From assembly GCA_000472185.1 (NCBI GenBank), contig AVDB01000004.1, forward strand, positions 186,001 through 250,000: a DNA stretch of 64,000 bases. The letters run 5' to 3'. The notes under the pieces were generated by a model, which saw only the letters and a list, made by a program, of their open reading frames with translations, had not been told where the DNA came from and ran no database searches. The position numbers and the translations under genes were made by a program. Origin of the DNA: Rhodobacteraceae bacterium HIMB11. Lineage in GTDB: Bacteria > Pseudomonadota > Alphaproteobacteria > Rhodobacterales > Rhodobacteraceae. Shown one piece after another: positions 1 to 64,000 of the stretch. How positions within the stretch are numbered: the stretch's first letter is position 1; every line of letters begins with the position of its first letter.

Positions 1-833
1 AAAAATTGGGCATGCGTGCCTTGATGGGTGTCGGGCAGGGGTCTGACAGTCCTTCCAAGGTGGTCGTCATTCAATGGAATGGGGGCGCAGAAAATGCACA
101 ACCCTTTGCCCTGATCGGGAAGGGAGTGGTTTTTGATACGGGTGGCATTTCTCTAAAACCCGCAGGTGGTATGGAGGATATGACCATGGACATGGGCGGC
201 GCGGGTGTTGTTGCGGGCACCATGCTGTCCTTGGCCAAGCGCAAGGCCGCGGCCAATGTTGTGGCCCTTGTTGGATTGGTTGAAAATATGCCCTCTGGCA
301 ATGCACAACGTCCGGGCGATGTTGTCACCTCAATGAAGGGGGACACGATTGAGGTTATCAATACCGACGCCGAAGGGCGCTTGGTGCTGTGCGATGTGAT
401 GTGGTACGCGCAAGAGCGATTTAACCCAACAGGGATGATTGATCTGGCCACATTGACGGGGGCAATCATCATTGGTTTGGGCCATGAAAATGCAGGTGTT
501 TTTTCTAACGATGATGCACTGTGCGACGGTTTGTTGGCGGCGGCCAAGACACAGGGCGAAGGCGCATGGCGCATGCCACTTGGGGAAGCCTATGACAAAA
601 AACTGAAATCACGTATTGCGGATGTGAAAAACGTGGGCGATCGCGCGGCGGGGTCCATTACGGCGGCCGCCTTTCTTCAGCGGTTCGTCAAGGACAACAC
701 ACCATGGGCGCATATTGATATCGCAGGTGTTGCATCGACCAAGACCGAAACACCCTATGCGCCTGTCGGTGCATCAGGTTGGGGCGTGATGACGCTGAAT
801 CAATTGATCCGCGATATGTGCGAAAAGGATTAA
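1..833 (+). CDS. pepA: Leucyl aminopeptidase (PepA, M17), C-terminal part
   Basis: Partial gene: the reading frame is open at the left edge of the window and ends with TAA at 831-833. About 277 codons are present, the catalytic domain of an M17 leucyl aminopeptidase (full length near 490). It shows the metal-ligand segment [15 protein letters not shown], then MDMGGAG, and the family signature NTDAEGRL at about 360-383. PepA releases N-terminal amino acids from peptides in the cytosol using two metal ions. holC follows after only four bases, the pepA-holC order common in proteobacteria. No lesion is visible in the part seen. Confidence 0.95.
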
Positions 834-837
834 GGAT

Positions 838-1290
838 TTGGGCGCGGCCTATTTTTATCACCTAACACGCCGCCGCCTAGAAGACGCGCTACCCATGTTG
901 GTTGAGCGTTCGTTGGCGCAAGGATGGCGGGTTGAGGTGCGCGGCACGCGCCCAGAGAAGTTGGCGAAACTGGACGACCATCTGTGGACCTACAGCGAAG
1001 ACAGTTTTGTTCCCCACTCGCGTGCGGGGCAGGACGGGGCCGATGCCGCGCCCGTGATCCTGACGGATCAGGCGTTATCAGGATATGACTGTATCCTCTG
1101 CGTCGATGGTGCGGAACTGAGCGCGGATGAAGTCAACGCTGCCGAGCGGGCCTGTTTGATATTTGATGGACATGATGATCACGCCCTGACGCAGGCACGG
1201 GGTCTGTGGAAATCCCTAATAAGTGCGGGATGTTCTGCGCAATACTGGTCCGACGAAAGCGGAAAGTGGGAGTTGAAGGCGCAAAAATAG
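838..1290 (+). CDS. holC: DNA polymerase III chi subunit
   Basis: This 150-residue protein matches the HolC family. It begins with the typical FYHLTRR segment, continues with LVERSLAQGWRVEVR, and carries the DDHLWTYSEDSFVPHSRAG block in which chi proteins show a conserved W-x-Y/F and PH. Chi links the clamp-loader (through psi) to SSB at the replication fork. The start is a TTG at 838 with AAGGA a few bases upstream, overlapping the pepA stop; no ATG lies nearby, and the N-terminus fits the family length. It is probably co-transcribed with pepA. Confidence 0.9.
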   Translation: MGAAYFYHLTRRRLEDALPMLVERSLAQGWRVEVRGTRPEKLAKLDDHLWTYSEDSFVPHSRAGQDGADAAPVILTDQALSGYDCILCVDGAELSADEVNAAERACLIFDGHDDHALTQARGLWKSLISAGCSAQYWSDESGKWELKAQK

Positions 1291-1430
1291 GCAAGCATCG
1301 TGCCCTTTGGGGGGAACTCGCAAATGTCTGCGCCTCACTATTTGGGTGTGTTTACTGTGTGATACATGACATCAATTCGAAAACGCACAGAGTTAGCGCG
1401 ACTGTGCATGCCGAATTAGACTGTATCCAG

Positions 1431-2027
1431 TTATGAAAAAAACATCCAAACAGCGACGGCAGCCAAGATTGTGCCAAACATCAAGTTGAGCCGTCTTGCG
1501 CCTTCATCAGTACGAAATTTGTAGGCAATCTTGTCTCCTACAGCGGCCCAAATCGAAAACGCAACACAGTTGTTAAGCGTAAATATAGTCGAAATTGCCA
1601 AAACATTCGCAATTTGCAGGCCCCCGTCCATTGACAGAAACTGGCTGAACATCAATGCCATGATGATGTAGGCTTTAGGATTGAGTAAAAGCAAAACAAC
1701 CCCATCCCAGAAGGTTGCTGGCTTTGCCTCTCCCTGTCCATCATATCTACCTGCGCGGATCAGTTTCCAAGCGAGCCATAAAACATATGCGGCACCAGAT
1801 ATTTTCAATGCAAAAAACACATTCGGATAATCGTTCAAAACTGTGATCATACCCAGCCCAATCACCACTGTCACAGGCCAAGTTGCGATGTGATAACCGA
1901 TGTTTGAAGGCACAGTCGCGGCGAAACCAAAGCGTGCCCCATTGGCTGCAAAAAACATGTTTCCTGGCCCAGGGCTGTAGGCGAGGGGAAAAAGAAAGAT
2001 GATGAGCGCAATGGTTATTTCGATCAT
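1431..2027 (-). CDS. LysE/RhtB family amino acid exporter
   Basis: A protein of 198 residues with about six hydrophobic segments and the LysE/RhtB signature PGPGNMFFAANGARFGF near the N-terminus. Such proteins export amino acids or derivatives across the inner membrane; the substrate cannot be read from sequence. An ATG also exists at 2039, but GAGG at 2034-2037 sits ideally before the ATG at 2027, so the shorter start is chosen. It converges with holC with no obvious terminator between them. A second LysE-type gene occurs at 28162. Confidence 0.85.
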   Translation of the reverse strand: MIEITIALIIFLFPLAYSPGPGNMFFAANGARFGFAATVPSNIGYHIATWPVTVVIGLGMITVLNDYPNVFFALKISGAAYVLWLAWKLIRAGRYDGQGEAKPATFWDGVVLLLLNPKAYIIMALMFSQFLSMDGGLQIANVLAISTIFTLNNCVAFSIWAAVGDKIAYKFRTDEGARRLNLMFGTILAAVAVWMFFS

Positions 2028-2130
2028 TGAAAACCTCATTAGCTTATGTGTTGATTCAGATGACTAACTTAGGTGTAGGTGCTTTATATCTCATTGTCTT
2101 AGAATGGCTCTCTTGAATATCTGTGGGGCC

Positions 2131-2712
2131 TTATTTCGTAATAATCAACTGATCACGCGTGATTTCTAAGCGCCCAAATCGGTTCAAAAACTCCATTCCC
2201 AACAGGGATTTATCCAAATTTCCCCCATTGATGGCGGCGCTGACATTGCGTTCTTCAAACGGGCCAAGGGCGACGCGGTCCAACCGAATAGGGGCGGTTG
2301 CGACGATGCCGTTTGCGGTGCGTGCCTGACCTGAAAACTGCAAACGATCTATGTCAAATCCCGCGCGTGTGGCATCCTGTGGTGTCAGCACCGTTAATGT
2401 GGCACCTGTGTCCACCAATGTGTCAATTGGCGCGCCATTGATGACGACCGTTGCGTGGAAATGACCATCACGCTGTTTTTCTAACACAACATTGCCGCGT
2501 TCATTTACACGTGCGAATGATCCTGTGCTGTTGCGTGAAATATCCTCCCATATCCCATAGGCCATGACAATTCCGCCAAAGGTCAAGGCCCAAAGGCCAA
2601 ATTGGCGCAGGGTTTTGCCCATCTGGCCCTGCCGCGTTAAAAGAACGCCACCCAGAAGTGCGGCCAAAAGGATGCCGTAATAGACCAGTTGTTCCCAATC
2701 CCCTGTTCTCAC
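2131..2712 (-). CDS. Retropepsin-like aspartic protease (TIGR02281 type), membrane anchored
   Basis: 193 residues. The N-terminus carries two hydrophobic segments (about residues 10-27 and 37-54), followed by a single retropepsin-type domain with the active-site triplet in DTLVDTGATLTVL (about residue 100) and a C-terminal LLGMEFLNRFGRLEI block. This fits the clan AA membrane-tethered aspartic protease family common in Rhodobacterales; the substrate is unknown. A single DTGA motif implies that a dimer forms the active site. The ATG overlaps the marC stop by four bases (ATGA), making it the last gene of the ABC-F, methyltransferase, marC operon. Confidence 0.8.
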   Translation of the reverse strand: MRTGDWEQLVYYGILLAALLGGVLLTRQGQMGKTLRQFGLWALTFGGIVMAYGIWEDISRNSTGSFARVNERGNVVLEKQRDGHFHATVVINGAPIDTLVDTGATLTVLTPQDATRAGFDIDRLQFSGQARTANGIVATAPIRLDRVALGPFEERNVSAAINGGNLDKSLLGMEFLNRFGRLEITRDQLIITK

Positions 2713-3335
2713 ACCGCGCCTTCGTTTGCGGGAAGGAAGGCAAAGAACCCTTCCAGCACGAATTGCACCGAGAGTGCGGCCAACAACATGCCCAACAGTC
2801 GGGTCACCACATCAATTCCCGTCTTACCCAAAAGCTTTTCCAATCCATCTGCCATCGAGAAAAAGATAAACACCGTTATCAATCCTGCAAGGGCCACCAA
2901 CCCAGCCGAGGCCAAACCAATGGGGCCGGGCGTTGCGCCCACGATCAAAATAATCGTCGTGATAGAGCCCGGACCTGCGATCAGGGGGATGGCAAGTGGA
3001 AAGACCGAAGGATCATCCGCCTCTTCCTCTGATTGATCCTCGCGCCGTTTTGTGCGGCGTTGAAATAGCATATCAAGGGCCGTTAGAAACAATAAGATGC
3101 CCCCTGCAACACGAAAGGCAGGCATTGAAATGCCCACAAATCCCAAAACAGTTTCCCCAAACAGCGCAATTAACATCAACACGAAAAACGCCACGCCAAT
3201 CGCACGGATCGTGATTTTACGGCGGGCTTTGGCGGACATCCCTTGGGTCAGGGCGACGAATAGCGGGGTTAATCCAATGGGATCAATGATTACAAACAGC
3301 GCCACGAATGATGTGATCAGAAAATCAATTTCCAT
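2709..3335 (-). CDS. MarC family integral membrane protein
   Basis: 208 residues with six predicted membrane segments in two halves. It shows family features such as FVALFVIIDPIGLTPLFVAL at the N-terminus and IPLIAGPGSITTIIL in the middle. MarC-type proteins (YchE/YhgN/MarC) are of uncertain function, possibly transporters. AGAGG precedes the ATG at 3335, and the upstream methyltransferase stop is only three bases away. An acidic RTKRREDQSEEEADD cytoplasmic loop separates the halves. Confidence 0.85.
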   Translation of the reverse strand: MEIDFLITSFVALFVIIDPIGLTPLFVALTQGMSAKARRKITIRAIGVAFFVLMLIALFGETVLGFVGISMPAFRVAGGILLFLTALDMLFQRRTKRREDQSEEEADDPSVFPLAIPLIAGPGSITTIILIVGATPGPIGLASAGLVALAGLITVFIFFSMADGLEKLLGKTGIDVVTRLLGMLLAALSVQFVLEGFFAFLPANEGAV

Positions 3336-3338
3336 AAT

Positions 3339-3851
3339 TTACGCCTCTTTGGTTGCTATTAAAATCGTGGGCTTCACATAGGTAATGCTCCATGTGTTCA
3401 CGTGTTCATCCATGCATGTATGAAAACCTGCCATGTTTTTGCGTTCGTCGATTAAGACGATGTGTCCCTGTGGTTGTGTGAAATGAAGATACCTCGAAAA
3501 CGCGTTTTCCCGTTCAATCGTGTTGGTAATCATATGACGCGTGCGATCAAATAGGATAATGTCCAACTGCTCGGTCGGGGAATAGGTGCACAGATCAGCA
3601 ACCTTTGCATCAATGTTAAGGTGCTGTGACACTGCTGCATTTTTCAATTGCTCAATTCCGATGCTGGATTGGTCAATCCCAATAACGCGATGTCCCATCT
3701 GGGCCAGTGGAATTGCATCCCGCCCTTGTCCACCACCCACATCCAATACTTGTCCTAATTCCAGATTTTGGAAAAAGGCAATCACCTCTTTGAACGCAGG
3801 ACCGAGCGCGTGGTCCTGAGCGCTGTAATATTCATCATACTTGACGGGCAT
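3339..3851 (-). CDS. Class I SAM-dependent methyltransferase
   Basis: A 170-residue protein with a Rossmann-type SAM-binding motif, VLDVGGGQGRDAIPLAQ, an acidic GIDQS end of strand 2, and AKVADLC further on. The substrate is unknown. The open frame extends upstream to 3956, but that would overlap the ABC-F gene by 100 bases; the ATG at 3851 directly follows the ABC-F stop and gives the usual KYDEYY-type N-terminus. It is second in a four-gene minus-strand operon. It could act on a small molecule or on the translation machinery, but nothing here decides that. Confidence 0.75.
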   Translation of the reverse strand: MPVKYDEYYSAQDHALGPAFKEVIAFFQNLELGQVLDVGGGQGRDAIPLAQMGHRVIGIDQSSIGIEQLKNAAVSQHLNIDAKVADLCTYSPTEQLDIILFDRTRHMITNTIERENAFSRYLHFTQPQGHIVLIDERKNMAGFHTCMDEHVNTWSITYVKPTILIATKEA

Positions 3852-3853
3852 CC

Positions 3854-5710
3854 CTAACCGTTGTGTTCCGCCGTATCCAATTTTTCCTGTGCCGTGACCC
3901 ATAGGGTTTCTGCACGTGACATTGCCTCTTCGACTTCTGCAAATTTTTTGTTCCACACTTCAAGATCCGCGATGTTTTTATCACTGTACAATTCTGGATC
4001 GGCCAGTTTTGCAGACAGCTTTTCATGCATCTCCATCAGCTTTTCTAAACGATCCTCGCATTTGCGCACTTCGGCGCGCAAGGCCAGAATTTCATCACGG
4101 CTGGCCTTTTTGACTTTGGGCTTATCACTTGGTGCCTTGGAAGTGGGTTTGTCCCCTGACAACAAGTGACTGCGATAGGTATCCAAATCATCGTCATAGG
4201 GGGTTACGCGCCCACCTTTGACCAACCACAACCGATCCGCTACAAGGGAAAGCAAATGCATATCGTGGCTGACCAGGACCACGGCCCCTGAATAGGCGGT
4301 CAATGCCTCAACCAATGCCTCGCGGCTTTCGATATCAAGGTGGTTGGTTGGTTCGTCCAAGATCAACAAATGCGGTGCATCAATCGTTGCCAGCAATAGG
4401 GAAAGCCGCGCTTTTTGTCCCCCAGATAACCGCCCCACTTCGGTATCGGCCTGTTCTGCGCCAATGCCAAATCCCCCTAAAATGGCGCGCAACTGTGCAG
4501 GCGTTTTTTCGGGGTGCAGGCGGCGAATGTGATCCAGCGGCGTTTCATCAACAAACAATTCATCGACTTGATGCTGCGCAAAATATCCGATGCGCAATTT
4601 GTTTGATGTCACAACGCGCCCCGCCATCGGGTCAAGGCGGCCCGAAATCAGCTTGGACAGGGTTGATTTGCCTTCACCGTTTTGCCCCAAAAGCGCGATG
4701 CGATCATCCTGATCAATGCGCAAATCAAGGCGGGACAGAATTGCAGTATCTTCATATCCCACAATACCATTTTCCACGCGCACAATCGGCGGCGACAGCT
4801 CTTCTGGTTCTGGGAAGGAAAAGCGGCGCAATGCAGCCTCTTGTGGGCGTGTGATGGGTTCAAGTTTGGCAATCATCTTCAGGCGCGATTGGGCCTGTTT
4901 TGCCTTATCCGCCTTGTATCTGAAACGATCAACATAGGATTGCAAATGCGCACGCCGCGCATCTTGACGTTTGGCCTCGGCCTCGGCACTGGCAAGACGC
5001 GCCGCACGGGTTTTGGCGAATGTGTCATAGGCCCCTTGGTAGAACGTTAATTTGCGATCCTCAAGATGTAGGATCGAACCAACAGCACGGTTCAACAGGC
5101 CGCGGTCGTGGCTGACGATGATCACGGTATGGGGATATTTCGCCAGATAGCTTTCCAGCCAAATTGCCCCTTCAAGGTCCAAATAGTTGGTCGGTTCATC
5201 CAATAACAACAGATCAGGTTGTGCAAACAATACTGCGGCCAAGGCCACGCGCATCCGCCATCCACCTGAAAAGGCGGAACAGGGCATCTGTTGTTTTTCG
5301 GGTGAAAACCCCAATCCTTTCAGGATCGATGACGCGCGCCCTTCGGCAGACCAGGCATCAATATCGGCAAGGCGGGTTTGAATTTCGGCGATTCGATTTG
5401 GATCATCGGCGCGCTCTGCCTCGGCCAGCAGTTCGGCGCGTTCGGTGTCTGCGGCAAGGACCGTGTCCAATAGGGAGGTGTCGTTTCCGGGCACCTCTTG
5501 GGCCACACCGCCAATGCGGGCCTGTCGGGGCAGTTCAATCGACCCAGTTTCCAAGGACAGTTCCCCACGGATTAACCGAAACAGCGTTGTTTTGCCTGTC
5601 CCATTGCGCCCAACCAAGCCCACCTTATGCCCCGCAGGAATGGTTGCAGAGGCATTTTCAAGCAAGAGCCGCCCCTCAACCGAATAAGAAATATCATGGA
5701 GTTTGATCAT
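3854..5710 (-). CDS. ABC-F family ATPase (Uup/YheS type)
   Basis: 618 residues with two ABC cassettes and no membrane domain, as in translation-associated ABC-F proteins. Walker A motifs are GRNGTGKTTL (about residue 34) and GQNGEGKSTL (about residue 340). Signatures are FSGGWRMRVAL and LSGGQKARLSL, Walker B motifs LLLDEPTNYLD and LILDEPTNHLD. A charged coiled-coil tail (DEILALRAEVRKCEDRLEKLMEM) ends the protein. The open frame reaches 5815, but MIKLHDISYS at 5710 is the family N-terminus. ABC-F proteins bind the ribosome and rescue or tune translation. It heads the operon with the methyltransferase and marC. Confidence 0.9.
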   Translation of the reverse strand: MIKLHDISYSVEGRLLLENASATIPAGHKVGLVGRNGTGKTTLFRLIRGELSLETGSIELPRQARIGGVAQEVPGNDTSLLDTVLAADTERAELLAEAERADDPNRIAEIQTRLADIDAWSAEGRASSILKGLGFSPEKQQMPCSAFSGGWRMRVALAAVLFAQPDLLLLDEPTNYLDLEGAIWLESYLAKYPHTVIIVSHDRGLLNRAVGSILHLEDRKLTFYQGAYDTFAKTRAARLASAEAEAKRQDARRAHLQSYVDRFRYKADKAKQAQSRLKMIAKLEPITRPQEAALRRFSFPEPEELSPPIVRVENGIVGYEDTAILSRLDLRIDQDDRIALLGQNGEGKSTLSKLISGRLDPMAGRVVTSNKLRIGYFAQHQVDELFVDETPLDHIRRLHPEKTPAQLRAILGGFGIGAEQADTEVGRLSGGQKARLSLLLATIDAPHLLILDEPTNHLDIESREALVEALTAYSGAVVLVSHDMHLLSLVADRLWLVKGGRVTPYDDDLDTYRSHLLSGDKPTSKAPSDKPKVKKASRDEILALRAEVRKCEDRLEKLMEMHEKLSAKLADPELYSDKNIADLEVWNKKFAEVEEAMSRAETLWVTAQEKLDTAEHNG

Positions 5711-5894
5711 ATCCGACGTGTCATTCGCATCTGGGTTGGTTTGCACAGTCAATGACCCGATTTTGACGGATTTGTAAATGCCAAAGCCCAATTCCGTAAC
5801 GTGCGGAAATGACACTTTTCAAATGAAAGAGGGCATGCTACCCAGCGCCCAGATTTGAATCAGGCACATCGTGCATATCGCAAAAGGAAACATC

Positions 5895-6317
5895 ATGGCG
5901 ACCGAACGTACCTTAAGCATCATCAAACCAGATGCAACAGCGCGCAACCTAACAGGTAAAATCAACGCGAAATTCGAAGACGCGGGTCTTCGCATTGTTG
6001 CACAAAAGCGCATTCAATTGACCAAAGCGCAAGCGGGTAAATTCTATGAAGTACATGCAGAGCGTCCATTCTATGACGAACTATGCGAATTCATGGCCTC
6101 AGCCCCTGTTGTTGTTCAGGTTCTAGAAGGCGAAAGCGCGATCGCGAAAAACCGCGAAGTTATGGGTGCAACAAACCCAGCAGACGCAGAAGCGGGCACA
6201 ATCCGCGCAGAGTTTGCACAATCTGTAGGTGAAAACTCTGTTCACGGTTCAGACGCGCCAGAAACAGCAGCAGTTGAAATCGCGTATTTCTTCTCTGGTC
6301 TAGAATTGGTGGGCTAA
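5895..6317 (+). CDS. ndk: Nucleoside diphosphate kinase
   Basis: 140 residues, full length for Ndk, which moves the gamma phosphate of ATP to nucleoside diphosphates through a phosphohistidine. The N-terminal [15 protein letters not shown] and the active-site block [10 protein letters not shown], containing the catalytic histidine, are intact. The ATG at 5895 is preceded by AAAGGA; an upstream in-frame start at 5871 is rejected because it adds a non-family extension. Codon use looks strongly biased, as for highly expressed genes. A strong terminator follows the stop. Confidence 0.97.
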
Positions 6318-6327
6318 TCACCAAGAT

Positions 6328-6382
6328 CGGATCGCTTTCGCGATCCGACCAAGGCGGAGTGCGCTGCACTCCGCCTTTTTTG
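6328..6382 (+). terminator. Tandem hairpins and rho-independent terminator after ndk
   Basis: The first hairpin is CGGATCG-N6-CGATCCG (6328-6347). Directly after it lies a 12-bp perfect stem, AAGGCGGAGTGC / GCACTCCGCCTT with a 3-nt loop (6351-6377), ending in a run of Ts. The second is a textbook intrinsic terminator for ndk. Confidence 0.9.
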
Positions 6383-6635
6383 TTTTCTCTTCTTGGGTCG
6401 CAAAGGTAGTTTCGTTTGTTGAAGTCAATCACGACTTCTGAGGGGCGCTTTCACCCTATCAACACTTTCAAACTTTGGCCTTTCGTTGTGGGCAATCATA
6501 CTTTGCGCCGTCACCCTTTTGCGCCTACCCAGGCAGGTGCTGCACTGATCGCGCAGAGGATCCATTATTTTGCAAATGTCTTTAAACGTTGTTGCATGGA
6601 CATTCCATGTTTATGTCAAGGGTATCTTGGAACCC
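6383..6635. other. Intergenic stretch without a recognised gene
   Basis: This is the region between the ndk terminator and the convergent gene at 6636-7385. A plus-strand open frame (6416-6655) starts at TTG with no good ribosome-binding site and has no family look. A short inverted repeat AAGGGT-N8-ACCCTT at 6618-6637 overlaps the stop of the minus gene, without a clear U-run. Nothing else is seen. Confidence 0.4.
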
Positions 6636-7385
6636 TTAAAAGCGTGCTTTCATAAACAAATAGCGATCCAAAAATGGCGATGGATCTCCAATGCCATCAA
6701 TCACGCGCTCTGGGGTCTTGATGACTTGTTTGATTGTCCATCCCGCTTGATAGCCAGATAACAACGCCCATTTCGCAGGTTTTGCTATTTGGCGGTGTAG
6801 GGGCAGGGTGCGCTGAACCTCGGTCGCGCGTTTGGCGAGCGTTTCGCTGCGTCCGTCATCCAAGGGGCGTTTGCCTGCGTTTTGCAGGGCTGGGATGGCC
6901 TGCATGAATTGCGCAAAACCAAACGCAGCGCCGATGCGTTTCACGATATCTAGATTACACGGGCCAAGCATACCTGCGCCAACTGCATAGAGATTGCCAG
7001 ATGTGTTTAATAAATAGCTATCATACGCCTCTTTATCCGCGAACGGATCGGCGTATATATCCCATCGCCGCGCATCCACCAAATCCTGTAACAGGCGTGC
7101 GTGATCAGGGGTGATGTAATAGGCAAGCGGCGTCACAACCTCATGGCGGCGCACAATATCACCCTTTGCGATTTCGCCCAAGGCATCGTGCCACCATTGC
7201 AGGCGCATTTCGGCGATCATCGCCTCTTTGGTCACCCATGGGGCACGCGCCACCTCTAGGTTAAACGCAAACAATGTGAACAATGCAGGGCGCAATTCCG
7301 TGGGCGCGGCCATAACCGCACGAAATCGCAATGGATCGCCGCGTTCCACCAATTTTGCACAGGCGATGACATCCTCAGAATACAT
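6636..7385 (-). CDS. Squalene/phytoene synthase family protein
   Basis: 249 residues resembling the short squalene/phytoene synthase-like proteins (NDUFAF6-like) of alphaproteobacteria. Visible signals are RPALFTLFAFNLEVARAPW, then RLQWWHDALGEI, and a C-terminal GYQAGWTIKQV. The typical DxxxD prenyl-diphosphate motifs are not well preserved, so a true carotenoid or squalene synthase role is doubtful; mitochondrial relatives assist complex I assembly. It starts five bases after the cimA stop, so it belongs to the cysS-cimA transcription unit. Confidence 0.7.
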   Translation of the reverse strand: MYSEDVIACAKLVERGDPLRFRAVMAAPTELRPALFTLFAFNLEVARAPWVTKEAMIAEMRLQWWHDALGEIAKGDIVRRHEVVTPLAYYITPDHARLLQDLVDARRWDIYADPFADKEAYDSYLLNTSGNLYAVGAGMLGPCNLDIVKRIGAAFGFAQFMQAIPALQNAGKRPLDDGRSETLAKRATEVQRTLPLHRQIAKPAKWALLSGYQAGWTIKQVIKTPERVIDGIGDPSPFLDRYLFMKARF

Positions 7386-7390
7386 GCGGA

Positions 7391-9013
7391 TTAGGCACCC
7401 GTTTGCGTGTCATGCAGGATTTTCCACTGCATTGCTTCGATCAGGGCCTCAAAACTTGCGTCTACAATGTTGGGGGACACACCAACCGTGGCCCAACGGC
7501 GCCCCTGTCCATCTTCGCTGTCGATCACAACGCGCGTGACGGCCTCGGTCCCGCCTTGGGTGATACGGACCTTAAAGTCTACCAGACGCATGTCGGCAAT
7601 CATGTCCTGATACTGGCCCAAATCCTTGGCCAATGCCTTGGCAAGCGCATTGACGGGACCACGATCTGATCCTGTTTCATCCATGCTTTCGCTGACAGAC
7701 AGGCGTTTTTCATCGCCCACTTTCACAACAACAACCGCCTCGGACAGGCTGACCATTTTGTTGTATTTGTTTTTGCGCCGTTCGACCGTGACACGATAGC
7801 GTTTCACTTCGAAAAAGTCGGGCATTTGTCCCAATTCGCGCCGCGCAAGGATTTCAAAACTGGCCTGCGCGGTGTCATAAGAATATCCTTCTGCCTCGCG
7901 CGATTTGATCACATCAAGGATACGACCCAAGGCTGGATCGCCCTTTTCAACACTGATGCCCGCATCGCGCAAACGTTTGATCAAGTTGCTTTGACCCGCT
8001 TGATTGGACATTGGAATGATGCGCGCATTTCCGACATCACTTGGATCAATGTGTTCATAGGTGCTGGGGTCCTTTAGGATCGCGCTGGCATGTAACCCCG
8101 CCTTATGCGCAAAAGCAGCACTGCCGACGTAAGGAGCCTGCCGCGATGGAACGCGGTTTAAAATATCGTCCAACAGGCGTGATGTGCGTGTCAGGGCTTT
8201 CAACGCATCCTTGCTAACCCCAATATCGAATTGGGATGCATAGGGCTCTTTCAGCAATAGTGTTGGGATCAGGGATGTGAGGTTTGCGTTCCCACACCGT
8301 TCGCCCAGTCCATTCAATGTCCCCTGAATTTGACGCGCGCCTGCCTCGACCGCGGCCAATGAATTTGCAACGGCGTTTTCTGTGTCGTTATGGGTGTGAA
8401 TGCCCAAACGATCCCCAGGAATGCCCGTGGCGATGACATCGGTGACGATGGATTTCACTTCACTGGGCAGGGCACCGCCGTTTGTGTCGCACAACACAAT
8501 CCAACGCGCGCCCGCGTCGATGGCGGCCTGCAGACATATGATGGCATAATTTGGGTTCGCCTTATAACCATCGAAAAAATGTTCCGCGTCAAACAGCGCC
8601 TCGCGCCCTTGGGCCACACAATGCGCGATCGAAGCGGATATCGTTTCGACGTTTTCATCCAGAGTGATGCCCAAGGCCGTGGTCACGTGGAAATCGTGAG
8701 TCTTACCCACCAAACACACCGCAGGTGTGCCCGCGTTCAAAACCGCGGCCAGTACATCATCATTTTCGGCGGACCTGCCCGCACGTTTGGTCATGCCGAA
8801 TGCGGTGAACTGGGCGTTTGTGTCTGGACGTGCCTCAAAAAATGCGCTGTCGGTGGGGTTGGCGCCGGGCCAGCCCCCTTCGATGTAATCAATGCCAAGA
8901 TCATCCAACGCCCGCGCGAGGTTTTGTTTTTCGTCGGTTGAAAACTGCACCCCTTGGGTTTGTTGTCCATCGCGCAGGGTGGTGTCGTAGATGTATAAAC
9001 GCTCTTTACTCAC
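7391..9013 (-). CDS. cimA: Citramalate synthase (CimA)
   Basis: 540 residues of the isopropylmalate/citramalate synthase family. The catalytic TIM barrel starts with YIYDTTLRDGQQTQGVQF; LCDTNGGALPSEV and GIHTHNDTENAVANSL carry metal-binding residues, and a C-terminal regulatory domain follows. CimA condenses pyruvate and acetyl-CoA to (R)-citramalate, an isoleucine precursor route independent of threonine. The open frame extends to 9109, but a GTG at 9013 with AGGAA upstream gives the family start and avoids overlapping cysS. The DTTLRDG-type long form is closer to CimA than LeuA. Confidence 0.88.
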   Translation of the reverse strand: MSKERLYIYDTTLRDGQQTQGVQFSTDEKQNLARALDDLGIDYIEGGWPGANPTDSAFFEARPDTNAQFTAFGMTKRAGRSAENDDVLAAVLNAGTPAVCLVGKTHDFHVTTALGITLDENVETISASIAHCVAQGREALFDAEHFFDGYKANPNYAIICLQAAIDAGARWIVLCDTNGGALPSEVKSIVTDVIATGIPGDRLGIHTHNDTENAVANSLAAVEAGARQIQGTLNGLGERCGNANLTSLIPTLLLKEPYASQFDIGVSKDALKALTRTSRLLDDILNRVPSRQAPYVGSAAFAHKAGLHASAILKDPSTYEHIDPSDVGNARIIPMSNQAGQSNLIKRLRDAGISVEKGDPALGRILDVIKSREAEGYSYDTAQASFEILARRELGQMPDFFEVKRYRVTVERRKNKYNKMVSLSEAVVVVKVGDEKRLSVSESMDETGSDRGPVNALAKALAKDLGQYQDMIADMRLVDFKVRITQGGTEAVTRVVIDSEDGQGRRWATVGVSPNIVDASFEALIEAMQWKILHDTQTGA

Positions 9014-9050
9014 GGCGGTTCCTACTTTTCTTGGCCCGTTCACCTTTGGG

Positions 9051-10412
9051 CTACATGATCCCGTCCAATGCGGCAATGTCAAATCCTGAGGAGGGGACAA
9101 GTTCGACACCTGTCTTGCTCATCCGTACCTCTAGCCCCGCGGCCTGATAGGCGGATTTCAGTCTGTCGACTTCGCCGAAATCTTTGGTCTCCATGGCGGT
9201 TTGACGGGCGGCAAACAGATGCGCCTCGTGTGCGGATAAATCCACGGACTCTGCCCATGCGCCCATATCAGGCGTCAGCAATCCAAGAAGCTCGGCACCC
9301 GCACGCAGCCCCGCAACATCACCTGCGTTCGCCAATTTGTGCAGCTCTGCAATCACACCTGCCGTGTTCAAATCGTCACCCAGCGTGTCCAAAATGGATT
9401 GGGGCAGTGTGCCCGTCGCATGATCGGCAACTAATCCACGCCATTTGCGCAGAGTTTTTTCGGCCTCTTTCGCCTTGGCATCGGTCCAATCCATTGGTTT
9501 GCCATAATGCGTTGATAGGAACACAAAACGGATCACTTCGCCCGCATAGCCCTGATCCAACAAGTCACGCACGGTAAAGAAATTGCCAAGGGATTTTGAC
9601 ATTTTTTTACCTTCGACCTGTAGCATTTCATTATGCAGCCAAATGTTCGCAAATCCCGCTTCGGGATAGGCGCAGCAGCTTTGGGCGATTTCGTTTTCAT
9701 GATGGGGAAACATCAAATCGTTGCCGCCGCCATGAATGTCAAACGATGCGCCAAGAAGTTCGTAGGACATGGCAGAACATTCAATATGCCACCCAGGGCG
9801 ACCACGGCCCCACGGGCTGTCCCAACCTGGCAGGTCATCGGCAGAGGGTTTCCATAGGACAAAATCCATTGGGTCGCGTTTATAGGGGGCCACCTCGACC
9901 CGGGCGCCCGCGATCATATCATCCAGTGATCGACCAGATAGTTTTCCATAATCTTCATAAGAGGACACAGAAAACAAAACATGCCCTTCTGCGGCATAGG
10001 CATGGCCGTCAGAAATCAACTGTGCAATCATCGCAACCATTTGGTCGATGTATTCCGTCGCCCGTGGCATATGCGTTGGCAACAGATTGCCAAGCGCATC
10101 CATATCATCCAAATACCACTGCATTGTTTCTGCTGTGATCTCAGAAATGTCCCGTCCACTGGATGCAGCGCGTGCGTTGATTTTGTCGTCCACATCGGTG
10201 AAATTACGAACATAGGTTACATGGTCAGTACCATACATCTGTCGCAATAAGCGGAACAGCACATCAAACATGATCACATTGCGCGCGTTCCCAATATGGG
10301 CGCGGTCGTACACGGTGGGCCCACACAAATACATGCGCACATTGTTCGGATCAATCGGAGCAAACCCCTCTTTCTGGCGGCTCATTGAATTGTGCAATTT
10401 GATCGTCGTCAT
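9051..10412 (-). CDS. cysS: Cysteinyl-tRNA synthetase
   Basis: 453 residues, class I synthetase attaching cysteine to tRNA-Cys. [19 protein letters not shown] contains the Cys-Zn ligand and the HIGN version of the HIGH motif. WHIECSAMS and [15 protein letters not shown] hold further zinc ligands, and KMSKSLGNF is the KMSKS loop. The ATG at 10412 has AAAGGA upstream, better than the in-frame ATG at 10436. cimA follows downstream. Confidence 0.96.
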
Positions 10413-10543
10413 TTGGGTGTCCTTTGCCATGGGCATACGCAGGGTTAGGCGGGACTTAGCAATTTCATTTAGGGAATGTAAACAACCTTAAATCCAACCT
10501 CGATAGATTGAATTAGCAACAGCAAATAATGTGTGTTTCGATG

Positions 10544-10574
10544 GTCATCATGGGATGACAGCTATCAGATGACC
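10544..10574. repeat. Clustered GTCATC/GATGAC inverted repeats
   Basis: GTCATC-ATGG-GATGAC forms a perfect hairpin (10544-10559), and a third copy, GATGACC, follows at 10568-10574. The cluster lies in the divergent spacer between cysS and the aminotransferase gene, about 80 bases before the latter. It is a possible operator or leader hairpin; no regulator is implied. Confidence 0.4.
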
Positions 10575-10653
10575 TTGGGAAATTCAACACAATTCCAGTT
10601 TGACTTTTTGAACCTTCCGTGGCCCATTCGGGGGAACAGGCAAGGGGTGGCAG

Positions 10654-11829
10654 ATGCAGCTTTCAAAACGTATTCAGCAAATCACAACAGATGGGTCCGA
10701 TGGGTGGGAGATCCTGTATAAGTCCCGCGCGATGATCGCCAAGGGGCAGGATGTGTTGGAATTGACGATTGGGGAACATGACATTCGCACCGACCCCAAG
10801 ATTTTGGCGGCGATGCATCAATCGGCGCTTGGTGGGCACACAGGATACGCCAGCGTACCTGGCACACCCGAATTGCGCCGTGCGGTTGCGGCGCGTGTTC
10901 AGGAACGCACGGGTGTTCCGACCAGTCATAAAAATGTGCTGATCACCCCTGGGGGGCAGGCGGGTTTGTTTGCCGCGATCCTTTGTGCCACGGACCCGGG
11001 GGACGGCGTCGTGCATCTGGACCCCTATTACGCAACCTATCCCACCTCAATCCGCGCGGCCAGTTGTGTGCCAATGCCGATTAAAACGGGCCCCGAAAAT
11101 GATTTCCAACCCAGTGCCGCTGATTTGGCCACCCGTCCCGAGGGTGCGCGTGCATTTCTGATGAATTCGCCCAATAACCCAACGGGCAACGTCTATTCCA
11201 CCGAAACGATTGAGGCGGTCGCGGAATACGTTCAGAACAATGATTTAACGCTGATTTCAGATGAGGTTTATGACACACAAATTTGGTCAGGCGCGCACGT
11301 TTCACCACGTGCCTTACCCAACATGGCCGAACGCACGATTGTGATCGGTTCCATGTCCAAAAGCCATGCAATGACGGGCAGTCGCATTGGTTGGGTCATC
11401 GCCCCAGAAGGGGCGATTGAAAACATGATCGATCTGGCGACCAACACGACCTACGGCGTTGCGGGGTTTGTTCAGGATGCGGCCCTGTTCGCCTTGTCCC
11501 AAGGAGAGGTCTTTGAAGAGAAGATTGCCGCCTCATTTAAACGACGGCGCGAAATTGCGCTGTCTATTTTGCAAGGGTTTCCAAATATTCCGATGATTGC
11601 GCCGCGTGGGGGAATGTATCTGATGTTGGATGTCCGCAAAACGGGGTTAAGCGGGATTGAATTTGCAAATCGGTTGCTGGATGAACGATCCATTGCCGTG
11701 ATGCCCGGGGAGAGTTTCGGAGACTCTGCGGCAGGTCATATACGTGTGGCAATGACAATCACAGATGATCGTTTTGGCGATGCCCTGCGAGGTCTATGCG
11801 AATATGCAGAAAGTTTGATGCATGGCTGA
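10654..11829 (+). CDS. Class I/II PLP-dependent aminotransferase
   Basis: 391 residues, fold type I. Visible are NSPNNPTGNVY (the substrate/PLP N-P-x-G motif), LISDEVYDTQIW, and GSMSKSHAMTGSRIGW with the PLP lysine and arginine. The C-terminal MPGESFGDSAAGHIRVAM binds the substrate carboxylate. It is similar to the aspartate/arginine:pyruvate aminotransferase-like group; the amino donor cannot be fixed from sequence. AAGGGG precedes the ATG. The TfoX-C gene overlaps its 3' end by eight bases. Confidence 0.88.
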   Translation: MQLSKRIQQITTDGSDGWEILYKSRAMIAKGQDVLELTIGEHDIRTDPKILAAMHQSALGGHTGYASVPGTPELRRAVAARVQERTGVPTSHKNVLITPGGQAGLFAAILCATDPGDGVVHLDPYYATYPTSIRAASCVPMPIKTGPENDFQPSAADLATRPEGARAFLMNSPNNPTGNVYSTETIEAVAEYVQNNDLTLISDEVYDTQIWSGAHVSPRALPNMAERTIVIGSMSKSHAMTGSRIGWVIAPEGAIENMIDLATNTTYGVAGFVQDAALFALSQGEVFEEKIAASFKRRREIALSILQGFPNIPMIAPRGGMYLMLDVRKTGLSGIEFANRLLDERSIAVMPGESFGDSAAGHIRVAMTITDDRFGDALRGLCEYAESLMHG

Positions 11830-12160
11830 CCCCATATCCTCAATCCGCAATTTGGGGCCTGCGGTTGAAGAAAGCTTTGCTCGCGCTGGGATCACGAGTG
11901 CTGAAGAGTTACGTGAAATGGGCGCGGATGCCGGGTATCTACGTCTGTTGCAATCAGGGTCACGGCCCCATTTCATTGCCTATTACGCATTGGTCATGGG
12001 GTTGCAGGGGCGGTCATGGAATGATCTGGATGACACTGAAAAGGCTGCCTTGCGTGTGCGATTTGACGCGTTAAAGGCCCAGGTCACAACACCATCTGCC
12101 CCCGCAGGGATCGAAGCAGTTCTGGATAAAATCGGCGTTGGAATACGTCGTAATAAATAG
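11822..12160 (+). CDS. TfoX/Sxy C-terminal domain protein
   Basis: 112 residues. The first 80 resemble the stand-alone TfoX C-terminal domain, with ISSIRNLGPAVEESFARAGITSAEELREMG (split across two helices of a helix-hairpin-helix-like fold) and HFIAYYALVMGLQGRSWNDL. In gammaproteobacteria full TfoX activates competence, but this short form lacks the N-terminal domain, so its role is unknown. It overlaps the aminotransferase by eight bases and is translationally coupled to it; it converges with the MFS gene two bases on. Confidence 0.75.
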   Translation: MADPISSIRNLGPAVEESFARAGITSAEELREMGADAGYLRLLQSGSRPHFIAYYALVMGLQGRSWNDLDDTEKAALRVRFDALKAQVTTPSAPAGIEAVLDKIGVGIRRNK

Positions 12161-12162
12161 GT

Positions 12163-13389
12163 TTAGGCGCGACGTTTTTGCATCGCAAGCCAGATCAAAG
12201 CCCCGCCCGCAAGTGTTAAGAACGGGACCATCGCAATATTCACGGCGGTCCACCCTTCTACAGGAGAGCCACCAGAACAATTCATCAATCCACCAGATGA
12301 CAGCGACGCGACCGTTACACCGCCGAAGACAAAAAAGTCATTCATTCCCTGAACAATTCCTTTTTCTTCGGGATTATGGGCCGATGCCAGCATCGTTGTG
12401 GCGCCAATAAAGCCAAAGTTCCAACCAACACCTAATAGGATCAAGGCAAGGAAGAAGTTTTCAACATCGACCCCCTGCAACGCCACGGCACCTGCGCAGC
12501 CCAATATAAACAAGCCCGCTGCAACAATCTTGGCGGTGCCAAACCGCGCGATCAAATGGCCTGTGAAAAAGGATGGGATAAACATCGCCAATACGTGGGC
12601 CGACACAACATCGGCGGCAGTATTTTGTTCAAACCCGCATCCAACCACCGCCAATGGCGTTGATGTCATCACAAGGTTCATTAATGCGTAGGATACCATC
12701 GCACAGATCATGGCGACGGCCACAGTGGGTGTTTTCATAATTTCCCAACGGCTGCGACTAACAGGTGCATCTGCGCGGCGAGGTTCAGGCTTTGGGATGT
12801 TTAAGGCCAAAAACAGAAGTGACCCAAACACGTTGATCGCAATCATCGCCAGATAGGTGCCCATAAACGGTACAACCATGGACTGAGCGGTCACTTTAAC
12901 CAATTGCGGCCCGATCAATGCGGATGCAAGTCCACCCGCCATGACATAAGATATCGCTTTAGGGCGAAACGCTTCGCTTGCTGTGTCAGCTGCTGCAAAA
13001 CGGTAAAATCCTTGTGCAGACATGTATATTCCCGTCAAAAACGACCCCAACAAGAATACCTCAAACGAATGCAGGTACAGCCCATATGCACCAACCGCAC
13101 CACCCATCGCGCCGCCAAAGGCACCTACAAAAAATCCAACACGTCGACCATAGCGCTGCATAATCATCGACAGTGGATTTGCCGCCAACATTGATCCCAA
13201 AACAATCAATGAAATCGGCAGGGTGGCATAACAAGGGTTGGGCGCCAACGTCTGTCCCGCCAGTCCCCCAATTGTAAAGATCATAGGCATCTGTGATCCA
13301 AGGATCGCCTGCGCCAAAACCAAAACTGTTACGTTAAATTTCGCGCGTTTATGTGCGCCAGCATCCGTGCCAATATCAGTATGTGTCAT
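12163..13389 (-). CDS. Major facilitator superfamily transporter
   Basis: 408 residues with about 12 hydrophobic segments in two bundles. The 2-3 loop carries MIMQRYGRRVGFFVG, the MFS motif A type sequence. The substrate is unknown. Two ATGs (13395, 13389) are possible; AAGGGA is spaced five bases from the second, so 13389 is preferred. It is divergent from cobK. Confidence 0.85.
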   Translation of the reverse strand: MTHTDIGTDAGAHKRAKFNVTVLVLAQAILGSQMPMIFTIGGLAGQTLAPNPCYATLPISLIVLGSMLAANPLSMIMQRYGRRVGFFVGAFGGAMGGAVGAYGLYLHSFEVFLLGSFLTGIYMSAQGFYRFAAADTASEAFRPKAISYVMAGGLASALIGPQLVKVTAQSMVVPFMGTYLAMIAINVFGSLLFLALNIPKPEPRRADAPVSRSRWEIMKTPTVAVAMICAMVSYALMNLVMTSTPLAVVGCGFEQNTAADVVSAHVLAMFIPSFFTGHLIARFGTAKIVAAGLFILGCAGAVALQGVDVENFFLALILLGVGWNFGFIGATTMLASAHNPEEKGIVQGMNDFFVFGGVTVASLSSGGLMNCSGGSPVEGWTAVNIAMVPFLTLAGGALIWLAMQKRRA

Positions 13390-13496
13390 ACGCATCCCTT
13401 AGGAGCCTGACCGCATCCCTGCAAGCAAAAAGTGCGAAACCTGCCTCACGTCACGTGTAACATTGCGCATCCACCCAAAATGCGTAGTCTGAGCCT

Positions 13497-14234
13497 ATGC
13501 AAAGTGCCGCAAAAATTTTGGTTCTATCTGGTACCCGAGAAGGGGTGGAAGTGATCCAACGTTTACAGGAAAAACAAGTGTATGTAATCGCCTCTGTCGC
13601 GGGTGATGCACGCACGCGCGTTACGTTCACAACCCCCGTTCATTTTGGTGGGTTTGCCACACAGGCTGATTTCGCGGATTTCCTTGGCAAAAATGAAATC
13701 ACGCATGTGTTGGATGCAAGTCATCCAAACGACCCGCAGATATCGGTTCAAACCAAACAGTGGTGCCGCGGACTTGATGTGAAATTCCTGAACATCACAC
13801 GATCTGGATGGCGTGCGGAGGCAGGGGATAGGTGGCACATTGTGGCCCGTGAAGCGGATGTTGCGCCGGTAATCACAGACCCCGCGCGGGTATTTTTGGC
13901 GACAGGGCGCATGCGATTGTCCGAATTTTCGAATTTGGATCACTGTTATTTATATTGCCGTCAGATTGATGTTGCCCCTGATGCCTTTCCATTTTCAAAT
14001 GGCGAATATGTGTTGGGCCATCCCCCCTTTAGTGTCGAAGATGAAATGGCGCTGTTTGAACGTTTGAAAATAGATTGGCTGGTTTTGCGCAACTCAGGGG
14101 GGGAACGTAGTATGTCAAAATTGATCGCCGCGCGCCATTTGGGCCTGCCCGTCGCTATGATTGATCGCCCAGCTGCGGTTTCGCCCAGCGTCGAAACCGT
14201 TGATCAGGCCTTGGAATGGTTGAAAGCATGTTAA
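13497..14234 (+). CDS. cobK: Cobalt-precorrin-6A / precorrin-6A reductase
   Basis: 245 residues of the CobK/CbiJ family, which reduces precorrin-6A with NAD(P)H in corrin ring synthesis. The N-terminal ILVLSGTREGVEVIQRL binds the cofactor; THVLDASHPNDPQIS, FLATGRMRLSEFSN, and LVLRNSGGERSMSKLIAAR are family blocks. CobK usually has THP where THVLDASHP reads here. The gene is isolated: no other cobalamin genes are nearby and I see no B12 riboswitch upstream. It runs into the alkA-like gene with overlap. Confidence 0.85.
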   Translation: MQSAAKILVLSGTREGVEVIQRLQEKQVYVIASVAGDARTRVTFTTPVHFGGFATQADFADFLGKNEITHVLDASHPNDPQISVQTKQWCRGLDVKFLNITRSGWRAEAGDRWHIVAREADVAPVITDPARVFLATGRMRLSEFSNLDHCYLYCRQIDVAPDAFPFSNGEYVLGHPPFSVEDEMALFERLKIDWLVLRNSGGERSMSKLIAARHLGLPVAMIDRPAAVSPSVETVDQALEWLKAC

Positions 14235-14860
14235 ATGAACGTTTGATATTAGGGGATGCTTGTGTCGCAGAAGGGGCTGCATGGCTTGCTGCGCATGATC
14301 CACGTTTTGCCGAGGCCTTGGAAATAACGGGCCCTTTGCCCCTGCGTTTGCGCGAGGGGGGATTTCATCAACTGCTCTCTGCCATTGTGTCCCAACAACT
14401 GAGTGTTTCGGCCGCCGCCGCAATTTGGGCACGGGTGGAAAAGGCAGGTGTGATAACGCCCGCGGCCATTCAGAATTGCAGTGAACAGGATCTGCGCGCC
14501 TTGGGCCTTAGTCGGCAAAAAATTGGATATGCGCGCGCGCTTGCGGATGCGGGGATTGATTTTGACGCCTTACCTCAAAAACCACTGGATGATGTGCTCG
14601 CTGAATTGACTGCTGTGTCAGGTATTGGTGTGTGGACGGCGGAAATTTATGCGATGTTCAGTTTGCATCGCGCCGATGTGTTTGCCCATGCGGATTTGGC
14701 ATTACAAGAGGCCGCGCGGCATTTGTTTGATCTGAATAAACGCCCAACGCCCAAGGTGATGCGCGATATGGCCGATCAGTGGCGTCCATGGAGATCGGTT
14801 GCAGCGCGTCTGTTATGGGCCTATTACAAGCACATCAATGAACGCGAGGGAGTGCGATGA
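14228..14860 (+). CDS. DNA-3-methyladenine glycosylase II (AlkA-like, HhH-GPD)
   Basis: 210 residues. It shows the helix-hairpin-helix LTAVSGIGVWTAEIYAM followed by HRADVFAHADLALQ, whose aspartate is the catalytic residue of the HhH-GPD superfamily, and LLSAIVSQQLSVSAAAAIW near the N-terminus. It removes alkylated purines in base excision repair. It lacks the extra N-terminal domain of E. coli AlkA. An in-frame ATG lies at 14216, but 14228 aligns with family N-termini from memory; the choice is uncertain. It overlaps cobK and ends in an ATGA overlap with the esterase. Confidence 0.85.
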   Translation: MLNERLILGDACVAEGAAWLAAHDPRFAEALEITGPLPLRLREGGFHQLLSAIVSQQLSVSAAAAIWARVEKAGVITPAAIQNCSEQDLRALGLSRQKIGYARALADAGIDFDALPQKPLDDVLAELTAVSGIGVWTAEIYAMFSLHRADVFAHADLALQEAARHLFDLNKRPTPKVMRDMADQWRPWRSVAARLLWAYYKHINEREGVR

Positions 14861-15522
14861 CACGAGTTTTATCCGCAGGACGCAAAGAACCCCAATCTGG
14901 TGACACACGCTCTGCCGTCGTGTTTTTGCATGGCTATGGCGCAAATGGCGCGGATCTGTTGGGATTGGCCGATCCATTGGCGGACCATCTGCCCGATACA
15001 TTATTTGTCGCCCCCGATGCCCCTGAAAACTGTGCGGGCAGCCCGTTTGGCTATCAGTGGTTTCCAATCCCATGGATTGATGGATCAAGCGAAGAGGAAA
15101 GCAGCCGTGGCATGCAGCAGGCGGTAGAAGACCTAAACGCCTTTCTTGATGCGCTGATGGTGGATGAGGATTTGTTGCCAGAACAGGTGTGCCTGTTCGG
15201 ATTTTCCCAAGGCACCATGATGTCGCTGCATGTGGCTCCTCGTCGCGAAGATCCCGTGGCAGGGATTGTTGCGTTTTCGGGGCGTTTGTTGGAACCAGAA
15301 CTGCTGGCGGATGAGTTGCAATCGCGCATGCCCATCCTGCTGGTTCATGGGGATCAGGATGATGTCGTGCCGGTTCAATCCCTACCGCAAGCGGCAGAGG
15401 CATTACAAAATGCAGGCTTTAGTGATGTCTATGCCCATGTGATGAAGGGTACGGCCCACGGCATTGCGCCTGATGGGCTAAGTGTTGCGTTGGCCTTCAT
15501 CCGCGATCAATTAGGGTTCTAA
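14857..15522 (+). CDS. Phospholipase/carboxylesterase family hydrolase
   Basis: 221 residues, alpha/beta hydrolase of the YpfH/carboxylesterase group. The oxyanion segment is VVFLHGYGANGADL, the nucleophile serine lies in LFGFSQGTMM, the acid in HGDQDDVVPV, and the histidine in GTAHGIAPDG. It probably hydrolyses short carboxyl or lysophospholipid esters in the cytosol. ATGA overlap with the upstream glycosylase makes it the third gene of the cobK-alkA unit. Confidence 0.87.
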   Translation: MTRVLSAGRKEPQSGDTRSAVVFLHGYGANGADLLGLADPLADHLPDTLFVAPDAPENCAGSPFGYQWFPIPWIDGSSEEESSRGMQQAVEDLNAFLDALMVDEDLLPEQVCLFGFSQGTMMSLHVAPRREDPVAGIVAFSGRLLEPELLADELQSRMPILLVHGDQDDVVPVQSLPQAAEALQNAGFSDVYAHVMKGTAHGIAPDGLSVALAFIRDQLGF

Positions 15523-15665
15523 TCGTCATAGGCCTGTAACACGGGGCAGTTCCTATTCTGACCAAGATATTGCTATATCAAGGGGCTTGATCGAATTGGA
15601 TCACGATATATAGTGGTTACAAAGATATCTAATAAGTGAGTAGTGAACAAACAGGGGACCCCCCA

Positions 15666-16250
15666 ATGGACGGCGAATTTAGGACAGACTTTGTAAGGCA
15701 ACCAGTTGGATCAAATCATCATCCCGCGCTGGTGTTGAATGCGGATTATAGGCCACTTTCCTATTATCCACTGTCCCTTTGGTCCTGGCAGGATGCGGTC
15801 AAGGCGGCCTATATGGATCGGGTCGATATCGTTGCGGAATATGACACCATCGTGCGCAGCCCGACGACCGAAATCCGCATTCCGTCTGTCGTTGTTCTGC
15901 GCGATTACGTAAAACCGCAAAAGCGCGTAGCCTTCACGCGCTTTAATTTATTTTTACGGGACGGGTTTCAATGCCAATATTGCGGCTCCAAAGGGGATTT
16001 GACGTTTGATCACGTGGTTCCACGAAAATCTGGGGGCGTGACCAGTTGGGAAAATGTGGTTGCGGCCTGTTCCAAATGTAACCTGAAAAAAGGGTCCAAG
16101 GCGCTGCGCCATTCTGGCCTATCACTGCGCCAACAACCGCGCCAACCGGGTGCAGAAGAATTGCGCAATCTTGGCCGCCGTTTCCCGCCAAACCACTTGC
16201 ACGAAAGTTGGATGGATTTCCTATACTGGGATACGGAATTGGAATCTTGA
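15666..16250 (+). CDS. HNH endonuclease family protein
   Basis: 194 residues, a widely conserved alphaproteobacterial HNH protein. The HNH zinc/ββα region is FQCQYCGSKGDLTFDHVVPR, with ENVVAACSKCNLKKG after it: two CxxC zinc knuckles and the catalytic His. The N-terminal ALVLNADYRPLSYYPLS and C-terminal FPPNHLHESWMDFLYW are family hallmarks. Function is unestablished. A GTG at 15636 opens the frame, but ATG 15666 with AGGGGA upstream matches the family start. A long gap follows. Confidence 0.87.
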   Translation: MDGEFRTDFVRQPVGSNHHPALVLNADYRPLSYYPLSLWSWQDAVKAAYMDRVDIVAEYDTIVRSPTTEIRIPSVVVLRDYVKPQKRVAFTRFNLFLRDGFQCQYCGSKGDLTFDHVVPRKSGGVTSWENVVAACSKCNLKKGSKALRHSGLSLRQQPRQPGAEELRNLGRRFPPNHLHESWMDFLYWDTELES

Positions 16251-17022
16251 GGCGTCGATAAATCGCTTGTTCTTTAGAAGCGGCACATGGTGGGTGCGTT
16301 TCCAACTCGTAAAGTTAAAGCGTATTTAAATCTGCAACCATCATGTCACCGTTTCATCGCCAGTTCGAGATTAGTGACTGACCTGAGATAGCGCGATATT
16401 TTGGGTTTGGTTTTTAAATCGAAGTTCAAGCACACGCCCGTGGGCGGTTAACAGGGCTGAGGAAACGAAGCCCCACCCTTTGGGGCGGGCGTGGGCTGGA
16501 CCACGCGCGATTAGTCTTGGCTACGCTTCGACCGCGCATGATCTGGGTGAATGAAATCAAAGATTTCTTGAAGACATTTCATAAATCCAAATTTCGTCTC
16601 CAAACATTGGATTTATTCGGGTCGGTCACGATTTTGTCAAATGGTTGGTTTGTTTCCGTATAGGAGGAATATCTTACCAACGGTTCCTTGAACAACATTT
16701 AACCCAGCGGCGCATTAGTGCATCCTGATTTCCAAATAAGAAAACACAAATATGCATGGGAACAAAAGCAGGAGTTCACGCCAGTATCCTTGCATTTCTG
16801 TGGCATATTGATTAACTTTGGGTGGATTTTTGAATGCGGGTAGCAAAGCTGACTACATTAGCCACACCCCAGACATTGCCGAATGCAATGGCAACGCACA
16901 AATGACAATGACACCGACGGGGCTGATAAACGACACCAAAAATGGGGCATTGGTTTGTGCGCTTTGGGCGTGATCTATTATTTCACCGTATATTCAGATT
17001 TGGTCGAACAGGTAACCCTGAC
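16251..17022. other. Long gap with no convincing gene
   Basis: About 770 bases between the HNH gene and a membrane protein gene. It is mostly AT-rich with short frames only. A TAGGAGGAAT sequence near 16662-16671 resembles a strong ribosome-binding site but no start codon is suitably placed after it. The GC-rich patch near 16433-16535 is listed separately. No tRNA, insertion sequence end or repeat array was recognised. Confidence 0.5.
16433..16535. ncRNA. Candidate structured RNA patch (unassigned)
   Basis: A sharply GC-rich stretch inside AT-rich intergenic DNA. It contains consecutive self-complementary units: CGCC-CGTG-GGCG, then GGGCT-N10-AGCCC, then CCCC-N6-GGGG, and a final GCGCG...CGCGC pairing. 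I could not match it from memory to 6S, tmRNA, RNase P, SRP RNA or a known riboswitch. A degraded gene remnant is the alternative. Strand is not determined. Confidence 0.25.
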
Positions 17023-17520
17023 ATGGTCACAGGATTTTTCAGATCGCTTTATGGGGTGTCATTTGCAATGGTACTGACATTCGGAACGTTGGTGCCAGCA
17101 CTAAAATATGCATTTGACGGATATGATGCATTTTTGGGCGCACTGTCCCTGATCCCCGCTGCGGTCCTTGCAGGGTTCAGCATCGCGCGGCCGTATTCAT
17201 TTTCGGGCACTGTGCCCAACGTCGAATATTCTGCCAGTGCGATTTGGTTGGCGGCAAGTCAGGGGTTGTTTTTTTCGCTGATTATGACCATGCACTATGG
17301 TGTAGAACATGCAGTGCCCGAAATCCTGTTTATTATTTTAGGCGGCATTCAGTTGATTTTGATGCAAGTACCCGACGCATCGGCGCAGCGCGATCCGCAG
17401 TTTGACACAATTGATTTGGCCTTGCCCTTCATTGCCGCCGCGGTTTTATGCGTGGGGGTGCGGATCGATGATGATATGGCGTCCATTATCATCCTCACCT
17501 CTTTGGTTATTCTATGCTAA
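17023..17520 (+). CDS. Hypothetical multi-pass membrane protein
   Basis: 165 residues with about five hydrophobic segments and no family I recognise. The start at 17023 (MVTGFFRSLYG) is chosen because the first membrane segment follows directly and an AGG lies about ten bases upstream; the open frame continues upstream to 16942. Charged residues cluster at 125-140 (DASAQRDPQFD). It sits alone between a long gap and the rplM promoter, and an inner-membrane location is likely. Confidence 0.5.
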   Translation: MVTGFFRSLYGVSFAMVLTFGTLVPALKYAFDGYDAFLGALSLIPAAVLAGFSIARPYSFSGTVPNVEYSASAIWLAASQGLFFSLIMTMHYGVEHAVPEILFIILGGIQLILMQVPDASAQRDPQFDTIDLALPFIAAAVLCVGVRIDDDMASIIILTSLVILC

Positions 17521-17676
17521 CGTGCAAGGGTTGCAGAGTACGACAGCCCCAACGCCACAGGCAATCATCGGCGTTTCGGTATTGGGTTGGCGATATTTCT
17601 ATTAATATTTATGGGGTAAATTAATACCTATTTTATAATAGTCTGTTTTTAAACTATTATTTGTTATTTCACGCGC

Positions 17677-17704
17677 TTGACTGTGCAATTCAACCCTATA
17701 TAAC
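17677..17704 (+). promoter_or_regulatory. Promoter of rplM-rpsI
   Basis: TTGACT at 17677-17682, a 16-base spacer and TATAAC at 17699-17704, close to the sigma-70 consensus. The expected transcript start near 17711 leaves a leader of about 50 bases before rplM. Confidence 0.7.
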
Positions 17705-17718
17705 GCCCCAATGAATTG

Positions 17719-17741
17719 CACGGGGGTTGGCCCCGTGTTTT
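17719..17741 (+). promoter_or_regulatory. GC-rich hairpin with T-run in the rplM leader
   Basis: A perfect 7-bp stem CACGGGG / CCCCGTG with a GTTGG loop, followed by TTTT, lies between the predicted transcript start and the rplM start codon. It could act as an attenuator, a 5'-end stabiliser or a ribosomal-protein binding site. A similar arrangement precedes rplU at 26999. Confidence 0.5.
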
Positions 17742-17760
17742 AACTTTAGGGTCATCTTCG

Positions 17761-18225
17761 ATGAAAACATTCTCTGCAACGCCAGCAGACATCGACAAGA
17801 AGTGGATCATCATCGACGCCGAGGGCGTTGTTTTGGGCCGTCTTGCATCGATTGTTGCAACACGTCTGCGTGGCAAACACAAGCCATCATTCACACCACA
17901 CATGGATTGTGGCGACAACGTAATCGTTATCAATGCTGATAAAATTCAAATGACAGGCAACAAGCGTCAAGAGAATTTCTATTGGCACACGGGCCACCCA
18001 GGTGGCATCAAATCACGCACGAAACAGCAGATCCTAGAAGGCGCCCATCCAGAGCGCGTTGTGACGTTGGCTGTTAAGCGGATGTTGCCTGGCAACCGCC
18101 TAAGCCGCCAAATCATGACCAACCTACGCGTTTACGCGGGGTCTGAGCATCCGCATGAAGCACAATCACCAGAGGTTTTGGACGTGAAGTCTATGAACCC
18201 TAAAAACACACGGGTTGCATCATAA
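17761..18225 (+). CDS. rplM: 50S ribosomal protein L13
   Basis: 154 residues, full length. It begins [19 protein letters not shown] and contains [16 protein letters not shown] and a C-terminal [15 protein letters not shown], typical of L13. L13 is an early 23S rRNA-binding assembly protein. The ATG at 17761 is preferred over the in-frame ATG at 17716, which lies near the predicted transcript start. The stop overlaps the rpsI start as TAATG, so the pair is one operon. Confidence 0.98.
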
Positions 18226-18713
18226 TGAGCGAAGAAATCAAATCCTTGGGCGACCTAGAATCCGTCGCCGGCGGTGCAGAAGCAGTTGTTGAAATTGCAG
18301 CACCTCGTGAACCCGTTCGTGACGAATTGGGCCGTTCATACGCAACAGGTAAGCGTAAAGACGCTGTTGCACGTGTTTGGATCAAACCAGGTTCAGGCAA
18401 AGTCACAGTCAACGGCAAAGAGATGAACGCATATTTCGCGCGTCCTGTTTTACAAATGATCCTACGCCAACCATTCCAGGTTGCAGGCGTTGAAGATCAA
18501 TTTGACGTGATGGCAACTGTCAAAGGCGGCGGTCTGTCTGGTCAGGCGGGCGCGGTTAAGCACGGTATTTCAAAAGCGCTTCAGCTTTATGATCCTGCAT
18601 TGCGTGGCGCATTGAAAGCCGCAGGCTTCCTAACACGCGATAGCCGCGTTGTGGAACGTAAGAAATACGGTAAGCGCAAAGCACGTCGTTCTTTCCAGTT
18701 CTCAAAGCGTTAA
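18225..18713 (+). CDS. rpsI: 30S ribosomal protein S9
   Basis: 162 residues. The S9 core starts at about residue 35 with [19 protein letters not shown], and the protein ends in the invariant basic tail RRSFQFSKR that reaches the P-site tRNA. An acidic N-terminal extension of about 30 residues, rich in E and A, is usual in alphaproteobacteria. It is translationally coupled to rplM. Confidence 0.98.
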
Positions 18714-18738
18714 GTCGTTTTACAAACAAGATTTACAA

Positions 18739-18769
18739 AAGGATCCAAATTATTTTGGGTCCTTTTTTT
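18739..18769 (+). terminator. Terminator of the rplM-rpsI operon
   Basis: The stem AAGGATCCAAA / TTTGGGTCCTT (with a G-T pair) is followed by TTTTTTT immediately downstream of rpsI. Confidence 0.85.
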
Positions 18770-18783
18770 GTTGGGGGGGACAC

Positions 18784-19107
18784 ATGCAATATGTTTACTT
18801 GCTGATTGCCGTTGTGTTTGAAGTATCGGGAACCATGTTGTTACCCGTCAGTCAAAATTTCACGCGCCTGATGCCCACTGCTGCGTTGATTGCATGTTAT
18901 TCTGCATCGTTTTATTTTCTGACGCTTGCGTTGAACACCATGCCGATTGCGGTGGTTTATGCCACGTGGTCGGGGTTGGGTATATTTCTGATCACAGTGT
19001 TTGGATATTTTGTGTTCCAACAATCCCTAGAGTGGCGGTCAATTTTGGGATTGGTGATGATTGTCGGTGGGGTTGTTTTGGTCAACACCTATGCCCCGCA
19101 TAAATAA
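18784..19107 (+). CDS. Small multidrug resistance (SMR) family transporter
   Basis: 107 residues with four membrane helices, typical SMR length. The conserved membrane glutamate is E13 in AVVFEVSGTM, and YATWSGLGI carries the family tryptophan. SMR dimers exchange protons for cationic drugs, polyamines or guanidinium; the loss of the usual Lys after the GT motif (GTMLLPVS) gives no clear substrate call. The start at 18784 follows a GGGGGGG tract acting as ribosome-binding site; the open frame extends upstream into rpsI and is not used. Confidence 0.85.
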   Translation: MQYVYLLIAVVFEVSGTMLLPVSQNFTRLMPTAALIACYSASFYFLTLALNTMPIAVVYATWSGLGIFLITVFGYFVFQQSLEWRSILGLVMIVGGVVLVNTYAPHK

Positions 19108-19141
19108 ATGACGTAGTTTAATCGCGATCGCAACCATAATA

Positions 19142-19163
19142 GACGGCACCATAAAGCGCCGTC
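19142..19163. terminator. Weak hairpin between convergent SMR gene and typA
   Basis: GACGGC-N10-GCCGTC lies between the two convergent stop codons. No T-run follows on either strand, so termination is only a possibility. Confidence 0.3.
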
Positions 19164-19178
19164 CGCAAATATTTGAAC

Positions 19179-20999
19179 TTAATTGTCTTTCTTCGTCATC
19201 CGTTTGCGTTCATGCGGGTCAAGGTAGCGTTTGCGCAGGCGGATGGATTCTGGCGTCACCTCAACCAATTCGTCGTCGTTGATATAGGCAATCGCCTCTT
19301 CCAATGAAAAATTGATATGTGGGGTTAGGCGCACCGCATCATCAGACCCAGAGGCGCGCACGTTGGTTAATTTTTTACCCTTCAGTGGGTTCACCTCAAG
19401 ATCATTATCGCGGCTGTGTTCACCGATAATCATGCCCTGATAGACTATGGCCTGCGGGCCGACAAACATACGGCCGCGCTCTTCTAGGTTCCAAAGCGCA
19501 TAGGCGACCGCCTCGCCATCTTCCATGGAAATCAACACACCCGCGCGACGTCCGGGGATTGGCCCCTTATAGGGGGCCCAACCATGGAACACGCGGTTCA
19601 TGATGCCTGTGCCGCGTGTATCGGTTAGGAATTCGCCATGATATCCGATCAATCCACGCGCAGGAACGTGGGCGACGATGCGTGTTTTTCCCGCGCCCGC
19701 GGGGCGCATTTCGACCAAATCGCCCTTGCGGGCGCCGGTGATTTTTTCGATGACAGCGCCCGAATAATCGTCATCCACATCAATGGTGACTTCTTCGATG
19801 GGTTCTAGGCGTTGACCGTCCTCTTCGCGCACCAAAACCTGGGGGCGAGAGATGGACAATTCAAATCCCTCGCGGCGCATGTTTTCAATCAAAACACCCA
19901 TTTGCAATTCACCGCGCCCTGCAACCTCGAACGCCTCACCGCCCGGGGTGTCGGTGATTTTGATGGCCACATTGCTTTCGGCCTCTTTCATCAGGCGATC
20001 ACGGATCACACGCGATTGTACTTTTTTACCCTCACGCCCTGCAAGCGGGCTATCGTTGATGCCAAATGTGACGGTGATGGTGGGCGGATCGATGGGTTGC
20101 GCCTCAAGCGGTTCATCAACGGCCAATGCGCAAAGCGTGTCGGAAACGGTGGCCTTGCTCATCCCTGCGATTGTGACGATGTCGCCTGGTGTCGCCTCAT
20201 CAATTTCCTGTTGTGCTAATCCGCGGAATGCAAGGATCTTGGTCACGCGGAACTGTTCGATTTTTTGTCCCACACGCGACAGCGCTTGGATTGTTGCACC
20301 AACCTTTAGCGTTCCGCTTTCTACGCGGCCAGTCAAAACGCGGCCGATAAAATTATCGCTCCCCAATGTTGTGGCCAACATGCGGAAATCTTCATCCACG
20401 CGCTGCAATTGGCACGGGGCAGTGACATGGTTTACGATCAGATCGAAAAGTGCTGACAAATCCTTGCGCGGGCCATCCAATTCATGATCTGCCCAGCCGG
20501 AACGGCCTGATGCATACATGTGCGGGAAATCCAACTGATCGTCGGTCGCATCCAAGGCCGCGAACAAATCAAAACATTCGTCCAATGCACGATCAGACTC
20601 TGCATCGGGTTTATCAACCTTGTTCAACACAACAATTGGTCGCAATCCCATGGCCAACGCTTTGGATGTCACGAATTTCGTCTGTGGCATTGGCCCTTCT
20701 GCGGCGTCCACCAATAGGACAACACCGTCGACCATGCTTAGGATACGCTCAACCTCAGCGCCGAAATCCGCGTGGCCCGGGGTGTCAACGATGTTGATAC
20801 GCGTGTTTTTCCATTCGACGGATGTACATTTCGCCATGATCGTGATGCCACGTTCACGTTCCAAATCGTTACTATCCATCGCGCGTTCGGCCACAGCCTG
20901 ATTTGCGCGGAACGCGCCCGATTGTTTTAGAAGTTCGTCAACAAGGGTGGTTTTACCGTGGTCAACGTGCGCGATAATCGCGATATTGCGTAGTTCCAT
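19179..20999 (-). CDS. typA: Ribosome-associated GTPase TypA/BipA
   Basis: 606 residues of translational GTPase. G1 is [15 protein letters not shown], the switch region contains [13 protein letters not shown]3 DTPGHADFG, and G4 NKVDKPDA, followed by EF-G-like domains and the BipA C-terminal domain. BipA assists 50S assembly and stress adaptation, especially at low temperature. The start at 20999 is [15 protein letters not shown]. Two hairpins lie in the leader (21065-21102). Confidence 0.96.
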
Positions 21000-21064
21000 G
21001 TGCAGGAGTTACCTAAACTAGTGATGTTTGGGCACCGCCTATCCGCAAAACGTCTAAATTGCCA

Positions 21065-21102
21065 GACCCTATTGGGTCGCAGGGCAAGTTTCTTCGCCCT
21101 GC
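21065..21102 (-). promoter_or_regulatory. Double hairpin between mttB-like gene and typA
   Basis: GACCC-TATT-GGGTC (21065-21078) directly abuts GCAGGGC-N10-GCCCTGC (21079-21102). The pair lies 66-103 bases upstream of the typA start and downstream of the preceding minus gene. No T-run follows on the minus strand, so it is better read as leader structure than as a terminator. Confidence 0.35.
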
Positions 21103-21119
21103 GGAAAAATTATGTGGAT

Positions 21120-22658
21120 TTAGTGGTTCAAATGAATATTAAACGCAGATCGCAATGCTGCTTCGGTTTCTGGGTCAAACCGCGCGTTTGTGGGTTCGCT
21201 GAGGATTGCATCTTTGCGTTGTGTGGCATTGGCCAATAGATCGGGTTTTCCGTTTTCAACCCATTCCTTGGGGCTACTGCGATCGCCCAGCGCGGGGTAG
21301 ATGTATTCGGTTTGCATCAGTTTCAGGGTTTGATCCGATCCCAAATAATGCCCTGGCCCTGTTAGGCAGGTTTCGCGAATGACCTCAAGGCTGACGCTAT
21401 CTTCGGTGACATCAATCCCTTTAACGCAGCGCAGCGCCTGACCGATGATATCATCGCCCAAGATCAGGCTTTCGTGACAGAACCCCAGTAGGGATGCGTG
21501 CATGCCCACAGATTCATAAACCATGTTCAACCCCGTCAAACCCGCCATCAGATTTGAATTCATCTGTTCCCATCCTGCCTGCATATCAGGCAGTTTCGCA
21601 TCCGCGATCCCCGCCGCGGCACCACCTGGAATGCCATAGAATTGGTGCATCTGCGCGCAACCCGCCGTCAACAGGGCCTGTTCACCACTGCCCCCTGACA
21701 TGGCACCTGTGCGCAGATCGGAAACAAATGGCCATGTGCCAAAGATTGCGGGATGCCCAGGTTTAATTGAATGCACATAAACCAATCCCGCCAAACATTC
21801 TGCCACGGCCTGAACGATTGCACCTGCGATGGGGGCAGGGGCGGTTGCGCCTGCTTGTCCCGCGCTTAGCAACAACACGGGCATGCCCGCCTTGATGCAT
21901 TCCTCCATCACTTCGCAGCTTTCTGTTGCGAATTTCATGGGCGGAACAACAAAACAGTTTGAATTAGACACAAACGGACGTTCGCGCCATTTATCCTCGC
22001 CCCCTGCCATGATGTGCAGCATTTCAATGGCATCTTTGACGAAGCTGGGTTCGGTAAAGGATGTTCCGACATGTTTTTTGGTGCCGCTACAGCAGGCATA
22101 GATCGTGTTCAAGTCCATTTCGCGGTTATCAAGGATATCACGCGCCACCATGGGACGTTGTAGGAAATGAATATTGTCCAAACGATCTGTAATACGTGCT
22201 GCATCATGCAAATCCTGTAACGTACTGTCACGATAATTTTTTCCGTCAACATCTACCATATGGACGGCTGCACCCGCTGTTCCAAAATGTACGCGTGTTC
22301 CTCCCAAGGTTAGGTCGTGTTTTGGATCACGACCATGCAGCGTGATTTCCCGATTGGCCGAGGCCAGCGCATCTTCGACCAATGAACGGGGGAAACGCAG
22401 GCGTCCATCATCGCCCAAAATCGCACCAGCGGCTGTCATGTAATCAACGCCGCTTTGTGGCGCTTCTGATAGGCCGATTTGTTCCAGCGCATCAAGTGCG
22501 GCTTGGTGAATACGCTCCATCCCTTCTTGGGTCAGGGGGCGATATTGGCCACCTTCTAAACCTGCGCGAACGGGGCGCAGATGTTCTGCAAGTGGAGCTG
22601 AGCGGGTTTGACGGCGGGCGCTTCTGCCGCCTGCGCGACGGGGGGTTTCTGATGTCAT
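21120..22658 (-). CDS. MttB/MtgB family trimethylamine-type methyltransferase, non-pyrrolysine
   Basis: 512 residues of the trimethylamine methyltransferase (COG5598) family. Visible blocks include HFGTAGAAVHMVDVDG, SNSNCFVVPPMKFA, and GAMSGGSGEQALLTAG. The frame has no internal amber codon, so it is a non-pyrrolysine homolog; characterised relatives demethylate glycine betaine and similar quaternary amines and pass the methyl to a corrinoid protein. The substrate is not determined here and no corrinoid partner gene is adjacent. The start is placed at MTSETPRR (22658) with GGAAA upstream, not the longer frame to 22748. The N-terminus is Arg-rich. Confidence 0.8.
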   Translation of the reverse strand: MTSETPRRAGGRSARRQTRSAPLAEHLRPVRAGLEGGQYRPLTQEGMERIHQAALDALEQIGLSEAPQSGVDYMTAAGAILGDDGRLRFPRSLVEDALASANREITLHGRDPKHDLTLGGTRVHFGTAGAAVHMVDVDGKNYRDSTLQDLHDAARITDRLDNIHFLQRPMVARDILDNREMDLNTIYACCSGTKKHVGTSFTEPSFVKDAIEMLHIMAGGEDKWRERPFVSNSNCFVVPPMKFATESCEVMEECIKAGMPVLLLSAGQAGATAPAPIAGAIVQAVAECLAGLVYVHSIKPGHPAIFGTWPFVSDLRTGAMSGGSGEQALLTAGCAQMHQFYGIPGGAAAGIADAKLPDMQAGWEQMNSNLMAGLTGLNMVYESVGMHASLLGFCHESLILGDDIIGQALRCVKGIDVTEDSVSLEVIRETCLTGPGHYLGSDQTLKLMQTEYIYPALGDRSSPKEWVENGKPDLLANATQRKDAILSEPTNARFDPETEAALRSAFNIHLNH

Positions 22659-22832
22659 TGCAACGTTTCCGATTGTTAAAGTGTTCTGAAGGCGGAAGGG
22701 TTCAGAACAAAACAGGTGCGCCGCGTGCCGCGCGGCCACGGCAGGCACCGATCACAACGATCACAAGCGTATGTTTAGATGTCATAGACTGCATGGTCAC
22801 CCCGTGTGTTGCGGAATAATTGAGGCGAAGCA

Positions 22833-23054
22833 GTGGAGTCGTCTAGCCGATTTGCGACCTATGTCGCATTTGGACTATTCCGTACTGCAAACTTGGTTTC
22901 CATAATCGGCCATGCATTTTTTATAGGTGCAATATTGTATCTCGCTGTCGCGCTCGAAACTGTTGACATCTTTCTCAACTATTTCTTGATAATTCACGTA
23001 AGCTTGGCGCTTTTTTTTGGCAGACGTTTTTCCAACCATCAAACCAACAAATAG
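22833..23054 (+). CDS. Possible small two-helix membrane protein
   Basis: 73 residues from a GTG with GAGG upstream. It has two hydrophobic stretches (about 20-40 and 46-62: FFIGAILYLAVAL, FLNYFLIIHVSLALFF) and a basic C-terminus. I recognise no family. It lies alone between the divergent MttB-like gene and the response regulator gene. The composition is plausible for a real small membrane protein, but this could be a chance frame. Confidence 0.35.
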   Translation: MESSSRFATYVAFGLFRTANLVSIIGHAFFIGAILYLAVALETVDIFLNYFLIIHVSLALFFGRRFSNHQTNK

Positions 23055-23280
23055 ATTTCCCAGTTGGGTGTTCTTCGATCCGGGTGCGGTCACGGACGCG
23101 TAATTCGATTTTTTCGGGAATGTTTTATTCCAGATCACAGCGCAGTAATCCTTAGTTTCCCTCATGAAAGTTTAAAAAAATTAATCCTTTTGGATTGAAT
23201 AACAGGTCATTGGTGTGTGGGGGGTTAACCTGAAGCCAGAAATAGCGAATACCTACACCGCACAAAGTAGGGTATCTCCG

Positions 23281-23922
23281 ATGGCGCTCGCAACACCAAC
23301 TGAAAAGCAAATTCGCATTCTCGTCGCAGACGATCATGAGATGATATTGGACGTTGCGCGGATGTATCTGGATCAACAGGGTGACATGTCTGTTGTCACG
23401 GTGCCGGATCTTGATGCTGCTTTGAATGCTTTTCGAGAAGAAGGGCCATTTGACATCGTTATACTTGATTATCAAATGCCGGGTATGGACGGCCTAGCAG
23501 GATTGCAAAAAATGGTTGCGCTTGCCGGAGATCGCCCTGTTGCAATTATCACCGGTAACGCAACGCGAAACCTGATGAACCAGTCATTAGATGCGGGTGC
23601 AGCAGGGATTATTTCAAAAACGCTACCGATGCGATCCTTGGCTAATTCAATTCGTTTTATCCATTCTGGTGAAACGTATATGCCGCTTCATTTGATGCAG
23701 GATGAACCAAAGAAGAGAGCCGCCGAGTCAGGCCCGTTAAGTGGGCGTGAAATGACAGTCCTCGGACACTTGGGCGAGGGGCGAAAGAATAAAGAAATCG
23801 CAAGTGCACTGGGCCTATCTGAAGGCACAGTTAAAATGCATGTCATGTCGATTTGTAGAAAGTTAGAAGCAACAAATCGTACGCAGGCTGTTGTGATCGC
23901 ACGCGATATCGGGTTGTTATAA
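23281..23922 (+). CDS. LuxR/FixJ-type response regulator
   Basis: 213 residues. The receiver domain starts IRILVADDHEMILDVA, with the phospho-aspartate in DIVILDYQMPGMDG and a Lys in ISKTLP. The C-terminal LuxR helix-turn-helix is SGREMTVLGHLGEG, KNKEIASALGLSEGTVKMHV. It should bind DNA when phosphorylated. No histidine kinase gene is adjacent, so the partner is unknown. The start at 23281 has TAGGG upstream; the open frame begins at 23215. It is a single-gene unit. Confidence 0.88.
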   Translation: MALATPTEKQIRILVADDHEMILDVARMYLDQQGDMSVVTVPDLDAALNAFREEGPFDIVILDYQMPGMDGLAGLQKMVALAGDRPVAIITGNATRNLMNQSLDAGAAGIISKTLPMRSLANSIRFIHSGETYMPLHLMQDEPKKRAAESGPLSGREMTVLGHLGEGRKNKEIASALGLSEGTVKMHVMSICRKLEATNRTQAVVIARDIGLL

Positions 23923-24131
23923 CGCTTGATGCATTTGTATTATGAGTATCGAACACACAAGCTAGATTGCGTGTGGTTTTCAAAACGCGACTTGTTGTGT
24001 CGTTCCTAACGGTAAAAAAACATAGTTATTTAAGATCTCCAGGCCGTTTGCGTCTATCCGTTTACTTCGCCTCTTTGATCATTAACGGCCCAATGTGACA
24101 GGATGTAAGCAAAGGACATGCAAAATAAAAA

Positions 24132-24158
24132 ACGCCCGCTGAGTGCGGGCGTCTTTTT
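24132..24158 (-). terminator. Terminator of the 32-residue gene (bidirectional)
   Basis: A perfect stem ACGCCCGC / GCGGGCGT with a 5-nt loop. On the minus strand it is followed by TTTTTATTTT; on the plus strand by CTTTTT. It begins 26 bases after the mini-gene stop. Confidence 0.85.
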
Positions 24159-24177
24159 CACAAATGTGCAGATGGTC

Positions 24178-24276
24178 TTATAGATACATCATGCCTGAGC
24201 GCATTTGGCGTTTTGCAGAATTTTCAGATGATTTTGCAAGCCAAAGCAGAGTGAATGTGATGATACGTACGAACAT
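24178..24276 (-). CDS. Mini-gene, 32-residue basic hypothetical protein
   Basis: A minus-strand ATG at 24276 sits five bases after AAGGAGA, one of the best ribosome-binding sites in the window. The frame runs 32 codons to TAA at 24178-24180 and a strong terminator follows 26 bases on. The peptide starts with a hydrophobic segment (MFVRIITFTLLWLAK) and continues polar and basic (SSENSAKRQMRSGMMYL). I recognise no family; a small membrane-associated peptide is possible. A nested inverted repeat lies 60 bases upstream. Too short for ordinary gene callers. Confidence 0.65.
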   Translation of the reverse strand: MFVRIITFTLLWLAKSSENSAKRQMRSGMMYL

Positions 24277-24334
24277 TGTCTGTCTCCTTATTTCAAGAAG
24301 GCAGATACAGGTGTCAGCACAAGTGGAGTAGCCA

Positions 24335-24374
24335 GATAATCTGCATAACCGTTATGCAGGGAATGCAGATTATC
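24335..24374. repeat. Nested 40-bp inverted repeat
   Basis: The outer arms GATAATCTGCAT (24335-24346) and ATGCAGATTATC (24363-24374) are perfect 12-bp complements. Inside, CTGCATAAC-C-GTTATGCAG (24341-24359) is a 19-bp perfect palindrome sharing the left arm. The element therefore holds three copies of an ATGCAG half-site. It lies 12 bases after the stop of the 24386 gene and about 60 bases upstream of the mini-gene, without a T-run. An operator is more likely than a terminator. Confidence 0.6.
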
Positions 24375-24385
24375 GTTTGTATTGC

Positions 24386-24832
24386 TTAGAAAATGATCCA
24401 GTACAGGACAACAAGAACCGCAACCGCGATCAACAATTTGGTGGTTCCTGACATTCCACCCGCCTCTTGTGGAGCAGAGGCCGCAGGGGCCGCTGATGTG
24501 GGTTCCGGTGTTTCGGTTGGTGCGGGTGCAGGTTCTGCCGCGGGTTCTGGGTCTGTGGCGGGCACGAATTCTGGTGCGGCGCTTGGGGCGGCATCGGCGC
24601 TGTCATCGGCAGGTGCCTGATATTTCCAATCCAAGGTGCGATTGGCCAAATCCTCTTGTCCCGCTAGCGGTGTGCTTGGTTTAATGCCTGACCCTTCACC
24701 TGATCCACCACCGAATTGCGCATCCAGAAGGGTGACCAATTCATCTTTTTTTAGGCTCATAGACGCGTCAACGCCAAGGGCTGTTAATTCCTCAACCAAC
24801 TGAGCTTTGGTTTTTTTACTGTTTTGTGTCAT
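24386..24832 (-). CDS. Tail-anchored protein with SAP/HeH-like N-terminal domain
   Basis: 148 residues. Residues 8-40 (KAQLVEELTALGVDASMS, LKKDELVTLLDAQ) resemble a SAP/HeH helix-extension-helix nucleic-acid-binding fold. A long Ala/Pro/Glu-rich disordered linker follows (about 65-125), then a single C-terminal hydrophobic helix (TTKLLIAVAVLVVLYWIIF). It would be anchored in the inner membrane with the small domain in the cytoplasm. No known family is named; a link between membrane and nucleic acid is inference only. GGGGAGAG precedes the ATG. Confidence 0.65.
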   Translation of the reverse strand: MTQNSKKTKAQLVEELTALGVDASMSLKKDELVTLLDAQFGGGSGEGSGIKPSTPLAGQEDLANRTLDWKYQAPADDSADAAPSAAPEFVPATDPEPAAEPAPAPTETPEPTSAAPAASAPQEAGGMSGTTKLLIAVAVLVVLYWIIF

Positions 24833-24964
24833 TCTGTCTCTCCCCTGTTGTCTTTTGTTTTTTGACGACTTCGTTTTTTTGTATAAACAGACGCTAACAC
24901 GGATCAGAAATAAAACAATACGCGACTATAGTTGCATATGGGCGTTGAATTTGTGGCAACACCG

Positions 24965-25537
24965 TTACCAAACTTCGGGATCAATGCCCTGTTCGGCAAG
25001 TTTGGCGAATTTATCCTGCAGATACCGTTGAAACGATTGTTTTTCATATTCGCCTGTGACGACGTATTCGAGCGATGACAAATAATGAAACGGTTTCAGA
25101 TAGCCAGGCAGGCGAAACACCTCTTTGGCGGCCCCCTCTGCGTTTTGCGTGTAGATCAGTGTTGTTGGTGTGAAATGAATGCCCTGACTTTGGATCCAAT
25201 CACGCTCTTCCATCGCTTTGCCGTCAAATCCAACCACTTCTCTTGCGCCCCACAGGTCCAATTGCAAAACCAGAGCATGTTCATTCAGATAATCGGTGAT
25301 TTCGCTGCGTTTGAAATTCACCTCATGCAATTCGCGGCAATAGGGGCATCCAGCCTGTTCAATCAGAACAACCAAAAATTTACCCTCGTCCTCGGCTTCT
25401 TGGACATCATCGGCTAATTCGAGGAAAGAGTGATGAAACCAGGGTTGTTTATGTAAACCATCGTCCCCGACCTCGGCCAGAACCGTTTGGGGCAGCAGAT
25501 ACAGCAGCGCTGCGATGAACGGGAATAAACGCTTCAT
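24965..25537 (-). CDS. Secreted thioredoxin-fold protein (SoxW-like)
   Basis: 190 residues with an N-terminal signal peptide (MKRLFPFIAALLYLLPQTVLA) and a thioredoxin-like domain with a CPYC redox pair in IEQAGCPYCRELHEVNF. It is expected in the periplasm as a thiol reductase; SoxW and related proteins of alphaproteobacteria have this form. No sox genes are nearby. The start at 25537 has GGAGGTGAAA just upstream and is preferred over the longer frame to 25567. Confidence 0.8.
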   Translation of the reverse strand: MKRLFPFIAALLYLLPQTVLAEVGDDGLHKQPWFHHSFLELADDVQEAEDEGKFLVVLIEQAGCPYCRELHEVNFKRSEITDYLNEHALVLQLDLWGAREVVGFDGKAMEERDWIQSQGIHFTPTTLIYTQNAEGAAKEVFRLPGYLKPFHYLSSLEYVVTGEYEKQSFQRYLQDKFAKLAEQGIDPEVW

Positions 25538-25658
25538 TTTCACCTCCATTTTCACGAAACATACCACAAAATTGGATTTGCGTCATTCACGATGACGCGA
25601 TGTCCTACTGGATACGGGCAGACCTGTGTTTTAGGCTTAAGCAAAAAAAGAGGATCGC

Positions 25659-26072
25659 ATGGATCAAACTGTCATTGATAAGATCAAAGCAAGCTTTGCG
25701 CGTCAAAGTTACATGACAACCCTTGGCGCTGCGTTGGATCACATTGAAACTGGGTTAGTCAGCATTCGGGCCCCCATGTCGGATCATATCCTGCAACAAC
25801 ACGGGTTTGCACATGCGGGTGTTGCGTTTTCCATGGGGGATAGTGCGGCAGGCTATGCGGCACTGACATTAATGCCGGCCGAGGCTGAGGTTTTGACAAC
25901 CGAGATGAAGATCAACCTATTGGCCCCCGCAAGTGGGGATGTGATTATCGCCAAGGGGCGTGTTATTAAGGCAGGCCACCGTTTGACAATCGTGGGGGCA
26001 GATGTTTTTGCCATAACTGGTGATCAGGAAAAACACATCGCGATTTTACAAGGCACAATGATTTCAAGCTAA
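25659..26072 (+). CDS. PaaI family thioesterase (hotdog fold)
   Basis: 137 residues. The hotdog core includes QQHGFAHAGVAFSMGDSAAG, where HG..H.G..F...D fits the PaaI/4HBT group, and TTEMKINLLAPASGDVI. It likely hydrolyses an acyl-CoA; the substrate is unknown. AAGAGGA precedes the ATG. It is a single gene between divergent and co-directional neighbours. Confidence 0.8.
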   Translation: MDQTVIDKIKASFARQSYMTTLGAALDHIETGLVSIRAPMSDHILQQHGFAHAGVAFSMGDSAAGYAALTLMPAEAEVLTTEMKINLLAPASGDVIIAKGRVIKAGHRLTIVGADVFAITGDQEKHIAILQGTMISS

Positions 26073-26135
26073 TGTGATGACTTTTCCCTGCGGCGCGTCC
26101 TATATAGGGAATAGGATGCAGAGATCGGAGTTGGT

Positions 26136-26945
26136 ATGAGACTTATTTTTATTGTGGTGTTTCTATTGCTGGCTTGGGTACAGGCCGCAACAGCGGATCA
26201 GGCGCGTGTTGCGCAACTTTTTGATGCGCTGAATATGGATGAAATTATTTCCATCATGCAAGATGAAGGCAAACTTGATGCCGTCGCCACGATTGAAATC
26301 TATGCAGAGCGCGCTGTTGATTATGAGGTCAAAGCACAGATTGATCGCATTTTCGATAAAACGGAAATGCGGGTCGTGTTGATCAACCTGACATATGAGA
26401 ACATGAATGACGCACAAATCTCTGCGGCAACCGACTTCCTCAACAGCGATGTTGGCATGCGTGCGAACACCTTGGAAACAACCGCGCGACGCGCCATTTC
26501 GGATGACGTGATCGAGGAATATGCACTGTCGCAATTCGACGATGCAAGCGAACTGCCCCGTTACAAACAGTTTCAGGATTTGATCACGACATTGGATTTG
26601 ATAGATCAAAACACCTACGGCGCGATGGGCGCGCAATATGTTTTCATGCGCCAATTGACGGGGACAGACGCATTGGGATTAACCGATGATGCGATCACCG
26701 AACTACTTATGGCCAGCGAAGAGGAATTGCGCGCGGGAATTACCGAATGGCTATATGGTTTTTTCAACATGGCCTACGCTCCACTCAGTGATGCGGATTT
26801 GGAAACCTATATCGCCTTTCAAAAATCGGATGCGGGTCAGGCGCTTAACCGGTCCTTATTTGCGGGCTTTAATGAACTCAGCGCGCGGCATGCCCAAAAA
26901 ATGGGGGCGATGGTCGCGGAATTGTTGCAGGTGCGGGATTTATAA
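26136..26945 (+). CDS. DUF2059 domain protein, exported
   Basis: 269 residues. The N-terminal MRLIFIVVFLLLAWVQAATA is a signal peptide. Two DUF2059-like segments follow, with TYENMNDAQISAATDFLNSDVG (split) near 90-110 and FNMAYAPLSDADLETYIAFQ near 215, sharing the pattern of a polar turn followed by an F-x-x-S-x-x-G motif. Function is unknown; a periplasmic location is expected. It lies just upstream of the rplU promoter. Confidence 0.7.
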   Translation: MRLIFIVVFLLLAWVQAATADQARVAQLFDALNMDEIISIMQDEGKLDAVATIEIYAERAVDYEVKAQIDRIFDKTEMRVVLINLTYENMNDAQISAATDFLNSDVGMRANTLETTARRAISDDVIEEYALSQFDDASELPRYKQFQDLITTLDLIDQNTYGAMGAQYVFMRQLTGTDALGLTDDAITELLMASEEELRAGITEWLYGFFNMAYAPLSDADLETYIAFQKSDAGQALNRSLFAGFNELSARHAQKMGAMVAELLQVRDL

Positions 26946-26957
26946 GCCCCACGCATG

Positions 26958-26986
26958 TTGACATTTTCCATGCCCCCTTGCATAAG
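26958..26986 (+). promoter_or_regulatory. Promoter of rplU-rpmA
   Basis: TTGACA at 26958-26963, a 17-base spacer and CATAAG at 26981-26986. The transcript would start near 26993, leaving a leader of about 130 bases before rplU. Confidence 0.6.
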
Positions 26987-26998
26987 CAGGCTCTCATT

Positions 26999-27022
26999 GG
27001 CGGGGATTCCCCGCCTTTCTTT
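26999..27022 (+). promoter_or_regulatory. Hairpin with T-rich tail in the rplU leader
   Basis: GGCGGGG-ATT-CCCCGCC followed by TTTCTTT. It is a perfect 7-bp GC stem placed a few bases after the predicted transcript start, the same layout as in the rplM leader. Confidence 0.5.
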
Positions 27023-27124
27023 ATCACATACGTCCATTGGGACGCGCAGTTTGGGGCGATGCAGCCTGCATCACAACACCTAAATTCAGGGGCCGAAAAA
27101 CGCGGAAACGAAAAGGAAAGACGC

Positions 27125-27754
27125 ATGTTTGCTGTCCTAAAGACTGGCGGTAAGCAGTACAAAGTTCAATCGGGCGATTTGCTTCGTGTTGAAAAATTGG
27201 CTGCAGACGCAGGTGAAACAGTTCAATTCAATGAAATTCTAATGCTTGGCGGGGACGCACCCGTTGTTGGTTCTCCGCGAGTTGATGGCGCGGCAGTGCA
27301 GGCCGAAGTGATCGACCAGATCAAAGGCCCAAAGACAATCAACTTTGTTAAGCGTCGTCGTAAGCACAGCTCGCAACGTACAAAAGGCCACCGTCAACAA
27401 CTTACATTGTTGCGTGTAACTGAAATCCTGTCTAATGGCGCCGATGCATCAGGCATCAAAGCAGCAGTTGGCGCAGGTTCAGTTGCCTCAGCCGCACCAG
27501 TTGCTGCGGCAAAGCCAGCAGCGAACGCCAAACCTGCAGCACCTGCAGCAGCGGCAGGCGCAGATGACCTGAAGAAACTTTCAGGTGTTGGCCCAGCTCT
27601 TGAGAAAAAGCTACACGCAGCAGGCGTGACATCCTTCGCGCAGATTGCAGCGTGGACAGATGCCGATGTAGCTGCTATGGACGAGCAACTGTCATTCAAA
27701 GGCCGTATCGAACGTGAAGGTTGGATCGCTCAGGCCGCAGAATTGGCAAACTAA
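27125..27754 (+). CDS. rplU: 50S ribosomal protein L21 with C-terminal HhH domain
   Basis: 209 residues, twice the usual L21 length (about 103). Residues 1-103 are L21, from MFAVLKTGGKQYKVQSGDLL to KHSSQRTKGHRQQLTLLRV. An Ala/Pro/Lys linker follows, then a helix-hairpin-helix domain (DDLKKLSGVGPALEKKLHAA at about 152) like those in predicted 5' nucleases. This extension is known from rhodobacteral L21 annotation. The ATG at 27125 has AAAGGAAAG upstream. rpmA follows in the same operon. Confidence 0.97.
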   Translation: MFAVLKTGGKQYKVQSGDLLRVEKLAADAGETVQFNEILMLGGDAPVVGSPRVDGAAVQAEVIDQIKGPKTINFVKRRRKHSSQRTKGHRQQLTLLRVTEILSNGADASGIKAAVGAGSVASAAPVAAAKPAANAKPAAPAAAAGADDLKKLSGVGPALEKKLHAAGVTSFAQIAAWTDADVAAMDEQLSFKGRIEREGWIAQAAELAN

Positions 27755-27766
27755 GGAGACGAAGGA

Positions 27767-28036
27767 ATGGCACATAAGAAAGCAGGCGGTTCATCCCGTA
27801 ACGGTCGCGACTCAGCTGGTCGTCGTCTTGGCGTAAAAATCTTTGGCGGTCAGGCTGTCATCCCAGGCAACATTATCGTGCGTCAGCGCGGCAACAAGTG
27901 GTGGCCGGGTGAAGGCGTAGGTCAAGGTAAAGACCACACGCTATTTGCAACAGTCGAAGGCCAAGTGAAATTTCACAAGGGTCTAAAAGGCCGTACATTT
28001 ATTTCAGTACTTCCGACAGCGGAGGCCGCTGAATAA
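27767..28036 (+). CDS. rpmA: 50S ribosomal protein L27
   Basis: 89 residues. The N-terminal [20 protein letters not shown] is diagnostic of L27, whose N-terminal tail reaches the peptidyl transferase centre. No cleavable N-terminal extension is present. AAGGAG precedes the ATG, 12 bases after rplU. Confidence 0.98.
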
Positions 28037-28064
28037 GCCGAAAACCGAAAAGTTAAGTTTTCAA

Positions 28065-28100
28065 AAAGGGGATCGGCAAAGCGCCGGTCCCCTTTATTTT
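28065..28100 (+). terminator. Terminator of the rplU-rpmA operon
   Basis: A 13-bp stem AAAGGGGATCGGC / GCCGGTCCCCTTT (one G-T pair) with a 5-nt loop, followed by ATTTTTT. Confidence 0.9.
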
Positions 28101-28161
28101 TTATTAACCAATGTTGGTGCAGCTAGGATCACATCCAACAAAACGAAACTGGAAATGACAG

Positions 28162-28761
28162 ATGTATGTCGCAGTCACATCATTGGCGGCCTTCGCCTTT
28201 AGCCAGATCGCCACGCCAGGACCGGCGAATATGGCGATGTTGGCCGCGGGTGCGCGTCTGGGATTTCGCGCGGCATTGCCGTTTATGTTTGGTGTGTTGC
28301 TGGGCAAACAATTGATCATCTGGCCCATTGGCTTTGGCTTGATGGAATTGGCCACCCAAGTGCCGCTTTTGTTTTTGGCCCTTAAATACATTTCGGCGGC
28401 CTATATTTTATGGCTTGCTTGGCGTGTGGCGAATATGCGATTGAATGTTGATCATGAACCTGTGGGATTGGGGTTTCGGGCAGGATTGTTCGTGCATCCC
28501 CTAAATCCCAAAGCATGGATGATGATCACATATAGTTTTTCCAATTATGTGGCTGTGGATGCCCCTGTATGGATCGCCACGGCGTGGATTGCGGGCACAT
28601 TGTTCGTAATACAGGCGATTTGCCACCCAATTTGGACTTTTTTCGGTGATCGTATCGCCAAAACTATAATAGGCACCCCCTTTGAACGTTATTTGATGTG
28701 GGGACTGGCAGGATTGACCGTTGCGTTTGTTCTGTTTGCTCTTTTAAGAGGAGAATTTTGA
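28162..28761 (+). CDS. LysE/RhtB family amino acid exporter
   Basis: 199 residues with about six hydrophobic segments. The N-terminus has FSQIATPGPANMAMLAAGAR, the LysE signature, and HPLNPKAWMMITYSF follows in the middle. Predicted inner-membrane amino acid efflux protein, substrate unknown. The downstream GNAT gene starts one base after its stop with its own AAGAGGAGA, so the two are probably co-transcribed. Confidence 0.85.
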   Translation: MYVAVTSLAAFAFSQIATPGPANMAMLAAGARLGFRAALPFMFGVLLGKQLIIWPIGFGLMELATQVPLLFLALKYISAAYILWLAWRVANMRLNVDHEPVGLGFRAGLFVHPLNPKAWMMITYSFSNYVAVDAPVWIATAWIAGTLFVIQAICHPIWTFFGDRIAKTIIGTPFERYLMWGLAGLTVAFVLFALLRGEF

Positions 28762-28762
28762 T

Positions 28763-29302
28763 ATGAAACTTGATGCGATCACAACACAGCCCGTTGTTGA
28801 AACCGCGCGCTTTGTGTTGCGTCCTTTGCGGCGCTCTGATGCGGGGTTGATTGAGTTTTACACAAAGGACGAACGCGTCGCGCGTCAAACGACGACGATC
28901 CCGCATCCTCTGCCTCCGGGGGCGACAGAAACTTTTATCAATCGGTGTTTATCGGTTGAGCGGGAAGAGGACGTCTGGGCCATTGATGCAAGTGCCGCAG
29001 GCTGGTCCGAAGTGGTCGGTTTGGTCAGCCTTGAACGCCTCAGCCGCAACCAATCCGAATTGGGGTATTGGGTGGCGCCCGCGTTTTGGAACCAAGGCGT
29101 AGCATCCGAGGTATCCGCCGCGATCATTGAGGCGAACCCAATGGAAAATGACACTATCTTTGCCGCCGTGTTTCAGGACAATCCCGCCTCTGCGCGTGTG
29201 TTGACCAACTGTGGTTTCGAATACGTCGGCGATGCCGAGGCCTTTTCCGTTGCTCGCAACGCCAAGGTTGCGACATGGACCTATATTCGTAAGTTTACCT
29301 AA
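28763..29302 (+). CDS. GNAT family N-acetyltransferase (RimJ/RimL type)
   Basis: 179 residues. The N-terminal ETARFVLRPLRRSDAGLIEF is typical of RimJ/RimL-like enzymes, the acetyl-CoA loop is YWVAPAFWNQGVASE, and ARVLTNCGFEYVGD lies in motif B. It transfers an acetyl group to an amine, perhaps a protein N-terminus; the target is unknown. It is the first and only undamaged member of three consecutive GNAT genes, which differ enough not to be simple copies. Confidence 0.85.
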   Translation: MKLDAITTQPVVETARFVLRPLRRSDAGLIEFYTKDERVARQTTTIPHPLPPGATETFINRCLSVEREEDVWAIDASAAGWSEVVGLVSLERLSRNQSELGYWVAPAFWNQGVASEVSAAIIEANPMENDTIFAAVFQDNPASARVLTNCGFEYVGDAEAFSVARNAKVATWTYIRKFT

Positions 29303-29412
29303 GGCGCTATAATGTCAACACGCACAGCACATATTTCACCACGAGGGTCCGTTTCCGGCACGCCGATGGCGCGGCCGATGGGCCAAATGTCGTGATATTT
29401 GAGATAACGAAA
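29299..29412 (-). pseudogene. Possible 3' remnant of an unknown minus-strand gene
   Basis: The minus strand reads a coding-like tail, including FRYLKYHDIWPIG and VPETDPRGEICAVRVDI, ending in a stop next to the first GNAT gene. Its frame opens at 29532 but the part upstream of about 29412 is antisense to the second GNAT gene and looks non-coding. It may be the end of a deleted gene whose loss also removed the start of the second GNAT gene. I cannot name a family. Confidence 0.25.
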
Positions 29413-29435
29413 ACACGTATTTTCACACAGATCGT

Positions 29436-29882
29436 TTGGTTCTGCGCCCCGCCTATATCGGGGATGCGGGGCGTGTTGTACAGATAATGGAGTACGATAT
29501 ATCAAAATGGCTGATCCCTGTGCCTGATCCATATACGCTGACAGATGCCCAAGATTGGCTGTCCTCGCTGCGTTTTGAACGGGGGCGTTATGTTTGGGCG
29601 ATCACCCTTGATGGGGAGGTGATTGGCATGATTGGAATTGATCCCACGCTAGGATATTGGATTGCCAAAGAACATTGGGGACAAGGGTATGTGCGTGAGG
29701 CTGCGCATGCCATGTTGTCGGCCTATTTCCATGATCCTTTTGCCGTTCCAATTTACAGCAGTTATTTTGTTGAAAACGAACGCTCTGCACGTGTTTTGGC
29801 GCGTCTGGGCTTTTCACCCATGGGCAAACCAATAGCCACGCGATCAACCGCTCGGCAAAGTGAATTGCCCTTACAGAAATGA
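29436..29882 (+). CDS. GNAT family N-acetyltransferase, 5' end doubtful
   Basis: 148 residues from a TTG at 29436. It contains LVLRPAYIGDAG, the acetyl-CoA loop YWIAKEHWGQGYVREAA, and ENERSARVLARLGF. The frame upstream continues only to a TGA at 29400-29402 and has no ATG or GTG, yet it reads TYFHTDR just before the TTG, which is normal family sequence. A natural N-terminus therefore seems lost or shifted: a GTG in another frame at about 29392 would join by a one-base change near 29425-29430. It ends in an ATGA overlap with the next GNAT. Confidence 0.55.
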   Translation: MVLRPAYIGDAGRVVQIMEYDISKWLIPVPDPYTLTDAQDWLSSLRFERGRYVWAITLDGEVIGMIGIDPTLGYWIAKEHWGQGYVREAAHAMLSAYFHDPFAVPIYSSYFVENERSARVLARLGFSPMGKPIATRSTARQSELPLQK

Positions 29883-30427
29883 TCCTAACGCCAGAACAAT
29901 GGACGGCGTTAAACCCACTTATCTTTGATGGTGCGCGGGTTCATATACAACCCATTCAGACATCTGATGTCGACGTTTTCTTGGACATTAATGGACGTGA
30001 AAGTGTTTCTAAGAACTTTGCCACATGGCCCTATCCCCTTCCACGGGATTATGTCGAACGGCGTGTTGCGGGCATGCGGTGGAAGAACGGATGGAGATGT
30101 GGTTTCGCTATCGATGTGTCCGGCATTGGAATGATCGGTGGCATTTCCTTTGGATCACCCAGCCAAGGGGGCAAACAGGATATGGAAATTGGATATGGTT
30201 TGCATCCTGATCACTGAGGGCAGGGATACATTACAGAAGCTGCTGAGTTGATTTGTGAATATCTGTTCCAACGCTATCCAATCGAAAACATCATCGCCTA
30301 TGCGAATTTGGACAATATTGGATCGCAGCGGGTTTTAGAGAAGTGTGGGTTTCAAAATGTCGGGGAAGAGGATCAAAAATCCCCCGTGCGTGGAACCGTT
30401 GATCGTTTGTATCGATTTGAACGCTAG
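29879..30427 (+). pseudogene. GNAT acetyltransferase with in-frame TGA
   Basis: The frame runs 182 codons from ATG 29879 to TAG 30425-30427 with a single TGA at 30215-30217 (codon 113). On either side is ordinary GNAT sequence: GYGLHPDH before, then GQGYITEAAELICEYLFQ and NIGSQRVLEKCGF after. Family members have Trp in W-G-Q-G-Y at exactly this spot, so TGG became TGA. The 112-residue product lacks the acetyl-CoA-binding loop. The start overlaps the previous gene by ATGA. Confidence 0.8.
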
Positions 30428-30436
30428 CGCACGTAA

Positions 30437-32643
<2,207 letters not shown>

Positions 32644-32654
32644 GGAATAAGGGT

Positions 32655-33911
32655 ATGAGCGATCTTGGACAGCAGATGAACGAAATGGGCGCACGTGCAC
32701 GTGCCGCGGCGTCAGTGTTGGCCTATGCATCGCCGGAGGCCAAAACCAAAGCTCTCCTGACTGCTGCCGATGCAATGGTTGCTGCGACGGATCATATTAT
32801 TTCCGAAAATGCCAAGGATTTGGATTTTGGACGTGAAAAGGGCCTGACAGATGCCATGATGGACCGTCTGATGTTGGACGCGGGTCGCATCGCGGCCATG
32901 GCCGAGGGGCTGCGCACCATTGCGAGGCAGGACGATCCTGTAGGGGAAGTGATCGCAGAATGGGATCGACCCACGGGCCTTCATATCCGTCGTGTGCGCA
33001 CCCCCCTTGGCGTGATCGGGGTGATTTACGAAAGCCGCCCCAATGTCACGGCAGATGCAGGGGCCTTGTGCCTGCAATCTGGAAATGCCGTTATTTTGCG
33101 CGGCGGCTCGGAAAGCTTGCACAGCGCTGCGGCCATTCACGCCTGCTTGGTGCAGGGATTACAGGCCGCAGGCCTCCCCGAAGACGCCGTTCAAATCGTC
33201 CCCACCCGTGATCGCGCCGCGGTTGAGCATTTGTTGAAGATGACCGAATTTGTGGATGTGATTGTTCCGCGCGGTGGCAAAGGGTTGGTTGGATTGGTGC
33301 AACGCGAAGCGCGCGTTCCCGTTTTTGCCCATCTTGAGGGGATTGTGCATATCTACATTGATAAATCCGCGGATCCACAGAAAACCATGGATGTGGTCCT
33401 GAATTCAAAAACGCGGCGCACAGGGATATGCGGTGCAGCAGAGTGTTTGTTGATTCATCAGGATATTTTGGACACATTGGGCCGCGATGTTTTGCGTGCG
33501 TTGATGGGGGCTGGCGTTTCGGTGCGCGGGGATGCCGCCATCGCACAATTAGAAAATGTTATCCCCGCCACGGACACGGATTGGGGCAAAGAGTATTTGG
33601 ACAGCATCATTGCCGCCAAGACCGTTGCAGATGTGGACGAGGCGATTGAACATATCCAAACCTATAGCTCTGCACACACAGAATGCGTGATGTGCGAAGA
33701 TATGACCGTGCGCGACAAATTCTTCGGACGGATTGACAGCGCGATCCTGATGCACAATGCCTCGACCCAATTCGCCGATGGGGGTGAATTTGGAATGGGT
33801 GCAGAAATTGGCATTGCGACTGGTAAAATGCATGCCCGCGGCCCTGTTGGGGCCGCGCAGCTTACATCGTTTAAATATCTGGTCGAAGGGAACGGAACTA
33901 CCCGCGCCTAA
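32655..33911 (+). CDS. proA: Gamma-glutamyl phosphate reductase
   Basis: 418 residues, NADPH-dependent aldehyde dehydrogenase family, making glutamate semialdehyde from the ProB product. Family blocks include [27 protein letters not shown], and the catalytic cysteine in [15 protein letters not shown]. It ends [20 protein letters not shown] and a short tail. AAGGAATAAGG precedes the ATG. The 3' end overlaps the convergent chpT-like gene by 14 bases. Confidence 0.97.
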
Positions 33912-34498
33912 CGGTTAGGGTTGTGAATGTTTCGCGGTGGTTGAATTCCACCACGAACCCATAAGCACCTGAAACATTGGGTAATAGATGGAATTGCACG
34001 TCCGCCGGGGCAGGGAGCGCGCCTAGATCAGAGGAAAGCCGTTCCCAGTCAGGGTGGGCAACGGTTGGTCGTTCGCTTGTGGCAGTGATCCTAATGTGGT
34101 CCTCATCTGTTGTGACTTCAATTGACCCACCAAGGGTCAACTGTCGTTCCACGCACATTAACCATATATAAACCACCTGCGCCCATGTTCGGTCAATCGC
34201 ACTCTCAAGATGCCAGCGCAGATCGAAACGGGGTGCGGTATAAATGGCATCGGCAATACTTTGAACCTTGGGTGCATCCATCATCTGGCCCGTTTGGTGG
34301 GTGCCAAAGGTCACGCGGAAAAATTCAATGCGCGCGCGCATCCTGACAACGGTCGTGGATCAGCGCCATTTCATGGCTTTTGACATCAAGGCTTGCGGTC
34401 ATTGAAATAAGTTCTAAACCGTTGTGTATCGCACCAATTGGACTGATGATGTCGTGACAGATGCGTGCCGCAACAATGTTTGAGATGTCCAGTGACAT
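33898..34498 (-). pseudogene. chpT: Histidine phosphotransferase ChpT, split by a frameshift in a GC repeat
   Basis: The N-terminal piece starts at ATG 34498 behind GGAGG and reads SLDISNIVAARICHDIISPI, with the phospho-accepting His in the C-H-D motif, and continues to a TGA at 34325-34327. The rest continues in another frame from IEFFRVTFG to the end at 33898 with the usual ChpT ATPase-like domain. The switch falls in a (GC)5 tract at 34331-34340; adding one GC unit would restore D-A-R-A-R-I-E-F-F. ChpT relays phosphate from CckA to CtrA. Slippage, sequencing error and pseudogene are all possible. Confidence 0.8.
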
Positions 34499-34531
34499 TA
34501 CTGGCCTCCGTTTAAGATAGGATTTAGGGTG

Positions 34532-34720
34532 ATGGAAGATTTGAATGCACATTTGGAACCAGGCATGCTTGTGCGCCATCCCCAAAAACCTGAATGGGGC
34601 ATCGGACAAGTGCAATCACGCATAAATGGCAAAATTACCGTTAATTTTCAGGACCATGGCAAGGTTGTCATTGACGGAACCCTTATTATGTTAGAGCTTT
34701 CTTTAACTACCCAAAGATGA
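34532..34720 (+). CDS. DUF3553 small protein
   Basis: 62 residues. LEPGMLVRHPQKPEWGIGQVQSR (in two blocks) and KITVNFQDHGKVVI form the short beta-rich DUF3553 domain, common in alphaproteobacteria and of unknown role. TTAGGG precedes ATG 34532; a GTG at 34529 is less likely. It is divergent from chpT, the usual neighbour. Confidence 0.75.
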   Translation: MEDLNAHLEPGMLVRHPQKPEWGIGQVQSRINGKITVNFQDHGKVVIDGTLIMLELSLTTQR

Positions 34721-34836
34721 AAATATATGTAAAAAATATCTTATAATTGTGCTATCAATGGTGTGATTTGTGTCATTGCTTGCCAAGCAAGGATCGACTG
34801 GTTAGATACGCGCAGAACCAAGGGAAAGCGGGTCGT

Positions 34837-35607
34837 ATGACACAATCTTCACCACAGTTCCGCGCGAAACTTGCGCAAACTGAAGATGAGTTGCGTGCGG
34901 CGCAGCGACTTCGATATGATGTCTTTGTTGCGGAATTGGGGGGATCGGGCGACATGGTCGATCATGAGGCCCGATTAGAACGCGACGCCTTTGATCCGTT
35001 TTTCGATCACCTGATACTCTACGACGATGCGCTTATCCATAAGGGGGAACCCACCGTTGTTGGGGTCTATCGCCTATTGCCCCAAGAGGGGGCGGCGAAA
35101 ATAGGTCGGTATTATTCCGAGGATGAATATGATCTGACGCCTCTTCGACAATCGGGTAGGCGTCTTTTGGAACTAGGGCGATCCTGTTTGCATGCGGATT
35201 ACCGTGGTGGCACGGCGATGTATGTTTTGTGGCAGGCCTTGGCAGACTACGTAATTGAGCGCGATATCGAAATACTGTTCGGGGTTGCCAGTTTTCATGG
35301 CACATATATCGCGGATATCGCTGCACCGCTAAGCATGCTGTATCATCGCCATCTTGCGCCCCCTGACTTGCGTGTGCACGCACATGCCCATTCGGCGCAA
35401 ACGATGAACCTGATCTCAGAGGCAGATTTGGACCGCAAGGCCGCGATGCTGGCAGTACCTGCATTGATCAAGGCCTATTTGCGTCTGGGCGGTGTTGTGG
35501 GGGCAGATGCCTTTGTCGATCACCGATTTAATACAACAGATGTCTGTTTGATTATGGACACCGCGAAAATGAACGAAAAGCAGCGAAATCTATATGCGCG
35601 ATCCTAA
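34837..35607 (+). CDS. olsB: Ornithine N-acyltransferase OlsB
   Basis: 256 residues of the OlsB/hemolysin-like GNAT family. RAAQRLRYDVFVAELGGSGD and LLELGRSCLHADYRGGTAMY are characteristic, and IEILFGVASFHGT follows. OlsB adds a 3-hydroxyacyl chain from ACP to ornithine, giving lyso-ornithine lipid. Placement before an olsA-type gene with a 14-base overlap supports the call. The start is M31 of a longer frame from 34747. Confidence 0.88.
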   Translation: MTQSSPQFRAKLAQTEDELRAAQRLRYDVFVAELGGSGDMVDHEARLERDAFDPFFDHLILYDDALIHKGEPTVVGVYRLLPQEGAAKIGRYYSEDEYDLTPLRQSGRRLLELGRSCLHADYRGGTAMYVLWQALADYVIERDIEILFGVASFHGTYIADIAAPLSMLYHRHLAPPDLRVHAHAHSAQTMNLISEADLDRKAAMLAVPALIKAYLRLGGVVGADAFVDHRFNTTDVCLIMDTAKMNEKQRNLYARS

Positions 35608-36436
35608 TAAATCTGACTGGACAGAAGAGCTTGAACCAAAGCTCTCTGATATTTCGATCCTTGGCTGGTGCCTAGTGGCAATCCGTGCTGTTCTTATGCT
35701 GTCAATCATTTCGGTTGGGATTGTGTTCCTGTTCATTGCGCGTGGGGTGGAACGCCCCTTTGTTGGGCCCCGTCGTCCCATCAGTGGACTGGTGGTGAAT
35801 TGGGTCTGTCGCATTGGCACGCGCGCGATTGGGTTGCGCATGTCTGTGCGCGGGACACCTATGATGCACCCAGGTGCGGTTGTGGCCAATCATTCATCTT
35901 GGTTAGATATCATCGTGCTGAACGCCGCCAAGCGCGTGTTTTTCGTTTCCAAAGCTGAGGTGTCCAGTTGGCCTGGGATCGGGTTTTTGGCAAATATCAC
36001 AGGCACGGTTTTCATTCGCCGTGAACGTCGCGATTCAAAATTGCAAAAGGATTTATTCCAAACGCGGTTGGGTTTGGGGCATAAATTACTGTTCTTTCCC
36101 GAAGGGACATCCACCGACAGTCTGCGGGTTTTGCCGTTTAAATCGACACTTTTCGCGGCGTTTTTTGAGCCCGAGCTGAAGGAAAAAATCTATATCCAAG
36201 CGGTGACTGTAAACTATCATGCCCCCAAAAATCAGGACAAGCGATTCTATGGTTGGTGGGGTGAGATGGATTTTGGCACCCACATGATCCAATCCCTTTC
36301 GGCACTCCCCCAAGGACATGTAGAGGTCGTGTTTCACGAACCACGCGCGTTGAATGAATACGACAGCCGCAAAATATTAGCTGCGGATTTGGAACAGGAC
36401 GTGCGCAGCGCGCATGACTTTGACGGGAAATACTAG
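35594..36436 (+). CDS. olsA: Lyso-ornithine lipid O-acyltransferase OlsA (PlsC family)
   Basis: 280 residues. One membrane segment near 30-50, then the acyltransferase motifs: VANHSSWLDIIVLN (H-x4-D), FIRRERRDSK, and FFPEGTSTDS. OlsA esterifies the hydroxy group of lyso-ornithine lipid at the inner membrane. It overlaps olsB by 14 bases, and its stop overlaps the convergent thiE-like gene by four bases. Confidence 0.87.
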   Translation: MRDPNKSDWTEELEPKLSDISILGWCLVAIRAVLMLSIISVGIVFLFIARGVERPFVGPRRPISGLVVNWVCRIGTRAIGLRMSVRGTPMMHPGAVVANHSSWLDIIVLNAAKRVFFVSKAEVSSWPGIGFLANITGTVFIRRERRDSKLQKDLFQTRLGLGHKLLFFPEGTSTDSLRVLPFKSTLFAAFFEPELKEKIYIQAVTVNYHAPKNQDKRFYGWWGEMDFGTHMIQSLSALPQGHVEVVFHEPRALNEYDSRKILAADLEQDVRSAHDFDGKY

Positions 36437-37053
36437 GCGCGCGCCGCAAGCAATGTAGTCAAGGTCTCGGCAGGGGTTTCAGTACCCCAAATTTCATCCC
36501 CAAAGGCCAAGAAATCTGTGACAGGTGTGATTTGTCGCACGATTTCGGTGCTTAGGCCGCCTTCAGCCACGATGGGAACCTCGATCATCTCGCTCCACCA
36601 TGCGAACAATTCGTGTTCTGCCAATGTACCATCGCCCAAAGTTGCTCCGCTTAGGGGACCAAAGCTCACATATTCTGCGCCGGCTTCGCCTGCGATCATT
36701 CCGTCATGGCGTGATGCGCCGCAATAGGCGCCGACAATGGCCTCATCCCCCAATTCTTTGCGGGCTTTGCGCAAATTACGTGCACCATCGGGTAAATGAA
36801 CACCATCCAAACCCAGACGTTCGACCATCAAAACATGGCTGTCGATCACAATCGCTACGTCCCGCGCATGACATACCTCACGCAGGGCATCGCCCGCCTT
36901 AAGGATGCGGGTTTCATCGCGAGTGGCCAGTGCCATACGCACACAGGCCACAGGATGTGCATCCAAAACACGCGCCAGATCATCGCAAAACACCGTATGA
37001 TCGAAATTGGACGGTGTAATCAAATAGGTTTGTGGAAGCTCGTCTTGCGCCAT
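36433..37053 (-). CDS. Thiamine phosphate synthase-like protein (ThiE/TenI)
   Basis: 206 residues with a ThiE-type TIM barrel: LGLDGVHLPDGARNLRKAR, IVGAYCGASRHDGM, EYVSFGPLSGA, and VPIVAEGGLSTE. ThiE couples HMP-PP and THZ-P to thiamine phosphate. It is remote from other thi genes and some canonical residues are altered, for example GASRH where ThiE has G-x-S-x-H, so it may be a second paralog with a different role. It overlaps the convergent olsA by four bases. Confidence 0.65.
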   Translation of the reverse strand: MAQDELPQTYLITPSNFDHTVFCDDLARVLDAHPVACVRMALATRDETRILKAGDALREVCHARDVAIVIDSHVLMVERLGLDGVHLPDGARNLRKARKELGDEAIVGAYCGASRHDGMIAGEAGAEYVSFGPLSGATLGDGTLAEHELFAWWSEMIEVPIVAEGGLSTEIVRQITPVTDFLAFGDEIWGTETPAETLTTLLAARA

Positions 37054-37184
37054 CTTGGGATCCTTGGATATTTCTTCGCCCTTTTAGCGTGGAAAAACGC
37101 GCTTGACCATGGGCCATGGTGAAAATGGGCTTTCTTCTTGGGCAGGCATGACTTAAATCACGCCCAAACATAGCGGAGGTTTTC

Positions 37185-37934
37185 ATGCCATCTTCACATC
37201 CACAACCAAGTATCGTTTTGGTGCGCCCCCAGATGGGCGAAAATATTGGTGCTGCGGCGCGGGGGATGTGGAATTTCGGGTTGGACCGCATGCGGGTGGT
37301 TGCCCCCCGCGATGGATGGCCCAGTCAAAAGGCGGTGGCCATGGCCAGTGGGGCAGGGCGCCTGTTGGATGAGGCAGGGCATTTTGATCGGGTCGAAGAT
37401 GCGCTAAGTGATGCGCATTTCGTATTGGCCACAACGGCGCGCCCGCGTGGGTTAACCAAACCTTTCCTAAGCCCAGAAGAAGCCATGCGCCAAGTAGCAG
37501 AGCGTATCGCGCGCGGTGAAAATGTGTCGATCATGTTTGGTCCTGAACGTTCGGGCCTTGAAAACGAAGATATCGCGCAGGCAAACGCCATTGTCAGCGT
37601 GCCTGTAAACCCCGATTTTCCATCCCTAAATCTTGCGCAATGTGTGCTGTTGTTGGGGTATGAATGGCGTCGCGCCACACAAACCATTCAGGCAGAAACC
37701 ATGGAAATGGCCAAAACCGAATGGGCCGAAACAGGCGAAATTGAAAAACTGTCCGAACATTTTGAAACGGCCTTGAGTCAGGCGGGTTTCTTTTTCCCAG
37801 AGGCAAAAGCAGAGGGCATGAAAACCAATTTGCGCAATCTGTGGTCGCGCATGCCATTAACCCGATCCGACGTGCAAATTTTCCATGGTATGATGCGTCA
37901 AATGGTGCGTTGGAAAAACCGTGATGGGGATTGA
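37185..37934 (+). CDS. trmJ: tRNA (cytidine/uridine-2'-O)-methyltransferase TrmJ family
   Basis: 249 residues, SPOUT (TrmH group 1) fold. The N-terminal IVLVRPQMGENIGAAARGMW, central MFGPERSGLENEDI, and PVNPDFPSLNLAQCVLLLGYE motifs form the knotted SAM site. A C-terminal helical extension of about 80 residues is present as in TrmJ, which methylates position 32 of some tRNAs. The RBS is AGCGGAGG. It is divergent from the thiE-like gene. Confidence 0.87.
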   Translation: MPSSHPQPSIVLVRPQMGENIGAAARGMWNFGLDRMRVVAPRDGWPSQKAVAMASGAGRLLDEAGHFDRVEDALSDAHFVLATTARPRGLTKPFLSPEEAMRQVAERIARGENVSIMFGPERSGLENEDIAQANAIVSVPVNPDFPSLNLAQCVLLLGYEWRRATQTIQAETMEMAKTEWAETGEIEKLSEHFETALSQAGFFFPEAKAEGMKTNLRNLWSRMPLTRSDVQIFHGMMRQMVRWKNRDGD

Positions 37935-37986
37935 AAAATCAACCCCGAAACCCTAGCCTTAGGCAAACAATAAAAGGCATAATCAG

Positions 37987-39126
37987 ATGAGCACGAAACG
38001 CACAATTTTTGAAGATGTCAGTGAAAAATCAACCGACGCGCAGCCGCAGGGTGGTTTGATTGATCAGGGTCAGAATATGGGTGCCCGCGCGGCGATCCGT
38101 GCGTGGATGATCCTGTTATTCCTGTTGGTTTGGGCCATGATTTTGGTCGGTGGTTTGACGCGATTAACCGACAGTGGTCTGTCAATCACCGAATGGCGTC
38201 CGCTGACGGGTGCCTTACCGCCCATGAACGATGCAGCGTGGATGGTTGAATTTGAAAAATACAAACAAATTCCTGAATATCAATTGCAGAACATGGGCAT
38301 GTCCATGTCTGAATTTAAATTCATCTACTGGTGGGAATGGGGCCATCGTCAATTGGGCCGCTTCATTGGATTGGTCTGGGCGCTTGGATTTGCATTCTTC
38401 TTCTTAACCAAAAAAATCCCAACAGGTTGGACACCTAAATTGCTGTTGCTGGGGGCCTTGGGGGGTCTGCAGGGGGCGATTGGTTGGTGGATGGTACACA
38501 GCGGATTGGGCGGTGAGAATTTGGATGTCGCCTCGTACCGTTTGGCGACACACCTTGGTTTGGCCTTTGTCATCCTTGGGTTCATCACTTGGTTTGTTCT
38601 GCAAATTTCAAACAGTGACAAAGATTTTCTACAACGCCGTCGTGGGCGTGAGGCGAAATTGTTTTCCATGTCCACTGGCATGATGCATTTCGCGTTTCTG
38701 CAAATCTTCGTCGGCGCATTGGTTGCGGGTATTGATGCGGGGCGCAACTATGTGGATTGGCCGCTGATGGCGGGGGGATTTTTCCCACCCTTTATGTTTG
38801 AATTGGAACCGTTTTGGCGCAATTTCTTTGAAAATGATGGGACGGTTCAATTTATCCACCGTATTGTGGCCTATCTGTTGTTCATATATGTGATCATTGT
38901 GTGGCGACGTTCACGTCAGTCAGGCAATGACAAGGTGCGTTTTGTGTTCAACGTTGTGCTCGCAGCCACGTTCTTTCAGGCGGTTTTGGGCATCGTTACG
39001 GTGATGTATTCATCGCCATTGGAAATTGCGATTTTCCATCAATTTGGTGCGATTGTTTTGTGGGTGTCGATTCTATGGGCGAAATTCGTTTCAGGCTATC
39101 CACCTGAACAATCAGTACGGAGTTAA
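37987..39126 (+). CDS. ctaA: Heme A synthase
   Basis: 379 residues with eight membrane helices. Conserved heme-ligand histidines lie in EWGHRQLGRFIG, THLGLAFVILG, FIHRIVAYLLF, and FHQFGAIVLW, and LVGGLTRLTDSGLSITEWRP is the family signature. CtaA oxidises the methyl of heme O to give heme A for cytochrome oxidase. No cysteine pair is seen in the first periplasmic loop, as in type 2 (alphaproteobacterial) forms. The M32 gene follows after three bases. Confidence 0.93.
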   Translation: MSTKRTIFEDVSEKSTDAQPQGGLIDQGQNMGARAAIRAWMILLFLLVWAMILVGGLTRLTDSGLSITEWRPLTGALPPMNDAAWMVEFEKYKQIPEYQLQNMGMSMSEFKFIYWWEWGHRQLGRFIGLVWALGFAFFFLTKKIPTGWTPKLLLLGALGGLQGAIGWWMVHSGLGGENLDVASYRLATHLGLAFVILGFITWFVLQISNSDKDFLQRRRGREAKLFSMSTGMMHFAFLQIFVGALVAGIDAGRNYVDWPLMAGGFFPPFMFELEPFWRNFFENDGTVQFIHRIVAYLLFIYVIIVWRRSRQSGNDKVRFVFNVVLAATFFQAVLGIVTVMYSSPLEIAIFHQFGAIVLWVSILWAKFVSGYPPEQSVRS

Positions 39127-39129
39127 GTT

Positions 39130-40602
39130 ATGACCTCACCCTTTGATGCACTGCTTGCCTATCAACGTCAGAGCGAGGCGTTGAGGCGCATCGCACAACG
39201 GTTAGGATGGGATCATGAAACGGTGATGCCCGCGGGTTCTGGGGATGATCGATCTGAGGAAATGGCGGCATTAGAGGGTGTGATGCACGCCCGTGGCAGT
39301 GGTCAAGAATTAGGTGATCTATTGTCTGCTGTTGATCCCGATCAGTTGGCAGGCACCGAACGGCGTATGTTCGATTTGATCCAAACTGATTTCAAGCGTC
39401 GACAAAAGGTACCCCAGGATTTGGCGGTTGCACTGGCGCGGATTACGTCAAAATCGCACCGCGCGTGGACCGAGGCCAAGGCCGCGGATGATGTGTCAAT
39501 CTTTTTGCCCATGCTGAGCGAGGTTGTGAACCTGGCGCGTCAAAAGGCCCAAGTGTTGGCCGACGAAAACACACCGCTTTATGACGCGCTATTGCAGGAT
39601 TTTGAACCTGACGGAAGCAGTGGTGAAATTACCGAAATTTTCGACAATCTGCGTCCCCATCTGGTGGATCTGCGCGCCGAGGTGTTAGAGCGTAATCAAT
39701 CCGTGTCCCTGTCTGGTCATTTCCCGATGGAACAGCAACGCGTATTAACGGATCGTGTGGCACGTGTGTTTGGGTATGACATGGATCGGGGACGCATTGA
39801 TGTGGCCGTACATCCGTTTAGTTCGGGCAGCGGCAATGATGTGCGCATCACAACGCGATATGACGAAACAAACCCATTGGACAGCCTTTATTCCACAATC
39901 CACGAAGTGGGGCATGCGACCTATGAACAAAATGTGGATCAGACCTATAATTTCACGTCACTGGGCAACGGATGTTCCATGGCTGTCCACGAAAGCCAAA
40001 GCCGTATTTACGAAAATCAACTGGCCCGTTCGCGCCCCTTTACCGATTGGTTATTTGGTCAGATGAAGGATGCCTTTGGCGATCTGGGTGTTTCGGATGC
40101 GGATGGGTTTTACCGCGCGGTGAACAGCGTTAAAAATGGATATATCCGAACCGAGGCGGATGAATTGCAATATAACCTTCACATCATGCTCCGCTATGAT
40201 TTGGAACGTGCGTTGATCGCAGGTGATTTGATGGTCAACGATCTTGAGGCGGCGTGGAATGATCGGTTCCTTGCGGATTTCGGGTATGCGGTTCCCAAGG
40301 CGTCATTAGGCATGTTGCAGGACATCCATTGGTCAGAATGTTTGATTGGGTATTTCCCAACCTATGCCATCGGCAATATCTATGCGGCCTGCTTGCGCGA
40401 GGCGATGTTGAAAGATGCGCCAAATGCCATTTATGAATTGGCCAATGGCCGTACAGATACCGCGCGCACTTGGTTGCGTGAAAACGTTCAGCAACACGGA
40501 CGTCGATACAAGGCCCAAGAGGTTATTGAAAAGGCGACCGGTAAAGCCGCCTCATCAGAACCATTTGTGCGTTATATCCGCGAAAAGTTTGCCCAACTTT
40601 GA
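39130..40602 (+). CDS. Carboxypeptidase Taq (M32 metallopeptidase)
   Basis: 490 residues, typical M32 length. The zinc site is STIHEVGHATYEQ, with the third ligand glutamate in the helix AVHESQSRIYENQLARS. HPFSSGSGNDVRITTRYDE and GYFPTYAIGNIYA are family blocks. It removes C-terminal residues of peptides in the cytosol. The start lies three bases after the ctaA stop, suggesting co-transcription without functional connection. Confidence 0.93.
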   Translation: MTSPFDALLAYQRQSEALRRIAQRLGWDHETVMPAGSGDDRSEEMAALEGVMHARGSGQELGDLLSAVDPDQLAGTERRMFDLIQTDFKRRQKVPQDLAVALARITSKSHRAWTEAKAADDVSIFLPMLSEVVNLARQKAQVLADENTPLYDALLQDFEPDGSSGEITEIFDNLRPHLVDLRAEVLERNQSVSLSGHFPMEQQRVLTDRVARVFGYDMDRGRIDVAVHPFSSGSGNDVRITTRYDETNPLDSLYSTIHEVGHATYEQNVDQTYNFTSLGNGCSMAVHESQSRIYENQLARSRPFTDWLFGQMKDAFGDLGVSDADGFYRAVNSVKNGYIRTEADELQYNLHIMLRYDLERALIAGDLMVNDLEAAWNDRFLADFGYAVPKASLGMLQDIHWSECLIGYFPTYAIGNIYAACLREAMLKDAPNAIYELANGRTDTARTWLRENVQQHGRRYKAQEVIEKATGKAASSEPFVRYIREKFAQL

Positions 40603-41415
40603 TCACTGTAATCTGTGAAAGCTCTGCTCAATCCAATCCAGCACATCTTTGATGATCTGATCGGTTTGCGGGTATAGTGATAGCAGGCCCAAACGGGCAG
40701 GGATGTGCTCCATGACATCAAGGTGTGCGAAACGCTCTGCATAGCGCGCTGGGAGGAGAGCTGCACAAGCAGAGGTTCGCATCACCTCAACCGTCATATC
40801 CAGGGAATGTAGCGTAAATTACGGCATGTCCCCGAATTCTGCAAAAATATCTGATGTGTCAACGGCTTCATCGACCCCATGTGCCGTTGCAATCCAGCCT
40901 GTTGTTGGGGTCTCTAGCAACACGTTGCGATAGGCCCGCCCGCATAGGTCCCCCACCTTTTTGCGGATAATCCTACCCTCGGTCGGGGCAACATGAGTTA
41001 GGATGATACCCGTTTCACCATAGGAAAGGCTTGCTTGGCGAGAACTGAGGGTTAGGTTTAAGTCGTGGTAGTTTTCTGAAAAACTTGCGATGTTTTGCAC
41101 AAGTTGTGCGTTCAAAGTCGCTTCTTTTGCGTTGATACGCAGTATTTGGGTTTTCTGCTGTTCCATGGTTTATGTCGCCGCACGTGAAATACGATCTTCG
41201 ATCCGCAGGGCGATTTGGGCCAATTCGCGTCCCATGTCGGTTGCGCGCCATTGCGTATTGTCACGTAGAAAAAGGGATTCACCGGCCTCTTCAGTCAGAC
41301 GATCACTGCGTCGCAAAACTGTGTCCGTATTGGTGCCAAGGGCGCGCGCAGCGGCAGTCATTGTTTGATACCGCTTTAGCGCTAGGCAAAACTTTAAATC
41401 GTCCCATTTTTGCAA
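40603..41415 (-). pseudogene. LysR-type transcriptional regulator with two in-frame stops
   Basis: One frame from about 41415 (TTG behind GAGG; an ATG lies at 41427) to 40603 spells a whole short LysR regulator but contains TAA at 41170-41172 and TAA at 40819-40821. The helix-turn-helix is KFCLALKRYQTMTAAARALG, the linker and ligand-binding fold follow (RQASLSYGETGIILTHV), and after the second stop comes a typical C-terminal lobe (SACAALLPARYAERFAH). There is no frameshift. It is inactive unless the stops are read through. It borders gyrA. Confidence 0.82.
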
Positions 41416-41610
41416 ATGACACCTCATTCAATTTGTTCGGTTTTGGTAAGTACCAATATAGTAACAAAGAAAGCAGAGGTCTCTCACCCCTAGGTGTAAG
41501 TATGGACAATATGACGAAAGTTATAAGTGCACCCAATCGTATCAATGGGGGGGGGTCAATAGAGAACTTTAGCCCATATTTGAGTAGACTAAAGTGCGGT
41601 GTGATGGGGT

Positions 41611-44361
41611 TTATTCGGTTTGAACAGCGTCAATTACCTCTGCGTCTTCCTCACCTTGATCTGCGATCCAAGCAACAGAAACGACCGTTTCATCCGTTCC
41701 AGTGTTAAACACACGCACGCCACCTGCAGAACGCGAGCGGAATGAAATGCCGTCTACAGGGACACGAATGGATTGCCCCTTGGATGTTACCAACATGATC
41801 TGGTCCTGCATCTCAACTGGGAAGGACGCCACGATTTCACCCCCGCGCATTGCCTTGTCCATGGCTGCAACGCCCATGCCGCCGCGTCCACGTACGGGAT
41901 AATCATGACTTGAGGACATTTTGCCTGATCCGCTCTTTGTAATTGTTAGGATCAGGTTTTCGGCCGCTGACATCTCTGCATAGCGTTCTTGTGAAATTGT
42001 CGCGTTTTCGCTGACACCTTCTTCGTCGCTGCTGCCGTCTTCATCCACCATGCCCGCAATTGCGCGACGCATTTTCAGATAGGCGGCGCGTTCATCCGAT
42101 GTGGCATCGAAATGGCGAATGATCGACATGGACACAACGCGATCTTCACCGATTAGGCGAATACCCCGCACACCTGTTGATTTGCGCCCTTTGAACACAC
42201 GCACATCTGTGGTGGAAAAGCGGATCGCACGACCCGAATTTGTGAACAACATCACATCATCATCTTCGCCTGCAATGCGCGCATTGACCAATTCGATCCC
42301 CTCAGGCAGGTCCATCGCGATTTTGCCGTTTGACCGGACATTTGTGAAGTCTGACAATGCATTGCGGCGCACGTCGCCTGCAGATGTTGCAAAGATGATT
42401 TGTAGGTTGTCCCATTCTTCCTCGGGCACATCCACGGGCATAATTGCCGCGATGGACACACCTGTTGGGATGGGCAGGATGTTTACAATGGCCTTACCTT
42501 TGGCCGTACGACCGCCCTGTGGCAGGCGCCATGTTTTCAGTTTATAGGCCATCCCGTCAGTGGTGAAGAACAACAGTTGCGTATGCGTGTTGGCCACAAA
42601 TAGGGTTGTGACGACATCCTCATCCTTTGTCTGCATCCCCGATAAGCCCTTACCACCGCGACGCTGTGCACGGAAATCGGCCAATGGTGTGCGTTTGATG
42701 TATCCGCCTGCGGTGACAGTCACGACCATATCTTCGCGTTCGATCAGGTCCTCATCTTCCATGTCCCCAGACCAGTCAACGATCTCGGTGCGACGGGGCA
42801 CTGCGAATTGCGCTTTGACTTCTTCCAACTCACTACGGATGATGCCCATAATGCGATCACGCGACGCAAGGATTTCCAAATATTCGCGGATTTTACCTGC
42901 CAATTCTTGGAGTTCGTCGGTGACTTCTTTCACGCCGATCTGCGTCAAACGCTGCAATCGAAGTTCAAGGATCGCGCGGGCCTGTGTTTCAGATAGGTTA
43001 TATGTCCCATCTTCATTCATTGTATGCGTTGGGTCATCGATCAGTTGGATGTATTCCGCGATGTCATGTGCGGGCCAACGGCGCGCCATCAACTTTTCAC
43101 GCGCATCTGCGGCGTCTGTTGATACGCGGATTGTTGCCACGACTTCATCCACATTTGATACAGCTACCGCCAAACCACACAGAACGTGGCTGCGTTCACG
43201 CGCTTTGCGCAATTCATAGGCCGTGCGGCGGGCAACCACCTCTTCACGGAAATCGATAAAGTTGGTCAGGAAGGTGCGCAGGGTCAATTGCTCTGGTCGT
43301 CCACCGTTCAAGGCCAACATGTTACAGCCAAAGGATGTTTGCATCGGCGTAAAGCGATACAGTTGGTTTAACACAACCTCAGCCGTTGCATCACGTTTTA
43401 ATTCGACAACAACACGCACACCATTGCGGTCAGATTCGTCCTGAACATGTGCGATGCCTTCGATCTTTTTCTCACGCACTTGTTCGGCGATTTTTTCGAT
43501 CATTGACGCCTTGTTCACCTGATAGGGGATTTCATCGATCACGATCGCATAGCGATCTTTGCGGATTTCTTCGACACGTGTTTTTGCGCGAATGATCACG
43601 CTGCCGCGGCCCTCGATATAGGCTTTGCGCGCGCCTGATCGGCCCAACATGATCCCGCCTGTGGGGAAATCGGGGCCAGGGACGTATTGAGTCAATTCTT
43701 CGGAAGACAAATCGGGATTGTCGATTAACCCCAATGTGGCATCAATCACTTCACCCAGATTGTGCGGCGGGATGTTGGTGGCCATACCCACGGCAATACC
43801 ACCCGCCCCATTGACCAACATATTTGGGAAACGCGCAGGCAGAACCGTTGGTTCCTGATCTTTGCCGTCATAGTTGTCCTGAAAATTGACGGTGTCCTTA
43901 TCAATATCCGCCAATAAGAAAGCTGATGGTTTGTCCATCCGGACTTCCGTGTAACGCATGGCCGCTGGGTTATCCCCATCCATCGAACCAAAGTTACCTT
44001 GACCATCCAACAGGGGCAGGGACATCGAAAAATCTTGCGCCATACGCACCAGCGCGTCATAAATCGCACCATCACCATGGGGGTGATATTTACCCATGAC
44101 ATCCCCAACGGGACGCGCCGATTTGCGATAGGATTTGTCGTGCGAATTGCCTGTTTCGTGCATGGCATACAAAATGCGGCGGTGAACGGGTTTTAAACCA
44201 TCGCGCAGATCAGGGATTGCACGGCTGACGATCACACTCATCGCGTAATCTAGATAGGATGTTTTCAGCTCATCCGTGATTGAAACAGAAGGCCCGTCAA
44301 ACTGCATACGCTGGGGTTCATTTTCTTCGTCTGTTTCTGGTGTTTCAGGTGTATCAGTCAC
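41611..44361 (-). CDS. gyrA: DNA gyrase subunit A
   Basis: 916 residues. [20 protein letters not shown] begins the breakage-reunion domain and the catalytic tyrosine is in [10 protein letters not shown]. The resistance-determining region reads [17 protein letters not shown], with Asp-Gly where many quinolone-sensitive GyrAs have H-G-D-S/T-A-V-Y; here it is G-D-G-A. The C-terminal pinwheel includes the GyrA box QRRGGKGL, separating GyrA from ParC. GTG start at 44361. The acidic tail is E/D-rich. Confidence 0.96.
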
Positions 44362-44404
44362 GGAGTGTTGCCTGTCTTATTTACGCTATATTTTGTTATG
44401 TAGT

Positions 44405-44434
44405 TATATATCAGACCGCCTATATTGGTTGCAA
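44405..44434 (-). promoter_or_regulatory. Possible gyrA promoter
   Basis: On the minus strand TTGCAA (44434-44429), an 18-base spacer and TATATA (44410-44405) lie about 45 bases before the gyrA start. Confidence 0.4.
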
Positions 44435-44516
44435 TGTCTTTTCACTGAATCCGCGGGGGGATTAGAAAATAATCTAAGATTTTTGAATATTTTCTGCATC
44501 TCGTCGTTCAAAAAGA

Positions 44517-44542
44517 AAAAGCCGACCATCAGGTCGGCTTTT
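44517..44542 (-). terminator. Terminator after the Ysc84-like gene
   Basis: An 11-bp perfect stem AAAAGCCGACC / GGTCGGCTTTT with an ATCA loop. On the minus strand it is followed by TCTTTTT and begins about 20 bases after the stop at 44564. Confidence 0.9.
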
Positions 44543-44563
44543 GGTGTTCACAGTATCAGAAAT

Positions 44564-45148
44564 TTACGGGAAAATACGCGTGTATTTCGTGCCGTCCATC
44601 GTGATGCCAACCCGCAAGCCCGCCTGACCAAAGATCAGGGGAACAACCTCTGAGAGTACTATGGTTGTGTCGGCCCGCAATGCTTCGCCTTGACGGCCGC
44701 CTGTGAAATCAATGTTGCCACCAAATTCTAAGCCTTGTGAATTGCGGAAGTTTGCCAATGCATCATCGGTCATGAAGAACAGCGCATGCGCATATTGCTG
44801 CGCGCCGATCTGCAGACCCATGGTCGCAAACGACGCCGAATAATATTCTTGGGTTACGTTATCAATTCGTAACGCACCCTGGCCATAGCCACCCCCAAAT
44901 CCAAATCCAGCCTCTGTGATCAGCGGCATGATTAAAATACCAGAGGCGCGCGCACTTAGTTGAACGGATTCTGGATATTCCAAGTACATCTGTTCTAACG
45001 TGGCATCAACGCGCGCGTCGATGCGGGCTGCGCCATTTTCTGTATTTTGTTTGGGTAGCGCTTCTTTGACATTTTCGACTGCGTTGCATCCCGCAACACA
45101 CGCTGCCAATGTCAGGCCCGCAAATGCGCGACGTGAAAAACGTGACAT
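44564..45148 (-). CDS. Ysc84/SYLF-domain lipoprotein
   Basis: 194 residues. The signal peptide ends in the lipobox LAACVAGC, so a lipoprotein is expected, and the twin-Arg SRRAFAG hints at Tat export. The SYLF/Ysc84 domain (lipid-binding) runs from about 70 to the end: GILIMPLITEAGFGFGGGYG, MGLQIGAQQYAHALFF, and SEVVPLIFGQAGLRVG. The bacterial role is unclear. It is a single gene with its own terminator. Confidence 0.8.
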   Translation of the reverse strand: MSRFSRRAFAGLTLAACVAGCNAVENVKEALPKQNTENGAARIDARVDATLEQMYLEYPESVQLSARASGILIMPLITEAGFGFGGGYGQGALRIDNVTQEYYSASFATMGLQIGAQQYAHALFFMTDDALANFRNSQGLEFGGNIDFTGGRQGEALRADTTIVLSEVVPLIFGQAGLRVGITMDGTKYTRIFP

Positions 45149-45206
45149 AATGATTTACCTGCTCGTTTGTTATTTTGTGAAAATATAGCGCGTTTTCAGT
45201 GCGCTG

Positions 45207-46235
<1,029 letters not shown>

Positions 46236-46284
46236 TTACAAAATTGCACCAAAACGCAAAGGACCACAAGGTGTTAGCGCATGC

Positions 46285-46866
46285 ATGCCCTTGCAAACCC
46301 CCGATGCCTCGCTAGGTTATGGCCCAGATGCGGTAAGAACGAAAAGGTCAGGTGGATTGAGCCAAGTTGAGACATATGCATTTAGCAGTATGTGGTTTTG
46401 GGCGTTGCTGATCCTGATGTGGACATTGATTACATCCCGAGTGATGGGAATGCCCTATTATTACTGGAAGCTTGGCAAAAATGCGGATGCAGATGTTCAG
46501 GCGCGGATGATGGATGCCACATTGCTGCAGGCGCAGGTGGCCTTGTCCTACTCGGAAATCCGCTATCCCAGTTTGACCATGGGTGCGGTTTCTTTCGTGA
46601 TCGCGCTCTGGGGGTTTTCGGGATTCTTATATGATCATGAACTGTTGCAGGCCACTTTTTTGCTTTTTGTCCCGCTGCTAAGTGTTGTGCCGTTGCGCTT
46701 ATGGCTTGCACGCAACCTGGACAGCGCCGAGGTCACCTATGAAACCTATTACGGGTTAATTACGCGCTATAGACGCCTCTGTATGCTGGTGGCGGCCTTC
46801 ACAATCTCTCTCAGTACCTTTTGGGGAATGATCTATAACCTTGCACATGCAAATATTTTGACCTAA
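46285..46866 (+). CDS. Hypothetical membrane protein upstream of mfd
   Basis: About 193 residues with four hydrophobic segments: near 35-55 (FSSMWFWALLILMWTL), 98-120, 125-145, and 165-185. It resembles rhodobacteral membrane proteins that appear in some annotations as components of the SufBCD complex, judged from the SS/N-x-W-x-W-x-x-L...S-x-x-V-x-G-x-P pattern; this is a memory-based comparison. The start is uncertain: ATG 46285 or TTG around 46357. The frame opens upstream at 46183 within the hemB leader. Confidence 0.5.
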   Translation: MPLQTPDASLGYGPDAVRTKRSGGLSQVETYAFSSMWFWALLILMWTLITSRVMGMPYYYWKLGKNADADVQARMMDATLLQAQVALSYSEIRYPSLTMGAVSFVIALWGFSGFLYDHELLQATFLLFVPLLSVVPLRLWLARNLDSAEVTYETYYGLITRYRRLCMLVAAFTISLSTFWGMIYNLAHANILT

Positions 46867-46896
46867 CTCACGAAGGCTAAGCATTCAGGACAGGTT

Positions 46897-49800
46897 ATGA
46901 GCACGCAACACATCAAAATGGGCGGTGCGCCCGAAGGGTATGACGCCCAATTGGTTCTGCGCGAATTGCATGCGCATGGAGAATCCGTGGTGCATATTGC
47001 GCGGGAAGATAAACGCATGTCCGCCATGGCCGAGGCACTGGCGTTTTTCGCCCCTGATGTGCCTGTGATCAAATTTCCCGCTTGGGATTGTTTGCCCTAT
47101 GATCGCGTGTCCCCGAATGCGGATGTCGCGGCGGCGCGTATGGCAACATTGGCTGCATTGGTCCATGACATGCCCAAAGGCTTTGTTCTGCTGACAACGA
47201 TGAATGCCGCCACGCAACGCATCCCTGCGCGTCACGTTTTGAAAGAGGCCGCGTTTCGCGCCGAAGTCGGGCGGCGTGTGGATGAGGCTGCGCTACGCAA
47301 TTTCCTTGTGCGCATGGGTTTCACGCAGGCACCAACAGTGATGGAACCCGGCGATTATGCCATTCGCGGCGGGATCATTGACATTTTCCCACCGGGTCAC
47401 GCATCGCCTGTGCGCTTGGATTTGTTTGGCGATGTTTTGGATGGGGCGCGTTGCTTTGACGTGGCCACACAGCGCACGACGGAAAAGCTTGAGTTGATTG
47501 AACTCGCCCCTGTGTCCGAGGTGATTTTAGATGATGCGGCCATTCGCCGGTTTCGTCAAAATTACAGGATCGAATTTGGTGCGGCGCGCACGGATGATCC
47601 CCTCTATGAATCTGTCAGCGCGGGGCGCAAACATCAGGGTGTGGAACATTGGTTGCCGTTTTTTCACGACGGTCTTGAAACCCTGTTTGATTATCTGCCC
47701 AAGGCGACCATCACCGTGGATGATCAGGTCACTGCCGCGCGGCTGTCACGCTGGGATACCATTGTTGATCAATACGAAACGCGAAAAATTGCGATGGATC
47801 AAAAATCGCGTATTGATACGGTTTATAAACCCATTTCGCCTGAATTGCTCTATATGGAGGACGCTGCGTTTACCGCAGCGCTTGATGGGCATAGAGTGAT
47901 CGAATTTCACCCCCTTGCACAGGCCTCTGGCCCCGGTGTGGTGGACGCAAGTGGGCGCATTGGACGCAATTTTTCGCCTGAGCGTCAATTGGAAAACGTC
48001 AGCCTTTTTGGTGCTTTAGCGGATCATGTTAAGAATAAATCAGAAACGGCACCTGTTGTTATCGCGAGTTATTCTGAAGGTGCGCGTGAACGTTTGACAG
48101 GATTGATCGAGGATGAAGGGATTGGCAAGGTGATCCCAATCCAAAACGGCACCCGCATTGGCAAACGTGGCATTCATCTGGCGGTCTGGGGGTTAGAGGC
48201 GGGATTTGAAACGCCTGAGCTGACCGTGATTTCCGAACAGGATGTTTTGGGCGATCGCCTGATCCGTCAGCCGAAGAAACGCCGTAAGGCCGAAAATTTC
48301 CTGACTGAGGTTCAAAGCCTGTCGCCCGGTGATTTGGTTGTGCATGTGGATCACGGTGTTGGTCGTTTTCATGGGCTAGAGGTGGTTACCGCCGCAGGGG
48401 CCGCACATGAATGTCTGCTGTTGGAATATGCGGAAAAATCGCGCCTGTATCTGCCCGTTGAAAACATTGAATTGCTGACTCGCTATGGCCACGAAGAAGG
48501 ACTGCTTGATCGTTTGGGCGGCGGGGCGTGGCAGACGAAAAAGGCCAAGCTGAAAGAGCGTATTCGCGAAATGGCTGATCGTCTGATCCGTGTTGCTGCC
48601 GAACGCGCATTGCGGCGTGCCCCGATCATGTCGCCCCCTGATGGGATTTGGGATGCGTTTTCCGCGCGCTTCCCCTATCAGGAAACCGATGATCAATTGC
48701 GCGCCATCGAAGATGTGATTGCCGATCTGGATGTGGGTCATCCCATGGATCGCCTGATTTGTGGCGATGTGGGCTTTGGTAAAACCGAGGTCGCGATGCG
48801 CGCGGCCTTTGTTGCGGCTATGTCGGGCCGACAGGTTGCGGTGATCGCACCCACAACGCTGCTTGCACGCCAGCACGCGCAAAGTTTTCAGGAACGCTTC
48901 CGTGGTTTTCCCATCCGCGTACGCCAACTGTCCCGCTTTGTATCAAGCAAAGAGGCAAGCCTGACACGTCAGGGATTGGCCGATGGCACCATTGATATTG
49001 TTGTTGGAACCCATGCGGTTTTGGCAAAAACCGTCAAAATCGCAAACCTTGGGCTGTTGATCATTGATGAGGAACAACGTTTCGGTGTGCAGCATAAAGA
49101 ACGTCTGAAACAGCTAAGCAGTGATATTCACGTGCTGACTCTGTCTGCCACACCCATCCCGCGGACATTGCAATTGTCGCTGACTGGGGTGCGGGATCTG
49201 TCCATTATTGGCACGCCCCCTGTGGATCGCTTGGCCATTCGCACCTTTGTCAGTGAATTTGATCCTATTTCGATCCGCGAGGCTTTGTTGCGCGAACATT
49301 ATCGGGGTGGGCAATCCTTTTACGTGGTGCCACGGATCAAGGATTTGCCAGAAGTCGAAGATTTTCTAAATGAACAGTTGCCCGAACTTTCCTATGTCGT
49401 GGCCCATGGTCAAATGGCAGCGGGCGAATTAGATGACCGCATGAATGCGTTTTATGACGGGAAATACGATATCCTATTGGCCACAACCATTGTCGAAAGT
49501 GGCTTGGACATCCCAACCGCCAACACAATGGTGGTACACCGCGCGGATATGTTTGGTTTGGCGCAGCTTTATCAAATTCGCGGACGCGTGGGTCGATCCA
49601 AGGTACGTGCCTATGCCTATATAACGACAAAACCGCGGATGAAATTGACGCAAACGGCGGAAAAACGTCTCCGCGTGTTGGGATCGCTTGATACGCTTGG
49701 CGCGGGCTTTACCCTGGCCAGTCAGGATTTGGATATTCGCGGTGCTGGCAACCTGCTGGGAGAAGAGCAATCAGGCCACATGCGCGATGTCGGTTATGAG

Positions 49801-50349
49801 CTTTATCAATCCATGTTGGAAGAGGCGATTGCCAAAATCAAATCGGGCGAATTGGAAGGATTGTCGGCAGCAGATGATCAATGGGCCCCACAGATCAATT
49901 TGGGCGTGCCTGTCCTGATCCCCGGGGATTATGTGCCAGATTTGGACGTGCGATTGGGTTTATATCGTCGTTTGTCGGGTCTAAGCACCAAGGTCGAACT
50001 CGAGGGATTTGCGGCTGAATTGATCGACCGATTTGGCAAACTGCCGCGCGAAGTTAACACATTGCTGTTGGTTGTGCGGATCAAATCTATGTGTAAACGG
50101 GCAGGGATTGCCAAATTGGATGGGGGGCCAAAGGGCGCGACCATCCAATTCCACAACGACAAATTCGCATCCCCCCAAGGGTTGGTCGAGTTTATTCAGG
50201 ATCAAAAGGGATTGGCCAAAATCAAGGACAACAAAATCGTTGTGCGCCGCGATTGGGCCAAAGAGTCCGATAAAATCAAAGGCGCCTATGCCATTGCGCG
50301 TGATCTGGCCGTTAAGGTGAAAGAAAGCAAATCCCAAAAAAACGGTTAA
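46897..50349 (+). CDS. mfd: Transcription-repair coupling factor Mfd
   Basis: 1150 residues, full length. The N-terminal UvrB-like module is followed by the RNA polymerase interaction domain (LSPGDLVVHVDHGVGRF) and a RecG-like translocase: Walker A GDVGFGKTEVAMRAAF, Walker B LLIIDEEQRFGV, TLSATPIPRTL, VVAHGQM, and IRGRVGRSKVRAYAYI. The C-terminal D7 domain is present. Mfd removes stalled RNA polymerase and recruits UvrA. No lesion. A short lipoprotein gene follows. Confidence 0.96.
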   Translation: MSTQHIKMGGAPEGYDAQLVLRELHAHGESVVHIAREDKRMSAMAEALAFFAPDVPVIKFPAWDCLPYDRVSPNADVAAARMATLAALVHDMPKGFVLLTTMNAATQRIPARHVLKEAAFRAEVGRRVDEAALRNFLVRMGFTQAPTVMEPGDYAIRGGIIDIFPPGHASPVRLDLFGDVLDGARCFDVATQRTTEKLELIELAPVSEVILDDAAIRRFRQNYRIEFGAARTDDPLYESVSAGRKHQGVEHWLPFFHDGLETLFDYLPKATITVDDQVTAARLSRWDTIVDQYETRKIAMDQKSRIDTVYKPISPELLYMEDAAFTAALDGHRVIEFHPLAQASGPGVVDASGRIGRNFSPERQLENVSLFGALADHVKNKSETAPVVIASYSEGARERLTGLIEDEGIGKVIPIQNGTRIGKRGIHLAVWGLEAGFETPELTVISEQDVLGDRLIRQPKKRRKAENFLTEVQSLSPGDLVVHVDHGVGRFHGLEVVTAAGAAHECLLLEYAEKSRLYLPVENIELLTRYGHEEGLLDRLGGGAWQTKKAKLKERIREMADRLIRVAAERALRRAPIMSPPDGIWDAFSARFPYQETDDQLRAIEDVIADLDVGHPMDRLICGDVGFGKTEVAMRAAFVAAMSGRQVAVIAPTTLLARQHAQSFQERFRGFPIRVRQLSRFVSSKEASLTRQGLADGTIDIVVGTHAVLAKTVKIANLGLLIIDEEQRFGVQHKERLKQLSSDIHVLTLSATPIPRTLQLSLTGVRDLSIIGTPPVDRLAIRTFVSEFDPISIREALLREHYRGGQSFYVVPRIKDLPEVEDFLNEQLPELSYVVAHGQMAAGELDDRMNAFYDGKYDILLATTIVESGLDIPTANTMVVHRADMFGLAQLYQIRGRVGRSKVRAYAYITTKPRMKLTQTAEKRLRVLGSLDTLGAGFTLASQDLDIRGAGNLLGEEQSGHMRDVGYELYQSMLEEAIAKIKSGELEGLSAADDQWAPQINLGVPVLIPGDYVPDLDVRLGLYRRLSGLSTKVELEGFAAELIDRFGKLPREVNTLLLVVRIKSMCKRAGIAKLDGGPKGATIQFHNDKFASPQGLVEFIQDQKGLAKIKDNKIVVRRDWAKESDKIKGAYAIARDLAVKVKESKSQKNG

Positions 50350-50388
50350 ATTAGGGTTTGGTTAACTTAACAAGTTTGATCAAATTTT

Positions 50389-50769
50389 ATGAAAATCAAC
50401 TGTGTGCTCATTGGTCTGACATTATGTGTTGCCGGATGTGGTGGCGGTGGCGGATCAGGCGCTGCAGGTGGCATATCTGTGCAAACACCTGCACCCATCG
50501 TATTTTCAAGCGGAACAACGGTTCTGAGTGAAGATAAGATGCATATTTCAGTTGACGGGGTGCTGGGGACACTTGCTGCGCCAGATTGGCAAAATCATCT
50601 GGCGCAGCATACAGGCAGCGATTACGCCTATATTGCGCGTCGCGATCAAAGCTATGTCGCGATTGCGGGGCAGTTTGACGAAACCCCCTTTGTCGAAGTT
50701 TTGGGAAATCTGGAACCGAAAGGGCGCGCGCGTCGTTCGGCCAAACGCACGCGAATTTATGTCAAGTAG
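50389..50769 (+). CDS. Short lipoprotein, possibly truncated
   Basis: 126 residues with a signal peptide and lipobox (LTLCVAGC) followed by a glycine run, typical of outer-membrane lipoproteins. The remainder (DWQNHLAQHTGSDYAYIARR, FDETPFVEVLG) has a beta-strand character, and it ends in a very basic stretch, RARRSAKRTRIYVK, which is unusual for a lipoprotein terminus. The following 140 bases contain no gene. It could be the N-terminal remnant of a longer barrel-type lipoprotein; no family recognised. Confidence 0.55.
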   Translation: MKINCVLIGLTLCVAGCGGGGGSGAAGGISVQTPAPIVFSSGTTVLSEDKMHISVDGVLGTLAAPDWQNHLAQHTGSDYAYIARRDQSYVAIAGQFDETPFVEVLGNLEPKGRARRSAKRTRIYVK

Positions 50770-50907
50770 GCCTCTTCCATCGTGGATGAGGTGGCTACCA
50801 ACACTTTGGCCGTTTCATATATGATAACGTCATTGCCGAGCTTATTGGCAAATTAAATCGCATCCTTAGCTAGATTGTCGGCTAGCTCTTCAACAACGCG
50901 CATGGGA

Positions 50908-51561
50908 TTACCGTGTATTTTCGGTTAGACGACGTTTCACATAGGTGGTCACATGGTCAATCATTGGATCCATGTACGGCTCTTCAAAGAAGTGGCCAGC
51001 GCCATCCATTTCCGTATGTGTGATTGTGATACCGCGTTGTTCCTGTAATTTTTCAACTAACGAAACGGTATCCGCAGGGGGCGCAATGCGATCTGCGCTG
51101 CCATTGATAATCAATCCAGAGGACGGGCAGGGCGCAAGGAATGAGAAATCATACATGTTTGCGGGCGGTGCCACAGAAATAAACCCTGTGATTTCAGGAC
51201 GACGCATCAGCAATTGCATGCCAATCCATGCCCCAAAGCTAAATCCCGCAACCCAGCAGTGTTTTGAGTTGTTGTTCATTGACTGCAAATAATCCAAAGC
51301 CGATGCCGCATCAGACAACTCGCCAATGCCCTGATCATATTCGCCTTGTGATCGCCCAACACCGCGGAAGTTAAACCGCAATACTGTGAAGCCCATGTTA
51401 TAAAAGGCGTAATGCAGATTATACACTACTTTGTTGTTCATGGTGCCGCCGAATTGAGGATGTGGGTGCAATATAATCGCAATCGGGGCATCACGGTCTT
51501 TTTGTGGATGATAACGGCCTTCTAGTCGTCCATCAGGACCTGGAAAAATCACCTCGGGCAT
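50908..51561 (-). CDS. Alpha/beta hydrolase (COG2945 type)
   Basis: 217 residues. HPHPQFGGTMNNKVVYNL is the signature block of this small family, the nucleophile serine lies in VAGFSFGAWIGMQ, the acid region is SADRIAPP, and the histidine is in GAGHFFEE. The substrate is unknown. It is divergent from iscR; this gene commonly neighbours suf operons in Rhodobacterales, so shared iron control of the spacer is possible. GAGGAG lies upstream of the ATG. Confidence 0.83.
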   Translation of the reverse strand: MPEVIFPGPDGRLEGRYHPQKDRDAPIAIILHPHPQFGGTMNNKVVYNLHYAFYNMGFTVLRFNFRGVGRSQGEYDQGIGELSDAASALDYLQSMNNNSKHCWVAGFSFGAWIGMQLLMRRPEITGFISVAPPANMYDFSFLAPCPSSGLIINGSADRIAPPADTVSLVEKLQEQRGITITHTEMDGAGHFFEEPYMDPMIDHVTTYVKRRLTENTR

Positions 51562-51597
51562 CGCGCAAATACTCTCCTCAAAGGTGGTTGGTAATTC

Positions 51598-51626
51598 TTG
51601 ACAAATTAGCTCAACCTTCTTAGAAT
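51598..51626 (+). promoter_or_regulatory. Promoter of the iscR-suf operon
   Basis: TTGACA at 51598-51603, an exact 17-base spacer, and TAGAAT at 51621-51626. The transcript would start near 51633, about 80 bases before iscR. Confidence 0.75.
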
Positions 51627-51634
51627 TATTCTAA
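51620..51634. promoter_or_regulatory. Irr/ICE-like palindrome over the suf promoter
   Basis: TTAGAA-TTA-TTCTAA, a perfect 6-3-6 palindrome, covers the -10 box. It matches the iron-control element consensus bound by Irr in alphaproteobacteria (TTAGAA-n3-TTCTAA type, from memory). Occupancy would block the promoter, consistent with repression of suf when Irr is active. Confidence 0.65.
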
Positions 51635-51714
51635 ATACAGTCGGGCTGTACTTGGTTTCGTGTTGGAATAAGACCTGATAGGCCCAAGGTCAATCAAATT
51701 GCGGATAAACGGGG

Positions 51715-52203
51715 ATGAAACTCAGCACAAAAGGTCGGTATGCAATGGTGGCGCTGTGCGATATTGCGCTGCAGCCACGGGATGAATTGGTGACCCTATC
51801 GGACATTTCCCGACGTCAGGATATTTCACTGGCCTATCTTGAGCAGCTGTTTGTGAAATTGCGCCGCAGTGGTTTGGTTGAATCTGTGCGTGGGCCTGGG
51901 GGTGGATATAAATTGTCTAAATCCACTCATGAAATTCGTGTGGTTGATATCTTGTCCGCCGTCGATGAAACGATTGATGCGCTTCACAAAGGGGCAGGTG
52001 CGCAGGGTGGTCAATCGGGCAGCAAGGCCCAATCCCTAAGCAACCGCATGTGGGAGGGGTTAAGCGCGCATGTCTATGTGTTTCTGCATCAAACGCGTTT
52101 GTCAGATGTGATCGAAAATGAAATTGCGCCCTGTCCTGCGGTGCCATCCCTATTTGCGGTTGTGGATGATGAGGATGACACAGATGTAGGCGGTGCATGG
52201 TAA
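51715..52203 (+). CDS. iscR: Rrf2 family regulator IscR (rhodobacteral type)
   Basis: 162 residues. The winged helix is MKLSTKGRYAMVALCDIALQ, with recognition region ISLAYLEQLFVKLRRSGLVE and the wing VRGPGGGYKLS. The usual three Cys ligands around residues 92-106 are absent; that stretch is HKGAGAQGGQSGSKAQS. Only C15 and a C-terminal Cys (IAPCPAVP) remain. This resembles the atypical IscR of Rhodobacter. It leads the suf operon and probably autoregulates it. The end overlaps the desulfurase start. Confidence 0.88.
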   Translation: MKLSTKGRYAMVALCDIALQPRDELVTLSDISRRQDISLAYLEQLFVKLRRSGLVESVRGPGGGYKLSKSTHEIRVVDILSAVDETIDALHKGAGAQGGQSGSKAQSLSNRMWEGLSAHVYVFLHQTRLSDVIENEIAPCPAVPSLFAVVDDEDDTDVGGAW

Positions 52204-53255
52204 TGGCGCGGATCTATCTGGATTATAACGCCACGGCCCCTCTGCGGCCCGAAGCACGTGCGGCGATGATCGCGGCCATGGATGAGGTTGGAAACCCCTC
52301 ATCCGTTCACCAAGAGGGACGCGCGGCGAAGATGATCATGGAGCGTGCGCGCGAACAAGTGGCGGTTGCGATGGGCGTACAGGCGGCCGATATCGTATTC
52401 ACCTCAGGCGCGACCGAGGCGGCGGCACTGTGTTTGGCTAGCGCAGAGGTGCATTGTTCCCACATTGAACACGAGGCGGTCAGTGCAAATTGTATTGTTG
52501 ACCAAGCGGTCGATAATACGGGCAAGGTGGATGTGACATGCCCAGAGCGCAGCACATTACAGCTTGCGAATTCCGAAACGGGAATCATCCAGGATTTGCC
52601 AGAGGGGTTATTTGCATCGGATATGACGCAGGCCTTTGGCAAGGTCCCTTTAGCCTTTGATTGGTCAGGTGCGCAGATGGCCATGGTGTCGGCCCATAAA
52701 TTGGGTGGTCCCAAAGGTGTTGGTGCGTTGATTTTGAAAAAAGGAACTGACATCGCCGCACAATTGCGCGGGGGAGGTCAGGAAATGGGACGGCGTTCGG
52801 GCACAGAGAATATCATTGGAATTGCTGGTTTTGGCGCTGCGGCAGAGGCCTCTGCCCATGATTTGGATGCAGGGGTGTGGGGTAAAGTTGAAAAACTTAG
52901 AAACATTCTAGAAAATGCCATTGCACAATCCTCAAATAGAACTATTTTTGTCGGGAATACCGCAAATCGTTTGCCAAACACCACATGCATGATCACCCCA
53001 GGTTGGAAGGGTGAAACGCAGGTGATGCAGATGGACCTTGCGGGGCTTGCGGTGTCGGCGGGATCTGCCTGTTCAAGTGGAAAGGTGAAATCAAGCCGTG
53101 TGTTATTGGCGATGGGGTATAATGAAACTGATGCAGCCTGCGCGCTGCGCGTGTCATTGGGCCCCACAACGAGCGAAGAAGACATAATGGCGTTTGTTGA
53201 AAAATGGACGTCTGCATATGAAAAATTCATGGCCCGTCAGGGCGCAAATGTATAA
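52203..53255 (+). CDS. Cysteine desulfurase (NifS/IscS type)
   Basis: 350 residues. The N-terminal [19 protein letters not shown], the PLP lysine in [13 protein letters not shown], and the cysteine loop [14 protein letters not shown] are diagnostic. It takes sulfur from cysteine as a persulfide. Compared with IscS (about 404) it is short, like the iscR-linked desulfurases of Rhodobacterales. ATG at 52203 forms TAATG with the iscR stop; an ATG at 52197 is also possible. A second desulfurase, sufS, closes the operon. Confidence 0.9.
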
Positions 53256-53266
53256 GGAGCCATAAG

Positions 53267-54784
53267 GTGACTTTGGATCAAGTTGAGGTCAAAGAAGGCG
53301 TCGATCAGGAAACCGTAGATGCCGTGCGTGAAGTCAGCACTTATAAATACGGTTGGGAAACTGAGATTGAGATGGAATACGCGCCCAAGGGCGTGAACCC
53401 AGACATTGTGTGTTTGATTTCCGAGAAAAACGACGAACCAGAATGGATGACCGAATGGCGTCTGTCTGCGTTTGAACGTTGGACGCAGATGGACGAACCA
53501 AAATGGGCGATGGTGAATTATCCCAAAATCGATTTTCAGGATCAATATTACTATGCCCGTCCAAAATCCATGGCCGAAAAACCCAAATCCTTGGATGATG
53601 TTGATCCCAAACTGTTGGCGACATACGAAAAGCTTGGCATCCCGCTTAAGGAACAGATGATCCTTGCAGGTATTGAAGGGGCAGAGGACGCGCCCGCCGA
53701 GGGTCGCAAAGTGGCCGTGGATGCGGTGTTTGACTCGGTCTCTGTTGGTACAACATTCCAAGACGAACTGAAAAAGGCAGGCGTCATTTTCTGTTCGATT
53801 TCCGAGGCGATCCGCGAACACCCAGAATTGGTGAAAAAATACCTTGGCTCTGTTGTTCCTGTGTCCGACAACTTCTACGCCACATTGAACAGCGCCGTGT
53901 TTTCGGATGGATCCTTTGTTTACATCCCACCGGGCGTGCGCTGCCCCATGGAGCTGTCCACCTATTTTCGCATAAACGCGGAAAACACAGGCCAGTTTGA
54001 ACGTACATTGATCATCGCGGACAAAGGATCTTATGTGTCCTATCTAGAGGGTTGTACGGCCCCACAACGTGACACAGCACAGTTGCACGCAGCCGTTGTT
54101 GAAATCATCATCGAAGAAGATGCAGAAGTTAAATATTCAACCGTTCAAAACTGGTTCCCAGGAGACGAAAATGGAAATGGCGGCATTTACAATTTCGTGA
54201 CCAAACGAGCGGATTGTCGTGGTGCCCGTTCCAAAGTGATGTGGACCCAAGTTGAAACAGGATCAGCGGTCACATGGAAATACCCATCTTGCATATTGCG
54301 CGGCGATGAATCGCAAGGCGAATTTTATTCCATTGCGATTGCGAACAATCATCAGCAGGCCGATACAGGCACCAAGATGATCCATTTGGGCAAAGACACC
54401 AAATCACGCATCGTGTCCAAAGGGATCAGTGCAGGCGTAGCCCAAAACACCTATCGCGGATTGGTCACTATGCACCCTCGCGCGAAAAACAGTCGGAATT
54501 ACACGCAATGCGACAGTTTGCTGATCGGTGATAAATGTGGCGCGCATACAGTGCCCTATATCGAGGTCAAAAATAACTCGAGCCGCGTGGAACATGAAGC
54601 GACCACATCAAAAGTTGATGATGATCAACTGTTCTATTGCCGCCAACGCGGTATGGACGAAGAAGAGGCTGTTGCGCTAGTTGTCAACGGGTTCTGTAAG
54701 GATGTGCTTCAGGCGCTGCCAATGGAATTTGCGATGGAGGCCCAGCAGTTGGTTGCCATCTCACTTGAAGGATCGGTGGGCTAG
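53267..54784 (+). CDS. sufB: Fe-S cluster assembly scaffold protein SufB
   Basis: 505 residues. [16 protein letters not shown] at the N-terminus, then the beta-helix core with [39 protein letters not shown], and [15 protein letters not shown], ending in [20 protein letters not shown]. SufB forms the SufBC2D scaffold that builds clusters. The start is GTG at 53267, with GGAG eight bases upstream and no better ATG. Confidence 0.96.
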
Positions 54785-54810
54785 GTCAAAATAAAACTGA
54801 ACTGCGTGCA

Positions 54811-54891
54811 TTGTCATCCAGCGAACTTGATCAGCTTGCGGATTATGCTCGGGATGAATTGCGCAACCACTTACGTGCCTTTGAAGGCTAG
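54811..54891 (+). CDS. Possible mini-ORF in the sufB-sufC spacer
   Basis: In the 123-base spacer one frame reads an amphipathic, coding-like peptide (SSSELDQLADYARDELRNHL) ending ...RAFEG and TAG at 54889-54891, just before the sufC ribosome-binding site. It opens at 54769 and has no ATG or GTG; TTG 54811 is the only usual start (26 residues). It may be a degraded or unconventional small gene of the operon. Confidence 0.25.
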   Translation: MSSSELDQLADYARDELRNHLRAFEG

Positions 54892-54907
54892 AAAAAGGAA
54901 AACCCAC

Positions 54908-55663
54908 ATGTTGGAAATCAAAAACCTACAAGTATCGTTGGCCGAGGAAGACAAAGAAATCCTAAAGGGTGTCAATCTCACCGTTGAGGCGGGCAAGGTG
55001 CACGCGATTATGGGGCCGAATGGGTCAGGCAAATCAACCCTGTCCTACGTGTTGTCAGGCAAAGATGGATATGAGGTTACAGGTGGCTCAGCCAGCCTTG
55101 ATGGTGAAGACCTGCTGGAATTGGAGCCAGAAGAGCGTGCGGCAGCAGGCCTGTTTTTGGCGTTCCAATATCCTGTTGAAATCCCAGGTGTGGGAAACAT
55201 GACATTCCTACGCACAGCCGTAAACGCACAGCGCAAAGCGCGCGGAGAAGAAGAAATGTCCGCGGCCGAGTTCCTAAAGGTCGTGCGCGAACGTGCCAAA
55301 ACGCTAAAAATTGATGCCGATATGCTAAAGCGCCCTGTGAACGTTGGGTTTTCTGGGGGCGAGAAAAAGCGGAACGAAATTCTGCAAATGGCAATGTTAG
55401 AGCCCAAAATGTGCATTTTGGACGAAACAGACAGTGGTTTGGACGTTGATGCCATGAAATTGGTGTCCGAAGGTGTGAATGCCCTGCGGGACGAAGGCCG
55501 TGGATTTTTGGTGATCACACATTATCAACGCCTATTGGACCACATCAAACCCGATGTTGTGCACATCATGGCAAACGGTCGTATCGTGAAAACGGGTGGC
55601 CCAGAATTGGCGCTTGAAGTTGAACAAAACGGGTATGCCGACATCTTGGCGGAGGTCGCCTAA
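54908..55663 (+). CDS. sufC: Fe-S assembly ATPase SufC
   Basis: 251 residues, ABC-type ATPase without membrane part. Walker A is IMGPNGSGKSTLSYVL, the signature is NVGFSGGEKKRNEILQMA, Walker B CILDETDSGLDVDAM, and the switch histidine VITHYQRLL. SufC drives conformational change in SufBC2D. The start is at MLEIKNLQVSLAEED (54908) with AAGGAAAA upstream, not the longer frame from 54806. Confidence 0.97.
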   Translation: MLEIKNLQVSLAEEDKEILKGVNLTVEAGKVHAIMGPNGSGKSTLSYVLSGKDGYEVTGGSASLDGEDLLELEPEERAAAGLFLAFQYPVEIPGVGNMTFLRTAVNAQRKARGEEEMSAAEFLKVVRERAKTLKIDADMLKRPVNVGFSGGEKKRNEILQMAMLEPKMCILDETDSGLDVDAMKLVSEGVNALRDEGRGFLVITHYQRLLDHIKPDVVHIMANGRIVKTGGPELALEVEQNGYADILAEVA

Positions 55664-56946
55664 TGGGCATCGCAGAAACCAGAATTTCACAACTTCAGGA
55701 TCGCGTGGTGGGCCTAAGCGTTCCTGCCTCAGCTTGGAATGCGGAAAACCGTACAGCGGCGGTTGAACGTTTGCAATCAATGGGCCTGCCTGCACCGCGG
55801 GATGAATATTGGCGCTTTACAGATCCCAAAAGTTTGAACGCGATTGAGGCCCCAAAGGCCGCCTTGTTTGATCCCAAGGAAACCGATGTGTTTGACACAG
55901 TTGATCGTTTGGAAATCGTATTTGTGGACGGTGTGTTTGATGCAGTGGCCTCAGACGATCTAAGCGGATCAAATATGACCATTGAACGCCTAAGCGATGC
56001 CGAAGGACATGATAGCCATTGGGCGGCGGACTGCTATGGCGCGCTTGAGGCGATTGGTCAAACCCCCGTTCAGCGTCCATTCGCGGCGCTTAACACGGCC
56101 TATGCAACCGATGGTGTATTGATCCGTGTCACAGGTAAGGTCGAAAAACCTGTCAACATCACCTATCGCCATGCTAATGATACATCTGATGCGATTTTGC
56201 ATCACGTGATCAAATTGGAAGAGGGCGCTGAACTGACCCTTTTGGAGAATGGTCCAGCGGCAGCACGGTTTAATAAATCATGTGAAGTGTTCGTTGCAGA
56301 TCGCGCTGCGTTCCACCATGTACGCACCCAAGGGCGCGACCATGAACGCCGCGCAGTAACATATATTTTTGCCGATTTGGGAACAGAAAGCGTGTTCAAA
56401 TCCTTTACGCTGACGGCAAACGGCGCACTGACACGCAATGAATGCGTTTTGCGTTTGAACGGCGATGATGCAACGGCCCACGTGGCGGGCGCATCTGTTG
56501 GGGACGGGGATTTTCACCACGATGACACGGTGTTCATCACCCATGATGCAGTCGGTTGCGAAAGCCGTCAGGTGTTCAAAAAGGTGCTACGCAATGGGGC
56601 AACTGGGGTATTTCAGGGAAAGATCCTAGTAAAACCAGATGCACAAAAAACCGATGGATATCAGATCAGCCAATCCTTGTTGTTGGATGCTGATAGCCAG
56701 TTCTTGGCCAAGCCTGAATTGGAAATCTATGCCGATGACGTTGCCTGTTCACACGGATCTACATCAGGTGCCATCGATGAAGAGGCGCTGTTTTACCTGT
56801 GCTCACGCGGGGTCCCCAAGGATCAGGCGACAGATCTCTTGACCCTCGCGTTTTTGGCTGAGGCGGTTGATGAAATAGAAAGCGATACGCTCTCTGATTT
56901 GATCGTTGAAAAGCTTGAAGGCTGGTTAGAGCGTCACCGCCCGTAA
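55663..56946 (+). CDS. sufD: Fe-S assembly scaffold protein SufD
   Basis: 427 residues. DEYWRFTDPKSLNA at the N-terminus, and the C-terminal beta-helix with GVFQGKILVKPDAQKTDGYQ, ADDVACSHGSTSGAIDEEAL, and FYLCSRGVPKDQA containing the conserved His used with SufB. It begins in a TAATG overlap with sufC and ends in a one-base-shifted overlap with the first Yip1-like gene. Confidence 0.95.
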   Translation: MGIAETRISQLQDRVVGLSVPASAWNAENRTAAVERLQSMGLPAPRDEYWRFTDPKSLNAIEAPKAALFDPKETDVFDTVDRLEIVFVDGVFDAVASDDLSGSNMTIERLSDAEGHDSHWAADCYGALEAIGQTPVQRPFAALNTAYATDGVLIRVTGKVEKPVNITYRHANDTSDAILHHVIKLEEGAELTLLENGPAAARFNKSCEVFVADRAAFHHVRTQGRDHERRAVTYIFADLGTESVFKSFTLTANGALTRNECVLRLNGDDATAHVAGASVGDGDFHHDDTVFITHDAVGCESRQVFKKVLRNGATGVFQGKILVKPDAQKTDGYQISQSLLLDADSQFLAKPELEIYADDVACSHGSTSGAIDEEALFYLCSRGVPKDQATDLLTLAFLAEAVDEIESDTLSDLIVEKLEGWLERHRP

Positions 56947-57440
56947 TGTCGATCGTTCAGGATATCATCACCACCTATCGCAAACCCCAGCAGGTCTTTG
57001 CAACTCTGCTGGACGGTGTGGTGTCAGAAAGCCGTTCTTTGGCCATTTTGATGGGGGGCTGTGTTGGTACATTCGTATCCTCATGGCCCGCACTTGCGCG
57101 TCAGGCGCATCTGGAAACAAAGGATGTGACGGATTTGATGGGCGGTGCGCTATTGGCATGGGTCTTTATCATGCCCTTGGTGTTCTATGTGCTGGCGATG
57201 ATGTTGTGGGGCATTCAGCGTGTTCTGATGGGACACGCACGTATGGATCAGGTGCGCATTGTGTTGTTCTGGTCCTTTTTCGCATCCCTCCCATTTATGT
57301 TCCTACATGGATTGGTGCGTGGGTTTATCGGGACAGGTGCGGCACAAAATATCGTAGGCTTTATTTGGTTTGCGATCATTGTGTGGTTTGTGACATCAGG
57401 CTTTAAGGCCATTTCTAAATTAGGGAAATCACATGATTGA
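56946..57440 (+). CDS. Yip1 family membrane protein
   Basis: 164 residues with four to five hydrophobic segments and an N-terminal amphipathic stretch IITTYRKPQQVFATLLDG. It resembles Yip1-domain proteins found between sufD and sufS in Rhodobacterales. Role unknown; the fixed position inside the suf operon suggests a link to Fe-S assembly at the membrane, but that is inference. It overlaps sufD by one base and the next gene by eight. Confidence 0.7.
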   Translation: MSIVQDIITTYRKPQQVFATLLDGVVSESRSLAILMGGCVGTFVSSWPALARQAHLETKDVTDLMGGALLAWVFIMPLVFYVLAMMLWGIQRVLMGHARMDQVRIVLFWSFFASLPFMFLHGLVRGFIGTGAAQNIVGFIWFAIIVWFVTSGFKAISKLGKSHD

Positions 57441-58011
57441 TCTAACACGACTGACATTGGACACGCCGCGTGATCCCAAATCAGTCGCCGAACATTTGTT
57501 AAGATTGGGGTTGTTGCGGCCTCAAATCATCTCGCTTTTCGCGGTGTCGGTGTGCCTGAGTGTTATTTCCTTATTTGTGTCCAACGTGTCCATGAATGGC
57601 GATAATCCATTTGTGATTGTCGTGGGGCCTGGCCTTGTCATGGGACCCTTGCCTGTGGCGATCATGATATTCGTCATGACATTGGTTAGCGCGCTGGCGT
57701 CCTCTCGGATCGGACGCATGTTTGGCGGAAATGGTGATTTCAACGCCTTGTTGATTGTTATGTCTTGGCTGCAGTGGATGCAATTTGTGTTTCAAATGCT
57801 GTCAACGCTGCTGTCATTTGTTTCAATCGCGCTAAGTGGTTTGGCATCCCTAGTGATCTTTGTTTTGACGCTGTGGATTTTCGTTGCGATGGTGGATCGC
57901 GCACATGGGTTTGAAAGCGCGCTGAAATCCATTGTGACAATTGTATTAGGCAGCACCGTCGCAGGTGTTTCCGTTGGGTTTGTGGCAATTATGTTCGCGG
58001 GGGCGATGTAA
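57433..58011 (+). CDS. Yip1 family membrane protein, second copy
   Basis: 192 residues with five hydrophobic segments. The N-terminal DTPRDPKSVAEHLLRLGLLR is a soluble helix, followed by MGDNPFV-type loop and long apolar helices. Same family as its neighbour but strongly diverged in sequence. It overlaps the preceding gene by eight bases, and its stop overlaps the sufS start as TAATG, so translation of the whole set is coupled. Confidence 0.7.
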   Translation: MIDLTRLTLDTPRDPKSVAEHLLRLGLLRPQIISLFAVSVCLSVISLFVSNVSMNGDNPFVIVVGPGLVMGPLPVAIMIFVMTLVSALASSRIGRMFGGNGDFNALLIVMSWLQWMQFVFQMLSTLLSFVSIALSGLASLVIFVLTLWIFVAMVDRAHGFESALKSIVTIVLGSTVAGVSVGFVAIMFAGAM

Positions 58012-59231
58012 TGTTTGACGTCAATAAAATACGCAGTGATTTTCCAATTCTATCGCGTGAAGTGAACGGTAAACCACTAGTTTATCTGGATAATGGCGCC
58101 TCTGCACAAAAACCGCAGGTGGTGATTGATGCGGTTGAGCGTGCATATGCACATGAATACGCAAATGTGCATCGGGGTCTGCATTACCTAAGTAACCTTG
58201 CCACCGAGAAATATGAATCAGTGCGCGAGGTGATCGCACGTTTTTTAGGCGTGCGTGACGCAGATGAGATTGTGTTGAACACAGGGTCAACCATGGGCAT
58301 CAACACGGTCGCCTATGGATGGGCCATGCCGCGCCTTCAGGCGGGGGACGAAATCATCCTATCTGTCATGGAACACCACGCCAATATCGTGCCCTGGCAT
58401 TTTCTGCGCGAACGTCAGGGCGTTGTCCTGAAATGGGTGGATGTTGATGAAACAGGGTATTTGGACCCACAGGCTGTGATTGACGCGATCAGCGATAAAA
58501 CAAAACTGATCGCTGTGACGCATATGTCCAATGTTTTGGGAACGCGGGTTGATGTGAAATCCGTCTGTGCCGCGGCGCAGGACCGTGGCGTACCCGTTTT
58601 GGTGGATGGATCACAGGCCGCCGTGCATGAACCTGTGAATATTTCCGACATTGGATGTGATTTTTACGCGGTGACGGGACATAAACTTTATGGTCCATCA
58701 GGATCAGGCGCGATTTATATCAAGGCGAACCGCCAGCAGGAGATGCAGCCCTTTATCGGCGGCGGTGACATGATCCGCGAGGTGCGCAAGGATACCGTTA
58801 CCTATAACGATCCCCCCATGAAGTTTGAGGCAGGCACACCCGGCATCGTTCAGACCATCGGTTTGGGCGTGGCGCTGGAATACATGATGTCGATCGGGAT
58901 GGAGAACATCGCCGCCCACGAGGCGGGAGTGCGCGATTATGCACGTTCCAAACTGGACCAGTTGAATTTCTTGCACCAACAGGGCCGCACGGCGGACAAG
59001 GGCGCGATTTTTAGCTTTACCTTGGACGGGGCAGGGCATCCGCATGATATCTCGACAATTCTTGATAAACGCGGCGTTGCGGTGCGCGCGGGGCATCATT
59101 GTGCGGGCCCCTTGATGGAACTCATGGGTGTCAGTGCGACCTGCCGCGCGTCATTTGCGATGTATAACACCACAGACGAAGTCGACACCTTTATCGATGC
59201 GCTGCATTTGGCGCATGATCTTTTGGGGTGA
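58011..59231 (+). CDS. sufS: Cysteine desulfurase SufS
   Basis: 406 residues, group II desulfurase. IRSDFPILSREVNGKPLVYL at the N-terminus; EHHANIVPW; the PLP lysine in FYAVTGHKLYGPSG; and the active cysteine in VSATCRASFAMYNT, next to RAGHHCAGPLMELMG. It normally hands sulfur to SufE or SufU; neither is seen here, nor the sufT/sufA genes that often follow. The operon stops abruptly at a tRNA scar. Confidence 0.96.
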   Translation: MFDVNKIRSDFPILSREVNGKPLVYLDNGASAQKPQVVIDAVERAYAHEYANVHRGLHYLSNLATEKYESVREVIARFLGVRDADEIVLNTGSTMGINTVAYGWAMPRLQAGDEIILSVMEHHANIVPWHFLRERQGVVLKWVDVDETGYLDPQAVIDAISDKTKLIAVTHMSNVLGTRVDVKSVCAAAQDRGVPVLVDGSQAAVHEPVNISDIGCDFYAVTGHKLYGPSGSGAIYIKANRQQEMQPFIGGGDMIREVRKDTVTYNDPPMKFEAGTPGIVQTIGLGVALEYMMSIGMENIAAHEAGVRDYARSKLDQLNFLHQQGRTADKGAIFSFTLDGAGHPHDISTILDKRGVAVRAGHHCAGPLMELMGVSATCRASFAMYNTTDEVDTFIDALHLAHDLLG

Positions 59232-59276
59232 TTTACGCATTGTCACGGCGCAGGGATCACGATATAGAACGTCTAG

Positions 59277-59319
59277 GCACCCATAGCTCAGCTGGATAGA
59301 GCGCTGCCCTCCTAAGGCA
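59277..59319 (+). pseudogene. 5' half of a tRNA-Arg(CCT) gene
   Basis: GCACCCATAGCTCAGCTGGA begins a perfect tRNA 5' half: acceptor arm, D-arm GCTC...GAGC, then anticodon arm CTGCC-CTCCTAA-GGCA with CCT at the anticodon position. After GGCA the sequence departs: no variable loop, T-arm (GGTTCGAATCC) or 3' acceptor strand follows. The gene is broken at the 3' side of the anticodon stem. Confidence 0.75.
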
Positions 59320-59381
59320 ATAGTCTATTCGTACAAGTGGCTGTAAATGCTGAATTAATGGGCAAAACAAAAAGCCGATAA

Positions 59382-59397
59382 CAGGGGCCAGCCCCTG
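59382..59397. repeat. 16-bp near-palindrome before tRNA-Arg
   Basis: CAGGGGC-CA-GCCCCTG, a perfect 7-bp inverted repeat with a 2-nt centre, seven bases upstream of the intact tRNA gene. It may be part of the integration scar or a small terminator-like hairpin. Confidence 0.35.
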
Positions 59398-59403
59398 AAA
59401 CGC

Positions 59404-59480
59404 GGTCCCGTAGCTCAGTTGGATAGAGTGCTTGCCTCCGAAGCAAGAGGTCACAGGTTCGAATCCTGTCGGGATCGCCA
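59404..59480 (+). tRNA. tRNA-Arg (anticodon CCG)
   Basis: A 77-nt cloverleaf with encoded CCA. The acceptor stem GGTCCCG pairs with CGGGATC (one G-T), the D-arm is GCTC...GAGT, the anticodon arm CTTGC-CTCCGAA-GCAAG has CCG at 59438-59440, and the T-arm is CAGGTTCGAATCCTG. It reads CGG arginine codons. The stop codon of the integrase remnant lies one base beyond its CCA end. Confidence 0.95.
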
Positions 59481-59663
59481 TTATTTTCCCTCTATTGCGG
59501 ATCGTGCAGAATCCAAGAAATTTGGATGATGATGACTGTAAACTTTTTTAATCATTTCCAGTGACATTCCGAAATAGCGCCTGACCTGATATTTGTCGGC
59601 ATCCTTTGACATCATCCATGTCACTGCTGTGTGACGCAGCGAGTGCGGGGTTAATCCTAAAGT
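59481..59663 (-). pseudogene. C-terminal remnant of a tyrosine recombinase (integrase)
   Basis: The minus strand reads 60 residues ending at TAA 59481-59483. It includes LTPHSLRHTAVTWMMSKDAD with the H-x-x-R box, and [12 protein letters not shown] with the nucleophile tyrosine. Upstream a TGA stands at 59664-59666, and possible further sequence reaches the pssA stop at 59713; the rest of the gene is gone. Its end abutting a tRNA 3' end is the usual layout of an integrated element. Confidence 0.8.
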
Positions 59664-59712
59664 TCAGGTTTTGGAATTGTCTATCAGCAAGGCTCGCGAT
59701 AGGCGCGCGGTG

Positions 59713-60501
59713 CTAAATAATTTTGCCTTTGGCCTTAATGACATCAATTGTCAACATGCAGGTATAAATCGTTGAAATGATCATAAAGGTTTGCCAAGTG
59801 TAGCTGTATAGAAGCGCCCCAAACATCACTATTGATAAAAGCGACAGTGTTACGGATCGTCTGGGAATACGAATTGTTTTTGGCGAAAACGTTTTTAGTC
59901 GCGAAATCATCAGTGTCCCAATAATGCACAGCCATGCCGCCACCAGATAGGGTGAAACACCGATGCTGTTATTGCTTGAAAAACCAAAAAAGACGGGGAG
60001 CAGTACCAATAGTGCCCCACCTGGAGCCGGAACGCCAACGAAATGTGTTTTGGGTTTCTTTGCGTTTGGACAGGCATCAAAATTTGGCCCGTCGTTGTCT
60101 TTTGGGTTTATACTACTCTGTTGAAACGCATTAAATCGTGCCAATCGCAAACAGCAGGCCGCCACAAAAACCAAAGTCGCTCCCCAGCCAAATGACCCCA
60201 ATTCATTTGTAAACATGCAATAGAGCAGGATCGATGGCGCAACACCAAAGCACAGGAAATCCGTCAAACTGTCTAATTCGGCGCCAAATTTTGAAACGGC
60301 ATTTAATTGGCGTGCGGCCAATCCATCCAATCCATCCGCAACCGCCGCCAAAAGAATAAGTGAGGCCGCAATTTCGTGAAACCCTTCAAGAGACATGCGG
60401 ATGGATGTCAGTCCAAAGCACATCCCAATGATGGTGATCGCGCTTGGCACGACCTTGTAAATTGAAACTTTGCTTTCGCTTTGGCTGGTGCTGTTTTCCA
60501 T
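59713..60501 (-). CDS. pssA: CDP-diacylglycerol-serine O-phosphatidyltransferase
   Basis: 262 residues with about eight hydrophobic segments. The CDP-alcohol phosphotransferase motif DGLDGLAARQLNAVSKFGAE, continuing LDSLTD, shows D-G-x2-A-R-x8-G-x3-D-x3-D. It makes phosphatidylserine at the inner membrane, which Psd converts to phosphatidylethanolamine. psd lies upstream in the same operon, separated by 26 bases. GAGGAC precedes the ATG. Confidence 0.93.
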   Translation of the reverse strand: MENSTSQSESKVSIYKVVPSAITIIGMCFGLTSIRMSLEGFHEIAASLILLAAVADGLDGLAARQLNAVSKFGAELDSLTDFLCFGVAPSILLYCMFTNELGSFGWGATLVFVAACCLRLARFNAFQQSSINPKDNDGPNFDACPNAKKPKTHFVGVPAPGGALLVLLPVFFGFSSNNSIGVSPYLVAAWLCIIGTLMISRLKTFSPKTIRIPRRSVTLSLLSIVMFGALLYSYTWQTFMIISTIYTCMLTIDVIKAKGKII

Positions 60502-60527
60502 ATAGTCCTCAGATGAACGACAAAATC

Positions 60528-61193
60528 CTAGCTCAATCGGGCGATAATCGTTTCACCGGCAATCATAGTTTGTCCAATTTTCACAGTGGGTTCCGCGCCG
60601 CTTGGCAAGTAGATATCCAAACGTGAGCCAAAACGGATTAAACCAAAACGTTCACCGCGCTGCACGTCTGATCCTTCTTCTGACCAACTCATGATACGAC
60701 GGGCAACAAGCCCTGCAATCTGCACAACACCGTATTGACGCCCGTCGCTTAATTCAACGGTAATTCCGTTGCGCTCATTTTGTTCGGACGCTTTGTCCAA
60801 GGATGCATTTAGGAATTTTCCGTGATGATAGGCCACTGTGGTTATGCGCCCTGCAGCCGGAATGCGGTTCACGTGGCAGTTAAACACAGACATGAAAACA
60901 GATACCCGCGTCATTGGTTCACTGCCCAATCCCAATTCCCTGGGGGGAACCGCGGGTTCCAATAATGAAACGATGCCGTCAGCAGGTGAAACCATAATGC
61001 CGTCTTCATTCGGGACCACGCGTTCTGGATCACGGAAAAAATAGTAAACCCACACCGTCAAACCCACGCCGACCCAGCCCAAAGGTTCCCACAACAAAAA
61101 GAGAACCAGTGTGATCGCTGCAAAAATTGCTACGAACTTGCGCCCCTCGGGATGCATGGGTTTCACAAAGGTGGAAAGCATTGACACAGACAT
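60528..61193 (-). CDS. psd: Phosphatidylserine decarboxylase proenzyme
   Basis: 221 residues, the short (type II-like) Psd of alphaproteobacteria. [20 protein letters not shown] contains the PADG element; [18 protein letters not shown] follows; and [15 protein letters not shown] carries the G-S pair where autocleavage gives the pyruvoyl group. One or two N-terminal hydrophobic segments anchor it. Start at MSVSM (61193), behind GGAGAAA, not the ATG at 61208. Confidence 0.94.
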
Positions 61194-61287
61194 TGTGTTT
61201 CTCCGCATAAGATATCAGCTCTAAGGAGTGCAGTTAACGACAGTTCCTGTGAAACACAATCATTTCAAAACATAATTGGCGGTATTT

Positions 61288-61848
61288 TTATCCGAAATTC
61301 GAGCTGAAAAACTTGATAGATCGATAAATGTAAAGCGCAATTACCATAAAGAAAAATGCCCCTGCAATGTCGCCAATCAAGTATCCAAATACACCCGTGA
61401 GAAAGTCGCCATCAAAGTTCAGTAAGGCGAGTGCCGCACCATTTAAAATCGACATAATTGCAGACATAATCAGCACATTAATCCACGTATTGGTGATGAA
61501 TTTGTCGGACTTAATTCGGTTCACCATGGTAAATAACACATAGCCCAGGTAGCAGGCTGTTACACTTGCTAAGGGGCCAAGTGGGTGTAGTTCAAGGTCG
61601 CTGCCATAAACGGTGATAAACCAAGTTAAGTATGAAGCGGGTAACAAATGTATGAATGCTCGCGCGCCAAGGTAGTGAAACGCCACAGCCCTTACGCCGT
61701 GTGGCAAGAACAATAATCCTATCACAGCAAGGCTTTCTGCCGCTATGATTTGTTGAATTGGAAAGATGAATCCCAAGGTTAGGGTGTACATAACCAAGTA
61801 TGTCATATTGACAAGAAAAAACTCGGTCCAAAAATTTTGCTGCTTCAA
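61288..61848 (-). CDS. Hypothetical multi-pass membrane protein, partner of winged-helix gene
   Basis: 186 residues with about six hydrophobic segments (for example MTYLVMYTLTLGFIFPIQQI at 15-34, ALALLNFDGDFLTGVFGYLI at 140-160). Short loops carry few charges. It resembles sensor-type membrane domains such as MASE1 or VanZ-like only in general look; I recognise no family. It overlaps the winged-helix gene by ATGA, so the two are translationally coupled and probably act together. Confidence 0.55.
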   Translation of the reverse strand: MKQQNFWTEFFLVNMTYLVMYTLTLGFIFPIQQIIAAESLAVIGLLFLPHGVRAVAFHYLGARAFIHLLPASYLTWFITVYGSDLELHPLGPLASVTACYLGYVLFTMVNRIKSDKFITNTWINVLIMSAIMSILNGAALALLNFDGDFLTGVFGYLIGDIAGAFFFMVIALYIYRSIKFFSSNFG

Positions 61849-62147
61849 CGAAGTCTGCCTAACGATGTAGATATGGCGAGTGAGTAGGCGCCGTGTTGGT
61901 TTTGAGATTTCGAAATTTTATTGCGAACTTCGAGCTTCTTTATTGCTCTGAAAATAGTTGCTCGTCCAATTGACGCCACCAGGTCATGTTGCAAAACAGC
62001 TTGCGTTTTTGCTGTTTCAAACTGATTACATAGATCTGAAATGGCCAAAAAAACTTTTGTTTCAACATCACTCAAATCCGATAATCCAAGATCATTCTCC
62101 ATCTTTTGAAGAAGAAGTTTAAAACTGATGAGTGCTTCGTGCGCCAT
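61845..62147 (-). CDS. Small winged-helix DNA-binding protein
   Basis: 100 residues. DVETKVFLAISDLCNQF, then VLQHDLVASIGRATIFRAIK with helix-turn-helix character, and KLEVRNKISKSQNQHGAYSL as the wing; similar to MarR-like or replication-initiator winged helices. It may control its own operon: a GTATCA-TTT-TGATAC palindrome lies inside the upstream promoter. Stop and start overlap (ATGA) with the membrane gene. The RBS is weak, so translation may be regulated by the leader. Confidence 0.6.
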   Translation of the reverse strand: MAHEALISFKLLLQKMENDLGLSDLSDVETKVFLAISDLCNQFETAKTQAVLQHDLVASIGRATIFRAIKKLEVRNKISKSQNQHGAYSLAISTSLGRLR

Positions 62148-62204
62148 GGTGAATTCCGATCATGTGAGTTCAGTCTTTCTACATGAAAAAAAATCAAATT
62201 GAAA

Positions 62205-62261
62205 TAAAAAAGACCCCGCGCGAACGCGGGGCCGCTTTGAGGTGCTAAAATCACATTTTAG
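62205..62261 (-). ncRNA. Short terminated leader or small RNA
   Basis: Downstream of the promoter at 62291-62322 the minus strand has a 7-bp hairpin CTAAAAT-GTG-ATTTTAG (62261-62245), then CCCCGCG-TTCG-CGCGGGG (62231-62214) followed by TCTTTTTTATTT. This is a complete intrinsic terminator about 60 bases before the winged-helix gene, so most transcripts would end as an RNA of roughly 80 nt. Confidence 0.55.
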
Positions 62262-62290
62262 GGACATACCCCACTATAACTACTCACACT

Positions 62291-62322
62291 CTGTATAATG
62301 TATCAAAATGATACTTTGTCAA
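62291..62322 (-). promoter_or_regulatory. Promoter with internal palindromic operator
   Basis: TTGACA (62322-62317) and a -10 candidate TATACA (62297-62292, spacer 19) on the minus strand. Between them GTATCA-TTT-TGATAC (62314-62300) is a perfect 6-3-6 palindrome, well placed for repressor binding. A TATAAT also reads on the plus strand at 62294-62299. Confidence 0.5.
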
Positions 62323-62429
62323 TATACAAAGTGAACTTTTGAACAAAATCGCACACAAGTGCCTATTTAATTGTTTTCGCGATCCGCTTTGCAGTGTGAT
62401 GCGTATCCAAAATATGGAGGAAACAGGAT

Positions 62430-62642
62430 ATGTCATATGATCCACAAAAAAAATCGGAATATCAGTTCCGACTTGTTGCGTCGGTCGTCATATTTGCGAT
62501 GTTAATATATGTGACCAGCACACACGGCCTGCGCGGTCCCGCACTTTTTGAAATTGGCTTGTTTGGTGGCGCGTTTGCTACGTTGAGCTTTTGCCATTCC
62601 ATCTGGGCGTTGTGGAAAATTCGAACGCAGGGACGCGATTAA
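62430..62642 (+). CDS. Small membrane protein, two helices
   Basis: 70 residues. GGAGGAAA precedes the ATG. A short polar N-terminus is followed by two hydrophobic segments (LVASVVIFAMLIYVTST at about 15-31, and FEIGLFGGAFATLSFCHSIW at about 40-60) and a basic end. No family recognised; common small-protein form in Rhodobacterales. Confidence 0.6.
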   Translation: MSYDPQKKSEYQFRLVASVVIFAMLIYVTSTHGLRGPALFEIGLFGGAFATLSFCHSIWALWKIRTQGRD

Positions 62643-62734
62643 ATCTCCGCTTCACCCTTGCGGTGGTTTAAAATTACATCCTTAATACGGATACGTGATG
62701 GGCGCGATGCCCCCGATGCAAGGAGCGATTAATC

Positions 62735-63535
62735 ATGATGAAACGATTGTTGATCACAGGTGCGGCGGGTAGCTTGGGGGTAATGTGCCGCGAGCGTTTG
62801 ACTCATTTGGCAGAAACAATTGTCGTTTCTGATCGGGATGGATTGGGAGAGGCCGCAGCACACGAGGAAATCATTTATTGTGATTTGGGCGACAAGGCAG
62901 CCGTCGAGGCCATGGTTGAAGGATGCGATGGGATCGTGCATCTGGGCGGTCAACCCATTGAACATACTTGGGAAGTTGTCAAAAATGCCAATATCGACGG
63001 TATTTTTAATCTGTATGAGGCTGCGCGCAAATCCTCTGTCACGCCGCGCATTTTATTCGCCAGTTCCAATCACGCCATCGGATTTTATGAACAAACAGTG
63101 CGCCTAGATGCAAAATCTCCAACGAAACCAGATGGTTTATATGGCGTATCAAAAGTGTTTGGTGAGGCGATGGCGTCCATGTATTACGACAAATTTGGCA
63201 TCGAAACCGCTTGCGTGCGCATTGGGGCCTGTTTTCCAGAGCCCCAAACTCATCGGATGTTATCCATGTGGATGAGCTATGATGATTTCGTCCGCTTAAT
63301 CGAACGTGTGTTCATCGTACCACGTCTGGGATGCCCGATTGTTTATGGTACTTCTGCAAATTCTGGGGTGTGGTGGGACAACCACGAAGTCACCTATTTA
63401 GGATGGCAGCCACAGGATAATGCCGAAGTTTTTCGTGCCAAACTGGACGCAGAACTGCCCGCACCAACAGCGGATGAGCCGAATTCAAAATATCAGGGTG
63501 GAATGTTTGCCGCAGACGGTATTCACGAAGATTGA
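62735..63535 (+). CDS. udh: NAD-dependent uronate dehydrogenase-like epimerase/dehydratase
   Basis: 266 residues, extended SDR. The Rossmann motif is LLITGAAGSLGVMCRERL; the catalytic tyrosine and lysine are in DGLYGVSKVFGEAMA. ILFASSNHAIGFY, VRIGACFPEPQTHRML, and YGTSANSGVWWDN match uronate dehydrogenase, which oxidises glucuronate or galacturonate to the aldarolactone. No other uronate genes are in view. AAGGAG precedes the first of two adjacent ATGs. Confidence 0.82.
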   Translation: MMKRLLITGAAGSLGVMCRERLTHLAETIVVSDRDGLGEAAAHEEIIYCDLGDKAAVEAMVEGCDGIVHLGGQPIEHTWEVVKNANIDGIFNLYEAARKSSVTPRILFASSNHAIGFYEQTVRLDAKSPTKPDGLYGVSKVFGEAMASMYYDKFGIETACVRIGACFPEPQTHRMLSMWMSYDDFVRLIERVFIVPRLGCPIVYGTSANSGVWWDNHEVTYLGWQPQDNAEVFRAKLDAELPAPTADEPNSKYQGGMFAADGIHED

Positions 63536-63544
63536 TTGGGATCT

Positions 63545-64000
63545 TTAACGGCCCCAAACACGCACTGGGCCGCAATCCATATGGACAAAATTTGAGCGGC
63601 TATAACGCCCAACGCCACCCGCATTGCATTTTGCCGCGGCCTTTGAGATTTGGCGCACTGACCGTGATCCCAACCGCAAATCGACAGCTTGGCCTTTAAC
63701 ATGAAGCGAATTTCTCGCAACTGACCGAGATTGACGGCGCAACATCGCGTTTGTTTTCGCGCTGCGGTATCCGCTTAGCATGGTAAAAGGCTCGTCCGTA
63801 TTCAGCATTGCATGACTAGCCGCCATGATGTCGATGGTACGACGATCAATGGTTTTTGTTTCGTTGCGACGCCAATCGCGCATGAAATAGCTGATTTCTT
63901 GAATCGCTTCGGGAATATAGTCTCCATCAATCCAATATATTGTGCTGATGCGTTCACCGGTGCGTCGTGACATCATTGACAATTTACGAATATCACCTGC
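63545..64000 (-). CDS. DUF882 / YcbK-like peptidase (M15 family), 5' end outside
   Basis: Partial gene: the frame is still open at the right edge and reads GDIRKLSMMSRRTGERIST, which is interior family sequence. The zinc site is seen in LSGYRSAKTNAML, SLHVKGQAVDLRL, and NFVHMDCGPVRVWG. Relatives are periplasmic, often Tat-exported, murein-related peptidases. It ends ten bases from udh in convergent order. The missing part should be the signal peptide. Confidence 0.82.
   Translation of the reverse strand, partial: AGDIRKLSMMSRRTGERISTIYWIDGDYIPEAIQEISYFMRDWRRNETKTIDRRTIDIMAASHAMLNTDEPFTMLSGYRSAKTNAMLRRQSRSVARNSLHVKGQAVDLRLGSRSVRQISKAAAKCNAGGVGRYSRSNFVHMDCGPVRVWGR

Follow-up and report, generated by a model that had tools for sequence, protein, structure and literature searches.

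What is controlled by a promoter that carries a palindrome, is followed by a short terminated leader, and stands before two overlapping genes for a small winged-helix (wHTH) protein and a small membrane protein? This arrangement is found on the minus strand of the window, by which we mean the whole stretch of 64,000 nucleotides analysed here (Table 1). A sequence-only reading had proposed an autoregulated switch in which a membrane sensor and a DNA-binding protein would be produced by readthrough of the leader, possibly with the participation of a regulatory RNA. The analysis reported here leads us to favour, with a probability of roughly 0.6, a reading in which the wHTH protein would be a repressor, the membrane protein a MASE1-like sensor, and the leader a trans-acting small RNA (sRNA) which shares its seed with a core RNA encoded elsewhere in the genome and would have the mRNA of an NYN-domain gene as its target.

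Table 1. Features of the minus-strand locus, with positions numbered within the window.
Feature	Position	Strand	Basis
Leader/sRNA promoter, sigma-70-type	62295..62322	-	10/12 consensus match; kept in congeners G001 and G002
-35 box, TTGACA	62322-62317	-	16-nt spacer to -10
-10 box, CATTAT	62300-62295	-	
Operator palindrome GTATCA-TTT-TGATAC (GTATCAAAATGATAC), predicted wHTH site	62300..62314	.	inside promoter spacer
Predicted ~80-nt terminated RNA (leader/sRNA)	62206..62288	-	promoter and terminator; kept in G001 and G002
Seed GUGAGUAGU	62279..62287	-	at predicted RNA 5' end; only 8 copies genome-wide
Intrinsic terminator GGCCCCGCGUUCGCGCGGGGUCUUUUUU: 9-bp GC stem, UUCG loop, T run	62206..62233	-	stem kept via paired changes in G002
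100-aa winged-helix protein (MarR/IclR-like wHTH), recognition helix GRATIFRAIKK	61845..62147	-	relatives match HTH_IclR/MarR_2
186-aa integral membrane protein, stand-alone MASE1-like, ~6 predicted segments	61288..61848	-	profile matches of relatives; hydropathy

The earlier description of the promoter region was borne out. The palindrome, GTATCATTTTGATAC, does lie in the minus-strand spacer of the promoter, which has the top score in the region, tied with one other; it occurs once in the window and in none of 100 shuffles, and perfect copies number only three in the 3.1-Mb genome (reversed-pattern control, 0). The two hairpins described downstream, the second an intrinsic terminator, also hold: the leader, whose 5' end was inferred from the position of the -10 box, folds into one irregular hairpin followed by a strong terminator, and a 153-nt stretch gives z = -3.1. 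In the congener G002, the promoter, the operator (with one substitution), the leader, and the terminator are all kept, the terminator stem by paired C-G to U-A changes, and G001 retains a perfect operator although its wHTH and membrane genes both carry stops. Both congeners read ATGAGT (AUGAGU) at the position of the leader seed and retain UGAGU(A/G)GU. The terminated transcript looks like a real RNA.

The two other perfect operators of the window genome (G000) were located outside the window. One (L132:1290-1515; G000:C3:187696) is followed by a further short RNA that ends in a terminator; in it, ACUCCUCAC comes close to being complementary to GUGAGUAGU of the window leader. This operator and its RNA are absent from the congeners G001-G003. 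The other (L136:1457-1515; G000:C7:134320) lies about 45 bp upstream of a gene for a 118-aa lipoprotein-like product. A large operator regulon found no support, few extra sites being present above the reversed-pattern control. Just past the T run of the terminator, and nearer to the wHTH gene, TCAATTTGA (62194-62202, minus strand) resembles a weak operator core (TCA-N3-TGA) and is kept in G000, G001, and G002.

The wHTH and membrane genes overlap by 4 nt, the latter beginning with a TTG (the start chosen in the sequence-only reading) that overlaps the wHTH stop codon. The statement that neither product has a known family is correct for the window proteins taken alone, for which Pfam and NCBIfam searches gave no convincing match, and does not extend to the membrane family as a whole. 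In 23 of its 60 members a match to MASE1 (PF05231) was obtained at E<=0.1 (best E value 1.3e-8; none for the window protein), so that "stand-alone MASE1-like domain" is the best name for the membrane protein; it has no second domain and no fused GGDEF or kinase output, and its hydropathy peaks are consistent with a multi-pass topology. Relatives of the wHTH protein show weak matches to HTH_IclR (30 of 57) and MarR_2 (23 of 57), the best at 2e-4 and that of the window protein at 0.11. Searched with a membrane-protein profile, 63 of the 397 genomes of the family (Rhodobacteraceae) contain homologs, and the wHTH gene adjoins the membrane gene in 58 of the 60 loci read, mostly in the same direction, in some convergently or divergently. 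The distance matrices of the two proteins are correlated (r=0.60; permutation maximum, 0.25), and the wHTH protein is rare outside the family (3 of 289 genomes of the class, besides the window's own). No conserved third protein was found among the neighbouring genes. By these comparisons the pair is a co-inherited, real module.

Some copies of the pair are carried on plasmids and annotated as hypothetical. The window genome has a second pair (L041:2733-3674, G000:C1:377720; also L053), convergent and overlapping, which adjoins a divergent gene for a predicted exported protein. A third wHTH paralog (L274:1435-1818; G000:C2:337543) is located upstream of a LysE-like transporter gene and has no MASE1-like partner.

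High-scoring operators (score of at least 9) are present upstream of the wHTH gene in 33 of 60 loci, compared with 0.3% of shuffles, about half of the family loci having no recognisable operator. They fall into two main classes, GTNTCA-N3-TGANAC and TTNTCA-N3-TGANAA. An Arg in the recognition helix (SRPT/GRAT-type) accompanies G:C in 20 loci and a Gln (AQAT-type) accompanies T:A in 13 loci, with no exception among the classed loci, these counts ignoring kinship. G:C for Arg and T:A for Gln is the base preference expected of those side chains. Given this conservation of the palindrome, and given that the outer base pair tracks one residue of the recognition helix, the wHTH protein very likely binds the palindrome. 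A palindromic operator is present at the protein's own promoter, and the site tracks the recognition residue. Of the proposed autoregulated switch, the link between wHTH protein and operator, the conserved pair, and the regulatory RNA are retained; the role of the leader in cis is not supported as a general rule.

The evidence on this last point comes from other genera. At 31 loci, an RNA was found on the other strand, transcribed divergently to the pair (29 of the 60 loci have no divergent GUGAGU RNA). It consists of a hairpin whose loop is the invariant hexamer GUGAGU, followed by a linker and an intrinsic terminator. Compensatory changes are seen in 8 of the 11 pairs of the terminator, and hairpin 1 outdoes shuffles of the flanks (median 3 of 100). 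The operator half-site nearest the RNA reads TTGACA in most of 29 loci and the distal half never does, and a -10 of the form TANNNT follows at a spacing of 16 in most subfamily-1 loci; the operator covers the -35 box of the sRNA, which suggests repression. Since the RNA is divergent in these genera, cis attenuation cannot be the conserved function, and the readthrough leader is unsupported as a general rule. The RNA is better read as an sRNA gene, and it was its codirectional placement in the window genus that gave it the look of a leader. Readthrough into the pair is possible within the window's own genus.

Whether the window leader belongs to this sRNA family is a separate matter. It has the opposite orientation with respect to the pair, and its seed is at the 5' end, not in a hairpin loop. 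The leader is conserved in the congeners G001 and G002; the covariance model of the divergent GUGAGU sRNA (R1) did not recover the window leader at E<=5. The GUGAGU seed adjacent to the operator is nevertheless present in the window as GTGAGTAGT (62279-62287), 12 nt from the operator, and the divergent RNA of L086 has a spacing of 10 nt between operator and GTGTGAGT, identical to that of the window leader. Membership would thus rest on seed, position, and operator. A target within the pair's own mRNA was ruled out, ACTCAC being nearly absent there.

The complement of the sRNA loop, CACCACTCACG, was also observed between the stop codon and the mRNA terminator of several genes (L220, L233, L203, L222), one of which looks like rpsI; these are candidate 3'UTR sponges or targets. 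In L048 (1773-1875, minus strand; a genome of the family Rhodobacteraceae), Rfam PYLIS_3 (RF02510) was matched at 40.6 bits, above the gathering score, and is unrelated to the sRNA.

A search for the loop complement revealed a second RNA with GUUCCGUGAGUGGUGGC, located between a LuxR-type gene, whose product has autoinducer-binding and GerE domains, and the convergent tsf gene. GTTCCGTGAGTGGTGG, with at most one mismatch, is found in 113 of 199 family genomes searched, many of them without the pair, and is syntenic with luxR-type and tsf genes where read. Among the pair-bearing genomes compared, this core RNA is present in 16 of 16 with the GUGAGU sRNA and absent in 6 of 7 without it (Fisher p 7e-5, in a test which ignores kinship). 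The core RNA of the window genome reads GUUCCGUGAGUAGUGGC (L260), the same word as in G003, and its seed is identical to the leader seed of the same genome. Its locus is L260:1395-1700 (G000:C6, near 104832), others being L200, L256, and L257. A conserved palindrome-like GGTAAGGAWTCCNTACT, about 52 nt before the GTTCC of the core RNA, may be where the neighbouring LuxR-type protein binds. The suggestion of a regulatory RNA is supported; what the sequence-only reading had missed is the recurrence of its seed in the core RNA, and an NYN-domain gene as a likely shared target.

The case for the latter was built by pattern searches of the genome. The sites ACTACTCAC/GTGAGTAGT number only 8 in the 3.1-Mb genome (reversed-pattern control, 22); one is in the core RNA, one in the window leader, and one in the 5'UTR of a gene with an NYN domain (E=3.5e-40), where GCCACTACTCACGGAA complements the core RNA perfectly over 16 nt and ACUACUCAC is complementary to the leader seed. 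ACTCAC (ACUCAC) is present in 33 of the 34 NYN 5'UTRs read, about 40-60 nt before the start codon, compared with 2.8% of shuffles, and 85% of its copies are predicted to be unpaired, the figure for other hexamers being 35%. In all four species of the window genus the NYN UTR contains ACTACTCAC, while nearly all other genomes have a C before ACTCAC. Seed and target have changed together in this genus, with GUGAGUAGU in the core RNA (G000, G003) and ACUACUCAC in the NYN UTR (4/4 species). In 28 of 28 module-bearing genomes the sRNA has a perfect complement of 7-14 nt in the NYN 5'UTR of the same genome, and such own pairs are equalled by only 3 of 5000 permutations, or by 50 of 5000 once the window genus is left out. 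When the NYN 5'UTRs were folded to a consensus, no aligned covariation emerged, and in a stem test the pairs spanning the element did not exceed shuffles in most genomes and were not significant; presentation of ACUCAC by a hairpin is suggestive only. The NYN-domain gene, which encodes a putative RNase, is a likely shared target of both RNAs. The trans role of the window leader in particular would rest on its 9-nt seed and on the genus-specific match.

We propose the following pathway. A dimer of the wHTH protein would bind the operator, of either class, for which the comparative evidence is strong. Being positioned over the -35 box or the spacer, it would repress the promoter of the sRNA and, probably, the wHTH gene itself. 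The co-encoded and co-evolving MASE1-like protein would presumably relay a membrane or extracellular signal and thereby release the wHTH protein, after which a terminated RNA of about 80-100 nt might act in trans through its conserved seed, GUGAGU(G/A)G. Since the core RNA between the LuxR-type gene and tsf carries the same seed, both RNAs are predicted to pair with ACUCAC upstream of the NYN start codon, and the NYN gene would be regulated in consequence, be it positively or negatively. In the window genus the sRNA is codirectional with the pair, and hence would appear as a terminated leader. An extended version, in which the accessory MASE1/wHTH module feeds signals to the core RNA circuit via its core-seed sRNA, both RNAs touch the ACUCAC element of the NYN mRNA (often predicted to sit in a hairpin loop) loop to loop, and seed and target co-evolve while the modules pass between genomes, is more tentative, and we would place it somewhat short of even odds.

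The leader could instead be a cis attenuator, mostly terminated, in which regulated readthrough controls the wHTH-membrane operon and the RNA has no trans role. Such an arrangement would suit the window genus, where the terminator (kept in G002) sits between the promoter and the genes and where the interval from the terminator to the wHTH gene yielded no other good promoter on the minus strand. Against it, the RNA is transcribed away from the pair at 31 loci in other genera and cannot attenuate the operon there; no competing antiterminator structure was identified; and the 5' word GUGAGUAGU recurs in one RNA and is complementary to one mRNA, both of them unlinked to this locus. We consider attenuation as the whole function unlikely. 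A somewhat better chance, albeit still a small one, is given to the view that the window leader and the divergent sRNA are not related, so that only the pair and the operator are homologous and GUGAGUAGU occurs by chance. The failure of the covariance model and the differences in structure and orientation speak for it. A chance origin is harder to reconcile with there being only 8 GUGAGUAGU/ACUACUCAC sites in 3.1 Mb, the leader, the core RNA, and the NYN 5'UTR among them, with the retention of UGAGU(A/G)GU in G001 and G002, and with the operator spacing shared with L086.

Hairpins that bind proteins likewise typically combine an invariant loop with variable stems, and GUGAGUGG might accordingly be a protein-binding motif, the RNAs being decoys or sponges and the NYN 5'UTR matches reflecting something else. 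What is conserved in 33 of the 34 NYN 5'UTRs, however, is the complement ACUCAC, not the motif itself, and in the window genus this element and the core-RNA seed have changed in step, which makes the sponge reading decidedly improbable. Least credible, to a point where we give it hardly any weight, is a toxin-antitoxin or defence system composed of a membrane effector, a wHTH antitoxin, and the sRNA. Its patchy distribution, small genes, and occasional plasmid copies would fit; but PADLOC, PHROGs, and phage records gave nothing convincing, the MASE1 domain serves in sensing, no complement to the sRNA is conserved in the mRNA of the pair, and G001 carries stops in both genes. The reading we prefer, a repressed trans-acting sRNA that shares the core-RNA seed, would offer a concrete functional hypothesis for three items that are either annotated as hypothetical or left unannotated: a stand-alone MASE1/wHTH pair present in about one sixth of Rhodobacteraceae-family genomes, an sRNA family absent from Rfam, and the core RNA adjacent to tsf, which occurs in more than half of the family genomes searched. 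It also points to a target, the NYN-domain gene, whose 5'UTR element is conserved almost universally, and can be tested directly by swaps of seed and target. If true, an accessory module has gained access to a core circuit of post-transcriptional control through a copy of its seed, and the window genus shows a matched change of seed and target.

The trans-acting sRNAs of R. sphaeroides include PcrZ, SorX, SorY, and CcsR. As in R. pomeroyi, of the same order Rhodobacterales (PMC4809877), the RNAs described here are short, terminated, and intergenic. Among these sRNAs, those of R. sphaeroides being considered by name, none was identified with this GUGAGU hexaloop or a link to a wHTH-MASE1 pair. 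MppG of R. sphaeroides (PMC4263372) was checked and is unrelated, and searches of the literature on MASE1 with sRNA or wHTH, NYN with sRNA, and tsf/luxR sRNAs gave nothing relevant. At the gathering score, the leader, the divergent sRNA, and the core RNA are all without a match in Rfam (chance matches only). What we describe is likely a sensor-to-sRNA module, previously undescribed, which employs a core RNA's seed a second time; its parts are a protein pair without annotation and RNA families not in Rfam, while an autoregulated transcription factor combined with an sRNA, and sRNAs sharing a seed, are known. The multi-pass MASE1 domain, found in DgcE/YegE of E. coli and in some histidine kinases, provides the sequence match for the membrane family; unlike those signalling proteins, it stands alone here, with a separate wHTH gene as partner in place of a GGDEF or kinase output. 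With autorepressors of the MarR/IclR type, the wHTH protein shares a putative winged-helix core, a palindromic operator over its own promoter region, and an autoregulatory layout, but it has only about 100 aa with a short N-terminal extension, scores below the Pfam cut-offs, and is genetically coupled with both a MASE1 partner and an sRNA. Qrr and OmrA/OmrB are redundant sRNAs which share one seed. The present case resembles them in that two RNAs have a seed in common and are predicted to share a target; it differs in combining a core RNA with an accessory one, the two being under unrelated regulators.
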